Of a stretch of DNA of 45,501 nt, positions 1 through 45,501 are shown piece by piece. Under the pieces are notes generated by a model. The model did no database searches. It worked only from the letters and a program-made list of their open reading frames with translations, and was not told the DNA's origin. This DNA is from Streptomyces sp. SID3343 (GTDB lineage: Bacteria; Actinomycetota; Actinomycetes; Streptomycetales; Streptomycetaceae), in assembly GCF_009865215.1 (NCBI RefSeq), contig NZ_WWJX01001423.1, forward strand, positions 1 through 45,501, given 5' to 3'. A program made the position numbers and the translations under genes. How positions within the stretch are numbered: position 1 is the first letter of the stretch; each line of letters starts with the position of its first letter.

Positions 1-179
1 GGGCGCGTCGGTCCCGGTGGGTGGCGGGGGTGGTGGGTGGCGGTTCGTCGGGGTGCTTCGGTCCGCGCCGGTTCGTCTGTTCGTCGCTTTGCTTCGGTCC
101 GCGTCGGTGCGTCGCTTGGCCTCGGTCCGCTTCGGCCCGCGTAGGTTCGTCGCTTGGCCTCGGTCCGCTTCGGTTCGCC
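1..179. repeat. GC-rich imperfect repeats downstream of the binding-protein gene
   Basis: No gene is supported here. From about 55 to 178 the sequence holds four imperfect units that start with C(T)TCGGTCCGC and end around GTTCGTCGCTTGG, 21 to 38 bases long. They stop right at the stop codon of the minus-strand lipoprotein gene. Open frames on the plus strand through this stretch are low-complexity Arg/Ser/Val translations of the repeat and are not credible genes. Confidence 0.6.
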
Positions 180-1145
180 TCAGTCCGCGTACACCGCGGG
201 CGGTGGCGTCGCGTTCGAGTCCGACAGGTTCCGGGCAAGCCAGGTCCGATACGACACCATCCAGGGGCTGTCCGCGCCGCCCGCACGGTAGTTCTCCAGG
301 ACGCGGTTGACCCGGCGGACGAGGTCGGTGTCCCGGGTGTTCATCGCGATGCCGTACAGCGTCTCGTCGAGCCGGGGTTCGAGCACGGTGATCATCGGGT
401 CCTGCGCGGCCAACCCCGCGCCGAGCGAGCCGTGGGTGAGGATCGCGTCGGTCTTCCCCTGCTGCAACCGCACCAGGCAGTCGAGGTGGTTGTCGGCGAC
501 GTCGACGATCGCGCCGAGGTCGGCCCGCGCCAACAGGTCCACCGCCGTGGTGCCGGCCCCCACGCACACCCGCCGGCCGCGCAGGCGTTGGTCGAACGCG
601 GTGATCGGCGACCCCTTGGCCACCACGAGTTGCTGCCCGCTGCGGAAGTAGACCGTGGAGAACGCGACTTCGGCCTTGCGCTCGCACGTGATGGTCATCG
701 TCCGCACCATCACGTCCACGTCGCCGGCCCGGATCCGCGGCACACGTTGTTCGGGTGCCATGGTCACGAACTTGACCTGGGCGTCCGGCCCCAGGATGTC
801 CCGGGCCACGGCCCGTACGAGGTCTATGTCGAAGCCGACGATCTCGCCGGTCACCGCGTCCACCGACCCCCACAGGTAGCTGTTGAGGTCGACCCCCGCC
901 GTCAGATACCCGCGCTCGCGGATCCGCGCGATCGCCGGACCATCGGCGTCGGAAGGCCGCAAACTGGCCGCCGGGTCACACGCGGGGCTCCCCGGCGGCG
1001 CTGCCGGTGCGCCTACTTGCGGCGGCGCCTGTACGACCACCTGCGGCGGTTCGCGCCGCGCGGGCGCTCCGGATCCGCACCCGGTCAGCGTCCCCACGAT
1101 CACGAGCAGGCACCCGACCACCACCCCCACCGGCCGTGAACGCAT
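180..1145 (-). CDS. ABC transporter substrate-binding lipoprotein (amino-acid type, SBP_bac_3)
   Basis: A 321-residue predicted lipoprotein that would capture an amino acid, probably Glu/Gln-like, outside the membrane. The chosen ATG at 1145 gives a short Arg-rich N-terminus, a hydrophobic stretch and the lipobox LTGC with the lipidated Cys at residue 23; a longer upstream reading would bury the signal peptide. The body has the SBP_bac_3 pattern: YLTAGVDLNSYLWG, then GEIVGFDIDLVRAVA, then RIRAGDVDVMVRTMTIT. No permease or ATPase lies beside it, so it is either an orphan receptor or part of a system outside the window. Substrate is inferred only from the family. Confidence 0.85.
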   Translation of the reverse strand: MRSRPVGVVVGCLLVIVGTLTGCGSGAPARREPPQVVVQAPPQVGAPAAPPGSPACDPAASLRPSDADGPAIARIRERGYLTAGVDLNSYLWGSVDAVTGEIVGFDIDLVRAVARDILGPDAQVKFVTMAPEQRVPRIRAGDVDVMVRTMTITCERKAEVAFSTVYFRSGQQLVVAKGSPITAFDQRLRGRRVCVGAGTTAVDLLARADLGAIVDVADNHLDCLVRLQQGKTDAILTHGSLGAGLAAQDPMITVLEPRLDETLYGIAMNTRDTDLVRRVNRVLENYRAGGADSPWMVSYRTWLARNLSDSNATPPPAVYAD

Positions 1146-1368
1146 CGCCCGCGACGTCCTCTCCGTGCCGAGCCGGGCATCGCGCGCGCGGTTCGCGCCG
1201 GGCCCGGGACCGATCGGCACCCATCGTCGCGCCTCGGCGTGGTGCAGGTGTGGGGTATCTCCCTACGAGAGATCGGCACCACGAACCGAACGGACCGCCA
1301 CCACACCGTCGACCGTGGGGCCGAGCCGCGCCCCGTCACACCGTGAACTGCCGTTTGGCGCCGAGGGG

Positions 1369-2028
1369 TTACGCCACGAAAGCCGGAGTGATCTCGCTCC
1401 GCGACTCCCAGCCCAGTGACCGATACAGCGCGCGGCCCTGCGCGGTGGCCACCAGGACGGCGGTCTCGGCCCCGGCCTGTGCCGCGGCGTCGGTCAACGC
1501 GGTCGTCACGACGGCGCCGAGGCCGCGTCGTCGATGCGCGGGTTCGGTGGAGACGACGTCGACGACGGCCGTCGAGCCGGTACGGGCGATCCGGCCGCCG
1601 GCCGCGACCGAGCCGTCGGCCGCCCGTACGCGCACCACCGTGACGCCGCCGCGCTCCTCGGTGTGCACGGTGTAGCCGCTCGGCACGGCGGTGACGCCCC
1701 GCCGCAGCGGCGTGCTCATCAGGAACTCCGGGTCGTTCACGGTCCACGCGGGGGTCAACGCGGGCACGACGACCTCGGCCGGCGCCGCCGTCTTGATCCA
1801 CGTTCCGCCGTCCGCACGGCCGACGGCGAGTTCGCGCACGCGGGCGATGTCGAAGAGCACATAGCGCACGACGTGTCCCGGCTCCCCGACATCGATCCGG
1901 AACCCGCCGGGTATCTCCACCGCCGCCGGCACCGACCGCGAGAGCACCCAGCCGTCGACCCAGGCTCGGACGACGTCCTTGCCGACAACCGGCGAACCCC
2001 GCTCGATCGTGCTCACGGCGGCTCCCAC
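1369..2028 (-). CDS. GNAT-family N-acetyltransferase
   Basis: A 219-residue protein that would transfer an acetyl group from acetyl-CoA to an unknown amine. The C-terminal half (about 125-215) is a GNAT fold: VVRVRAADGSVAAGGRI, then the acetyl-CoA pyrophosphate loop RRRGLGA at about 166-172, then the ALYRSLGW motif typical of the family's last strand. The N-terminal half (about 1-110) is not recognisable and may set substrate choice. GTG at 2028 is preferred because GGGAGG lies 7 bases upstream. A TTGCAA direct repeat sits 36-52 bases upstream. Confidence 0.85.
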   Translation of the reverse strand: MGAAVSTIERGSPVVGKDVVRAWVDGWVLSRSVPAAVEIPGGFRIDVGEPGHVVRYVLFDIARVRELAVGRADGGTWIKTAAPAEVVVPALTPAWTVNDPEFLMSTPLRRGVTAVPSGYTVHTEERGGVTVVRVRAADGSVAAGGRIARTGSTAVVDVVSTEPAHRRRGLGAVVTTALTDAAAQAGAETAVLVATAQGRALYRSLGWESRSEITPAFVA

Positions 2029-2063
2029 GTGTCGACCTCCCGCATCCGGACGCGTCGAGCTTA

Positions 2064-2080
2064 TTGCAAGTAGGTTGCAA
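2064..2080 (-). promoter_or_regulatory. Candidate operator: two TTGCAA hexamers before the GNAT gene
   Basis: TTGCAA occurs at 2064-2069 and again at 2075-2080, one helical turn apart. Each hexamer is itself palindromic. The position, just upstream of the acetyltransferase start at 2028, is where a dimeric repressor would act. Regulator unknown. Confidence 0.4.
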
Positions 2081-2115
2081 CTGGACGGCGCGGGAGTGCG
2101 AACCCGGTCGACCGC

Positions 2116-2718
2116 TCAGCCGATCAGCTCGGTCACCACCGGGGCCAGGGCGCGAAACGCCTTGCCTCGGTGGCTGATCGCGTTCTTCTCGGCCGCGGTG
2201 AGTTCGGCCGTCGTTCGGGTGTCGCCGGCGACCCGAAGGATCGGGTCGTAGCCGAAGCCGCCCGTGCCGCGGGGTTCGCGGGTCAGCGTGCCTTCGAGCC
2301 GACCCTCGACCACGCGTTCGGTTCCGTCGGGCAGGGCCAGCGCGGCGGCGCACGCGAACCAGGCCGCGCGGTGCTCGTCCGCGATGTCGGACAGTTGCGC
2401 GAGCAGCAGCCGCAGGTTCGCGGCGTCGTCGCCGTGTGTGCCGGCCCAGCGCGCGGAAAAGATGCCGGGCATCCCGTTCAGCGCCTCCACGCACAGCCCC
2501 GAGTCGTCGGCGATCGCCGGCAAACCCGTGGCCCGCGCGATGGCGTGCGCCTTCAACAGGGCGTTGGCGGCGAACGTGAGGCCCGTCTCGGGTACGTCGG
2601 GGACGTCGGGATACGAGTCCATGCCGACGAGTTCGACGTCGAGTCCGGCGTCCTTGAGGATCTGCTGAAGCTCGACGACCTTGTTGGCGTTGCGCGTGGC
2701 GAGTACGAGACGGCTCAT
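2116..2718 (-). CDS. rdgB: Non-canonical purine NTP pyrophosphatase (RdgB/HAM1)
   Basis: Hydrolyses dITP, ITP and XTP to the monophosphates and so keeps deaminated purines out of nucleic acid; cytosolic. At 200 residues it has the normal length. The N-terminus LVLATRNANKVVELQQIL is the family signature; ADDSGLCVEALNGMPGIFSARWAG (about 70-93) carries the catalytic acidic pair; FGYDPIL and SHRGKAFRAL near the C-terminus bind the nucleotide. In actinomycetes this gene usually follows rph directly. Here a lipoprotein gene and a strong hairpin separate the two. Confidence 0.96.
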   Translation of the reverse strand: MSRLVLATRNANKVVELQQILKDAGLDVELVGMDSYPDVPDVPETGLTFAANALLKAHAIARATGLPAIADDSGLCVEALNGMPGIFSARWAGTHGDDAANLRLLLAQLSDIADEHRAAWFACAAALALPDGTERVVEGRLEGTLTREPRGTGGFGYDPILRVAGDTRTTAELTAAEKNAISHRGKAFRALAPVVTELIG

Positions 2719-2791
2719 GGGACAAGCCTAGGCGGGCGCGGCACGCGCGCCGCTCGCGACCCGAGGCTCGGCGACGCCCCGCCGCAACGCG

Positions 2792-3190
2792 TTACTTGAC
2801 GCAGATCGTGGTCAGGTTCTTGACGCCGTTGTAGAGCGGCTGCACGTCGCTGGTGCTCAGGCTGCCACCGTTGGCGGCCTTGGTGCTGAGCTGCGTGATG
2901 ACATCGCTCAGGCTGTTCGCCGCGTTCTTGGCGTCGTCGGAGTCGAGGTCCTTGGTCTTGTCGCTCAGCCTCTTCTGCAGGTTGTCGAGCGAACTGCGGG
3001 CCGCGGCCGGGTCGTTGAGCACGTTGCCCAGATTGGTGATGTCGTTGGTGAGGTTGGTGGCCAGTTCGGCACACGAAATGGCCTGCTGCGCCTGCTCGCA
3101 CGCGGTCGTCGCGAAGAGGGCGCCGGCAATGGCGGCGGCCGCGATCGTGGTGCGCAGGACGCGGCTGGGACGGAACGTGGCGCGGAACAT
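2792..3190 (-). CDS. Small predicted lipoprotein, function unknown
   Basis: A 132-residue protein starting at the ATG at 3190, which has GAGGAG upstream. It begins with an Arg-containing N-terminus, a long Ala-rich hydrophobic core and ATTAC at residues 27-31, which looks like a lipobox with Cys31 lipidated. The mature part is Ala/Asn/Asp/Leu-rich and probably helical: it repeats Leu-Asn-Asp/Asp-Asn-Leu patterns over about 40-100 and ends TTICVK. A second Cys lies near the C-terminus and may pair with another. I do not recognise a family. It sits between rph and rdgB with a terminator-like hairpin before it, so it is probably transcribed on its own. Confidence 0.75.
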   Translation of the reverse strand: MFRATFRPSRVLRTTIAAAAIAGALFATTACEQAQQAISCAELATNLTNDITNLGNVLNDPAAARSSLDNLQKRLSDKTKDLDSDDAKNAANSLSDVITQLSTKAANGGSLSTSDVQPLYNGVKNLTTICVK

Positions 3191-3309
3191 GGTGCTCCTC
3201 GTCAGGGACGGGCCGACCGGCCCGGTCAGGACTGCTGATCGGGATGACCAGATGCCATGACCGTAGTGGTGCCGACCCGTATACGGGGCCGTCGGTCGCA
3301 CACCCGGTG

Positions 3310-3348
3310 CGCGCCGGTTGCGCGTACGTGACACTCGCAACCGGCGCG
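3310..3348 (-). terminator. Terminator-like hairpin downstream of rph
   Basis: GCGCCGGTTGCG at 3311-3322 pairs perfectly with CGCAACCGGCGC at 3336-3347, and one further C-G pair closes the base. The loop is 13 bases. It lies 20 bases beyond the rph stop codon and has no U-tract, as is common for actinomycete terminators. Confidence 0.75.
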
Positions 3349-3367
3349 TGACCTTGCCGAGGAACCC

Positions 3368-4111
3368 TCAGGCGCGCAGGGGCTCCACCGACTCCAACGC
3401 CATCTGCTGAAGCACCGTCAACTCCTCGCAGCCCTTCGCGCCGAGGTCGAGCAGGCCGTTCAGGAGCGCGCGGTCGAACGGCTCCTTCTCCGCCGTGCCC
3501 TGCACCTCGACGAAGCGGCCGTCGCCGGTGCACACGATGTTCATGTCGGTCTCGGCGCGGACGTCCTCCTCGTACGGGAGGTCGAGGGTGGGGACGCCGT
3601 CGATGATGCCGACGCTGACCGCCGCGACCGAGCCGATCAGCGGATTGGCGCCCTTGCGGGTGAGCTTGTGCTCGCGGGCCCATGCGATCGCGTCGGCAAG
3701 CGCGACGTAGGCGCCGGTGATCGCGGCGGTACGGGTTCCGCCGTCGGCCTGGAGCACGTCGCAGTCCAGGTGGATCGTGGTCTCGCCGAGCGCCTTCGGG
3801 TCGATCACCGCGCGCAGCGAACGGCCGATCAGGCGGGAGATCTCGTGCGTACGACCGCCGATGCGGCCCTTGACCGACTCGCGGTCACCGCGCGTGTGCG
3901 TGGCGCGCGGCAGCATCGAGTACTCGGCCGTGACCCAGCCCTCCCCGCTGCCCTTGCGCCAGCGCGGCACGCCTTCGGTGACGCTCGCGGCGACGAGGAC
4001 CCGCGTACGGCCGAACTCGACGAGGACCGAGCCCTCGGCGTGGTCGAGCCACTTGCGCTGGAAACCGATGGGGCGGAGCTGGTCGGGGGTGCGACCGTCT
4101 ACTCGTGACAT
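3368..4111 (-). CDS. rph: Ribonuclease PH
   Basis: A phosphorolytic 3'-5' exoribonuclease that trims the 3' ends of tRNA precursors; works as a hexamer in the cytosol. The 247-residue length is typical. Visible signatures: [13 protein letters not shown] at the N-terminus, [15 protein letters not shown], the [33 protein letters not shown] stretch with the phosphate-binding Arg residues, then [24 protein letters not shown]. It follows murI and the MBL hydrolase, an order often seen in actinobacteria, with about 130 bases between it and the MBL gene. Confidence 0.97.
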
Positions 4112-4244
4112 GACCCCAGCCTAAGCCGTGCCGCGAGCCGGTCCGGACCGTCCGGTGGGGGCTGTGGACGGGGCCTGTGGACAGGGTGGGCGCGGATGCG
4201 GCGCGGTGGTCGGGCGGTCCTGTCGGCGGTTCCTCCCGCAGCCC

Positions 4245-5000
4245 TCAGACCGTGTGCGACCGGTCCGGCAGGGCCAGGTCGACCACGCCCGAGAACCGCT
4301 TGCGGGCGTCGTCGAGGTTGCGTTCGCGACTCGTCCACGGCGGGATGTGGGTCAGCAAGAGCCTTTCCACGCCCGCCCGTTCGGCATGCTCGCCGGCCTG
4401 GAGGCCGTTCAGGTGCACGTGCGGCAGGTCCTCGCGCCCGTGCTCGAAGGACGCCTCGCACAGCAACAGGTCGGCGCCGCGCGCGATCCGGACGAGGTCG
4501 TCGCTGACCCCGGTGTCGCCGGAGTAGACCAGCGACCTGCCACCCGCCTCGATCCGATACGCGTACGACTCGACGGGATGCGGCATCCGGTCCGCGGTGA
4601 TCCGGAACGGGCCGACCTCGAACGTCCCGGTCACCACCGTCCGGAAGTCGAACACGTCGGCCATCCGGCCGTTGTCCGTGGCGCCCTCGACGTCGTACGC
4701 GCCGGCGATCCGCTCGTGCGTGTCGCGCGGTCCGTACACCGGCAACTTCGGGCGCTGCCCGGCCGGATCGTACTTGCGGGCCACGAAGTAGCACGCGAGG
4801 TCGAGGCAGTGGTCGGCGTGCAGGTGGCTGAGCAGCACCGCGTCGACGGACGCGAGCGTGGTGTGCCGTTGCAGCGCGCCGAGCGCGCCGTTGCCCAGAT
4901 CGACCAGGATCCGGACCCCGTCGGCTTCGAGGAGGTAACACGAACACGGGCTGTCGGGACCGGGGTAGCTGCCGGAACAGCCGACGACGGTGAGTTTCAC
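4245..5000 (-). CDS. MBL-fold metal-dependent hydrolase
   Basis: A 251-residue metallo-beta-lactamase-fold enzyme. The metal site [11 protein letters not shown] is present (H59, H61, D63, H64), and further ligands are likely in YSGDTG near residue 165. The N-terminus [15 protein letters not shown] matches the RNase Z-like/cAMP phosphodiesterase-like class that sits beside murI and rph in actinobacteria. A role in RNA 3'-end processing is possible given rph next door, but this is inference. The start ATG overlaps the murI stop by four bases (ATGA), so the two are translationally coupled. Confidence 0.9.
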
Positions 5001-5812
5001 GTGAGGGCTCCGAGCGCGTCGACGTGCGCGAGTTCGGGGCCGAGGAAGCGGCGACCGACGTCGCGGAACTGGGCGGGATCACCCGTGGTGAGGAATTGGT
5101 GCTCGGGCACGTCCAGGCCGGTGTCACGCATCAGGTTGCCGGCCACGAGAGCTCGATAGACGTCCTTGGCGGTCTCCTCGGCGCTGGAGATGAGCGTGAC
5201 CTGCTCCCCCATCACGTAGGAGATGACGCCGGTGAGCAAGGGGTAGTGCGTGCAACCGAGGATGAGCGTGTCCACCTCCGCGGCCACGACCGGGTCGAGG
5301 TAGTCGTGGGCGACCTTGAGCAGTTCGTCGCCGCCGGTCACCCCGCGCTCGACGAATTCGACGAAGCGCGGGCACGCCTGCGTGGTCAGGTGGATGTGCG
5401 GGGCGGCGGCGAACGCGTCCTCGTAGGCCATCGAGGTCTGCGTGGCCCGGGTCGAGACGACCCCGACCCGCCCGTTGCGCGTCGCCGCGGCGGCCCGGCG
5501 CGTGGCGGGCTTGATCACCTCGACCACGGGCACGCCGTACCGCTCGCGCGCATCCCGCAACATCGCCGCGGACGCGCTGTTGCACGCTATGACGAGCAGC
5601 TTCACGCCCTCGTCGACGAGCCGATCCAGGCACTCCAACGCATACGCCCGCACCTCGGCGATCGGCCGCGGTCCATAGGGCCGGCGCGCGGTGTCCCCGA
5701 GGTAGCGAATCGGCTCGTTCGGAAGCTGATCCAGCACGGCCCTGGCCACGGTGAGCCCGCCGAAACTGGAGTCGAAGATCCCGATCGGTGCGTCGTTGGA
5801 TGCGAATGCCAC
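4997..5812 (-). CDS. murI: Glutamate racemase
   Basis: Converts L-glutamate to D-glutamate for peptidoglycan. The N-terminal [18 protein letters not shown] is the family start; most racemases have DSG here, so the second Ser is a small variation. Both catalytic cysteines are present: ACNSASA (C77) and LGCTHYPLL (C187), counted from the GTG at 5812. That start was chosen because the family begins a few residues before GIFDS; a TTG at 5854 is in frame but adds 14 residues unlike the family. 271 residues. First gene of the murI - MBL - rph group. Confidence 0.95.
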
Positions 5813-5914
5813 GTCACGAGAGTACGCAGTAGAGGGGCCCGCTCCGGCGCACAACGGTCACGGGGGTGACCGACGTCATATACGCCGCGCTGCGCGCGGG
5901 GGCGGCTCCGCCGC

Positions 5915-5931
5915 AGCGGCCTCCGGCCGCT
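5915..5931. other. Short GC hairpin in the gap between murI and the 2H gene
   Basis: AGCGGCC and GGCCGCT flank a three-base loop. The 5,813-6,107 gap otherwise shows no gene. The hairpin could end transcription from the 2H phosphoesterase side. Confidence 0.35.
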
Positions 5932-6107
5932 CTCCTCGCAGGCTCGTCGATCACTGGTCGACGATCGATCAACAGGCGCTGACGCGCCAGGGGTCCGCCG
6001 AGCGGACGTCACGGGGGCGGGCGGCCACGCGGGTCGCGGCTGTCCGGGTCGGCTGGGGCCCCTCGGCGCGGGCACCGAGTGTCGCAGGGCGTCGGGGCGG
6101 AGGTCGG

Positions 6108-6731
6108 TCAGCGGACCGCGTTGACGGTGGCCAGTGGATGCCAGTCCCAATCGCGCTCCGGGCCGCGCTGATCGATGAGGGTGACCGCGCGGATGGTGAC
6201 CTCGCAGCCGGGTAGTCGGCGACCCAGCGTCGCGATGACGGGGGCGGCGGGCTGTACGGCCGTGCTGTAGGCAAGCGTCACATGGGGAGACCAAAGGTCG
6301 CCCTCCTGCGCAAAGTCCTTGCCGAGCACTTCTGCGGTCGCACCCTGAACGCCTTCGCGAAGTCCGTCGAGCCCTCCATCCGGTTCGACCGCGAGCACGA
6401 TCGCTTCCGGGTGATACAGAACCCGGCCCAGGTTCACGGTCACCGCCGACCACCCCTTGAGCGCCTCCCGAGCGCGTTCGACCATCGCGCCCACCCGCTC
6501 GGCGCCGACTTCACTCGCCGACCCGACCTCCATGACGGTCAGATGCAGCCACGGCAGGGGCACCGGATGGAACCCGGAAAACCCCGCGATCCGCCGCTGC
6601 CCACGACTGCCGACCGCACAAACCTCTGCCTCGCATCCCAACAACACATGCCAGTACAGCCACCCACACCCGAAAGCCGGCTCGACCCGCCCCCGCCACC
6701 GATCCCGAAACCCCACCGGCAGCGGACTCAA
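6108..6731 (-). CDS. 2H phosphoesterase / 2'-5' RNA ligase-like protein
   Basis: A 207-residue protein with the two histidine motifs that define 2H phosphoesterases: WLHLTVMEV (H63) and SPHVTLAYS (H150), about 87 residues apart. Such enzymes open or join cyclic or 2'-5' phosphodiesters in RNA or small nucleotides; the substrate here cannot be told. The first 60 residues (Trp/Cys-rich GCGWLYWHVLLGC) form the cap half of the fold. The start ATG overlaps the stop of the XRE/TPR regulator by four bases, so regulator and enzyme form an operon. Confidence 0.85.
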   Translation of the reverse strand: MSPLPVGFRDRWRGRVEPAFGCGWLYWHVLLGCEAEVCAVGSRGQRRIAGFSGFHPVPLPWLHLTVMEVGSASEVGAERVGAMVERAREALKGWSAVTVNLGRVLYHPEAIVLAVEPDGGLDGLREGVQGATAEVLGKDFAQEGDLWSPHVTLAYSTAVQPAAPVIATLGRRLPGCEVTIRAVTLIDQRGPERDWDWHPLATVNAVR

Positions 6732-8005
6732 CCGCCCTCCTCGTCATCTCGGTTCGACATGGCGACGTCACCGAACTCCCGGATTCTCGCGCGGAGATCG
6801 ATCGCGTCCGCATTTCGGCGGAATCGCCGGCCCTGCAGTCGCCGGTCCAGATTCGCAAGGTGCCGAGTAACCGTCGCCATCCGCAACTCCGGAGCCAGTG
6901 AAAGCATGGGTGTAACGCCTTCCACCGCCCCGTCCACAGCACCCTGTTGTACGTGGGCAATGGCTACACCGATCTGAATCTGCGCCCAAGTGGTGGCCAC
7001 GCGACGGTCACCCGCAGCCCAGCCTTCGTGGGCCGTCATCGCGGCCCGAAGCGCTGCCTCCGGCTCGTGAAAGCTGGTCGCCACCGACAGGGCGAACAAA
7101 GCCTGTCTTGGTCTGGGACATGACCAGGCCGAGACCTCGCGGCCACTCCCGCCGACGGATTCCGCCGCTACTTCCGCCCGAGCGAGAGCTTCGGTCGCTC
7201 GAATCCGGTCACCACTCAACGCCGCACCGTTTGCTTCCTGGCAGGCGAGCAGGATGCGTACCGATGAAGGGTCACTGCATTCGAAGCCGCGTCGCGCCAA
7301 GTCGGCGGAGTCGCGGAACTTCCCTTCCCACCGCGCGGTCTTGGCCAGGGCGCTCCACGCGACAGCTTCGTTGGTTTCGCTTTCCCGGGCGCACAGGACT
7401 GCGGCCCTTCCGTAAGCCCTCGCCGAAGCATCGCGGTTCAGATCCCCCAGCAGCAGTCCGGCATGGGCGATCAGCACGGCATCCAGCCTCATGAGTTCCC
7501 GAGTCTGTTTCAGCCGCTGGCGTCCACTTCGTAGGAGCCCCTGGACCCGCTGGTGGGTGTCGATGACGTCGGCGAGCATGACACGCGGTGGGGTACCGGA
7601 ATGAGCCTCGGACAGCGAAGCAACTGTCCGAGCGAGGTAGGCGATGCCCTCATTGCCGATATTCGTCGAGGTCATCCACGCTGTGAGGTCGGCCGCGTCC
7701 CGGCGTGTAGGCAACCGAGAGGCCGTGACGCGATGCGTTCCGAGTTCTCGTCCGTCGAAGAGAACGCCGTAGGACAACCCGAAGACTCGGCAGTACAACT
7801 GCGCGTATCGGTCCCGAGGATGGTGCCTGCCCGTCTCGTAGTCACGAACGTAGCGCTGAATGCTCTCTACACTCGGCAACCGCGCACGCGTGTGCCCATC
7901 CGCCGCGTCGCGCAGATGGATAGCCATGTCCTTCTGGCTCCACAACCGACGTGCCCGCTCGGAGCGCAGACGTGCGGCCCATGCCGGTGGCTGTTCGTCC
8001 GTCAC
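6728..8005 (-). CDS. XRE-type regulator with helical (TPR-like) C-terminal region
   Basis: A 425-residue protein, read from the GTG at 8005. The N-terminal part WAARLRSERARRLWSQKDMAIHL to YVRDYETGRHHPRDRYAQLYCRVFGL is a lambda-repressor-like helix-turn-helix. Residues from about 130 to the end are Ala/Arg-rich repeats of paired helices (for example SARAYGRAAVLCARESETNEAVAWSALAK), as in streptomycete regulators with a TPR-like sensor. The frame stays open upstream to 8458, but that stretch is Arg-rich and unlike the domain, so the GTG with an AGGTG-like site was preferred. It is operonic with the 2H phosphoesterase and divergent from the small gene at 8159. Confidence 0.8.
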   Translation of the reverse strand: MTDEQPPAWAARLRSERARRLWSQKDMAIHLRDAADGHTRARLPSVESIQRYVRDYETGRHHPRDRYAQLYCRVFGLSYGVLFDGRELGTHRVTASRLPTRRDAADLTAWMTSTNIGNEGIAYLARTVASLSEAHSGTPPRVMLADVIDTHQRVQGLLRSGRQRLKQTRELMRLDAVLIAHAGLLLGDLNRDASARAYGRAAVLCARESETNEAVAWSALAKTARWEGKFRDSADLARRGFECSDPSSVRILLACQEANGAALSGDRIRATEALARAEVAAESVGGSGREVSAWSCPRPRQALFALSVATSFHEPEAALRAAMTAHEGWAAGDRRVATTWAQIQIGVAIAHVQQGAVDGAVEGVTPMLSLAPELRMATVTRHLANLDRRLQGRRFRRNADAIDLRARIREFGDVAMSNRDDEEGG

Positions 8006-8158
8006 GTACCTGAAGCACCTCTTCGGGGTGAACCGGATCCCGTCTCCTGAAGTATCCCCTCCCGCACGCTGCGTGATGGCTCTTCGATGGAAGCGAACCG
8101 AAATCCCGACGCTCACGGCCGAGACAGGTCGCACGTGAATCCGGCAAGGAAGTGACCG

Positions 8159-8371
8159 ATGCCCCACCCGACGCTTCACGGACCCGATAATCGTCCACTC
8201 CCCGAACCCCCCGGAAGCACCATTACGTTGGCCGTCTATCGGGTCGGCCCGGACGGGACCGAAGTGGTCGTGCCGCGCGAAACGCATGTGGGACTCAGCC
8301 GCATCGGACAACGGTCCGAACCGCCGTGCAAGTGCTCGCCGCAGTGCCGTTGGCCCTACGCGCCCGACTGA
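8159..8371 (+). CDS. Small hypothetical protein, divergent from the XRE/TPR regulator
   Basis: A 70-residue protein with a strong site (AAGGAAGTG) 5 bases before the ATG. It is Pro-rich at the start, has a short beta-like core (STITLAVYRVGPDGTEVVVPRETHV) and ends with a Cys pair in CKCSPQCRWPY. I do not recognise a named family; the Cys cluster might bind metal. Placement back to back with the regulator suggests they share a control region. Confidence 0.6.
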   Translation: MPHPTLHGPDNRPLPEPPGSTITLAVYRVGPDGTEVVVPRETHVGLSRIGQRSEPPCKCSPQCRWPYAPD

Positions 8372-8444
8372 CGCGCGCGGGGGTTCGGACCGCCGGATCG
8401 CCACGCGACGAGTCAGATCGCCAGGATCGCAGCGGGGGTCGAGT

Positions 8445-8512
8445 GGGACAGCCACCATACGGAACCGAGATGCACCGTTGCCCCAGTGTCGGGCCGATCG
8501 CCATGCCGGGAG
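8445..8512. repeat. Diverged direct repeat, copy 1
   Basis: From GGGACAGCCACC through TGCACCGTTG, CCAGTGTCG and CCGATCGCCAT, this stretch matches 9158-9227 in the same order, with scattered substitutions and a two-base gap. The two copies lie on either side of the gene at 8624. Neither appears to be coding. Confidence 0.65.
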
Positions 8513-8562
8513 GCTCCAGCGGTTGCTACTTGACTTTGACTACTCGGCTCGAGATGGCCGCA

Positions 8563-8576
8563 TTGCCGATCGGCAA
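8563..8576 (+). promoter_or_regulatory. Perfect 14-base palindrome upstream of the duplicated-domain gene
   Basis: TTGCCGATCGGCAA lies 48-61 bases before the start at 8624 and just downstream of a TTGACT that could serve as a -35 box. It looks like an operator for a dimeric regulator; which one is unknown. Confidence 0.45.
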
Positions 8577-8623
8577 GCCGAGATCATGGACATTGAACAC
8601 GGCGGGACGACAGAGGGGTAGAC

Positions 8624-8989
8624 ATGTCGGAGAACGATGGGGCTCGACTGTTCCGTGAGACATGGATCGCGAGCGTGCACAAGAACTTCCCCGGCGAACC
8701 CAAGCCGGGCTATGTAACCCCCTGGGACGACACTCCCGAATGGGAACGCCAGGCCGCAGGCGCCGTACACGAACAGGTGCGTCACCTCCTCGATCTGAGC
8801 GGAGGTCACGCGTCGCGACTGACGCGCGAACAAAAGGGTCGGTTCGTCGCGACCTGTTGGACCGCCCAGATGTTCAAGCACTTCGAGGATCCGAAGCCGG
8901 GCTACGTCGCCGACTGGTCCGAACTCCCCGACTGGCAGCGGGAAACCGACTCGGACATCTTCGAGGCGATCGAAAACTCACTGCGCTGA
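8624..8989 (+). CDS. Hypothetical protein made of two copies of one small domain
   Basis: A 121-residue soluble protein with GAGGGG before the ATG. It consists of two related halves. The first (about 8-55) runs RETWIASVHKNF then PKPGYVTPWDDTPEWERQ and an acidic helix. The second (about 72-120) runs VATCWTAQMFKHF then PKPGYVADWSELPDWQRE and again an acidic helix (DIFEAIENSL). The shared signature is PKPGYV-x2-W-x3-P-(D/E)-W-x-R. I do not know a function; the W/P/W signature faintly recalls RyR-type domains but that is not a claim. It is flanked by diverged direct repeats. Confidence 0.7.
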   Translation: MSENDGARLFRETWIASVHKNFPGEPKPGYVTPWDDTPEWERQAAGAVHEQVRHLLDLSGGHASRLTREQKGRFVATCWTAQMFKHFEDPKPGYVADWSELPDWQRETDSDIFEAIENSLR

Positions 8990-9157
8990 CAACGCCCCGT
9001 CCCGCTCTCCGAAGGCGTGACGGGGCTGCACGACGTGATACCCGGCCGCTCGACCAGCCCTCGACCGGCGGCTCCGAACGGCCGACCCGGGCCGGTCCGG
9101 CGCGGAGCGCGGTACGCACGACGTCTCGAGTCACCGCGATCGCGGCGGAGCCCGAGC

Positions 9158-9227
9158 GGGACAGCCACCGCGCGGAGGCAAGGTGCACCGTTGCGCCCAG
9201 TGTCGCCGATCGCCATCCCCGGGGTGC
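9158..9227. repeat. Diverged direct repeat, copy 2
   Basis: Partner of the repeat at 8445-8512, offset by about 713 bases. It ends at the point where recognisable MarR coding sequence begins, so the pair may mark an old duplication or insertion that removed the start of that gene. Confidence 0.6.
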
Positions 9228-9652
9228 CCTGGTCGATGCCGATCACCGCGTCGCCGAGTTGCGCGGCGCCGGCCGGCCACCGATCCGCTTCACCGAGCGG
9301 ATCCAGCCCTACGGCCTCAAGCCCGAACACGTGGGCCTGATGGCGGTCCTGGCCGCCGGCACCGCCGACTCGCAGCAGGACATCGCGCGCACCATGGGCG
9401 TCGCGCCCAGCCTCGTGGTGACCCTCGCCGACCACCTCGAAGAACTCGACGCCATCCGACGCGAGCGCGACCCGGCCGATCGCCGACGCCAGATCCTGAC
9501 CCTCACCCTCAGGGCCACACCCTGCCGGCGACCTGCACCAAAGCCGCCCACGACATCGACGCGGCCCTGACCGCCGCCCTCACCCCAACCGCCCGCCGGG
9601 CCCTACAAGACGCCCTGAAACCCTCGCCACCCAATCCGGCCTACCGACCTGA
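9214..9652 (+). pseudogene. Broken MarR-family regulator
   Basis: The translation RVAELRGAG then PYGLKPEHVGLMAVLAAG, ARTMGVAPSLVVTLADHLEEL and RRERDPADRRRQILTLT is a MarR winged helix. After that the frame is lost: the expected PxGHTLPATCTKAAHDIDAALTA continues only after a one-base deletion near 9510. A second one-base deletion near 9619 is needed to reach the end LATQSGLPT and the TGA at 9650-9652. No convincing start codon or ribosome site lies upstream. The gene appears dead unless both shifts are sequencing errors in homopolymer-like tracts. Confidence 0.75.
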
Positions 9653-9725
9653 CCGGCTCCGGGGTCCACAGCCCTGGCCGCACACCCGCCCGGCCGATGC
9701 GCTTTCGGGGTGTCGGGCAGCAACG

Positions 9726-9764
9726 ACCGCGCCCCCACGTCGCCTGACGGTGTGGGGGCGCGGT
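9726..9764 (-). terminator. Strong hairpin downstream of cysM
   Basis: ACCGCGCCCCCAC at 9726-9738 pairs with GTGGGGGCGCGGT at 9752-9764, a perfect 13-base stem with a 13-base loop. It lies 20 bases after the cysM stop, and between cysM and the MarR remnant that points toward it, so it could serve both strands. Confidence 0.8.
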
Positions 9765-9784
9765 GGGGGAGCAAGTGGTGGCGT

Positions 9785-11320
<1,536 letters not shown>

Positions 11321-11447
11321 TCATGCTAGCCATTCCCTCCGGGCGCTCCGAGCCTGTCCCGAATATCGGAACACCCGGTCTCGACAGGTGAGACCAAGGC
11401 GAGGCGAACCGAGCATCGGAACATCGCGAACCCACCGATATCCGGCG

Positions 11448-11861
11448 TCAGTACGACTCCACCACGGTGACCTCTTCCTCGGTGATCACACCGTCGACGA
11501 TCCGGTACGACCGGAACTCACAGGTGTCCTCCTCGCGCGTGGACACGAGCACGTAGTGCGCGTTCGGCTCCGACGCGTAGGAGACGTCGGTGCGCGACGG
11601 GTACGCCTCGGTCGCGGTGTGCGAGTGGTAGACGATCACCGGTTCCTCGTCGCGCTCGTCCATGTCGCGGTAGAGCTTGAACAGGTCGGCCGAGTCGAAC
11701 TCGTAGAACGTGGGCGACCGGGCCGCGTTCAGCATCGGGATGAACCGCTCGGGTCGGTCGGTGCCCTCGGGGCCCGCGACGACGCCACACGCTTCGTCCG
11801 GGTGGTCGGCGCGGGCGTGGGCGACGATCCGGTCGCGCAGGGATGCGGTGATGGTGAGCAT
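11448..11861 (-). CDS. mec: Mec: JAMM/Mov34 zinc protease of the CysO pathway
   Basis: A 137-residue metalloprotease with the complete JAMM set: Glu23 in PDEACG, then HSHTATEAYPSRTD supplying H79, H81 and D92. In mycobacteria the homologue releases cysteine from the CysO-cysteine adduct; in related systems it also trims residues beyond Gly-Gly of the carrier. Both jobs would be useful here because the neighbouring CysO ends GGSI. The ATG at 11861 begins MLTITASLRDRIVAHAR, the family start. Longer in-frame reading through the permease gene is spurious. It lies between the permease and the leader/cysO/cysM unit, all on the minus strand. Confidence 0.94.
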   Translation of the reverse strand: MLTITASLRDRIVAHARADHPDEACGVVAGPEGTDRPERFIPMLNAARSPTFYEFDSADLFKLYRDMDERDEEPVIVYHSHTATEAYPSRTDVSYASEPNAHYVLVSTREEDTCEFRSYRIVDGVITEEEVTVVESY

Positions 11862-11902
11862 GGTCCGAGCGTACTGAGCGCCGCTTCGCCCGGGCCGACC
11901 CC

Positions 11903-13315
11903 TCAGCCCCGTGCCGCCCGACGCCGAGCCGGCGCGTACGCCACGACCAGGAACACCGCCCAGATCGGCAGTACGTACAACGCGACCCTGGTGTCCGCGG
12001 AGAAGCCGAGCAGGACGACCACCATCGCCAGGAACGCGAGCACGAGCCACCCGGTGTACGGCGCGCCCGGCATCCGGAAGCCGTGCCCGCCCAGTCGCCC
12101 CCGGTCCACCGCGCGCCGGTAGCGCATCTGGCACGCGACGATCATGCCCCACGTCCACAGCGCACCGACCGTCGCGACCGACGTGATGTACATGAACGCC
12201 TTGTCCGGGACGAGCGCGTTGACCAGGACGCCGGCGCCCATCACCACCGCCGACACGGTGATCGCCGCGGCCGGCACCCGGTGCGAACTGAGTTTGCTCA
12301 CCTGTGGCGGCGCCTGGCCCTCGACCGCGAGCGTGCGCAGCATGCGCCCGGTCGAGTACAGCCCCGAGTTGCACGAGGACAGCGCGGCGGTGAGCACCAC
12401 GAAGTTGATGATCGCGGCGGCGGCCGGGATGCCCACCCGGTCGAACACGAGCACGAACGGACTTTCCTTGGCGTGGAAATCGGTCCACTTCGCGAGCGAG
12501 AGGATGATCACGAGCGCACCGATGTAGAACAGCCCGATCCGGAACGGGATCGTGTTGATCGCGCGCGGCAGCACCTTCTCCGGGTTCTCCGCCTCGCCCG
12601 CGGTGACGCCGACGAGTTCGACGCCCAGGAACGCGAACATCACGATCTGAAGCACCATCAGCGTCTCGCCGACGCCGTTGGGCGCGAAGCCGCCGTCGGC
12701 CCACATGTGGGTGACCGACGCCTGGTCACCCGCCTCGCCGAAGCCGAAGATCAGCACCCCGATGCCGACGAGGATCATCCCGATGATCGCGGTCACCTTG
12801 ATCATCGAGAACCAGAACTCGAACTCGCCGAACAGTTTGACCGAGATCAGGTTGGCCGCGAACAGCACGACCAGGACCACGAGCGCGGTCACCCATTGCG
12901 GGATCGCCGGCCACCAGTACTGCACATAGACGCCGGCCGCGGTGATCTCGGCCATCCCGGTGACCACCCACATCACCCAGTACGTCCAGCCCGTCACGAA
13001 CCCCGCGAACGGCCCGAAGAACTCCCTGGCGTACTCGGCGAAACTGCCCGCCACCGGGCGGTACATCAACAGTTCGCCCAACGCCCGCATGACGAAGAAG
13101 ATCATCACGCCCGCGACCGCGTAGGCCGCGATCAGGCTCGGCCCCGCCTTCTCGATCGCTCCGCCGGCGCCGAGGAACAGACCGGTGCCGATCGCCCCGC
13201 CGATCGCGATCATCTGAATCTGACGGGCGTTCAGTCCCCGCTCGTAGCCCTCGGTGGCGACACCGGCCTCGGGGTCGAAGGCCCGTGCTCCCGAACCGGC
13301 TTCGGTGTCCGCCAT
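11903..13315 (-). CDS. Amino acid permease (APC superfamily)
   Basis: A 470-residue membrane protein with about 12 helices. The N-terminal IQMIAIGGAIGTGLFLGAGGAI is the APC substrate-binding helix 1, followed by ALGELLMYRPVAGSFAEYAREFFGPFAGFVTGWTYW, close to the GABA / D-serine-alanine-glycine permease group. Substrate cannot be fixed. The ATG at 13315 has GGGAG upstream and starts an acidic cytoplasmic tail; a more distal start would add unrelated sequence. The gene is placed upstream of mec on the same strand, 41 bases away, so transcription could continue into mec. Confidence 0.9.
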   Translation of the reverse strand: MADTEAGSGARAFDPEAGVATEGYERGLNARQIQMIAIGGAIGTGLFLGAGGAIEKAGPSLIAAYAVAGVMIFFVMRALGELLMYRPVAGSFAEYAREFFGPFAGFVTGWTYWVMWVVTGMAEITAAGVYVQYWWPAIPQWVTALVVLVVLFAANLISVKLFGEFEFWFSMIKVTAIIGMILVGIGVLIFGFGEAGDQASVTHMWADGGFAPNGVGETLMVLQIVMFAFLGVELVGVTAGEAENPEKVLPRAINTIPFRIGLFYIGALVIILSLAKWTDFHAKESPFVLVFDRVGIPAAAAIINFVVLTAALSSCNSGLYSTGRMLRTLAVEGQAPPQVSKLSSHRVPAAAITVSAVVMGAGVLVNALVPDKAFMYITSVATVGALWTWGMIVACQMRYRRAVDRGRLGGHGFRMPGAPYTGWLVLAFLAMVVVLLGFSADTRVALYVLPIWAVFLVVAYAPARRRAARG

Positions 13316-13551
13316 GATCGCTCCCGTCGTCGGTACGGAAGCCGTCTTACCAACCACGGCGAGCGGAAACCCGAATTCCGAATACTCCGGCGTGTCCGAA
13401 GAGCGCACCGTGTATGGGGATCAGGGCGTTTCGCCCGTCTGCCGAAAACGCCCGCCCTGATGCCGGGCAAGGGAAGGATGCCGGGAAGGCGCAGGGGCGG
13501 GCACGGCGCAGCGGCCGGCAGGGACAAGCGCCGGGACAGGCACCGAGCCGC

Positions 13552-14154
13552 CTACGGCAGCGCCGCCAGCAACGAGTCCTGCAGACCCCCGAGCCAGTGG
13601 AAGACCGCGAACAGCCAACGCCGCGGGTCGTCCTCGGCCAACTTCGCCTCGGCCGCCTCCATGTCCTCGGAGACGTCGAGCCGGGTGCCGATCACCAACC
13701 GTAGGTCGTTGAGCGTGCCCAGCCACGCCTGCACGCCCTGGGCGTCGAGCACGATGCGGTGCTCACCGGCCTCGTCGAGCAACTCGGCCGGCTGCTGCGG
13801 TTCGCTGAGATCGAGCAGTTCGGCCAGGTCGGCGAGCACGATCCGCGCGTTGTCGCGCTTGCGCAGCCGCAGGTCGGTCTCGGTATAGCGGCGAAACTCC
13901 GCGGCGGCGTCGGGATCCTCGGCGTACGCGTCCGGCAACAGTCGCGCGAGCGCCGGGTCCTCGGGGGTGGTCGGGGTGCCCTCGGAGCCGAGGCCGGTCA
14001 GCCCGAGTTCCGCGGCCAACGGGTCGGACTCTTCGTCATCGGGAGAGACCATCTCGACCAGTTGACCGCACAGATCGGCCAGCACCCGTACGTGCATGTC
14101 CTCCAGGACGATCTCGGGTCGTCCCGAGGATCCCGGCGTGAAGAGGCCGTTCAC
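13552..14154 (-). CDS. DUF2017 family protein
   Basis: A 200-residue acidic cytosolic protein. It begins at a GTG (14154) giving NGLFTPGSSGRPEIVLEDMHVRVLADLCGQLVEM, and ends GWLGGLQDSLLAALP-like: HWLGGLQDSLLAALP. The RRYTETDLRLRKRDNARIVLADL stretch and the position after clpS match the DUF2017 proteins that accompany clpS across actinobacteria. A link to the Clp protease is inferred only from this conserved pairing. A longer reading frame upstream has no family resemblance. Confidence 0.88.
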   Translation of the reverse strand: MNGLFTPGSSGRPEIVLEDMHVRVLADLCGQLVEMVSPDDEESDPLAAELGLTGLGSEGTPTTPEDPALARLLPDAYAEDPDAAAEFRRYTETDLRLRKRDNARIVLADLAELLDLSEPQQPAELLDEAGEHRIVLDAQGVQAWLGTLNDLRLVIGTRLDVSEDMEAAEAKLAEDDPRRWLFAVFHWLGGLQDSLLAALP

Positions 14155-14305
14155 AGGTTGCGCATCTCCCGGATGGTGGTGTTTCGACGAGGCGGGTGGA
14201 GCAAAGCGGTGGAGGGGGAGGACCGAACGAAGGAGGCAGTGGGACAGAGACGGAAACGGGGACGAACCGGAGACGCGGACCGTGACGGTGACCGGTGGCC
14301 GAAGC

Positions 14306-14596
14306 TCACTTGTCGTGCTGGATGGTCGCCCAGAGCCCGAAGCCGTGCATCGCGGTGGTGTCGCGCTCCATCTCTTCGCGGGTCCCCGAGGCGACGACCG
14401 CACGACCCTTGTAGTGCACGTCTTGCATGAGCTTCTCGGCCTTCTTCTTCGGATACCCGAAGTAGGACTGGAAGACGTAGGTGACGTACGACATCAGGTT
14501 GATCGGGTCGTTCCAGACAATGCACACCCAAGGGGTCTCGGATCGGACGTCCTCGTCCGGCTTGTGCTTCTCGACCTCGATGGGAGCGACACTCAT
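14306..14596 (-). CDS. clpS: ATP-dependent Clp protease adaptor ClpS
   Basis: A 96-residue N-degron adaptor that delivers substrates with destabilising N-termini to ClpC/ClpA. Clear signatures: PWVCIVWNDPINLMSYVTYVFQSYFGY (with the Asn-Asp pair that binds the N-terminal amine), KKKAEKLMQDVHYKGRAVV and the end of the fold at GLWATI. The N-terminal 20 residues form the usual flexible tail (EVEKHKPDED). It is first in a minus-strand pair with the DUF2017 gene, 151 bases apart, and divergent from the RDD gene at 14713. Confidence 0.96.
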   Translation of the reverse strand: MSVAPIEVEKHKPDEDVRSETPWVCIVWNDPINLMSYVTYVFQSYFGYPKKKAEKLMQDVHYKGRAVVASGTREEMERDTTAMHGFGLWATIQHDK

Positions 14597-14712
14597 ACGT
14601 CCATGCTGCCATTCGGCTCGGGCCCGAGCGAACCGGCTCACGGGCGGCCGGCCGAGCCGATATCCGACCCGGGGCGTACCCGCCGACCCGGTAGTACGGC
14701 AAAATCCCGCGC

Positions 14713-15678
14713 ATGTCCTCTGCGCCCACACCGGGTTGGTACCCGGACCCGGAGATCACCGGCCACATCCGTTATTGGGACGGCGGTGCCTGGGTGCCGG
14801 ACAGCAGTCGGCCGGCCGAGGAACCGGACCGACCCGCTGCCGAGCAAGCCGAACACGCCGCACACGCCGAGCAGTCCGATCCGTCCGCCCCGAGTGCGCA
14901 AGCCATCGGGCGGGGCGGCCGGGTGATACAGGGCGAGGTTCTGTCGGCGCGGACCGGCGACGTGTACGACATGTCCTCGACCGGGATGTACGCCAGGCCA
15001 CCCGTGCCGCCGGACACCGAGCCGGCCCCCGGTCCCACGTCGTCGCACGGTCCCGCGCCCTTCCCCGACCACGTGGCCGCGTCCGCCGCGGGCCCGTTCG
15101 GTGCGCCGACCGCAGATGCCGTGCCCGGCCCCCGCCCGGGGGACGGGCCCGCGCCGTGGCGGCCGGTCCAGGCCGACATCTTCGGTAGCAACGAGCGCCG
15201 GCCGGCCGGTCTCGGGCGGCGCCTGCTCGCCCGGGTGGCCGACGTGCTCGTCCCGCTCGCGGCCGGGACCGCGGTCGGCATCCCGCTCGTCCCGGACGCG
15301 ATCGACCACATCCGCGACAAGATCGACCGGGCTCGCTACGAGGGCCGCGACACGACCGTGTGGCTGCTCGACGGCACCACCGGCACCGCGTTGGCCGTCG
15401 TTTTGGGCACGGTGATCGTGGCCGCGCTGCTGTACGAGGCGCTGCCCACGTGGCGGTGGGGGCGGTCGCTCGGCAAGACCCTGTTCGGGCTGCGGGTCGC
15501 CGACCTCGACAGCCACGACACACCGACGTTGTGGCAATCCCTGCGCCGCTGGCTGGTCCTGTACGTGGCGGGCGTGGCGGTGGTGGGCGTCCTCGGCGCG
15601 CTGTGGGCGCTGTTCGACCGCCCGTGGCGGCAGGGCCTGCACGACAAGGCGGCGCGTACGTTCGTGGCCCGGGACTGA
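14713..15678 (+). CDS. RDD-family membrane protein with N-terminal DUF2510 domain
   Basis: A 321-residue protein. Residues 6-27 (PGWYPDPEITGHIRYWDGG) are a DUF2510 domain, a short Trp-rich unit common in actinobacterial envelope proteins. A Pro/Ala-rich linker to about 160 follows. The RDD domain starts at GLGRRLLARVADVLVPLAAG, continues through RWGRSLGKTLFGLRVAD and ends in FDRPWRQGLHDKAARTFV, the family's C-terminal signature. Three membrane helices are likely. It is paired with a second RDD gene on the same strand. Transport of ions or small solutes has been proposed for some RDD proteins, but the role here is unknown. Confidence 0.88.
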   Translation: MSSAPTPGWYPDPEITGHIRYWDGGAWVPDSSRPAEEPDRPAAEQAEHAAHAEQSDPSAPSAQAIGRGGRVIQGEVLSARTGDVYDMSSTGMYARPPVPPDTEPAPGPTSSHGPAPFPDHVAASAAGPFGAPTADAVPGPRPGDGPAPWRPVQADIFGSNERRPAGLGRRLLARVADVLVPLAAGTAVGIPLVPDAIDHIRDKIDRARYEGRDTTVWLLDGTTGTALAVVLGTVIVAALLYEALPTWRWGRSLGKTLFGLRVADLDSHDTPTLWQSLRRWLVLYVAGVAVVGVLGALWALFDRPWRQGLHDKAARTFVARD

Positions 15679-15920
15679 GGCGGGTACGCGGCGCGGACCG
15701 GGTGGGCACGGTGTGAGAGCGAAGGCACCCGGTCGGGCGCAGGGCGCGGACCGGGGAGAGCACTCGGGCTGGCGGAAGGCGCGGCGCCGAGGCGAGTTCG
15801 GCCCGCGCCTGACGGGGTGTCACCCGTACGGACGCGACCCGCGAAGCCAGGGCCACGACACGCGGGGCTCGATCGAACACGTCACGGCCGTGCTTGGTTT
15901 TGTCCGCTTTACTCGGATTT

Positions 15921-16637
15921 ATGACAGGTAGTGCACCTCCCCCGCCCCCCGACCCCTTCGGCGACGACCCGTCCGGCCAAGGCCCCTACGGGCAACAGCA
16001 ACCCGGGCAGCAGCCCCCGTACGGACAGCAACCCCCGGGACAGCAGCCCCCGTACGGGCAACAGCCCCCCGGGCAGCAGCCGCCCTACGGTCAACAGCCC
16101 CCGGGCCAATACCCGCCGGGCCAACAACCACCAGGCCCGCACGGCCCCTCCGGCCCGTACGGCCAGGACCCCTCGTACGGCGGTGGCGGTTACGGCGGCG
16201 GCCCCACCCTCGGCGGACCGCTCCGGCGCCTCGGAGCCCGCATCGTCGACAGCATCATCGTCGGTGTGGTCGCCGGACTGATCTCGTGGCCGATCACCGA
16301 CTTCGACTACGACGACACGTCGTTCGGCAACCAGTTCTCGTCGGGCCTGATCTTCTCGCTGGTCTACTTCGTCTACGAGGGTTTCCAGCTCGACCGGTTC
16401 GGCCGCACGCTCGGCAAGCGCGTGGTGCGGATCAGGGTCGTGCGGGTCGCCGACGGCGGGCCCATCGGCGGTGCGACCGCGTGGACCCGCGCCGGTGTCT
16501 ACACGCTGCCGCCGATCGTGCCGTGTCTGGGCACGATCTTTTGGCTGGTCAACGTGCTGTGGCAGTTCTGGGATCAGCCGTGGCACCAGTGTCTGCACGA
16601 CAAGGCCGCGCGCACCACGGTCATCAGCGGGTCCTGA
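15921..16637 (+). CDS. RDD-family membrane protein with Pro/Gln/Gly repeat N-terminus
   Basis: A 238-residue protein. Residues about 10-85 are low-complexity repeats of the form QQPPYGQQPPG, likely a flexible cytoplasmic tail. The RDD domain follows: GGPLRRLGARIVDSIIVGVVAGLI, then RFGRTLGKRVVRIRVVRVADGGPIGG, then WDQPWHQCLHDKAARTTV. The ATG at 15921 is the first that precedes the tail; a TTG nine codons earlier is possible. Its last bases overlap those of the convergent small membrane gene by 14. It probably shares function with the preceding RDD protein. Confidence 0.87.
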   Translation: MTGSAPPPPPDPFGDDPSGQGPYGQQQPGQQPPYGQQPPGQQPPYGQQPPGQQPPYGQQPPGQYPPGQQPPGPHGPSGPYGQDPSYGGGGYGGGPTLGGPLRRLGARIVDSIIVGVVAGLISWPITDFDYDDTSFGNQFSSGLIFSLVYFVYEGFQLDRFGRTLGKRVVRIRVVRVADGGPIGGATAWTRAGVYTLPPIVPCLGTIFWLVNVLWQFWDQPWHQCLHDKAARTTVISGS

Positions 16638-16824
16638 TCCGCTGCGGGTGATGCCGTGCGCGGATGCCGAGCACTGCCGTCGTCGTGCCGAGCGCGATAC
16701 CGATGCCCATGGCGACGGCAGCTCCCGCCACGGTTCGTGGTTCCCAGGCCGCCAATAGTGAGATCGTCAAGACGATCGTGACGAATACGCCGTAGCCGAG
16801 TCGGAGAAAATCACCCCTCGCCAC
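16624..16824 (-). CDS. Small two-helix membrane protein
   Basis: A 66-residue protein with GGGGAGG upstream of the GTG at 16824. It has two hydrophobic segments (YGVFVTIVLTISLLAAW and VAGAAVAMGIGIALGTTTAVLGI) and a basic tail (RARHHPQRIRTR). I recognise no family. It lies between pncA and the RDD genes and converges on the second RDD gene with a slight overlap. Confidence 0.55.
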   Translation of the reverse strand: MARGDFLRLGYGVFVTIVLTISLLAAWEPRTVAGAAVAMGIGIALGTTTAVLGIRARHHPQRIRTR

Positions 16825-16980
16825 GACGCACCACCTCCCCCTGCACCTCTTTGTGCACGCCCCCCGTTCCACGCTACTGCGCCGGCCGCGCAATGTAAGC
16901 ACTCGACTGCGAACGGGATTTGTCCGTCGGGGCCGGGCGCCCGCACCCGACCGTCGGGCCGGCGGCGGGCGAGCACCGGG

Positions 16981-17604
16981 TCACGGGGCGGCGGGCTCCC
17001 CCTGGAGGGTTACGCCGGCCGAGTCGAGCTCCGCCACGGCTCGCGCGGTGGTCTCGGCGGCCACGCCCGCGGTGAGGCCGAGCAGGACCCGAGTGGCGAA
17101 GCCCTCGCGGACGGCGTCGAGCGCGGTGGCCCGCACGCAGTGGTCGGTCGCGATGCCGACCACGTCCACGTCGGTGACGCCGCGCGCCCGCAGCCAGTCG
17201 GCGAGCGAGGTGCCGTCCTCGGCGGCCCCCTCGAAGCCGCTGTACGCGGCGGCGTGGCTGCCCTTGGAGAACACCTCCTCGACCCGGCCCGACGCGACCA
17301 CGGGCGCGAACGCCGGATGGAAGCGCGCGCCCTCGGTCCCCGCCACGCAGTGCGCCGGCCACGTGTTCTCGTAGTCGGGGGTCGCGGAGAAGTGCGCGCC
17401 CGGGTCCACGTGGTGGTCGCGGGTGGCCACGATGTGCGCGTACGCCGGCGTCTCGGCGTGCACGGGGTCCGGCGGCTGCTCGGCCGCGTTGGAGGCGACG
17501 TGGTGTCGGATCGCCTCGGCGACCGCGGCCCCGCCGGTCACGGCAAGGCTGCCGCCCTCGCAGAAGTCGTTCTGTACGTCCACGACGATCAAGGCCCGGG
17601 TCAT
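16981..17604 (-). CDS. pncA: Nicotinamidase (isochorismatase superfamily)
   Basis: Hydrolyses nicotinamide to nicotinate in the NAD salvage pathway; the homologous mycobacterial enzyme also activates pyrazinamide. 207 residues. The catalytic triad is visible: D9 in VVDVQNDFCEGGSL, K114 in FSKGSH, C156 in GIATDHCVRATALDA. Metal ligands D63, H65, H71 and H85 are in TRDHHVDPGAHF and WPAHC. The ATG at 17604 gives the exact family start. pncB, encoding the next enzyme, lies upstream on the same strand, separated by a 17-base repeat array. Confidence 0.95.
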   Translation of the reverse strand: MTRALIVVDVQNDFCEGGSLAVTGGAAVAEAIRHHVASNAAEQPPDPVHAETPAYAHIVATRDHHVDPGAHFSATPDYENTWPAHCVAGTEGARFHPAFAPVVASGRVEEVFSKGSHAAAYSGFEGAAEDGTSLADWLRARGVTDVDVVGIATDHCVRATALDAVREGFATRVLLGLTAGVAAETTARAVAELDSAGVTLQGEPAAP

Positions 17605-17684
17605 CGCTGCACTTCCCCTACTCGTGGGTCCACTTCGTGCGTCTGTCCTGCCGGATACGAGCTCCGCCATCCGGAACCGGCGGC

Positions 17685-17786
17685 CGTTCGATCCGGCGGT
17701 CGGTTCGGTACGGCGGCCCGTTCGATCCGGTGGTCGGTTCGATACGAGAGCCCGTTCGAACCGGCGATCCGTTCGATCCGGCGGTC
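17685..17786. repeat. Six tandem 17-base units between pncB and pncA
   Basis: Six contiguous units start at 17685, 17702, 17719, 17736, 17753 and 17770. Units 1, 3 and 6 read CGTTCGATCCGG(C/T)GGTC; units 2 and 4 are a variant beginning GGTTCG and ending in CC. The array ends at the first base of the pncB stop codon. The contained GTTCGAACC resembles a tRNA T-loop only by chance; no cloverleaf is present. Confidence 0.85.
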
Positions 17787-19090
17787 TATTCGTAGATGGT
17801 CGGGAGTACCGGTTCCCCGCGCGAGAGCTGAGTAGCCGACAACGGCAGTTCCTCACGCGAACGCTCGTGTCGATCGCGCGCCGCCGACAGCGACTCGCGG
17901 CCGACGATCTCGCCGGCGCGGACCAGCGGGACCAGCAACTCGCGCTCGCCGGGCACCGGTCGGGCGTCGGCGCGGTACGGGCGCAGCACCTCGGCCTCGG
18001 CGACGCCCTCCGCGTCGTAGCGCCGTACCGCGCTCTTGCGCCCGCCGTGGCTCGGCTTGCCGGGCGACTTCTTGGCGACGGGGATCAGCGGCGCGTCGGG
18101 CCCGTCGCTCACGGCGCGCGCGACGAGCTTGTACACGAGCGACGCGGTGGGCTGCCCCGAGCCGGTCACCAGCTGCGTGCCGACCCCGTACGCGTCCACC
18201 GGGGCCGCGCGCAGGGCCGCGATGGCGTACTCGTCCAGGTCGCTGGTGACCACGATGCGGGTCTTGACCGCGCCGAGGTCGTCGAGCTGGCGGCGGACCC
18301 GGTGCGCGAGCAGCAGCAGGTCGCCGGAGTCGAGCCGCACGGCGCCGAGTTCGTCGCCGGCGATGTCGACGGCGGCCTGTACCGCCGCCGGCACGTCGTA
18401 GGTGTCCACGAGGAGTGTGGTGTCGCGCCCGAGGGCGGCCACCTGCGCGGCGAACGCCTCGCGCTCGTCGTCGTGCAGAAGCGTGAACGCGTGGGCGCTG
18501 GTTCCCCTGGTGGGGATCCCGTACCGCTGCCCGGCGCGCAGGTTCGACGTGCTCGCGAAGCCACAGATGTACGCGGCGCGGGCGGCGGCGACCGCGGCCT
18601 CCTCGTGGGTGCGACGCGAGCCCATCTCGATGCACGGGCGCCCGGCGGCGGCCGCCGTCATCCGCGACGCGGCGGCGGCCACCGCGGCGTCGTGGTTGAG
18701 GATCGACAGGATCAACGTCTCCAGCACCACGGCCTCGGCGAAGCTGCCCTCGACCACCAGAAGCGGCGAGCCGGGGAACCAGCACTCGCCCTCGGCGTAG
18801 CCCCATACGTCGCCGGTGAACCGGTAGTCGGCGAGCCATTCGAGCGTCGCGGGGCCCACCACGCCGGCCTCCGACAGGAAGCGCAGCGTCTCGTCGTCGA
18901 AGCGGAAGTTCTCGATGCCGTCGAGCAGTCGGCCGGTGCCGGCGGTCACGCCGTAGCGGCGGCCTTCGGGCAGGCGACGCGCGAAGACCTCGAACACCGA
19001 ACGGCGGTGCGCCGCGCCGCTGCGCAGCGCGGCTTCGAGCATCGTCAGCTCGTAGTGGTCCGTCAGCAGGGCGGTGGTTGCGGTGTCCAT
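17786..19090 (-). CDS. pncB: Nicotinate phosphoribosyltransferase
   Basis: Joins nicotinate to PRPP to give nicotinate mononucleotide, using ATP; cytosolic. 434 residues, normal length. The N-terminus TDHYELTMLEAALRSGAAHR is the family signature, with the substrate-binding Tyr in YELTM. Other conserved stretches are SRRTHEEAAVAAARAAYICGF, STSNLRAGQRYGIPTRGTSAHAF and LDSGDLLLLAHRVRRQLDDLG. It forms the nicotinamide salvage pair with pncA. A palindrome at 19113-19127 and another at 19139-19152 lie directly before the start and likely control it. The start codon may be at or near the 5' end of the transcript. Confidence 0.95.
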   Translation of the reverse strand: MDTATTALLTDHYELTMLEAALRSGAAHRRSVFEVFARRLPEGRRYGVTAGTGRLLDGIENFRFDDETLRFLSEAGVVGPATLEWLADYRFTGDVWGYAEGECWFPGSPLLVVEGSFAEAVVLETLILSILNHDAAVAAAASRMTAAAAGRPCIEMGSRRTHEEAAVAAARAAYICGFASTSNLRAGQRYGIPTRGTSAHAFTLLHDDEREAFAAQVAALGRDTTLLVDTYDVPAAVQAAVDIAGDELGAVRLDSGDLLLLAHRVRRQLDDLGAVKTRIVVTSDLDEYAIAALRAAPVDAYGVGTQLVTGSGQPTASLVYKLVARAVSDGPDAPLIPVAKKSPGKPSHGGRKSAVRRYDAEGVAEAEVLRPYRADARPVPGERELLVPLVRAGEIVGRESLSAARDRHERSREELPLSATQLSRGEPVLPTIYE

Positions 19091-19103
19091 GTCGTCACCA
19101 TAA

Positions 19104-19152
19104 CACGATTACTCGTCAGACTGACGATTACTCGAAAGGTGATGCGCATCAC
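19104..19152 (-). promoter_or_regulatory. Candidate pncB operator region: two palindromes and a direct repeat
   Basis: TCGTCAGACTGACGA (19113-19127) is a perfect 7-1-7 inverted repeat. GATTACTCG occurs just inside it on one side and just after it on the other. GTGATGCGCATCAC (19139-19152) is a perfect 14-base palindrome. All lie within 62 bases of the pncB start, in the promoter zone. A NAD-responsive repressor (NrtR-type or other) is plausible but the motif was not matched to a known consensus. Confidence 0.6.
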
Positions 19153-19223
19153 GGGCATTCCCGACCTGCGGGCCTCCCGGAATGCTCATCTCCCCGCGCA
19201 TGTCGTGAAACGTCGCATCCGCC

Positions 19224-20030
19224 CTACCGGTCGCGATCCTCCTCGGGCGTCGGCGCCCACGTCGAGCCGTTGATGTGCGTACCGCCCCCGACGAACAGGG
19301 TGTTGCCGGTGACGTAGCGCGAGTCCTCGCTCGCCAGGAACAGCGCGGCGCCGCCGATGTCGGTCTCCGGGTCGCCCATGCGGCCCATCGGGTTGGCCGA
19401 CTCGGCGGTCGCGGCCGCCTCCGGGTTCGCCTTGGCGTACGCCTCGAACGCCTCGGTCCTGGCGCCCGGGCAGATCACATTGGCCCGGATCTGGTGCGGC
19501 GCCCACTCGCGCGCGGCCGAGCGGGTCAGCGCGCGCAACGCCTCCTTGCCGACGTTGTACTCGGCGGTGAATCGGTGCGCGTTGACGCCGTTGAGGCTGG
19601 CGATGTTGATCACGCTGCCGCCGCCGGCGTCGCGCATCGGCTCGAACGCCGCGCGCATCGTCCACCACCCGGCCCACAGCGCCATGTCCAGGCCGTGTTG
19701 GAACTGCTCGTCGGTCTTGTTCTCGATGTGATTGATCCGGCCGCCGCCCCACGCGTTGTTGACGAGCGTGTCGAGCCGGCCCCAGCGGGCGAGCGCGGCC
19801 TCCACCAGGCCGACCGCGTCGGCCTTGACGGTGACGTCGGCGGCCACCGCGACCGTCTCGACGCCGAACGCGTCGGTGATCTCGGCCGCGACCCGCTCGG
19901 CCGACTCGGCCCGGATGTCGTTGACCAGGATCCGACACCCCTCGGCCGCGAACCGCCGTGCGATCCCGCGCCCGATCCCGGCCCCGGAGCCGGTGATCAC
20001 CGCGACGTGGTCCAGAAGACGTGCTGCCAT
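19224..20030 (-). CDS. SDR-family NAD(P)-dependent oxidoreductase
   Basis: A 268-residue short-chain dehydrogenase. The cofactor motif TGSGAGIGRGIA is at about 12-23; LVNNAWGG replaces the usual NNAG; the Ser and Tyr-Lys of the active site are in NIASLNG and YNVGKEALRALTRSAAREW; ICPGARTEAF follows. The C-terminus is the usual EDSRYVTGNTLFVGGG. Substrate unknown. The ATG at 20030 is preferred over the in-frame GTG at 20045 because GGAGG lies 8 bases before it. It sits downstream of the zinc-ribbon gene and upstream of pncB on the same strand, 133 bases from pncB. Confidence 0.92.
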   Translation of the reverse strand: MAARLLDHVAVITGSGAGIGRGIARRFAAEGCRILVNDIRAESAERVAAEITDAFGVETVAVAADVTVKADAVGLVEAALARWGRLDTLVNNAWGGGRINHIENKTDEQFQHGLDMALWAGWWTMRAAFEPMRDAGGGSVINIASLNGVNAHRFTAEYNVGKEALRALTRSAAREWAPHQIRANVICPGARTEAFEAYAKANPEAAATAESANPMGRMGDPETDIGGAALFLASEDSRYVTGNTLFVGGGTHINGSTWAPTPEEDRDR

Positions 20031-20107
20031 GGCATTGACCTCCACGTAGATCGTTCCGTGCTACGTGGGTATCCCCGATGGTCTGACAAAACAAGGGAAA
20101 GCGCAGG

Positions 20108-20482
20108 TCAGGTGGGCCGCCACTGGTGACCGCAGTCACGGCACTTCTTGTCCCCGTAGGGCAGCGTGGAGACTTTGCCGGAGCCGCACTCGGGACACGT
20201 GGGACCGTCCGCGGCGGTCGGCGGACGCCAGCGCGCGGCACACGACCCGCAGACGTAGTCACCGACGATGTCGGTGCTGACCTTGGTCGACCCGCACTTG
20301 CCGCACTGCACTTCGACGTGCCGGCGCTTGCGCGGAGCGGCTCGGCCGATTGCCGCCTGCCGCTCGCGCTGCGCCGAGAAACCCCAGTAGGAGCGCAGCC
20401 GATCGGCCATGTCCGGCCGCAGGTCCGAGCGCTCGCCCTCCCCGGCACGGTTGACGCTTTCGCGCCGAGGCTGCTCGGTCAT
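20108..20482 (-). CDS. Protein with two zinc ribbons
   Basis: A 124-residue basic protein. Residues about 1-55 are charged and Arg-rich. Two related zinc ribbons follow: CGKC then CGSC (GKCGSTKVSTDIVGDYVCGSC), and CPEC then CRDC (PECGSGKVSTLPYGDKKCRDC). Both share the CGS-x-KVST signature, so they arose by duplication. Such ribbons bind nucleic acid or protein; no enzyme domain is seen. The gene is 78 bases upstream of the SDR gene on the same strand. Function unknown. Confidence 0.78.
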   Translation of the reverse strand: MTEQPRRESVNRAGEGERSDLRPDMADRLRSYWGFSAQRERQAAIGRAAPRKRRHVEVQCGKCGSTKVSTDIVGDYVCGSCAARWRPPTAADGPTCPECGSGKVSTLPYGDKKCRDCGHQWRPT

Positions 20483-20589
20483 GACAACCAAGGTAAGTCA
20501 TGCCACCCGCCGGGGACAGAACTCTCGACCCGCCTTGGTCACGGCGGTCTCCGTGCCCGCCTGCGCGCGAAGGCCGTCCGTGCGCAGCG

Positions 20590-20626
20590 CGGCCGAGGCC
20601 GGCACGCTCCGGTCGGGCCTCGGCCG
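20590..20626 (-). terminator. Hairpin after the small ORF at 20632
   Basis: CGGCCGAGGCC (20590-20600) pairs perfectly with GGCCTCGGCCG (20616-20626), an 11-base stem with a 15-base loop. It starts 6 bases beyond the stop codon of the small minus-strand ORF, where an intrinsic terminator would sit. Confidence 0.7.
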
Positions 20627-20631
20627 TCGAG

Positions 20632-20748
20632 TCAGGCGGCCCGGCGGATCGCCGTGACCAGTCGGGCCGTGGCCTGTGCGCGCGCCAGGCGGCGCCGCCG
20701 CAACGCGATCGCCGCTACCCGTGTCTCTCGACTGTCCCGCTTCTCCAC
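20632..20748 (-). CDS. Candidate 38-residue basic protein
   Basis: An ORF below usual length cut-offs. It starts at GTG 20748 with GGAGGTGA five bases upstream, encodes an Arg/Ala-rich peptide (MEKRDSRETRVAAIALRRRR, then LARAQATARLVTAIRRAA) and ends just before a strong terminator-like hairpin. Site, ORF and hairpin together make a complete small transcription unit. The sequence would form an amphipathic, strongly positive helix. No family recognised. Confidence 0.5.
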   Translation of the reverse strand: MEKRDSRETRVAAIALRRRRLARAQATARLVTAIRRAA

Positions 20749-21150
20749 GACCGTCACCTCCGCACCGACCCCCATCCGCCCCGAGAGGGCGACACTGAGA
20801 AATCTAGGCGGCCGACCCCCGATCGGACGTCGCCCGGGAGTGCCGATCGGACCTACTCCCAGAGGACGACCCGAACCCCGAAGTACCCCTGAGGCATGCG
20901 CCGAGTGGAGTACTCACGTCCCCGCGCGACACCTGACGTAGCGTCAAGTGACACAGCGTCAGGTCGACGTGGACGGGTCGGCGAGGTCGAACCGGTGGGG
21001 TCGCTCGGGTGGGTGAGGTCGCGCCGGTGGGTCGCTCGGGTGGGTGAGGTCGCCCAGGTCGGTGACGTCGAGCCGGTGGAGTCGGCCGGGTCGGTGAGGC
21101 GTCCCGGGCCGGTGCTTCGCGGTCCGCAGCATCGACAGGGGCGTCCCGGG
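20749..21150. repeat. Gap after the oxidase gene: inverted repeat and 31-base tandem units
   Basis: No gene seen. ACCTGACG (20931-20938) and CGTCAGGT (20957-20964) form an inverted repeat, with further TGACG/CGTCA copies between them. From 20978 to about 21114 there are four to five imperfect 31-base units: 20978-21008, 21009-21039, a shortened copy from 21040, 21059-21089 and a partial one from 21090. The shared core is GTGAGGTCG with CCGGTGG and GTCGCTCGG. The array ends shortly before the stop codon of the FAD-linked oxidase. Confidence 0.7.
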
Positions 21151-22518
21151 TCAGATCACCTTGCCCGGGTTGAGGATGCCCAGCGGGTCGAACGCCGACT
21201 TGACGCTCAGGTGGGCCCGTACGCCAACCGGGCCCAGTTCCGTCGCGAGCCACTCGCGCTTGAGCAGGCCCACACCGTGTTCGCCGGTGATCGTGCCGCC
21301 GAGGTCCAGGCCGAGCCGCATGATCGCGTCGAACGCCGCGTGCGCCCGCTCGACCGCGGCGGGGTCGGTCGCGTCGAAGACCACGATCGGGTGGGTGTTG
21401 CCGTCGCCGGCGTGCGCGCACACCCCTATCCGGGTCTCGAAGCGCTCGGCGATCGCGGCCACGCCGTCGAGCAGCTCACCCAGCCGCGAGCGCGGCACCG
21501 CGACGTCGTCGATCAGGCTGGTGCCCAGCCGCTCCAGGGCCGGCAGCGCGAGTCGCCTCGCCTGCATGAACATCGCCGAGTCCTCGGCGTCCTCGGCGGT
21601 GAACGCCTCGAACGCGCCGGCCTCCGTACAGATCGCCTCGATGGCGGCGAGTTCGGCGGCCGGCTCCGGCGTGTCCAGCCCGACCAGGAGGAGCGCGGCC
21701 GTCTCGTCCGGCAGGCCCATGTTCGACATCGCGTTGACCGCGCGCACCGTGGTGCCGTCCATCAGCTCCATCAGCGACGGCGTGTGCCCGGCCGCCATGA
21801 TCCGCGCCACCGCGACCCCCGCGGCCGTCGTGGACGCGAACTGGGCCACCGTCACCAGCGCGGGCGGTGGCGTGGGCCGCAGTGCGAGGGTCGCCTGCGT
21901 GACCACGCCCAACGTGCCCTCGGCCCCGACGAACAAACGGGTGAGGTCGTAGCCCGCGACGCCCTTCGGGGTCCGCCGCCCGGTCCGCAGCACCTCGCCG
22001 TCGGCGAGCACGACCTCCAGGCCGAGCACGTACTCGGCGGTCACGCCGTACTTGACGCAGCACAGCCCGCCCGCGCCGGTGCCGATGTTGCCGCCGATCG
22101 TGCAGGTCTCCCAGCTCGACGGGTCCGGCGGGTAGACCAGGCCGTGCTCGGCGGTCGCCTTGGACAGGTCGGCGTTGACCACGCCCGGCTCGACCACGGC
22201 GATGCGGTCGACGGGGTCGACGCTCAGGATGCGATTCATCCGTACGAGCGACAGCACGATGCACCCGTCGACGGCGTTCGCGCCGCCCGACAGGCCGGTG
22301 CGCGCGCCCTGTGGGACGACCGGTACCCGCAGTCGGGTGGCCACCCGCATGACGTGGCGCACGTGTTCGGTGGTCTCCGCGAGGACGACCAGGGCCGGGG
22401 TCCCCGCCTCGCACAGACCCGCCATGTCCCGCGCGTACGACGCGGCGATGTCCGCGTCCGTGACGAGGACGTGAGCGGGCAGACCCTCGCGCAGTGCGGC
22501 GAACAGGTCGGTGGTCAT
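21151..22518 (-). CDS. FAD-linked 2-hydroxyacid oxidase (GlcD-like)
   Basis: A 455-residue flavoprotein of the glycolate oxidase subunit D / D-lactate dehydrogenase group. The PCMH-type FAD domain shows VVPQGARTGLSGGANAVDG, GNIGTGAGGLCCVKYGVT and KGVAGYDLTRLFVGAEGTLGVV. The C-terminal cap has GDGNTHPIVVFD with a metal-binding His, then TGEHGVGLLKREWL and a terminal FDPLGILNPGKV. Substrate is a 2-hydroxy acid, not further known. GGGAGG lies 6 bases before the ATG. It is divergent from an Lrp/AsnC regulator only 73 bases away, a layout that suggests control by that regulator. Confidence 0.92.
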   Translation of the reverse strand: MTTDLFAALREGLPAHVLVTDADIAASYARDMAGLCEAGTPALVVLAETTEHVRHVMRVATRLRVPVVPQGARTGLSGGANAVDGCIVLSLVRMNRILSVDPVDRIAVVEPGVVNADLSKATAEHGLVYPPDPSSWETCTIGGNIGTGAGGLCCVKYGVTAEYVLGLEVVLADGEVLRTGRRTPKGVAGYDLTRLFVGAEGTLGVVTQATLALRPTPPPALVTVAQFASTTAAGVAVARIMAAGHTPSLMELMDGTTVRAVNAMSNMGLPDETAALLLVGLDTPEPAAELAAIEAICTEAGAFEAFTAEDAEDSAMFMQARRLALPALERLGTSLIDDVAVPRSRLGELLDGVAAIAERFETRIGVCAHAGDGNTHPIVVFDATDPAAVERAHAAFDAIMRLGLDLGGTITGEHGVGLLKREWLATELGPVGVRAHLSVKSAFDPLGILNPGKVI

Positions 22519-22591
22519 GGTGCCTCCCGGGGTGACCGTGAATGGCCCCAGGGTAGGCACCCGGAAAGCCCGCACCAGAGGGAGGGCAACC

Positions 22592-23062
22592 TTGCAGATA
22601 GACCGGTTGGATGCCGCGCTCATACGACTGCTCGTCGAGACGCCGCGGATCGGCGTCGTCGAGTGCTCGCGTCGACTCGCGGTGGCGCGCGGGACCGTGC
22701 AGGCCCGCCTGGACCGCCTGCGCGACGCGGGTGTCATCCGGGGCTTCGGGCCCGACGTGGATCCGGGCGCACTCGGCTTCGCGGTGACCGCGTTCGCGAC
22801 CCTGGAGATCCGGCAGGGCCAGGGCCGGGGAGTGCAGAAGCACCTGGAAGGCATCGCACAAGTCCTCGAACTGCACACGATCACCGGCCGGGGCGACCTG
22901 CTCTGCCGAATCGTCGCGCGCTCGAACAGCGATCTGCAACGGGTGATCGAACAGATCCTGGAGTACGACCCGGTGGTGCGCGTGTCGACCACGATCGCGC
23001 TGGACAACCCCGTGCCCTACCGGGTGCTGCCGCTCGTGGAAGGCGCCGTGGCGGACGGGTGA
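22592..23062 (+). CDS. Lrp/AsnC-family transcriptional regulator
   Basis: A 156-residue regulator. The first 60 residues hold the helix-turn-helix: LDAALIRLLVETPRIGVVECSRRLAVARGTVQARLDRLRDAGVI. The RAM ligand domain follows, with LELHTITGRGDLLCRIVARS at its core. The start is TTG at 22592, with GGAGGG five bases upstream; longer readings begin inside the control region. It is divergent from the GlcD-like oxidase and precedes the osmolyte transporter by 112 bases. Its effector is probably an amino or hydroxy acid. The oxidase is the most likely target. Confidence 0.88.
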   Translation: MQIDRLDAALIRLLVETPRIGVVECSRRLAVARGTVQARLDRLRDAGVIRGFGPDVDPGALGFAVTAFATLEIRQGQGRGVQKHLEGIAQVLELHTITGRGDLLCRIVARSNSDLQRVIEQILEYDPVVRVSTTIALDNPVPYRVLPLVEGAVADG

Positions 23063-23174
23063 AAGCCCACCGGAACGGGTGAGGAATCCCCTCGCTCGGC
23101 CCATCGGGCGTTTCCGGGTTCGGCGCGGGCGGTAACGGATCCCGGTCATCACCGGAGCCGGGGAAAGGGCCGCC

Positions 23175-23822
23175 TTGAGTTTCTGGGACTACGTTTCCAG
23201 CCGCCGGGAGCAGCTGTGGATCGAGACCTGGATGCACGCGAGCGCGGTGTTCCAGTGCATGGTCGTCGCGACGGTCATCGGCGTCGCGCTCGCGATCGCC
23301 ACCTACCGCAGCGCCCTCGCGTCGCGGATCGCGATCGGCGTCACGGCGACCATCCTGACCGTTCCCTCGTTCGCTCTGCTCGGCCTGTTGATCCCGATGC
23401 TCGGCCTGGGCGTCGCGCCGACGGTGGTCGCGCTCGTGCTGTACGCGCTGCTGCCGATCGTGCGCAATGCCATCGTCGGCCTGGCCGGTGTCGATCCACA
23501 GCTTGTGGACGCCGCGCGCGGAATCGGGATGAACCGGGTGATGATCCTGCTGCGGGTCGAACTCCCGCTCGCTTGGCCGGCTTTGCTCACCGGCATCCGG
23601 GTGTCCACCCAGATGATCATGGGCATCGCGGCGATCGCCGCCTACGTGTCCGGTCCCGGACTGGGCAACGAGATCTTCAACGGACTGGCCCGCCTGGGCA
23701 GCAAGAACGCGATCAACGCCGCCTGGGCGGGCACCCTCGGCGTGGTCGTTTTGGCCCTGCTCTTCGACGCCGCCTATGTGCTGCTCGGCCGGCTGACCGT
23801 TCCCAGGGGGATCCGTGGCTGA
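23175..23822 (+). CDS. Osmolyte ABC transporter permease (OpuCB/ProW type)
   Basis: A 215-residue permease with about five or six helices. The EAA-like coupling loop VDPQLVDAARGIGMNRVMILLRVELPLAWPALLTGIR is that of glycine betaine/choline transporters. The start TTG follows GAAAGGG. Its last codons overlap the ATP-binding gene by eight bases. The four genes form a permease - ATPase - permease - binding protein operon in the same strand and order as bacterial OpuC/OpuB systems. Confidence 0.92.
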   Translation: MSFWDYVSSRREQLWIETWMHASAVFQCMVVATVIGVALAIATYRSALASRIAIGVTATILTVPSFALLGLLIPMLGLGVAPTVVALVLYALLPIVRNAIVGLAGVDPQLVDAARGIGMNRVMILLRVELPLAWPALLTGIRVSTQMIMGIAAIAAYVSGPGLGNEIFNGLARLGSKNAINAAWAGTLGVVVLALLFDAAYVLLGRLTVPRGIRG

Positions 23823-25071
23823 CGTCACCGGCGCGACCATCCGACTCGAAGAGCTCACCAAGCGGTTTCCGGGCGGGAAGCAGCCCGCGGTGGACCGCGT
23901 CACGCTGGAGATCCCCGCCGGTCGCCTCGTGGTGCTGGTCGGTCCGTCCGGCAGCGGCAAGACCACCACGATGAAGATGATCAACCGGCTGATCGAGCCC
24001 ACGTCGGGCCGGATCATGATCGACGACCGCGACGTGACCCACCTGGACCCGGTCAAGCTGCGCCGCAAGATCGGCTACGCGATCCAGAACAGTGGCCTGT
24101 TCCCGCACATGACGGTGGGTCAAAACATCGCCCTGGTCCCGAAGATGCTGGGATGGAGTCGGTCCAGGGTGTCCGGCCGGGTGGACGAACTCCTGGAGAC
24201 CGTCGGCCTGGAGAGCGCCGACTTTCGCAACCGCTATCCCCGTCAGCTCTCCGGCGGCCAGCAACAGCGGGTGGGGGTCGCGCGGGCGCTCGCGGGCGAC
24301 CCGCCCGTCCTGCTCATGGACGAGCCGTTCGGCGCCGTCGATCCGATCACCCGCGGCCATCTCCAGGACGAACTGATCCGGATCCAGCACGAGTTGCACA
24401 AGACGATCGTCTTCGTCACGCACGACTTCGACGAGGCGGTCAAGCTCGGCGACCGGATCGTGGTGTTGCGCGAGCAGTCGCACATCGCCCAGTACGACAC
24501 TCCCGAGGCGATCCTGACCAGCCCCGCCGACGACTTCGTGGCCGGGTTCGTCGGGGCGGGCGCCGCGCTCAAGCGGTTGACCCTCTCCCGGGTGCGCGAG
24601 GTCGAGGTGAAGCCGTTCGCGACGGCGAGCATGCGCGACGACGTCGCGACGATCCGCCGGGCCGCGCGCGAGCACGGCACCGACGAGGTGCTGTTGCTCG
24701 ACGACCGCGGCCGGCCCACCCGCTGGATCCGCCGCGAGGAGGTACGGCGCGGCGGCCCCGGACTCACGGTGACCGCGCACGAGGTGGGCGACACCGTCAC
24801 CCGCGACGCCACGCTGCGGGACGCGCTCGACGCGATCCTGACCGAGGGCGGCGGCAAGGTCGCGGTGACCGGCGCGCGCGGCGAGTACGTCGGCGTGGTG
24901 TCGATCGAGACGCTGATGACCTCCATCCAGGAGATGCTGGAAGCCGACCGTGAGGACGCGCGCGTGCACCTCGAGGAGTTGGAGGCGCAGCAAAACGTCC
25001 AGCGCTTCGAGGAGGAGGAGCGGGCCGGTCACGTCGACGGCGCGCACGCGGCCGAGAGCGACCAGCGGTGA
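23815..25071 (+). CDS. Osmolyte ABC transporter ATP-binding subunit with CBS domains (OpuCA type)
   Basis: A 418-residue ATPase. Walker A GPSGSGKTT is at 43-51, the signature LSGGQ at 145-149, Walker B LLMDEP at 166-171. FGAVDPITRGHLQDELIRIQ is typical of the betaine/carnitine/choline class. A pair of CBS repeats occupies about 250-380 (VKPFATASMRDDVATIRRAA and TVTRDATLRDALDAILTEGGGKVAV). In OpuC and OpuA the CBS pair senses ionic strength or cyclic-di-AMP. A Glu-rich tail (about 385-418) follows. GTG start overlaps the preceding permease; its stop overlaps the next start. Confidence 0.93.
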   Translation: MADVTGATIRLEELTKRFPGGKQPAVDRVTLEIPAGRLVVLVGPSGSGKTTTMKMINRLIEPTSGRIMIDDRDVTHLDPVKLRRKIGYAIQNSGLFPHMTVGQNIALVPKMLGWSRSRVSGRVDELLETVGLESADFRNRYPRQLSGGQQQRVGVARALAGDPPVLLMDEPFGAVDPITRGHLQDELIRIQHELHKTIVFVTHDFDEAVKLGDRIVVLREQSHIAQYDTPEAILTSPADDFVAGFVGAGAALKRLTLSRVREVEVKPFATASMRDDVATIRRAAREHGTDEVLLLDDRGRPTRWIRREEVRRGGPGLTVTAHEVGDTVTRDATLRDALDAILTEGGGKVAVTGARGEYVGVVSIETLMTSIQEMLEADREDARVHLEELEAQQNVQRFEEEERAGHVDGAHAAESDQR

Positions 25072-25883
25072 GCGGGCAGCAGGTCCGGCCGGTCGGCCCC
25101 ACCGTCGACGCCGACACCCGGGCCGCACGGCCGCTCGCGTTGCCGTCACGCTTTCGGTGGACCGACTTCGTGGTCGTGCCGGTGTTCCTGGGCCTGGTCC
25201 TGCTCGCGCTGTGGCAGTGGATCACCCACGAGGACCTGGACGCGATCGAACGCACCACGCTCGCGTGGTCCAACGTCCGGCGCCGGCTGATCGAGCACAT
25301 CGAACTCACCGCGGTGTCCACGGTGTTGGTCCTGGTCATCGCGATCCCGCTGGGCATCCTGTTGACTCGCCGCGGGGCCCGTCGATTCTCGCCGTTCGTC
25401 CTCGCGCTGGCCAACATCGGCCAGGCCACGCCCGCCATCGGCCTGCTGGTGCTGCTCACCCTGTGGCTCGGGGTGGGCGTCAAGGTCGCGCTGATCGGCG
25501 CGGTGGCGTACGCGGTCCTGCCGGTGCTGAGCAACACGATCGCGGGGCTGGAGAACGTCGACGGCACCCTGGTCGAGGCCGCTCGCGGGATCGGGATGTC
25601 CATGCCCGGTGTGTTGTTCAAGGTGGAACTCCCGCTCGCGGTGCCGCTCGTACTCGCCGGCGTACGCAACGCGCTCGTGCTCAACGTCGGTACCGCCACC
25701 CTCGCGACGTTCGTCAACGCGGGCGGGCTCGGCGACATCATCCAGGACGGGATCCTGCTCCAGCGCACGCGAGTGCTGATCGTCGGCAGCGTGCTGACCG
25801 TGGTGCTCGCGCTCGCGGTGGACTGGCTGGCGTCCCTCGCCGAACAGGGCCTGCGCCCACGCGGCCTGCGAAACGGCGGCTGA
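25068..25883 (+). CDS. Osmolyte ABC transporter permease (OpuCD type)
   Basis: A 271-residue permease. A cytoplasmic, Arg-rich N-terminus (about 1-35) precedes five to six helices. The coupling loop NVDGTLVEAARGIGMSMPGVLFKVELPLAVPLVLAGVR parallels that of the first permease, so the two subunits form a heterodimer. It overlaps the ATPase gene by four bases and is followed two bases later by the binding-protein gene. Confidence 0.92.
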   Translation: MSGQQVRPVGPTVDADTRAARPLALPSRFRWTDFVVVPVFLGLVLLALWQWITHEDLDAIERTTLAWSNVRRRLIEHIELTAVSTVLVLVIAIPLGILLTRRGARRFSPFVLALANIGQATPAIGLLVLLTLWLGVGVKVALIGAVAYAVLPVLSNTIAGLENVDGTLVEAARGIGMSMPGVLFKVELPLAVPLVLAGVRNALVLNVGTATLATFVNAGGLGDIIQDGILLQRTRVLIVGSVLTVVLALAVDWLASLAEQGLRPRGLRNGG

Positions 25884-25885
25884 CG

Positions 25886-26857
25886 ATGGCTCACGCGGTG
25901 TTGCGGGCGAGCCTGTCGGTCGTGCTCGCGTTCGCGCTCGGGTCCGCGTGCGGCCTGCAAAGCGGCCTGCCGCTGACCACCGACGCCGAACCCGGCTCGA
26001 TCCGCAAGGAGCCCACGCTGGACGGCAAGACGCTGACGGTCAGCTCGAAGGAGTTCAGCGAGCAGCTCGTACTCGGCGAGATCGCCGGCCTCGCGCTCAA
26101 GGTCGCGGGCGCGAACGTGATCGACAAGACCAACATCAAGGGCTCGATCGGCGCGCGCGAAGCGCTCAAAAAGGGCTCGGTGGACCTGTACTGGGAGTAC
26201 ACGGGCACCGCGTGGATCAACTACCTCGGCCACACCACGCCGATCACCGACCCGCAACAACAGTGGGAGGCGGTGGCCAGGCAGGACTTGTCCAACCACA
26301 TCGTGTGGCTCCCGCCGGCCCCGCTGAACAACACCTACGCCTTCGCCGGGACGCAGGCGAACATGCGCAGATACGCGCTGAACACGCTCAGCGACGTCGC
26401 CGTGCTCGCGAAGCGGGACAACGGCGCGGTGACGTTCTGCGTCGAGAACGAGTTCGCGGCCCGCGGCGACGGGCTGGGCGGCGTGCTCGCGGCGTACGGC
26501 ATCAAGGTCCCGGACGGCAACATCCGCAAGATGCAGTCGGGCCTGATCTACACCGAGACGGCCAAGGGCTCCACCTGCCTGCTGGGCGAGGTCTTCACCA
26601 CCGACGGCCGAATCCAGGCGATGAACCTGAAGGTCCTGGAAGACGACAAACACTTCTTCCCGAACTACAACGCCGCGGTCACGATCAACGAGAAGACCTA
26701 CAAGAAGTACCCGGTGATCAAAGACGTCATGGCCCCGATCACCGCAAAACTCACCACGGACGTCATGCGAAGCCTCAACGCCGAAGTAGACGTGGCAGGC
26801 CGCGAACCAAGAGACGTAGCCGAAGCCTGGCTGAAACAAGAAGGCTTCATCACCTGA
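25886..26857 (+). CDS. Glycine betaine/choline-type binding lipoprotein (OpuCC/OpuBC type)
   Basis: A 323-residue lipoprotein. The signal peptide ends at LGSAC (Cys22). The OpuAC fold begins TLTVSSKEFSEQLVLGEIAGLAL and includes KGSVDLYWEYTGTAWINYLGH, a stretch that supplies aromatic residues for quaternary-ammonium binding, and CVENEFAARGDGLGGVLAAYG. It completes the transporter. Substrate among betaine, choline and carnitine cannot be fixed. The gene ends 38 bases before the first repeat of the array at 26895. Confidence 0.93.
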   Translation: MAHAVLRASLSVVLAFALGSACGLQSGLPLTTDAEPGSIRKEPTLDGKTLTVSSKEFSEQLVLGEIAGLALKVAGANVIDKTNIKGSIGAREALKKGSVDLYWEYTGTAWINYLGHTTPITDPQQQWEAVARQDLSNHIVWLPPAPLNNTYAFAGTQANMRRYALNTLSDVAVLAKRDNGAVTFCVENEFAARGDGLGGVLAAYGIKVPDGNIRKMQSGLIYTETAKGSTCLLGEVFTTDGRIQAMNLKVLEDDKHFFPNYNAAVTINEKTYKKYPVIKDVMAPITAKLTTDVMRSLNAEVDVAGREPRDVAEAWLKQEGFIT

Positions 26858-27160
26858 CCCCCAATCAGCCCGTCCGAGCCCAGTCGGACCCAACCAGCCC
26901 GTCCGGCGTTTGAGGACGAACGACCCCCAGGACGCAAGAACCCCAACCCGAGCCCCCCAGGCCCAAAATCAGCCCGTCCGGCGTTTGAGGACGAACGTCC
27001 TACGGCACGCAACAATCCCATCCGAGCCCAGTCAGACCCGATCAGCCCGTCCGGCGTTTGAGGACGAACGACCCCCAGGACGCAAGAACCCCAACCCGAG
27101 CCCGCCCAGGCCCAAAATCAGCCCGTCCGGCGATTGAGGACACCCGAAAACCCACCAACC
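26858..27160. repeat. Array A: four copies of a 28-base motif between convergent genes
   Basis: The motif CAGCCCGTCCGGCG followed by TTTGAGGACGAACG occurs at 26895, 26970 and 27043; a variant with ATTGAGGACACCCG is at 27119. Spacers alternate: those after copies 1 and 3 are nearly the same, and that after copy 2 resembles the sequence before copy 1, so the true unit is a pair about 148 bases long. Each motif can fold as CGTCC / GGACG. The gap lies between the stop codons of the osmolyte binding-protein gene and the S16 peptidase gene; no gene is present. Confidence 0.85.
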
Positions 27161-27940
27161 TCAACAACGAGGAACCACGCCACCCGAGTTCAAAGCGTTC
27201 AACGCCGACACCGCCCCAGCCAACGTCTCGACCGGAATCAACCGAAGCCCCCCCGCCCCAACCCGCGTAGCCTCCGCACACTCGCCCTTGGGCAACATGA
27301 ACACCGTCGCCCCATCCCGCTTCGCGGCCAGCAACTTGAGCGGCAGCCCACCGATCTCGCCGACCTTGCCGGCCTTGTCGATCGCACCCGTGCCGCCGAT
27401 GGTCCGCCCACCCGTGAGTTCACCGGGAGTCAGCTTGTCCACGATGCCCAGCGCGAAGAACAACCCGGCACTGGGACCGCCGACGTCCGTGAGGTGCAAC
27501 TTGACCTGAACCTGATCGGGCGCCTTGCCGAGGTAGTTCAAGGCGGCGACCGTCGCGTCGTCCTGCGAGTCCCGCATGTCCTTGAGGTTGGTCTCGACGA
27601 CTTCCTTGACGCTCTTGCCCTCCGGGTAGATGGCCTTCTTGGGCACGACGGACGCGTCCGTGTCCCACCACGAGCGCAACAGCGAACCCAGCCGAATCGT
27701 GTCGCCGCGCGCGGGAGCGTGAATGGTCGTCAGCAACAAGTGCCCGGTCGTCGGATCCACCACCGTGGGCCCCGAGATCTCGATCACCGGCCGACCCGCG
27801 TCGTCACCGAGCACATCGGCCGTGGACCCCGGAGTGGTCACGACATACGGCATCGGCACGCTGAACGCGAAGACGAAGAGAATCACGACAAGAAGAACGG
27901 ACACCGCGAGGGTGCGCTGGGTACGGGCCACGCTTGGCAA
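27161..27940 (-). CDS. Membrane-anchored S16 (Lon-type) serine peptidase, YlbL-like without PDZ
   Basis: A 259-residue protein with one N-terminal membrane helix (about 10-28) and the outside domain MPYVVTTPGSTADVLG typical of YlbL proteins. The Lon-type catalytic region is intact: DVGGPSAGLFFALGIVDKLTPGELTGG with Ser157, and GKVGEIGGLPLKLLAAKRDGATVFMLP with Lys202. YlbL-type proteins as I know them carry a PDZ domain between these two parts; here only about 20 residues (ALNYLGKAPDQVQVKLHLT) connect them. It probably cleaves a secreted or membrane substrate. Convergent with the osmolyte operon across array A. Confidence 0.82.
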   Translation of the reverse strand: MPSVARTQRTLAVSVLLVVILFVFAFSVPMPYVVTTPGSTADVLGDDAGRPVIEISGPTVVDPTTGHLLLTTIHAPARGDTIRLGSLLRSWWDTDASVVPKKAIYPEGKSVKEVVETNLKDMRDSQDDATVAALNYLGKAPDQVQVKLHLTDVGGPSAGLFFALGIVDKLTPGELTGGRTIGGTGAIDKAGKVGEIGGLPLKLLAAKRDGATVFMLPKGECAEATRVGAGGLRLIPVETLAGAVSALNALNSGGVVPRC

Positions 27941-28041
27941 TTAAACACGGCGCGGTCCCGCCCGCCGTACCGGACTCGCGCGCACGCCCAACGGCACACC
28001 CGCACCGGCCGAGACCGTCCACCGATCACGTAGTCGACCCG

Positions 28042-28713
28042 CTACGCAGCCGACACGTGTACACCGCCCAGTTCCTCGGACAATTCGGCCGCCGCCTCGG
28101 CCACCCGCGCGCCGACGTGTTCGGTGTCCAGGTTGCCGAGCGAGACGATGCCCACGCTCGATTCGACGGCCGCGAGGTGCGGTACCGCGGCCGCGATGCC
28201 CGGGACGGTGTGCCGTCCGTCGCCCGGGGCGTAGACGTACGTGGTCGCGGCGTCCAGCCCCGCGATCGTCCGGCGGGCGGCCAGGATCGCCAGTCCCGCC
28301 GCACCGGCGTCCAGCGCGTGCCGCGAGCCCACGCGGTAGGCCACGTGATAGTCGGTCCACGTCGGCTCGGCGACCGCGACGACGAGCGCCTCCATGCCGT
28401 CGACGATGGTCAGGTGGGCGGTGGCGCCGGTCTCCTCGGCCAGGCGGCGCAGACACGGCACGGCCGCGTCCCGGACCAGCGGTTGCGCCCGACGGGCCAA
28501 TTGCAGCGCGCCGAGCCCCAGTCGGGTCCGGCCGTTGACGTCTCGGCGTATGAGGCCGTGTTGTCCCAGCGTGGCGAGAATGCGATAGACGACCGTGCGA
28601 TTGACCCCGAGTCGAGTGGCGATGTCGGGAACCGACATCCCCTCCGGCGCATCGGCGAGCAGTGCGAGGACCTTGAGCCCTCGGTCAAGGATCTGTGACG
28701 TTTCGGCGACCAC
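28042..28713 (-). CDS. IclR-family transcriptional regulator
   Basis: A 223-residue regulator. The N-terminal winged helix is SQILDRGLKVLALLADAPEGMSVPDIATRLGVNRTVVYRILATLGQHGLI; the C-terminal effector domain runs from about 80 with ATAHLTIVDGMEALVVAVAEP and ends VGARVAEAAAELSEEL. The GTG at 28713 is chosen because GGGAGGGGG lies directly before it; an ATG at 28758 is in frame but lacks such a site. No catabolic operon is adjacent, so the target is unknown. Confidence 0.9.
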   Translation of the reverse strand: MVAETSQILDRGLKVLALLADAPEGMSVPDIATRLGVNRTVVYRILATLGQHGLIRRDVNGRTRLGLGALQLARRAQPLVRDAAVPCLRRLAEETGATAHLTIVDGMEALVVAVAEPTWTDYHVAYRVGSRHALDAGAAGLAILAARRTIAGLDAATTYVYAPGDGRHTVPGIAAAVPHLAAVESSVGIVSLGNLDTEHVGARVAEAAAELSEELGGVHVSAA

Positions 28714-29051
28714 GATCCCCCTCCCTTCGCGTGACGTGTCCAGTACGTCCAGCGGCATTCGCTTCCCCAAGCGGAGCCGCATTCGCGAGGCTGTGCGGCA
28801 CCAGATCGTGGAGCGCGAACACGTACTCGGCTGTGGTCGGCGGGCAGGCCGATCACGTCCCACGGCTGCGCAGGACGGTTTCTCCCAGGCGGCGCGTCGG
28901 AAGATCACGCTAACCAGCAAAGCCCCAAGTGGCACGTGATATCCGGGATTCGGACAGGCAAAATATCGACTGAAGGGCCTCAGTTGCCGCATTTCCGGCG
29001 AATCACCAAATGTGATCCGCGCTACGTCGGGTTCAAGACACGTGACACGGT
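28714..29051. promoter_or_regulatory. Gap before the IclR gene, with one short inverted repeat
   Basis: No gene is supported. ATCAC (29002-29006) and GTGAT (29012-29016) form a perfect inverted repeat around CAAAT, about 290 bases from the regulator start and 36 bases past the helicase stop. It could be an operator or a weak terminator. The stretch 28920-29030 is less GC-rich than its surroundings. Confidence 0.35.
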
Positions 29052-30836
29052 TCAGCGTCCGGGCCCGGTCGCCCACTCCCGGATCTTGGCGATTCGCGCT
29101 TCCAGTTGGCCGGCGACGGCCTGGGCCACCGGTGGCCCCCCGCACACGCGCCGCAACTCGGTGTGGATCTGGCCGTGGGTCTGGCCCGTACGGTGGTGCC
29201 ACGCGGCGACCATCGTGTTGAGTTCCTTGCGCATCGCGCTCATTTGACGGTGCGTCACCACCGGTCGCTGGTCGGCGGGTTTCTCCGACAGGTCGGCCTC
29301 GTGGTCGGGCTTGCGCCGGCTCTTGGCGACCTGCTTGGCCTGCCGCGAGCGCAGCAGCATCTGTACCTGGTCGGGTTCGAGCAGTCCGGGGAGGCCGAGG
29401 TACTCCTCTTCCTCCTCGCTGCCCACATGCGCCTGGAGGCCGAACTCGGCGCCGTCGAACAGCACTCGGTCGAACCGCGCCTCGCTCTCCAGGGCCTCGA
29501 AGGCGAACTGCTCCTGCTGCCCCGGTTCGTCCTTTTGCGCGTTGGCCTGGGCGAGGAGGGCGTCCTCCTCGTCGTACATCCCGCCCTCCTTCTTGGGGCG
29601 GTCCAGGACGTGGTCGCGCTCGACCTCCATCTCGTTCGCGTGCTGGAGCAGCGTGGGCACGGACGGCAGGAACACCGACGCGGTCTCGCCCCGGCGCCGG
29701 GCCCGCACGAAGCGGCCGACCGCCTGGGCGAAGAACAGCGGCGTGGAGATCGTGGTCGCGAACACGCCGACCGACAGGCGTGGGACGTCCACGCCCTCCG
29801 AGACCATCCGCACCGCGACCATCCAGCGCTCCTCGGACGCGGAGAAATCGTCGATCTTCTTCGACGCGCCCGCGTCGTCGGACAGTACGAGCGTCGCGCC
29901 CTGGCCGGTGATCTCGCGGATCATCCGCGCGTACGCACGGGCCGACTCGTGGTCGGTGGCGATCACCAGGCCGCCGGCGTCGGGGACGGCCTTGCGTACC
30001 TCGTCCAGGCGGCGGTCCGCGGCCCGCAGCACCTGCGGCATCCACGAGCCCTGCGGATCGAGCGCGGTACGCCACGCCTGGCTGATCGCGTCCTTGGTCA
30101 TCGGCTCGCCGAGCGAGGCCGCGATCTCGTCGCCGGCCTTGGTCCGCCAGCGCAGGTCGCCCGAGTAGGACATGAAGATCACCGGGCGCACGACACCGTC
30201 GGAGAGCGCGTGGCCGTAGCCGTAGGTGTAGTCGGCGGAGGAGCGGCGGATGCCGTCCTTGCCCTCCTCGTACACCACGAACGGGATCGGGTTGATGTCG
30301 GAGCGAAACGGCGTACCGGTCAGCGCGAGTCGGCGCGTGGCCGGCTCGAACGCCTCCAGGCACGCCTCGCCCCACGACTTGCTGTCGCCGGCGTGGTGGA
30401 TCTCGTCCAGGATCACCAGCGTCTTGCGGTTCTCGCAGCGTCGACGGTGCAGCATCGGGTGCACGCCGACGCCCGCGTAGGTGACCGCGATGCCGTGGTA
30501 CTCCTTCGACACCGGACCCGACGCACTCGAATAGTTGGGGTCGATCCGCAGGCCGATCCGGGCGGCGGCCTCGGCCCACTGCTTCTTGAGGTGGTCGGTC
30601 GGCGCGACGATGGTGATCTGGTGGATCGCGTGCGCGTCGAGCAACTCGGACGCGATGCGCAGCGCGAACGTCGTCTTGCCGGCGCCCGGTGTGGCCACCG
30701 CGAGGAAGTCGCGCGGCTGCCGTTCGAGGTAGGTGTCGAGGGCCCCCTGCTGCCAGGCGCGGAGCTTGTTGGCCGTGCCCCACGGAGCGCGGTTGGGGAA
30801 CGCCGGGGACAGATGGGACGCGGCTGCGGTACTCAC
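29052..30836 (-). CDS. DEAD/DEAH-box superfamily 2 helicase
   Basis: A 594-residue ATP-dependent nucleic-acid motor. Motif I ATPGAGKTT is at 48-56, motif Ia IVAPTDHLKKQW follows, motif II is DEIHH (144-148), motif III LTGTPFRSD (172-180), and motif VI QAVGRFVRARRRGE lies near 380. The class is that of Ski2/type III restriction-like helicases (SSL2). The C-terminal region (about 460-594) is charged, with a Glu-rich stretch and a final helix; no nuclease is seen. It appears to be a single-gene unit, not part of a restriction system. GTG start at 30836. Confidence 0.92.
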   Translation of the reverse strand: MSTAAASHLSPAFPNRAPWGTANKLRAWQQGALDTYLERQPRDFLAVATPGAGKTTFALRIASELLDAHAIHQITIVAPTDHLKKQWAEAAARIGLRIDPNYSSASGPVSKEYHGIAVTYAGVGVHPMLHRRRCENRKTLVILDEIHHAGDSKSWGEACLEAFEPATRRLALTGTPFRSDINPIPFVVYEEGKDGIRRSSADYTYGYGHALSDGVVRPVIFMSYSGDLRWRTKAGDEIAASLGEPMTKDAISQAWRTALDPQGSWMPQVLRAADRRLDEVRKAVPDAGGLVIATDHESARAYARMIREITGQGATLVLSDDAGASKKIDDFSASEERWMVAVRMVSEGVDVPRLSVGVFATTISTPLFFAQAVGRFVRARRRGETASVFLPSVPTLLQHANEMEVERDHVLDRPKKEGGMYDEEDALLAQANAQKDEPGQQEQFAFEALESEARFDRVLFDGAEFGLQAHVGSEEEEEYLGLPGLLEPDQVQMLLRSRQAKQVAKSRRKPDHEADLSEKPADQRPVVTHRQMSAMRKELNTMVAAWHHRTGQTHGQIHTELRRVCGGPPVAQAVAGQLEARIAKIREWATGPGR

Positions 30837-31288
30837 TGCGACGGGTCTGCTCCAAGCCGAGGCGCGGTTGCGGGCAAGCGATCAGGCTACCCGAGCGGCT
30901 CACCACTTCCGCGCAGACCGCGCACGAGGACACGCCGAAATCGGCAACCACCGACCCACTGCGGCGAGTCGCGACAAACCGGCCGGGTCCATGCTTGGCC
31001 GGAAATTGCGCCGACAGCCGAGAAGTTTCTCTCCGGGCGGAATCCGAAAAGGCGAGGAACGATCTTTTACAATGCCTTCGAGTGTCCGCCAGGTGGTCCC
31101 TGACCAGGGGATTTGCGGCCGGTTAAAGATCGTCTCGGCCATCGCGGCAGCAAGGGGTCGACCATCTCCCGTCCCCCGAGACCACATATCGCTATTACGC
31201 TCAGCGCCAAACGGGCCGTTCACGTCGAATGGCTGGGGAATTCTTTCGGTCAACTTCTTCCCGGCCTTCTCGACGTATCGGAGATCCG
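30837..31288. promoter_or_regulatory. Divergent control region between helicase and MFS genes
   Basis: No gene is supported in these 452 bases. ACGATCTTT (31059-31067) and AAAGATCGT (31125-31133) are perfect inverse copies with 57 bases between them, and TGGTCCCTGACCA (31094-31106) lies inside as a smaller inverted repeat. They could be operators or a folded leader for the MFS gene. A few AT-rich patches (for example near 31065) may be promoter -10 elements. Confidence 0.4.
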
Positions 31289-32809
31289 ATGGCGCGCTCG
31301 ACGCCGCACCCGTTGCGGGGCTCCCCTTATCGGCCCGTGCTCGCGCACCCGGTGCTGCGTCGGCTGCTGCCGGGCTACGCGATCTCGTCGATCGGCGACG
31401 GCATGGCGGTGGTCGCGGTCGGGTGGCTGGCGGTGGAGTTGGCGCCGGCCGACGCGCGGGGCGTGTGGGTGGCACTCGCGGCGGCGGCGTACACCCTGCC
31501 GGGCGCGCTGGGCGCGGTCGTCCTCAACCGCCTCCTCCGCGGCCGCAACCCGGCGCGGCTCGCGACGTGGGACGCACTGCTGCGGGCGACCGCGCTCGGC
31601 GCGATACCGGTGGCGCACGTCGCGGGGGCGCTGTCGATCGGCCTGTGCGTCGCGCTGCTCGCGATGTCGTCGGTGCTCCACTCGTGGGGTCAGGCAGGTA
31701 CGTACACGCTGCTCGCGCGGCAACTGCGCGAGCGCGACCATCTCGCGGGCAACGCACTGTTCTCCACGATCGGCTCGGTATCGAGCGTCGCCGGGCCGCT
31801 GCTGTCCGCCGCCATGGTGGTGTGGACCGGCGCGATCGGCGTGATCGCCGTCGACGCGGCCTCGTTCGCGATCCTGGCGGGCACCCTGCTGGTGGCGGCG
31901 CCCGGTGCGGACAGCGGCGTGGGGGCCGCCGAGGCCACCGGGACGGACGGGGCCGGGGCTGCCGAGACGGCTGGGACGGGCGGCGCCGGGGTTGCCGAGA
32001 CGGCTGGGACGGGCGAGGCCGGGCCTGCCGAGACGGCTGGGACAGCCGGGGCCGGGGTTGCCGAGACGGCCGGGACAGCCGGCGCCGGGCCTGCCGAGAC
32101 GGCCGGGACAGCCGGCGCCGGGCCTGCCGAGACGGCCGGGACAGCCGGGGCGGCCGACGCCGAGGACCCGGAGCGGATGCCCGTCGAGGGCGCCTCTCGG
32201 GCCGGCGGCGTGGCAGTGATCCGCGCCGACCCCACGATGCGCAACCTGGTGCTGCTCACCATCGGGTTCTTCTTCCTCTTCGGCCCCGTCTACGTGGCCC
32301 TGCCCCTGCACGTCACCCAGGACCTGCACGCGTCGGCCGGCACCCTCGCCGGCTTCTACAGCCTCTTCGGCGCCGGCGCCGTACTCGGCTCCCTGCTCGC
32401 CGGCTACCTCCGCCGCCTCCCCTTGGCCCGAGCCGCCGCCGGCATCGTCACGCTCTCCGGCCTGACCCTGCTCCCGGTTGGCCTGGGCGCCCCGACCTGG
32501 GCGGCGATGGCAGGCTTCGCCCTCCTGGGCTTCCTGTGGCCACCCTTCTCCACGATGTCCACCACCCTCTTCCAACACTCGTCCACCCCGGCCCAACTCC
32601 CCCAAGTCCTGGCCGTCGTCTCCGCGATCCGCATCCTCGCCGTCCCCCTGGGCACCGCCCTGGGCGGCCCATCGGTAGCCACCCTCGGCCCCGAACCCAC
32701 CCTCCTGATCAGCGCCTCGGGCATCCTCACCCTGGGCCTGATCACCGTGACCGCCCTCCCCCGACACCTGAACAACCACCCAAGCCAACCCGGCCCGTCC
32801 GGCGCCTGA
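31289..32809 (+). CDS. MFS transporter with repetitive central loop
   Basis: A 506-residue membrane protein with two six-helix halves: the first from LLPGYAISSIGDGMAVVAVGWLAVEL, the second from LVLLTIGFFFLFGPVYVALPLHV. The type resembles enterobactin-exporter-like or macrolide efflux proteins. Between the halves (about 211-290) are seven 11-residue repeats based on AETAGTAGAG plus one residue. The ATG at 31289 has GGAG upstream and is favoured over an earlier in-frame ATG. The protein's last residues PSGA and stop codon lie inside the first copy of repeat array B. Substrate unknown. Confidence 0.87.
   Translation: MARSTPHPLRGSPYRPVLAHPVLRRLLPGYAISSIGDGMAVVAVGWLAVELAPADARGVWVALAAAAYTLPGALGAVVLNRLLRGRNPARLATWDALLRATALGAIPVAHVAGALSIGLCVALLAMSSVLHSWGQAGTYTLLARQLRERDHLAGNALFSTIGSVSSVAGPLLSAAMVVWTGAIGVIAVDAASFAILAGTLLVAAPGADSGVGAAEATGTDGAGAAETAGTGGAGVAETAGTGEAGPAETAGTAGAGVAETAGTAGAGPAETAGTAGAGPAETAGTAGAADAEDPERMPVEGASRAGGVAVIRADPTMRNLVLLTIGFFFLFGPVYVALPLHVTQDLHASAGTLAGFYSLFGAGAVLGSLLAGYLRRLPLARAAAGIVTLSGLTLLPVGLGAPTWAAMAGFALLGFLWPPFSTMSTTLFQHSSTPAQLPQVLAVVSAIRILAVPLGTALGGPSVATLGPEPTLLISASGILTLGLITVTALPRHLNNHPSQPGPSGA
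31921..32155 (+). repeat. 33-base coding minisatellite within the MFS gene
   Basis: Seven units of 33 bases encode AE(A/T)(T/A)GT-x-(G/E)AG-x. The last four units are almost the same, so recent expansion is likely. The segment lies in the predicted cytoplasmic loop linking the two halves of the transporter, where length changes are tolerated. Confidence 0.85.
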
Positions 32810-33111
32810 GGACACCCGACAAGCCCGGACCAACCAATCCAGCCCGTCCGGCCCATGAGGACAACCCCAAGAACCCAGAGCAGCCAGATCAGCCCGTCCG
32901 GCGCTTGAGGACACCCGACAAGCCCGGACCAACCAAAATCAGCCCGTCCGGCGCCTGAGGACAACCCCAAGAACCCAGGACAGCCAAAACAGCCCGTCCG
33001 GCGCCTGAGGACACCGACAAACCCGGACCAACCAAAATCAGCCCGTCCGGCGCCTGAGGACAACCCCAAGAACCCAAGGCAGCCAAGACAGCCCGTCCGG
33101 CGCCTGAGGAC
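32793..33111. repeat. Array B: seven copies of the same core motif at 50-base spacing
   Basis: Core GTCCGGCGCCTGAGGAC (preceded by GCCC) begins at 32793, 32842, 32892, 32942, 32992, 33041 and 33091. Spacers alternate between a CCCGACAAGCCCGGACCAAC type and a CCCCAAGAACCCAG type, giving a 100-base dimer. The core is the one seen in array A, six kilobases away, with different spacers. The array fills the gap between the convergent MFS and ThiL-like genes; the first copy contains the MFS stop codon. No gene is present from 32810 to 33150. Confidence 0.88.
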
Positions 33112-33150
33112 GCCCGACAAACCCGGACCAACCCTCAGCACCGAACCCAC

Positions 33151-34254
33151 CTACCCCGCTTCCGATCCCGTCGCGAGCAAACTGATGTCACTCGTCTGAT
33201 GCCGCCAAGCCACCCCCGGCAAGGCCCGAGTGACCCCAACCGCGTTCACCGATTCCACCCGGCACTCCTCGATCGCCTCGCCGATCACGTGGAAATCGAG
33301 GCCCGCCGAAGCGAACTCGGCCCGGCAGGCGTCGAGATGCTCCGGCGGTAGCGTGAAGGCCAGCTGGAAGTCGGAGGACGCGCTCATCGACAGGGCCAAC
33401 GGCTCGACGCCCATCAGTTCGGCCACCGCCCGCACCGCCGGGTCGATGGGTACGTTCTGCTCGACCACCCGGAATCCGACGGAGGCCGCGGCCATGATCT
33501 GGTCGATGGTCGCCTTCAGACCGTCCGAGGTGTCCTGGCAAGCGGTGGCGTAGGGTTCGCGCGCCAGGATGCGCCCCTCGGCCACCCGGGCCCGAGGCGA
33601 TTTCCAGGCGTTCAACAGTCGCTCTTCCGTGGCGGCGGGCAAGGTCCAGCCCTCGGCCTCTTGCCGGGGGAAGTACGCGACGGCCGCACCGAGGACGCCG
33701 CACACGCCGGTGACACACAGCAGGTCCCCCGGCCGCGCCCCCTTGCGCATCAGGGCCTTGCCGGGACGGCAGATCCCCAGCGCGGTGGCGGACAGCACCA
33801 CCCGCTCGGCGTTGCCGATGTCGCCGCCGACGTTGAGCACCCCGAAGTCCGTGCAGGCCTGGTGGATGCCCGCGATCACCTGCCGAAAGCCGGCGTCGTC
33901 CAACTCGCTCGGATACCGCACCACCGTGAGCACGCCGATCGGTGTCGCGCCCATCGCGGCCACATCGCTGACGTTCGCGGCCACGACGTAGTACCCGATG
34001 TCGAAACCCGTCAGGAGCCCCATCTCGTACAGCACGAATTTCGGACCGCGGACGTAGTCCGATCCCACGACGAGCGAAACCGGTTCCTTGATGTCGTAGA
34101 CGGCGCAATCGTCCTTGGCGTCGGCCCCCGCCACCAGGTCGACGGCCAGCCCGTCCGCCCCGACGTCGGCTCCCGATTGGCCGCTGAAGAACTCGGCGAC
34201 GAGCCGCCGCACCCGGGTGGGCTCGTCCGAGTAGGTAGGTTCGATGTCACTCAC
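33151..34254 (-). CDS. PurM/ThiL-like ATP-binding kinase
   Basis: A 367-residue protein of the AIR synthase / thiamine-phosphate kinase / SelD superfamily. DAKDDCAVYDI supplies the Mg-ATP acidic pair, VVAANVSDVAAMGATPIGVLTVV is the family core, LNVGGDIGNAERVVLSATALG and CQDTSDGLKATIDQIM resemble ThiL. The N-terminal 20 residues and low overall similarity to the housekeeping ThiL by eye argue for a specialised role. Its ATG overlaps the CMP-kinase-like stop by four bases (ATGA), so the pair is co-translated. Substrate unknown; a phosphorylated small molecule is likely from the family. Confidence 0.8.
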   Translation of the reverse strand: MSDIEPTYSDEPTRVRRLVAEFFSGQSGADVGADGLAVDLVAGADAKDDCAVYDIKEPVSLVVGSDYVRGPKFVLYEMGLLTGFDIGYYVVAANVSDVAAMGATPIGVLTVVRYPSELDDAGFRQVIAGIHQACTDFGVLNVGGDIGNAERVVLSATALGICRPGKALMRKGARPGDLLCVTGVCGVLGAAVAYFPRQEAEGWTLPAATEERLLNAWKSPRARVAEGRILAREPYATACQDTSDGLKATIDQIMAAASVGFRVVEQNVPIDPAVRAVAELMGVEPLALSMSASSDFQLAFTLPPEHLDACRAEFASAGLDFHVIGEAIEECRVESVNAVGVTRALPGVAWRHQTSDISLLATGSEAG

Positions 34255-34910
34255 GAGGCCACCACCCGCAACTCGCGTACGACGCTGTTGAGGACGGCAT
34301 CGGCCGGCAGGTACGTCGACTCGATCTCGACCGAGCCCGCAAGCGCGCGAATCGCGTCACGATTCTCGATGTCGCGGCTCGTGGCCGGTCCCACGGCGGC
34401 GGAACGATGCCTTATGTCCCGGTACTGAGCACGTCGGCGTTCTCGCCGCACCGTCAGGCTCGCCGTCAGGTAGATGTTCAACGTGGCCTGCGGCAGCAAG
34501 GTGACCGCGACGTCCCGACCGACGACCACGATGTTTCGGTGCCGATCGACGATCTCGCGATGCATGTGCAGGATCTCGGAACGCCAGGACTGATCCGAGG
34601 CCACCTGTTTGAGTCGGTCGTCCTGCTCGGGCCCCCAGATCCGGTCGGAAACGTCCTTTCCGCGGTAGAGAATTCTGCCCTCGCCGTCGTGATCCGATTT
34701 TCCCGCGTCGGGCCCGATGCCGGGCCGGTGCTCGATGACGGACCACAGGTCCGCCCTCTTCGGCGAGACGGATTCCCGGCCCAGTGCGTAGGCAACGGCC
34801 CGATAGGTCAATCCACTGTCGAGAAAGACCAATCCGAATCTACGCGCCAGGCCCGTCGCAAGTGTCGTCTTGCCACTCGCGGTCGGACCGTCGATCGAAA
34901 TTGAGAGCAC
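34251..34910 (-). CDS. CMP kinase homologue (accessory copy)
   Basis: A 219-residue kinase. The N-terminus LSISIDGPTASGKTTLATGLA holds the P-loop (8-16); FLDSGLTYRAVAYAL, ILYRGKDVSDRIWGPEQDD and VVVGRDVAVTLLPQATLNIYLTASLTVRRERRRAQ match cytidylate kinase in order. The usual GRD(I/M)GT is GRDVAV, so the nucleotide pocket may differ. Streptomycetes normally keep their housekeeping cmk next to der, which is not seen here, so this is probably a second, dedicated copy. GTG at 34910 chosen by the family start. It lies between HIT and ThiL-like genes in one operon. Confidence 0.82.
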   Translation of the reverse strand: MLSISIDGPTASGKTTLATGLARRFGLVFLDSGLTYRAVAYALGRESVSPKRADLWSVIEHRPGIGPDAGKSDHDGEGRILYRGKDVSDRIWGPEQDDRLKQVASDQSWRSEILHMHREIVDRHRNIVVVGRDVAVTLLPQATLNIYLTASLTVRRERRRAQYRDIRHRSAAVGPATSRDIENRDAIRALAGSVEIESTYLPADAVLNSVVRELRVVAS

Positions 34911-34956
34911 GGATACCTGTTTCCCCTCGAACCGATTTCGTCTGCCGGTGGTGCGG

Positions 34957-35688
34957 TCATGTCCGCCGAAAAGTGGCGGGTGTACTCCTACCGACTCTCG
35001 CAACGTGCGACGTGGCATTGCCTGCGACGTCGGAACTCCATCGACTCGTCCGCACCATCGTTTCGCGCAACAGTTCCGGGCGGATCGAGACCGAATAATC
35101 CCAGAGCGGGTCGGGTATGCCGAGGATCCGCCCGACTATCGAGCGCAGGTATTGACCGCGCACGTGGGATTCCGCGCGATAGAGGCGCATTCCCGTGTCG
35201 TCGAGGCAGAAGAAATAGGAGCCTTGACCGCCGACCGAGGGCAGGTCGTCCAGACTCGGGACCTCTACGGGGGTCAATCCGTCGGCCAGAATCAGCCTGT
35301 TCACGGCTCCACCGGCGATCGGCAGCAGGTGCCAGTGGGCGTGGGAGATGCAGGCCGTCGATGTCATGTCGAGCGACGAGCCGTGCTCCACGATGGTCAG
35401 GGCGCCGAAGGTGTCCAGATAGCGCGGCACGATCTCGGCGAGGAGATCGGCCAGCTCCGCGCTGCCGTCGGAGATCAGTCGAGCGAAGCTCGGATAGTGC
35501 TCGATCGGCAACAACAGCAGGTGTCCGACGCATAACGGAGAAAGGTCCGCGAGGACGCGAAGATGCGCCGTGGCGCAAATGGTTCGACTCTCCGGATCGC
35601 CCTGGTAGACCAGCGAAAAAGCCGTTGCCGAAGAGCCGCGCAGTTCCTCGCACAGATCCGAACCATCACACTGGAATCGGGCGCGCAT
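34957..35688 (-). CDS. HIT-superfamily nucleotide hydrolase/transferase
   Basis: A 243-residue protein. The histidine triad is SHAHWHLLPI (H116, H118, H120). Before it, LADLSPLCVGHLLLLPIEHYPSF is the usual strand-loop; after it, a region ending GQYLRSIVGRILGIPDPLWDYS is like the tail of larger HIT proteins that act on nucleotide-linked phosphates. The N-terminus has Cys at 7 and 13. The ATG at 35688 has GGGGGA upstream. A well-formed promoter lies 65-93 bases before it. First gene of the HIT - CMP kinase - ThiL-like operon; 46 bases separate it from the next. Confidence 0.82.
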   Translation of the reverse strand: MRARFQCDGSDLCEELRGSSATAFSLVYQGDPESRTICATAHLRVLADLSPLCVGHLLLLPIEHYPSFARLISDGSAELADLLAEIVPRYLDTFGALTIVEHGSSLDMTSTACISHAHWHLLPIAGGAVNRLILADGLTPVEVPSLDDLPSVGGQGSYFFCLDDTGMRLYRAESHVRGQYLRSIVGRILGIPDPLWDYSVSIRPELLRETMVRTSRWSSDVAGNATSHVARVGRSTPATFRRT

Positions 35689-35752
35689 ATCTGATCCCCC
35701 ATCCGACGGAGCAGCACGTGAAAAACGTTGCGAAGTCGGCCTCAGGATTGAT

Positions 35753-35781
35753 AACCTACCGTGATCACTTGCCAACTGCAA
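35753..35781 (-). promoter_or_regulatory. Promoter for the HIT - CMP kinase - ThiL-like operon
   Basis: On the minus strand TTGCAG (35781-35776) and TAGGTT (35758-35753) are separated by exactly 17 bases, close to the housekeeping sigma consensus. A transcript would begin near 35746, giving a leader of about 58 bases before the ATG at 35688. Confidence 0.6.
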
Positions 35782-35832
35782 GGATCTTTGACGGAGCGTC
35801 AGATTCCGCTCGGGTCCCAGGTCGGCTTTCTT

Positions 35833-35862
35833 CATGATCCATGGCCGCATGATCCATGGCCG
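35833..35862. repeat. Exact 15-base tandem pair in the divergent gap
   Basis: CATGATCCATGGCCG occurs twice in succession (35833-35847, 35848-35862). The remainder of the 35,689-36,011 gap shows no gene. Given the position between divergent genes, the pair may be a regulator site or a replication slip. Confidence 0.6.
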
Positions 35863-36011
35863 CTCGATCCCCGACCGCACGATGCGTTGCCGTGAATACG
35901 CCGGCCCAGGCATCGGACGAAGATCCGCGATACGGGCGCCGGCACCTGCGCACGCCGAATGCGACCGGGAAGACCATCGATTATCAAATCCGAGGTCCCT
36001 AAACTGCCCGG

Positions 36012-36779
36012 ATGAGACCTTCGACGGCAAAGCTCCTGGACCGCCTGATCCTGCTCGCCGCGACGATCCTCATGGCGGCTCGCCAGTACCACGTGCCGAG
36101 CAAGGATTTCTGGGAGCGGTCTGCCGACGACACGGACTACCTGCCCTTGGTGCTGATCTGCACGATCGGGGTCTTCGGCGCGCTCACTCCCTGCCAGGCG
36201 CTGGTGAAGCGCAGCCTGACCGCAGCGAGGACGGCGACAAGAAACGAGATACTCACGCACCTCGGCGGGGTTCTCAAGATTGCGACCAAGGGATCTTCGC
36301 CGATCGACATCGGCGACGTCGCGCTCTACATCTGGCGGGTCCGGCGCTCGGTCCGACACCCGTGGCACGGTCGCCTCGAACGGGTCGCCGCCTACCGCCT
36401 CGGCAATGTCCAGCCGACGAGATCCTTCGCGCCACCCAAGGGTGTCGGTGTGGTCGGGCTCTGCTGGAAAGAGAACGCCGAGCAGAAAAAGAACGTCGAG
36501 CGACTGGCCGTACGATTGGCGACTGCGGGTGACTTCGAAAGCCATCGCAACGCGCACGGCGAGGACGCGGTGATGGGGCTTTCCTGGCTCGACTTCACGC
36601 GCGTACGTCATCGGGGCGCAGTATTCGCGACGCCGATCAGGAATCGAGCCGGCAATTTCGTCGGGTGCATCAGCGTCGATGCGCGCACGGGCTACGACGT
36701 GCTGGCCGTCCCCGAATTCTGGCAGGAAATCAATTCCCTGAGCCAGACTCTCGGAAAGCGAAGCCTGCAGAACCTCTGA
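36012..36779 (+). CDS. Two-TM membrane protein with GAF-like domain
   Basis: A 255-residue protein. Two hydrophobic segments lie near the N-terminus (LLDRLILLAATILMAA at about 8-23 and YLPLVLICTIGVFGAL at about 43-58). The cytoplasmic remainder resembles a GAF sensor: KGVGVVGLCWKENAEQKKNV, then RGAVFATPIRNRAGNFVGCISVDA. There is no kinase, nuclease or DNA-binding part. It is divergent from the HIT operon and convergent with a second HIT gene 29 bases beyond. Membrane anchoring with a small-molecule sensor suggests signalling or an effector, but this is inference. No strong ribosome site precedes the ATG. Confidence 0.7.
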   Translation: MRPSTAKLLDRLILLAATILMAARQYHVPSKDFWERSADDTDYLPLVLICTIGVFGALTPCQALVKRSLTAARTATRNEILTHLGGVLKIATKGSSPIDIGDVALYIWRVRRSVRHPWHGRLERVAAYRLGNVQPTRSFAPPKGVGVVGLCWKENAEQKKNVERLAVRLATAGDFESHRNAHGEDAVMGLSWLDFTRVRHRGAVFATPIRNRAGNFVGCISVDARTGYDVLAVPEFWQEINSLSQTLGKRSLQNL

Positions 36780-36808
36780 CCGACTCGACGACACCGGCCG
36801 GTCGTTCT

Positions 36809-37468
36809 TTATCGCTTGACGTCGGCACATTCCGATCCGCGTTCCGCAGAATCGCCGGCCGGCTCGGGCTCGGGTGCGAGTGCGGGCTCGGGTGCGACCT
36901 CGGGCGCGGATCCGGCCGCCGGTGTCGCGGCGGGAGCCCACGTCTCGGGATGGCAGTTGGGTACCACCTGCCTGATCCCGCCCCGGGGGTCCTCGACGTC
37001 ACCGAAGGTGCGTGGGATCAGATGGATGTGCAAGTGATCGATGGTGCGACCGGCCGCCCGGCCCTCGTTGACGCCGACGGTCCAGCCGTCCGGCCGGTGG
37101 TCGGCGGAGAGCTTGCGCTGTACGGCCACCATCAGGGCGTACGCGTCGTGCACCTCTGCGGGCGTGAGCTCGAACAAAGACTCGACATGCCGCTTCGGAA
37201 CGATCTCGACATGCCCTTCGGCTGCCGGGAAGTTGTCGTACCTGGCATAGAAAGTGCCGTTTTGCTGGAGGATATTATTCAAGTCCGGACGATTCAGCTT
37301 GCAAAATAAACAGTCCGGCGCCCCCGATGCCTCGGCGGGAGCCGAATCCCGGTCGTGAGCTGCAATTTCCCGGTTTGCCCGCACACCGAACATCCGGGAC
37401 AACTTTCCGATCACTCCGTTTCGTGACCCGATACCCCGATCACCGTGATTTGGCACATGTGTACTCAC
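36809..37468 (-). CDS. HIT-family protein (HINT/Ap4A hydrolase type) with acidic Pro/Ala tail
   Basis: A 219-residue protein. The core starts at DCLFCKLNRPDLNNILQQNGTFYARYDNFPAAEGHVEIVPKRH and contains the full triad DHLHIHLIPR (H145, H147, H149). C53 and C56 are the two Cys of a possible zinc site. Residues 1-50 are a charged extension, and about 175-219 is an Ala/Pro/Glu-rich tail not normal for HINT proteins. The GTG at 37468 has AGGAGG nine bases upstream. Likely activity is hydrolysis of a nucleoside phosphoramidate or dinucleotide. Lies in the same unusual cluster as the first HIT gene. Confidence 0.85.
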   Translation of the reverse strand: MSTHVPNHGDRGIGSRNGVIGKLSRMFGVRANREIAAHDRDSAPAEASGAPDCLFCKLNRPDLNNILQQNGTFYARYDNFPAAEGHVEIVPKRHVESLFELTPAEVHDAYALMVAVQRKLSADHRPDGWTVGVNEGRAAGRTIDHLHIHLIPRTFGDVEDPRGGIRQVVPNCHPETWAPAATPAAGSAPEVAPEPALAPEPEPAGDSAERGSECADVKR

Positions 37469-37540
37469 CGTGAGACGCCTCCTGTTGCGGATTCGTGCGC
37501 GACCCCGTGACTGTACCGGCACGCAACTGCGCGCGATCCG

Positions 37541-37562
37541 GCAATACCGATGCAATACCGAT
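37541..37562 (-). promoter_or_regulatory. Two exact 11-base direct repeats upstream of the second HIT gene
   Basis: GCAATACCGAT occurs at 37541-37551 and 37552-37562, 73-94 bases before the GTG at 37468. The adjacent one-turn spacing suits cooperative binding by a regulator. Confidence 0.45.
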
Positions 37563-37678
37563 CCGACTGCCGTCGCGAGGCAAGCGAACAGATGGGTATC
37601 GGTGATTCTCCGAAGACCGTGATCTTTATCGGAGTCGAATGAGCCTGACGTTGCCGCAGCGAAACACTCGACGGCATG

Positions 37679-37848
37679 CTAGTCGACCAATCCGGCCGGC
37701 CCGACCGCAAAATAACCCCGCTCGGACGGGATGCCCAGGTCCTCGGCACGTCGGCGCAGCACTGTTCCAGCAGGTCGCGGGGCATTTCGTCGGCCGCCCA
37801 TTCGATTCCGAAGCGGGCTGCGGCGTCGGGTGCAGTCGACCCGGACAA
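37679..37848 (-). pseudogene. Fragment of an unidentified gene, frameshifted
   Basis: One minus-strand frame reads DAAARFGIEWAADEMPRDLLEQ and then runs into nonsense; a second frame picks up at LRRRAEDLGIPSERGYFAVG and ends PAGLVD with a TAG at 37679. Joining them needs a single-base shift near 37770. Together they look like the C-terminal half of a soluble protein, but I cannot name it. It may be a relic or an error in the sequence. Confidence 0.4.
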
Positions 37849-37889
37849 AGAATGCGTTCGGGTGAATCCGCGTGATCATCGGATCGTCG

Positions 37890-38531
37890 TCACGACGCGG
37901 CCCTGCCGTCCTCCAGCACCACCATGGTCCAGCGCACTCCGGACCGCGCGTGCAGATCGGTGCGCGCGCCCACGTACAACGGCCGGAACCCGAAACGGTC
38001 GGCCAACTCGACGGTCTCCGGCGCGGAGACGTCCCACATTCGTCGGCCCTCGGGGACCGGGCCGTGTCGGAGAGTCATCACCACCCGGGCACCCGGGGCC
38101 GACAGGGTGAGGATCCGTCGCATGCCGGCAAGACGCTCGGCTTCGTCCAGATGCATCCACACGGCGGTGAGCAACACGACGTCGAACGGGCCCTGCACAC
38201 CGGCCAGTTCCGGCAGCGAGTCGTCCACCCACTCGACGCCCGCCCCCGCGTGGATCCGCTCCCCGAGCCGCCGCAGCTCGTCGGTCGGCTCCACCGCGAC
38301 GACCCGGTGACCGAGCGCGGCCAGCGCGGCGGCGTCTCGTCCGCTGCCCGCTCCGAGGTCGACGACCCGGCTCGGGGCGTCCGGGAACAGGTGCAGCACG
38401 TCGCGGTGCACGTCGGCGAAGGTCACCCCCTCGTACTGCTCCGCCAACGCCTCGGCCGCCTCGCCGTACCCGGCCGTCCCACGCGGCCGTGCCGCGCCAC
38501 CAGGCCCTCGCGCTCCCGCCGCAGTACCCAT
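37890..38531 (-). CDS. Class I SAM-dependent methyltransferase
   Basis: A 213-residue protein. SAM motif I is VVDLGAGSGRDAAALAALGHRVVAVEP (about 56-82); FDVVLLTAVWMHLDEAERLAGMRRIL is motif IV with the following helix; ARVVMTLRHGPVPEGRRMWDVS is the last strand pair. Substrate unknown; the compact Rossmann fold without an added domain fits small-molecule methylation. The ATG at 38531 has no strong site, so the real start may be a little downstream. Minus strand, beyond the DUF397 genes. Confidence 0.88.
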   Translation of the reverse strand: MGTAAGARGPGGAARPRGTAGYGEAAEALAEQYEGVTFADVHRDVLHLFPDAPSRVVDLGAGSGRDAAALAALGHRVVAVEPTDELRRLGERIHAGAGVEWVDDSLPELAGVQGPFDVVLLTAVWMHLDEAERLAGMRRILTLSAPGARVVMTLRHGPVPEGRRMWDVSAPETVELADRFGFRPLYVGARTDLHARSGVRWTMVVLEDGRAAS

Positions 38532-38578
38532 GCGAGCACGCTACGCCACGCCGTCGGCCACCACGCGACAGCCGACCC

Positions 38579-38764
38579 TCAAACCCGGCGGACTCCGTCC
38601 AACAACGCGACCCAGGCCGCTTCCGAGACCGCGATCGGACCACGCTCACGCGCTTTGCCGTCCCGCACCGCAGCCGCAGCGGGAAGCGATGCGACTTCCA
38701 CGCAGTCTTCACTGGTTTGCGTCGAGTAGGACGACTTACGCCATGCCAGTGCGGGAGTGGTCAC
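38579..38764 (-). CDS. DUF397 protein, copy 1
   Basis: A 61-residue protein. WRKSSYSTQTSEDCVEVASLPAAAAVRDGKARERGPIAVSEAAW is the complete DUF397 domain. These small proteins are encoded beside XRE-DUF5753 regulators in streptomycetes and act with them in development or antibiotic control; here the regulator is at 39181. The GTG at 38764 lies 4 bases past the stop of the broken copy 2. Confidence 0.9.
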   Translation of the reverse strand: MTTPALAWRKSSYSTQTSEDCVEVASLPAAAAVRDGKARERGPIAVSEAAWVALLDGVRRV

Positions 38765-38767
38765 GGG

Positions 38768-38982
38768 TCATCCCGTCGACGTGGAGCAAGTTGGGAAGCG
38801 CGAACCGCCGGTCAGGCGCAGACCCCAAGGCGCAGCCTGGACTTCGAGGCCACCGCGAGTGCGATCCTTCGTGTCGCGAACCGCCGTCGCCGCCGACGAC
38901 AGGACGGCCTCCACGCAGTCGCTGTCGCTCGGATTCGAGTAGGAAGACGTTCGCCAACCTGTGCGGGACGGTCATGTGTCAT
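38768..38982 (-). pseudogene. DUF397 copy 2, frameshifted
   Basis: The ATG at 38982 gives MTHDRPAQ, then two extra bases (or one missing) before the domain proper, which begins WRTSSYSNPSDSDCVEAVLSS in another frame and continues ATAVRDTKDRTRGGLEV. The C-terminal end is also diverged compared with copies 1 and 3. The order and spacing in the operon show that it arose by tandem duplication. Confidence 0.8.
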
Positions 38983-38998
38983 CTCGACGTCGAGCACA

Positions 38999-39184
38999 TC
39001 AGGGTGCACAAACTGCGGCCAGGAGCAACGCCCAAGATCCACACGGGACTTCAAGGCAGCCGCGAGAGCGGTCTTTGGTGTCTCGCACGGCCGTGACCGC
39101 GTGCAGCGAAGCGGCCTCCACACAGTCGTCGCCCGTGTGTGACGAGTAGGACGACTTACGCCACTGGTGCTGGGGAGCGATCAC
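38999..39184 (-). CDS. DUF397 protein, copy 3
   Basis: A 61-residue intact DUF397 protein: WRKSSYSSHTGDDCVEAASLHAVTAVRDTKDRSRGCLEV, then WALLLAAVCAP. Its ATG overlaps the stop of the XRE regulator by four bases, so the two are translated together. It is nearer in sequence to the broken copy 2 than to copy 1 in the VRDTKDR region. Confidence 0.92.
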   Translation of the reverse strand: MIAPQHQWRKSSYSSHTGDDCVEAASLHAVTAVRDTKDRSRGCLEVPCGSWALLLAAVCAP

Positions 39185-40014
39185 AGCTCTTCCAATCTCT
39201 GCGTGATGAATGTCTTGGTCTCGTCCGGCGGCAACGCTTGGTCGGCCAGGTGCCTCAACAGCCGTCGGTAGCGCCGAACCTCACGAGGTTTGTCCTTGGA
39301 CAGCATGCCGCCGGAGTACTCGACGTAAGCCACACTCGGGTCACGCACATCCGCGAAATCGAAGATCGTGACTCCGCCGGAGAAGGCGGCATCGGTCGCC
39401 TTGTCGGGGATCGCCCAGATGTCCACCGTCGGCAACTCGGCCAAGTCCAAGAAGTGCTTCAGCTGTGCCTTCAGAACGTCGCGCCCACCGGTCTCCAGGT
39501 AGAAGGCGCTGGGGCCGATGACGGCCGTCAAGTCCGCGGGATTCTCACCGGTGATGGCAGCTCGGCGACGCAGCCGGACCTCGACGATCCCTTCCGCGCT
39601 CTCCGGCTCGTTCGGATTGGGAGGCGTGATTGCCTCGGCGTACTCGCGACACTGGAGAAGCCCTGGGATCAAGCCGCCGTTCGCCACTGCGATCTCCGAA
39701 GCCTGAGCTTCCAGCGAGATGTAGTCCTCCAGGACGGAACCGACTACATCGCCGTACTCAAGCCACCATCGATGGTCGTCCGAGCCGGCATGCAGATCCT
39801 GCAAAGCTTGGGACTCGCCGTCCTTGACGTCGTACAGGCCACAGAGGCGGTAGAGGTCGTGGCGAGTGAGGGCTACCCGGCTCGTCTCGATGCGCGACAC
39901 CTTGGATTTGCTCCAGCCGAGCGCATCCGCAACCCCGTCGACCGTGTAACCGGCGTCCAGGCGCAGTGTTCGCAGTTCGATACCGAGACGCCTCCGTTGC
40001 CGCATCGCAGGCAT
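39181..40014 (-). CDS. XRE-family regulator with DUF5753 domain
   Basis: A 277-residue regulator. The helix-turn-helix is LGIELRTLRLDAGYTVDGVADALGWSKSKVSRIETSRVALTRHDL; the DUF5753 ligand-like domain occupies about 95-265 (YISLEAQASEIAVANGGLIPGLLQCREYAEAI, then RRRAAITGENPADLTAVIGPSAF). The ATG at 40014 has GGGGGTGG just upstream. A longer reading exists but starts outside the domain. It heads the DUF397 operon and is divergent from a HATPase gene, the usual three-part set in streptomycetes. Confidence 0.93.
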   Translation of the reverse strand: MPAMRQRRRLGIELRTLRLDAGYTVDGVADALGWSKSKVSRIETSRVALTRHDLYRLCGLYDVKDGESQALQDLHAGSDDHRWWLEYGDVVGSVLEDYISLEAQASEIAVANGGLIPGLLQCREYAEAITPPNPNEPESAEGIVEVRLRRRAAITGENPADLTAVIGPSAFYLETGGRDVLKAQLKHFLDLAELPTVDIWAIPDKATDAAFSGGVTIFDFADVRDPSVAYVEYSGGMLSKDKPREVRRYRRLLRHLADQALPPDETKTFITQRLEEL

Positions 40015-40212
40015 GTGCCACCCCCTTGCATCCTGTGTGCATGTGCATCCTCCCCCACGTGTGCGAGAGCCCCGAGCGATTAACCCCTTTCGAGTGAATG
40101 ACCCCGCCTCGCGTTGCATGCAACCTGTCGCACGTTCAATCATGACCACGGCCGCAAGGACGGCCACCCTGTGCACAGGGGCACCGAGCCGCGCCCAACC
40201 ACGGGAGGTCCG

Positions 40213-40668
40213 ATGTCCTCAGCCACTCACCCCACACACCCCGCGCCACCCGCGACGACACCAAGCGGCGAACCCGCCCTCGTCGTCACGTGCGGCGCCC
40301 ACGGCAAGAACGCGCGGGCGGTGCGCGACCTCGTCTCGGTCGCCGCCGAACTCGCCGGCGCCGGCGACACGGCAACGGACGATCTCCGTTCCGCCGTCGG
40401 GGAGTTGTTCGCCAACTGCGTCACCCACCTGCCCGGCACCACCGTGCATGTGGAAGCGCGACACGATCGCTCGACCCGCCGATTCACCGTCCACGTCGAC
40501 GACCACGACGACACCCGGGTGCTGTTCCCCCACGAAGGGCCCGCACCGGCCACCGAGGCGGAGTCCGGCTACGGCCTCCACCTCGTGCACCACCTGACCG
40601 ACCGCTGCGGGGTCATCCCCCTCCCGGCCGGCCGAGGCAAACGTGTCTGGTTCACCATCTCCATCTGA
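40213..40668 (+). CDS. HATPase (anti-sigma/RsbW-like ATP-binding protein)
   Basis: A 151-residue single-domain GHKL ATPase. The N-box SAVGELFANCVTH has Glu64 and Asn68; the G-box is ESGYGLHLVHHLTDRCGV; the end is RGKRVWFTI. The ATG at 40213 has GGGAGG six bases upstream. Proteins of this type beside XRE-DUF5753 and DUF397 genes are thought to be regulatory partners; the target is unknown. Confidence 0.9.
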   Translation: MSSATHPTHPAPPATTPSGEPALVVTCGAHGKNARAVRDLVSVAAELAGAGDTATDDLRSAVGELFANCVTHLPGTTVHVEARHDRSTRRFTVHVDDHDDTRVLFPHEGPAPATEAESGYGLHLVHHLTDRCGVIPLPAGRGKRVWFTISI

Positions 40669-40734
40669 GTTACCAGGCCGCGGGCCCACCGGACGCGGAA
40701 GGGCACGGCCGAGCACCACAACCGAGAACACAAC

Positions 40735-40789
40735 GCGAGGGCGCCCGGCCCCCGAGGACGCGAACCACATCCGTCCCGGGCGCACTCGC
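40735..40789. terminator. Possible bidirectional terminator between convergent genes
   Basis: GCGCCCGG (40741-40748) pairs with CCGGGCGC (40776-40783); after one mismatch GCGAG pairs with CTCGC. The loop is 27 bases. The gap 40,669-40,949 lies between the stops of the HATPase and MFS genes and shows no gene. Confidence 0.45.
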
Positions 40790-40949
40790 GGCATCACCGG
40801 CGACCGACATGGCGTTTCACGGGTCGGGCCCGCCCGCCGGAGCCGACCGCGCGCGATGGGCCCGGGACCGGCGCTCGGCCACGCGTTACCGCGTCTCGCG
40901 GTGATCAGGTTTCAAGGCTCGACGCTGTGAGCGAGGTTGGCGGTACCGA

Positions 40950-42350
40950 TCAGACGTCCGTCTTGCGGACTCGGGGGGCTATCAGGGCTCCCAGCAACGC
41001 CACGCCCAGCATGATCGCGAAGATCAGCGTGAAGACGCCGCTGTCCCGACCGGTTCCCTCGTGCAGGGCGGCGAAGATCGCGCCGCCCAGGCCGACCATC
41101 ACGATCGTGCCCAGCGAGTCCGCCACCTGGAGCGAGGAGGAGTTCGTGCCCGAGTCCTCCGGGGTGGACAGGTCGAGCGTGAGCACGCTCACCGCCGAGA
41201 TCGCCATCCCCATGCCCGCGCCGCCGAAGAACCAGCCCACCGTGACCGTCCACGCCGGCATCCCCGGCACCAGCGCCAGCAGCGCCCCGCCGATCGCCAC
41301 CGCGACGAGCAGGAAGCCCACCCGCACCAGCCGAGGCCGCCGCGTCCGCGAGGCGCGTCCCTGATACCAGGAGCCCATCGACCAGGACAACGCGCCGGCG
41401 GTCAGCGTCAGGCCCGCCTGCGTCGGCGACAACCCGTGCTCGCTGATCAGCATCAGCGGCACGAACGACTCCACCGCGAAGAACGAGCCCGCGATCACGC
41501 CCCGCGACAGGATCACCGCAGGCAACCCGCGCTCGGCCCGCAGCGTGCCCTTGGGCAGCAGCCGAGGCACCGTCATCGCCATGCACGCCAGGCCGACCAC
41601 GAGCAGGACCACGCCCACCACGTTCAGGTGCTGCCCTCCGTACTGGAGCATCCCCGCGCCCACCGAGGCCCCGACCGCCGCGCCGATCCGGCGCCGGTTC
41701 ATCCGCGCGCCCGGCACGGACTCGCCCTTCATCCGCTTGATCTGCGGCATCATCATCGCGATCGGCAGCGCGACCAGGACCGGGATCGCCAGGAACACCC
41801 AGCGCCACCCGAGGTGATCGGTGACCAGACCCGACACCGGCGGCCCCACGATCGACGGCAACACCCAGGCCGCCGAGAACGCCGAGAACACCCGGGGCCG
41901 CAGGTCCGACGGATATGCCCGCCCCACCACCACGTACAGCGACACGATCACCAAGCCGCCGCCGAGCCCCTGCACCGCGCGGCCCAGGATGAACGGCCAC
42001 ATCGACTGCGCCGTGCCCGCGAGCACGAGCCCCAGCGCGAACGCGCCGATCCCGCCGAACAGCGGCAACCGGGGCCCACGCGCGTCACACCACTCACCGG
42101 AGAAGACCATCGCGAGCAGGCTGGTGGTGAAGAACGCGGAGAACGCGAGCGCGTAGAGCGGTACCCCGTGGAGTTCCTTGACCGCCACCGGCATCGCGGT
42201 CCCCACCGCCATCGCCTCGAAGGCGATCAGCAGCACGACGGAGACGATTCCGAGGGTCAAGTGGAGATAGGGCCGGGTCAGTACACCGGGCTCCGTGTCG
42301 GACTTCTCGGCACGGCGTCGTGCTCGCTTCGACTCTCCCACTGCTGTCAC
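40950..42350 (-). CDS. MFS drug-exporter-type transporter
   Basis: A 466-residue membrane protein with a cytoplasmic basic tail (1-25) and about 12-14 helices. VAVKELHGVPLYALAFSAFFTTSLLAMVFSGEWCDARGPRLPLFGG covers the loop 2-3 motif A region, and GRAVQGLGGGLVIVSLYVVVGRAYPSDLRPRVFSAFSAAWVLPSIVGPPVSGLVTDHLGWRWVF is motif B/C, typical of drug:H+ antiporters. Start GTG at 42350. Tandem 18-base repeats lie upstream. Substrate unknown. Confidence 0.88.
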   Translation of the reverse strand: MTAVGESKRARRRAEKSDTEPGVLTRPYLHLTLGIVSVVLLIAFEAMAVGTAMPVAVKELHGVPLYALAFSAFFTTSLLAMVFSGEWCDARGPRLPLFGGIGAFALGLVLAGTAQSMWPFILGRAVQGLGGGLVIVSLYVVVGRAYPSDLRPRVFSAFSAAWVLPSIVGPPVSGLVTDHLGWRWVFLAIPVLVALPIAMMMPQIKRMKGESVPGARMNRRRIGAAVGASVGAGMLQYGGQHLNVVGVVLLVVGLACMAMTVPRLLPKGTLRAERGLPAVILSRGVIAGSFFAVESFVPLMLISEHGLSPTQAGLTLTAGALSWSMGSWYQGRASRTRRPRLVRVGFLLVAVAIGGALLALVPGMPAWTVTVGWFFGGAGMGMAISAVSVLTLDLSTPEDSGTNSSSLQVADSLGTIVMVGLGGAIFAALHEGTGRDSGVFTLIFAIMLGVALLGALIAPRVRKTDV

Positions 42351-42383
42351 CGAGACAGCCTAAAGGGTTGTCACATATACGCC

Positions 42384-42473
42384 TTATAGAACAAGACGAC
42401 TACTCCTTATAGAACGAGACAACGTCATAGAACGAGACAACGTCGTGGAACGAGACAACGTCATGGAAACGCG
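42384..42473 (-). promoter_or_regulatory. 18-base tandem repeats upstream of the MFS exporter
   Basis: Units at 42407-42424, 42425-42442 and 42443-42460 share (T/A)(A/G)GAACGAGACAACG; unit 2 is TCATAGAACGAGACAACG. A partial copy follows at 42461, and a diverged one precedes at 42384-42400. The array lies 34-123 bases upstream of the start. Regular spacing near a helical turn and three quarters suggests repeated binding sites for a regulator, though a neutral minisatellite is also possible. Confidence 0.6.
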
Positions 42474-42527
42474 CCGAAAACACTTGCCCGGGAAACACCA
42501 CTCGACCGAGACCACGCCCCGGAGAGC

Positions 42528-44702
42528 TCAGTCCACCACCACGTCGCGAGGGCGCAGCGGCAGCCTCGGAAGTTCCAGCCCCGTGGCGTCGCGGACCGCC
42601 GCCGCGACCGCCGCCGAGACCGGGACGATGGACGCGTCGCCCAGTCCCTTCGCGCCGAACGGCGATCCGGGTTGCGGCTCCTCGATCCACGCGGCGATCC
42701 GCACCGGCGGTACGTCCCACGTGCCCGGCGGGGTCCACACCGACTCCGGGTCCTCGGTCAGCGCCAGCCCGACCCCCATCGCCACCGAACTCTCCACCCG
42801 TACGCGCGCCTGCGCCGGATCCAGGACCCGGCCGGCGTCGTAGGCGCCCGTCACGTCCACGATCCGGATCGTGCCCAGCTCCGGGTCCAGGTCCACCACG
42901 ACCCGGCACGCCGAGAAGGCCACCGCCGGGTACGCGTTGCCCTGCCCCGCGTCGTCCAGCGGCTCGGTGGCCGGCGCCTTGCACGCGCCCGCCGTGGTCA
43001 CCGTCGCGGTGTCCTCGTACATCACGTCCACCGACAGGTCGATCAAGCCGTCGTACGACCTGATCCGCCCGTCACGGATGTCCAGCAACTTCGCCGTCAT
43101 CCCGTAGCGCGCCGCCACCGGCGCCAACAACCGCTCGCGAATCTCCCGCGCCGCCTGCTCCACCGCCCCCGCCGTGAGCCACGTGTGCCGGCCCATCCCC
43201 GGCGCCCCGGCGGTCGGCAAGGCCGTGCCCGCCTGCAACACGATCGCGTCCGGAACGCCCAGCACCTCGTCGACGATCTGCCGCACCAGGTTCACGAAAC
43301 CCTGCCCGACCTCCACCGCCGCGCACGTGACCGTCACCACGCCGCCGTCGAAGCGCACCGTGGCCGTAGAGGACTCGTCGGCCCCCTCGATCCCCAGCAG
43401 CGGCATCAGCCCGACCGCGTAGCCGGTCCCCCGCAACGTCCCCGGCGCCGGCGGCGCGGTCGGCGCCGCCGCCTCCGCGACCGCGCGCACCGCGGCCCCC
43501 ACCGGCACCGGACCGGTCAACACCTGGCCGGTGGTCAGCATCGTCCCGGTGCTCAACGCGTTGCGCAGCCGCAACTCGACCGGATCCATCCCGAGCGCGT
43601 CCGCCAACTTGTCCATCTGCGCCTCGTGCGCGAAGCACACCTGTACCGCGCCGGCCCCGCGCATGGTGCCCGCCGGCGCGTTGTTGGTCCGCACCGCCCA
43701 CGCGTCCACGACCGCGTACGGCACCATGTACGGCCCCGCCGCGCATCCCACCAGCCGGCCCACGACCTCGGGCGACACGCCCGCGTACGCGCCGCCGTCG
43801 AGGATGATCTGCGCCTCGACCGCGAGCAACCGGCCGTCGGCGTCGGCCCGGTGCGTGTACTTCATCCGCGCCGCGTGCCGGTGCCCGCCCGCCCGCAACG
43901 ACTCGTCCCGGTCGAGCACCGCCTTGACCGGCCGCCCGGTGCGCAGCGCGAGCAGCCCGACCACCGCGGTCAGCCCGACGTCCTCGCGGGTTCCGGAGGA
44001 GCCACCGGCGCCGGTGGGCATGAGCCGCACCATCCCGGGCGGCAGCCCCAGGCACTCCGCGACCTGATCGCGATCCGCGTGCGGGTACGGCGACGCCACG
44101 TGCAACTCGACGCCGCCGTCCGGCGAGGGCATCGCGAGGGCTGCGTCGGTGGCGGGGTTGGCCTGATACTGCGCGGGGACCTCGTACAGGCCCTCGACCA
44201 CGACCTCCTCGACCGGGCTGCCGTCGCGCCGGGTGCGGACCGGCTTGCCGTGCCGCAGCGCGATGTGCCGCAGCACGTTGCCGTCGGGGTGCAACGGCGG
44301 GCCGGCGAAGGCGTGTTCGGGGTCGGAGGCGACGTCCAGCGGTTCATAGCCCACCAGGACCGCCGCCGCGCCCGCCTTCGCGGCCTGCAACGTCTCGGCC
44401 GCGACCGCCGCGACGCCCTCGCCCGCGAACCGCACGACGTCGTTGGCCAGCACGGGCCGATCCGCCACGATCTGGCCGTGGCAGGCGCCGGCCGGCAGGT
44501 CCGCGGCCGTCACCACGCCGTGCACACCCGGTACCGCGTAGGCCGGGCCCACGTCGATGCCCAGGATCCGGGCGTGCCGGTACGGCGAGCGTACGAGCAC
44601 GCACCACAGCAGGCCCGGCGCCCACAGGTCGCCCGTGAACGAGAACCGCCCGCGGGCCTTCACGTCCCCGTCGGGGCGTGGCGCGGATTCCCCGATGCTC
44701 AC
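42528..44702 (-). CDS. Xanthine dehydrogenase-family molybdopterin-binding subunit
   Basis: A 724-residue large subunit of a molybdenum hydroxylase. Residues 15-120 are the first domain (GRFSFTGDLWAPGLLWCVLVRSPYRHARI, VTAADLP, VVRFAGEGVAAVAAETLQAA). The Mo-cofactor part has GAGGSSGTREDVGLTAVVGLLALRTGRPVK, TMRGAGAVQVCFAHEAQMDKLADALGMDPVELRLRN and GQGFVNLVRQIVDEVLGV. In place of the usual GxKGxGE the protein has GAKGLGDASIVP, so Asp689 stands where the catalytic Glu is expected. The FGG(K/R)-like loop and RGFG are also altered. GTG at 44702 overlaps the small-subunit stop. Substrate unknown. Confidence 0.9.
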   Translation of the reverse strand: MSIGESAPRPDGDVKARGRFSFTGDLWAPGLLWCVLVRSPYRHARILGIDVGPAYAVPGVHGVVTAADLPAGACHGQIVADRPVLANDVVRFAGEGVAAVAAETLQAAKAGAAAVLVGYEPLDVASDPEHAFAGPPLHPDGNVLRHIALRHGKPVRTRRDGSPVEEVVVEGLYEVPAQYQANPATDAALAMPSPDGGVELHVASPYPHADRDQVAECLGLPPGMVRLMPTGAGGSSGTREDVGLTAVVGLLALRTGRPVKAVLDRDESLRAGGHRHAARMKYTHRADADGRLLAVEAQIILDGGAYAGVSPEVVGRLVGCAAGPYMVPYAVVDAWAVRTNNAPAGTMRGAGAVQVCFAHEAQMDKLADALGMDPVELRLRNALSTGTMLTTGQVLTGPVPVGAAVRAVAEAAAPTAPPAPGTLRGTGYAVGLMPLLGIEGADESSTATVRFDGGVVTVTCAAVEVGQGFVNLVRQIVDEVLGVPDAIVLQAGTALPTAGAPGMGRHTWLTAGAVEQAAREIRERLLAPVAARYGMTAKLLDIRDGRIRSYDGLIDLSVDVMYEDTATVTTAGACKAPATEPLDDAGQGNAYPAVAFSACRVVVDLDPELGTIRIVDVTGAYDAGRVLDPAQARVRVESSVAMGVGLALTEDPESVWTPPGTWDVPPVRIAAWIEEPQPGSPFGAKGLGDASIVPVSAAVAAAVRDATGLELPRLPLRPRDVVVD

Positions 44703-45289
44703 TCCGCGCCGCCGGCCGACGGTGGCGCGATCACGTTGAACATCATCGTCGAGTGGGTTTCCTGCGGTACCCGGCGGCGTGCCGCCGCGCGGACCGCGTC
44801 CACCATCGGATGCGGCCCCGCGCACCGGCACGGATGGCCGTCGAGCGCGCGCCGGATCTCCACCTCGCCCGGCTCGGGCGCGCGCGCGAGCAGCGCGCAC
44901 GCGGAAGCCACCACACCGGGTACGCAGTAGCCGCACTGCACCGCGCCGAACTCGACCAGCGCGCGCTGTACTTCGCCGGTCTCCGTGTCGTTGTCCAGGT
45001 CCTCGATCGTGCGCACCTCGCGGTCGCCGAGGGTGGCCGCCGCGATCAGGCACGCCGCGACCGCGACTCCGTCGAGCTGGACCGTGCAGGTTCCGCACAC
45101 GCCTTGCCCGCAGCCGTCCTTGGCCCCGGGAAGCCCGAGCCGCTCGCGCAGCACGTACAGCAGGTTCTCGCCGATCCACGCGTTCTCGATCAACCGTGCC
45201 TCGCCGTTGACCCGCAGTACGTACGACGTGGTCGGCTCGCCGTAGCCCGCCGGGAAACCCTCGGGAAGACCGTCCGCCCCGGCGCTCAT
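44699..45289 (-). CDS. 2Fe-2S subunit of the molybdenum hydroxylase
   Basis: A 196-residue electron-transfer subunit. The plant-ferredoxin-type cluster is bound by C60, C65, C68 and C80 (DGCGQGVCGTCTVQLDG, then AAC). The second, all-alpha cluster domain uses C119 and C122 (VQCGYCVPGVV) and C154 and C156 (HPCRCAG). An N-terminal extension of about 20 residues and a C-terminal tail (THSTMMFNVIAPPSAGG) are not part of the core. The ATG at 45289 overlaps the FAD-subunit stop by four bases. Confidence 0.94.
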   Translation of the reverse strand: MSAGADGLPEGFPAGYGEPTTSYVLRVNGEARLIENAWIGENLLYVLRERLGLPGAKDGCGQGVCGTCTVQLDGVAVAACLIAAATLGDREVRTIEDLDNDTETGEVQRALVEFGAVQCGYCVPGVVASACALLARAPEPGEVEIRRALDGHPCRCAGPHPMVDAVRAAARRRVPQETHSTMMFNVIAPPSAGGAE

Positions 45290-45501
45290 GCCGCGAACGC
45301 CCGATGTACCGCGCGCCGCGCGCACACCGCGAGGACGTGCCGCAAGTGCGCTCGCGCGGCCCGCTGTTCGGCCTCCGGGCGTACCTCGTCGGCGACGAGC
45401 CGGCCGAAGTCCGCGGCGTCGCGCGCGTCCACGAGCCGGCCGGTACGCGCGTCTATCCGGGTCGCCAGCCACTGCTCGGCGCCGAACGCGCGCACCGGCC
45501 C
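45286..45501 (-). CDS. FAD subunit of the molybdenum hydroxylase (C-terminal part)
   Basis: The last 71 codons of a gene that begins beyond the window. The visible end, ARDAADFGRLVADEVRPEAEQRAARAHLRHVLAVCARRAVHRAF, matches the C-terminal helix of CoxM/XdhB-type FAD subunits, where RxxLxxVLxxRAL is typical. With the two genes downstream it forms the order medium - small - large. Its ATG lies outside; nothing can be said of the FAD domain itself. Confidence 0.75.
   Translation of the reverse strand, partial: GPVRAFGAEQWLATRIDARTGRLVDARDAADFGRLVADEVRPEAEQRAARAHLRHVLAVCARRAVHRAFAA

Follow-up and report, generated by a model that had tools for sequence, protein, structure and literature searches.

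Membrane effectors of the CBASS, Pycsar and Thoeris type open the membrane or arrest the cell on binding a messenger. Here we describe a Streptomyces gene cassette that, like these systems, combines a membrane protein carrying a small ligand-type domain with nucleotide enzymes. Distant relatives of one of its enzymes (HIT1) are fused to a CAP12-type TIR, whereas the cassette itself has no cyclase, TIR or SAVED component.

Bacterial cytidylate kinase (Cmk; TIGR00017; E. coli structure 1CKE) shares its Walker A motif and most CMP-contact residues with the CMK-like protein of the cassette, but the latter scores below the equivalog cut-off and its LID motif D185/R188 was not found. ThiL (TIGR01379; PDB 5DD7, 5CC8 and 3C9R) has PurM-superfamily sequence and catalytic acidic residues in common with the cassette's ThiL-like protein, which differs in being a second copy with ASSD for GGED, and other substitutions, in all seven cassettes. 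CwfJ/CWF19-type HIT proteins of spliceosomes resemble HIT1 in predicted fold, but HIT1 is bacterial, 12–15% identical, and its model is of moderate confidence. MccH/HinT phosphoramidases offer a precedent for the HIT chemistry of HIT2, which matches Hint-type models at scores below their cut-offs; HIT1 lies in another HIT branch, and no mcc-type gene occurs among the cassette proteins. HIT hydrolases are reported to give resistance to microcin C-like peptide-nucleotides (PMC7157772). No named system with this gene set was found in the Pfam, NCBIfam, PADLOC or PHROGs models or in the literature searched, in agreement with an earlier note made from this DNA.

Composition, linkage and probable mobility of the cassette

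The window, a 45,501-nucleotide stretch from Streptomyces sp. SID3343, comes from a 1645-contig assembly with 6.69% contamination. The five open reading frames that the earlier note placed at 33151–37468 are all present and real, and encode a ThiL/PurM-like kinase, a CMK-like kinase, HIT1, a membrane protein (2TM-GAF-like) and HIT2.

We identified seven distinct loci with a close homologue of HIT1 or of the GAF-like protein (the window and six Streptomyces loci; homologue searches sampled up to 400 genomes each). All seven carry all five genes, a result that bears out by synteny that the genes travel together and rules out chance neighbours. The order HIT1, CMK-like, ThiL-like, 2TM-GAF-like and, convergently, HIT2 is found in six of the seven cassettes; in the window the first three genes are inverted relative to the other six. 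Pairwise identities correlate at 0.84–0.96 among the five genes, with one very close pair accounting for part of the correlation; here the window CMK-like ORF was entered with a longer start (35003), and identities refer to aligned positions only. All five genes are under purifying selection (dN/dS = 0.08–0.25 in the two close pairs compared).

In four of the seven cassettes the group is one gene larger. This optional sixth gene, missed by the earlier note, encodes a class I SAM-dependent methyltransferase (Methyltransf_25; 37890–38531, minus strand) and adjoins the cassettes of the window and of loci L034, L046 and L047 (homologues 55–58% identical). The 20-kb loci L033, L035 and L044 yielded no homologue at 1e-3, and none of 19 other genomes gave a match at 1e-10.

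The GC content of the cassette is below that of its flanks at all seven loci, and the lower GC reported for the region in the window is real (0.649 versus 0.70). Flanks, judged by eye, place the cassettes at about five genomic sites; they differ from site to site, and no biosynthetic cluster common to the cassettes was seen. These observations are consistent with a self-contained cassette that is probably horizontally mobile among actinomycetes. Plasmid-borne copies were rejected: the GAF protein has no match at E ≤ 0.01 in 72,556 plasmid records, and a HIT1 search of plasmid records gave one distant match. Insertion linked to a tRNA was also ruled out, as no tRNA was found in the window and the nearest lies more than 4 kb from the cassette at six loci. 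A gltD search among relatives of S. lydicus returned its own gene and matches at 65–72% identity.

In the window, HIT1 and the 2TM-GAF-like gene diverge from an intergenic region (35689–36011) with 15-bp repeats at 35833–35883. The promoter that the earlier note assigned to the HIT1 operon was not recovered: an automatic scan found 0 sigma-70-type promoters against 0.5 expected by chance, and the intergenic region holds no strict sigma-70 match. Reading by eye, we found a TAnnnT box 6 nt upstream of the 2TM-GAF ATG in all seven cassettes, which suggests that this transcript is leaderless. Positions 32500–38600 match no Rfam family at E ≤ 1, and a riboswitch or other structured RNA was discarded.

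The two kinases

The ThiL-like gene (33151–34254, minus strand) encodes a 367-aa kinase-like protein with AIRS and AIRS_C domains (Pfam). Its start overlaps the stop of the CMK-like gene, as the earlier note described, but the start is GTG and the overlap reads GTGA, not ATGA. The protein scores 206.2 bits on TIGR01379 (cut-off 184.15) and is 70–73% identical to its six cassette orthologues. We defined 90 invariant columns from ten housekeeping ThiLs, nine of them from Streptomycetaceae; the cassette proteins keep 46, and the other 44 are altered in at least one protein. The acidic residues D48, D49, D66, D97, D145, D241 and D244 are kept. All seven proteins carry K for H72, ASS for GGE (292–294), K or R for D351 and Q for F353. 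Housekeeping-type thiL is present in nine of nine genomes searched, and each of the six cassette-bearing genomes searched has a higher-scoring thiL elsewhere.

The CMK-like gene (34251–34910, minus strand) encodes a predicted nucleoside monophosphate kinase (Pfam Cytidylate_kin, E = 1.1e-31), with a GTG start at 34910 picked by comparison with relatives. Its TIGR00017 score of 108.6 falls below the cut-off of 135.55. Equivalents of K18, R41, R110, R131, D132 and R181 are kept in all seven CMK-like proteins, and S101 is replaced by K in all seven. At D185 and R188 all seven show a gap, in a LID whose alignment is uncertain; these residues or their equivalents contact bound nucleotide according to two reports (PMC7259600, PMC3603445). 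In the CMK tree, the CMK-like proteins stand apart from three housekeeping CMKs (support 100/99), together with plasmid-borne Embleya proteins. A plasmid protein on a long branch lies among the cassette proteins, so that these do not make up a single clean clade. The Embleya genes do not sit next to HIT genes: a formyltransferase–CMK fusion lies beside LanB, and a CMK lies beside radical SAM/SPASM and PCMT-type methyltransferase genes.

Judged from sequence, each cassette kinase is a diverged paralogue of a housekeeping enzyme and retains the predicted catalytic residues. The source genome has a second cmk besides the CMK-like gene. The earlier note had considered that each gene might be the housekeeping copy of its family; this is rejected for both kinases, with housekeeping-type copies found elsewhere in the genome.

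HIT proteins and the membrane protein

HIT1 (34957–35688, minus strand) is a CwfJ-like HIT protein with a C-terminal extension. It has no Pfam domain at E ≤ 0.01 and was identified by its HAHWH triad, by PDB profile matches to HIT proteins and by a moderate-confidence model. The triad reads HAHLH at L046 and L047. The best six structural matches to the model are all CwfJ/CWF19-type and cover most of its length (TMq 0.56–0.64), the first with an rmsd of 15.7.

A HIT1 profile search of 396 genomes of the phylum at 1e-7 returned its own copy and nine others at 31.6–35.1 bits. The relatives of HIT1 that proved informative are 22–28% identical, sit on long branches and occur without other cassette genes. 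In one such protein, located after ARPP-2, a CAP12-type TIR, an orotate-PRTase-like domain and a HIT domain are fused. Other distant relatives have DCD-like and DndA-like genes as neighbours; in L038 an E1–E2/JAB gene lies further on. A HIT1-like gene also occurs in a Rhizobium operon with dTMP-kinase-like, PRPP-synthetase-like, TrpD-like and methyltransferase genes.

HIT2 (36809–37468, minus strand), convergent to the GAF gene, is a Hint-type HIT protein (Pfam HIT, E = 2.5e-19) with an HLHIH triad, and is present at all seven cassette loci.

The gene at 36012–36779 (plus strand) encodes a membrane protein whose soluble GAF-like domain occupies residues 80–255. Of the two transmembrane stretches described in the earlier note, the second is clear, but the first is weak, below a Kyte–Doolittle mean of 1.6 in five of six cassette proteins. 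The GAF assignment is also weak: GAF_2 was detected (E = 0.003) in one of nine family members, the window protein has no Pfam domain at E ≤ 0.01, its best PDB profile match has E = 0.46 and its AlphaFold model is poor (pLDDT 42.7). A GAF fold is not secure. Homologues of this protein stand alone, without the cassette, in other actinomycetes.

Proposed function and alternatives

We propose, with a probability of roughly 0.4, that the mobile cassette handles one non-canonical phosphorylated nucleotide-type metabolite and includes a membrane sensor. The CMK-like kinase would transfer phosphate onto a pyrimidine-type (cytosine-like) monophosphate differing from CMP, and the ThiL-like kinase would phosphorylate a second phosphate or phosphate-like acceptor other than thiamine phosphate. 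By analogy with GalT or Ap4A phosphorylase, HIT1 might transfer or hydrolyse the resulting nucleotidyl group, and HIT2 might recycle or detoxify nucleotidyl adducts. The methyltransferase, where present, could decorate the product, whose presence or absence the membrane GAF-like protein may sense. The earlier note had guessed at genes that either produce and sense a nucleotide-type signal or antibiotic or else detoxify it. This guess is compatible with the evidence and is somewhat strengthened by the gene neighbours of distant HIT1 relatives.

Several of these neighbours also bear on a role in immunity or stress, in which the kinases, HIT1 and the methyltransferase make or edit a nucleotide-derived messenger and the membrane GAF-like protein, as effector, binds it and either arrests the cell or opens the membrane. 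The membrane segments and ligand-type domain, the patchy and low-GC cassette, and the HIT1 relatives with a CAP12-type TIR after ARPP-2 or beside DCD-like and DndA-like genes are consistent with such a role. Yet domain searches of the five proteins and the methyltransferase revealed no signal synthase of the CD-NTase, TIR or cyclase kind, the cassette holds no other recognised one, and GAF-protein homologues occur without the cassette. PADLOC searches of the five proteins at E ≤ 0.01 yielded no more than one HIT match (ThsC, 36.9 bits) and one Walker-A match at 15.6 bits. A chosen set of 43 proteins from around six loci, made up of 40 from the flanks and three of the four methyltransferases, was scanned at 1e-10. 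All matches were to single components: mad2 in three, mad3 in one and three PbeA models in one each. As the PADLOC output names no proteins, the methyltransferases could account for the mad2 matches. We regard this role as doubtful. A novel type of nucleotide-based signalling or immune module, in which the kinases and the CwfJ-like HIT protein (with the methyltransferase) build a hitherto unknown modified pyrimidine-type nucleotide, the membrane GAF-like protein reads it out and HIT2 is the off-switch, seems unlikely.

Self-protection is a distinctly unlikely alternative. Here HIT1 and HIT2 would cleave a nucleotide-type antibiotic (a peptide-nucleotide or phosphoramidate), the kinases and methyltransferase would inactivate the fragments and the GAF protein would sense it. 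The microcin C precedent, the actinomycete host, and a CDPS gene (placed at L035 by eye, its product among the 43 scanned proteins) and a P450-like gene near one cassette fit such detoxification, but the cassettes share no visible biosynthetic cluster in their differing flanks, and detoxification would not usually be expected to involve two kinases with their catalytic residues intact.

We give only a slim chance to a small biosynthetic pathway leading to a secreted nucleotide-like natural product. The RiPP-like surroundings of the Embleya CMK-like relatives and the PRPP-synthetase-like, TrpD-like and methyltransferase genes of the Rhizobium operon point in this direction, but the five core genes include no scaffold-making enzyme and no exporter. 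Spare housekeeping copies for thiamine and CMP metabolism, neighbouring by chance, are highly improbable: the ThiL-like protein passes the thiL cut-off, but housekeeping-type copies lie elsewhere in the genome, conserved residues have diverged in all seven kinase pairs and five-gene linkage is tight.

With its five or six genes, the cassette is a compact and probably transferable unit that pairs two HIT enzymes with re-tooled members of two housekeeping kinase families. The analysis also points to a bacterial branch of CwfJ-like HIT proteins, with relatives in TIR/ARPP-2, DCD-like and nucleoside-like operons. Should the product prove to be a new nucleotide, it would add a new second messenger or natural product to those known.

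A conserved five-gene cassette

We confirmed all five open reading frames that the earlier note had named in the window, which is contig 636 of an actinomycete genome (11.06 Mb, 1645 contigs, 99.67 completeness and 6.69 contamination). They encode a ThiL/PurM-like kinase (33151-34254, minus strand), a CMK-like kinase (34251-34910, minus), the HIT proteins HIT1 (34957-35688, minus) and HIT2 (36809-37468, minus), and a membrane GAF-like protein (36012-36779, plus). The two kinase genes overlap by GTGA, a correction of the ATGA reported before. All five proteins were compared with Pfam, NCBIfam and PADLOC at E≤0.01. The ThiL-like protein matches AIRS/AIRS_C (Pfam) and passes TIGR01379 (206.2 bits, cut-off 184.15). 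The CMK-like protein matches Cytidylate_kin (Pfam) and scores 108.6 against TIGR00017, short of the cut-off of 135.55, and HIT2 matches HIT (Pfam). None of the three libraries gave a match for HIT1 or the membrane protein; in PHROGs, HIT1 weakly matches families without assigned function (best E 2.2e-5).

A HIT1 scan of the genome contig collection, with sensitivity lowered by an exact-peptide pre-filter, identified three loci, in S. lydicus (L033), S. zingiberis (L034) and S. melanogenes (L035), each with the complete five-gene set. A profile of the GAF protein was positive in 5 of 392 Streptomyces genomes, and all five again contain the complete set. Because these five include the L033 genome and one with matches identical to L034, the distinct loci number seven (the window, L033, L044, L034, L035, L046 and L047). 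The synteny check that the earlier note had proposed found the complete set at every one. Gene order is HIT1, CMK, ThiL and GAF on one strand, then HIT2 on the other, in six of the seven cassettes. The HIT1-CMK-ThiL block is inverted in the window, so the divergent arrangement described from it is the exception. Flanks compared by eye represent about five genomic sites, since they are common to the L033/L044 pair and to the L046/L047 pair.

Cassette frequency is low. HIT1 is found in one of four genomes of its own genus; in a 394-genome family sample, 371 have some match at E≤0.01 and only its own genome and one other exceed 51 bits. The ThiL-like profile at E≤1e-50 recovered its own genome alone among 374 genomes of the class, and among 394 the GAF profile recovered, apart from its own genome, 10 lower-scoring matches, the best at 53.4 bits.

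The lower GC content remarked on earlier extends to all seven cassettes (0.59-0.67, versus 0.70-0.72 in flanks). This composition, the patchy distribution and the changes of site suggest a mobile cassette. The nearest tRNA to any cassette is more than 4 kb away. All five genes have dN/dS of 0.08-0.25 in two close pairs, and therefore none is decaying. Their pairwise identities correlate at 0.84-0.96, values partly raised by the very close L033/L044 pair. In the window, units of about 50/99 bp (GCCCGTCCGGCGCCTGAGGAC...) are repeated in tandem directly after the ThiL-like gene (32793-33133; 92% matches at period 99), and a 33-bp tandem repeat within an MFS-type transporter gene (31922-32151) encodes a Gly/Ala/Thr-rich repeat.

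A methyltransferase gene (37890-38531, minus) is an optional sixth member. Homologues 55-58% identical adjoin the cassette, divergent to HIT1, at L034, L046 and L047, giving four of seven with the window; none was found at 1e-3 within L033, L035 or L044. A whole-genome search at 1e-10 of 20 genomes (its own, two carriers without a nearby methyltransferase, and 17 without a cassette marker in the HIT1 or GAF-profile searches) matched only its own copy.

Kinases

The possibility that the kinases are housekeeping copies is countered by the genome itself, which has another cmk (32% identical) and another thiL. A thiL scoring 259-280 bits is present in each of the nine genomes searched, and in six of six cassette carriers the second thiL above cut-off is the cassette copy (201-208 bits). 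Sequence comparison indicates that both cassette kinases are re-tooled paralogues.

Of 90 columns invariant among ten housekeeping ThiLs, one from E. coli and the other nine from Streptomycetaceae, the seven cassette ThiL-like proteins keep 46; with nine references from one family, part of this invariance is mere kinship. Kept columns include D48, D49, D66, D97, D145, D241 and D244. All seven proteins change H72 to K, GGE to ASS at 292-294, D351 to K/R and F353 to Q. Read against ThiL structures, the kept D columns would serve ATP and metal and the changed columns would be on the substrate side. One paper places an N-terminal Asp-containing loop of ThiL at ATP and the metals, at the level of the loop and not residue by residue (PMC6416309).

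All seven CMK-like proteins keep the equivalents of E. coli Cmk Walker-A K18, R41, R110, R131, D132 and R181. The S36 equivalent is S or T, and S101 is replaced by K in all seven. The LID stretch differs from that of E. coli Cmk and is shorter, which puts D185 and R188 in an alignment gap; the alignment is uncertain there. In a homology model of the Yersinia Cmk, the base is touched by R110, D132 and S36 and the phosphates by R41 and R131, and D185/R188 also reach the nucleotide; the Yersinia mutants R110A, R131A and R188A were inactive (PMC3603445). In T. thermophilus the D185/R188 equivalents are at ribose and base (PMC7259600). The simplest reading is that the substrate would be a pyrimidine-type nucleotide other than CMP. 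A tree of 12 sequences separates the cassette and Embleya-plasmid proteins from three housekeeping Cmks (support 100/99; inner order unsure). On one Embleya plasmid (L099:10993-16023), a 543-aa formyltransferase-CMK fusion adjoins a lantibiotic dehydratase; on another (L100:11959-15017), radical SAM/SPASM and PCMT-type methyltransferase genes follow the CMK-like gene.

HIT1 and its distant relatives

HIT1 is predicted from sequence and model to be a CwfJ-like HIT protein. HIT proteins make up most of its PDB profile matches (best E 1.4e-6), which include one spliceosomal match named CWF19-like. The first matches of its AlphaFold model (mean pLDDT 67.1) are six entries of spliceosomal proteins (E 4.1e-7 to 3.3e-5, TMq 0.56-0.64), ranking above Fhit, Ap4A phosphorylase and GalT; the matching chains are, for most entries, presumably CWF19-like. 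An EHG motif and C-terminal extension are common to HIT1 and four distant proteins and were not found in the four HIT2 and four generic HIT proteins aligned. In an 18-row tree the ten HIT1-type rows form one side of a 100/99 branch, with a long-branch warning from the program.

Other cassette genes were not found beside the distant relatives (L036, L037, L038 and L049; 22-28% identical); at L049 a 24% ThiL-like similarity stretch overlaps other genes. The single L036 protein (8133-9998) begins with a CAP12-type TIR, continues with a stretch that resembles orotate PRTase but scores under the model cut-offs, and ends in a CwfJ-like HIT domain; its gene follows an ARPP-2 gene. A literature search found no paper on TIR with HIT domains in anti-phage work. 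For ARPP, linked here by name only, the proposed target in conflict systems is ADP-ribose-derived ribose (PMC9503650). L037:7110-10302 and L038:3884-7195 are operons of a DCD-like protein, a CwfJ-like HIT protein, a 313-314-aa protein of no assigned family and a cysteine desulfurase, which resembles DndA/SspA in L037 and was judged by eye in L038. L038 also has an E1-E2/JAB gene further on and a patatin-like gene nearby. A Rhizobium leguminosarum plasmid operon (L049:627-11350) encodes dTMP-kinase-like, PRPP-synthetase-like, HIT1-like, TrpD-like and methyltransferase genes, plus PfkB-like and cysteine-desulfurase-like genes (both by eye), and looks like a nucleoside-type pathway. What these contexts have in common is nucleotide chemistry in accessory operons.

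Membrane GAF-like protein

Across six aligned cassette GAF proteins, the top two 19-residue hydrophobic stretches start at residues 4-5 (mean 1.07-1.74) and 43-47 (1.93-2.44). The second is thus clearly a transmembrane helix, whereas the first qualifies less well. Conserved positions of the soluble part recur in stand-alone membrane GAF-like proteins from two other actinomycete families (L093:10090-10833 and L094:9634-10392), and neither has kinase or HIT1 matches beside it. One of these homologues matches GAF_2 at E 0.003-0.006, below the Pfam cut-off, and the best PDB profile match of the GAF protein is a transcriptional regulator fragment (E 0.46); a GAF-like soluble domain is thus only plausible. 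A third homologue (L095:8625-10257), cut by the contig end, has a patatin-like phospholipase gene nearby (by eye). A TAnnnT box, read by eye 6 nt upstream of the ATG in all seven cassettes, suggests that the GAF-protein gene has its own leaderless transcript. The automatic promoter scan found zero promoters.

Surroundings and proposed function

We scanned 43 chosen proteins from six loci, 40 of them encoded in the flanks and the other three being cassette methyltransferases, of which there are four in all. PADLOC at E≤1e-10 matched mad2 in three, mad3 in one and three PbeA models in one each; the proteins matching mad2 may include the methyltransferases. The first 25 of 42 Pfam families are a mixture, with transport, central metabolism and regulators represented as well as one CDPS. 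No defence island or biosynthetic cluster common to the cassettes was seen around these six loci, and the cassette thus seems self-contained.

The enzyme classes of the cassette proteins are evident from sequence; the order of steps, the substrate and the sensing we infer as follows. Two ATP-dependent kinases, of NMP-kinase and PurM/ThiL type, would activate an unusual nucleotide-like phosphate. HIT1 would transfer or remove a nucleotidyl group, with HIT2 acting in clean-up. Where present, the methyltransferase would decorate the product, and the membrane protein would read the outcome. The pathway may serve as an immune signal, in self-protection or in making a natural product.

The earlier note knew of no named system with this set, and we likewise found none in Pfam, NCBIfam, PADLOC, PHROGs or open-licence PMC literature. 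The cassette combines parts from known families in a combination unrecorded in the model libraries and literature searched. We give roughly a one-in-five chance that it represents a new kind of nucleotide-based signalling or immune module.
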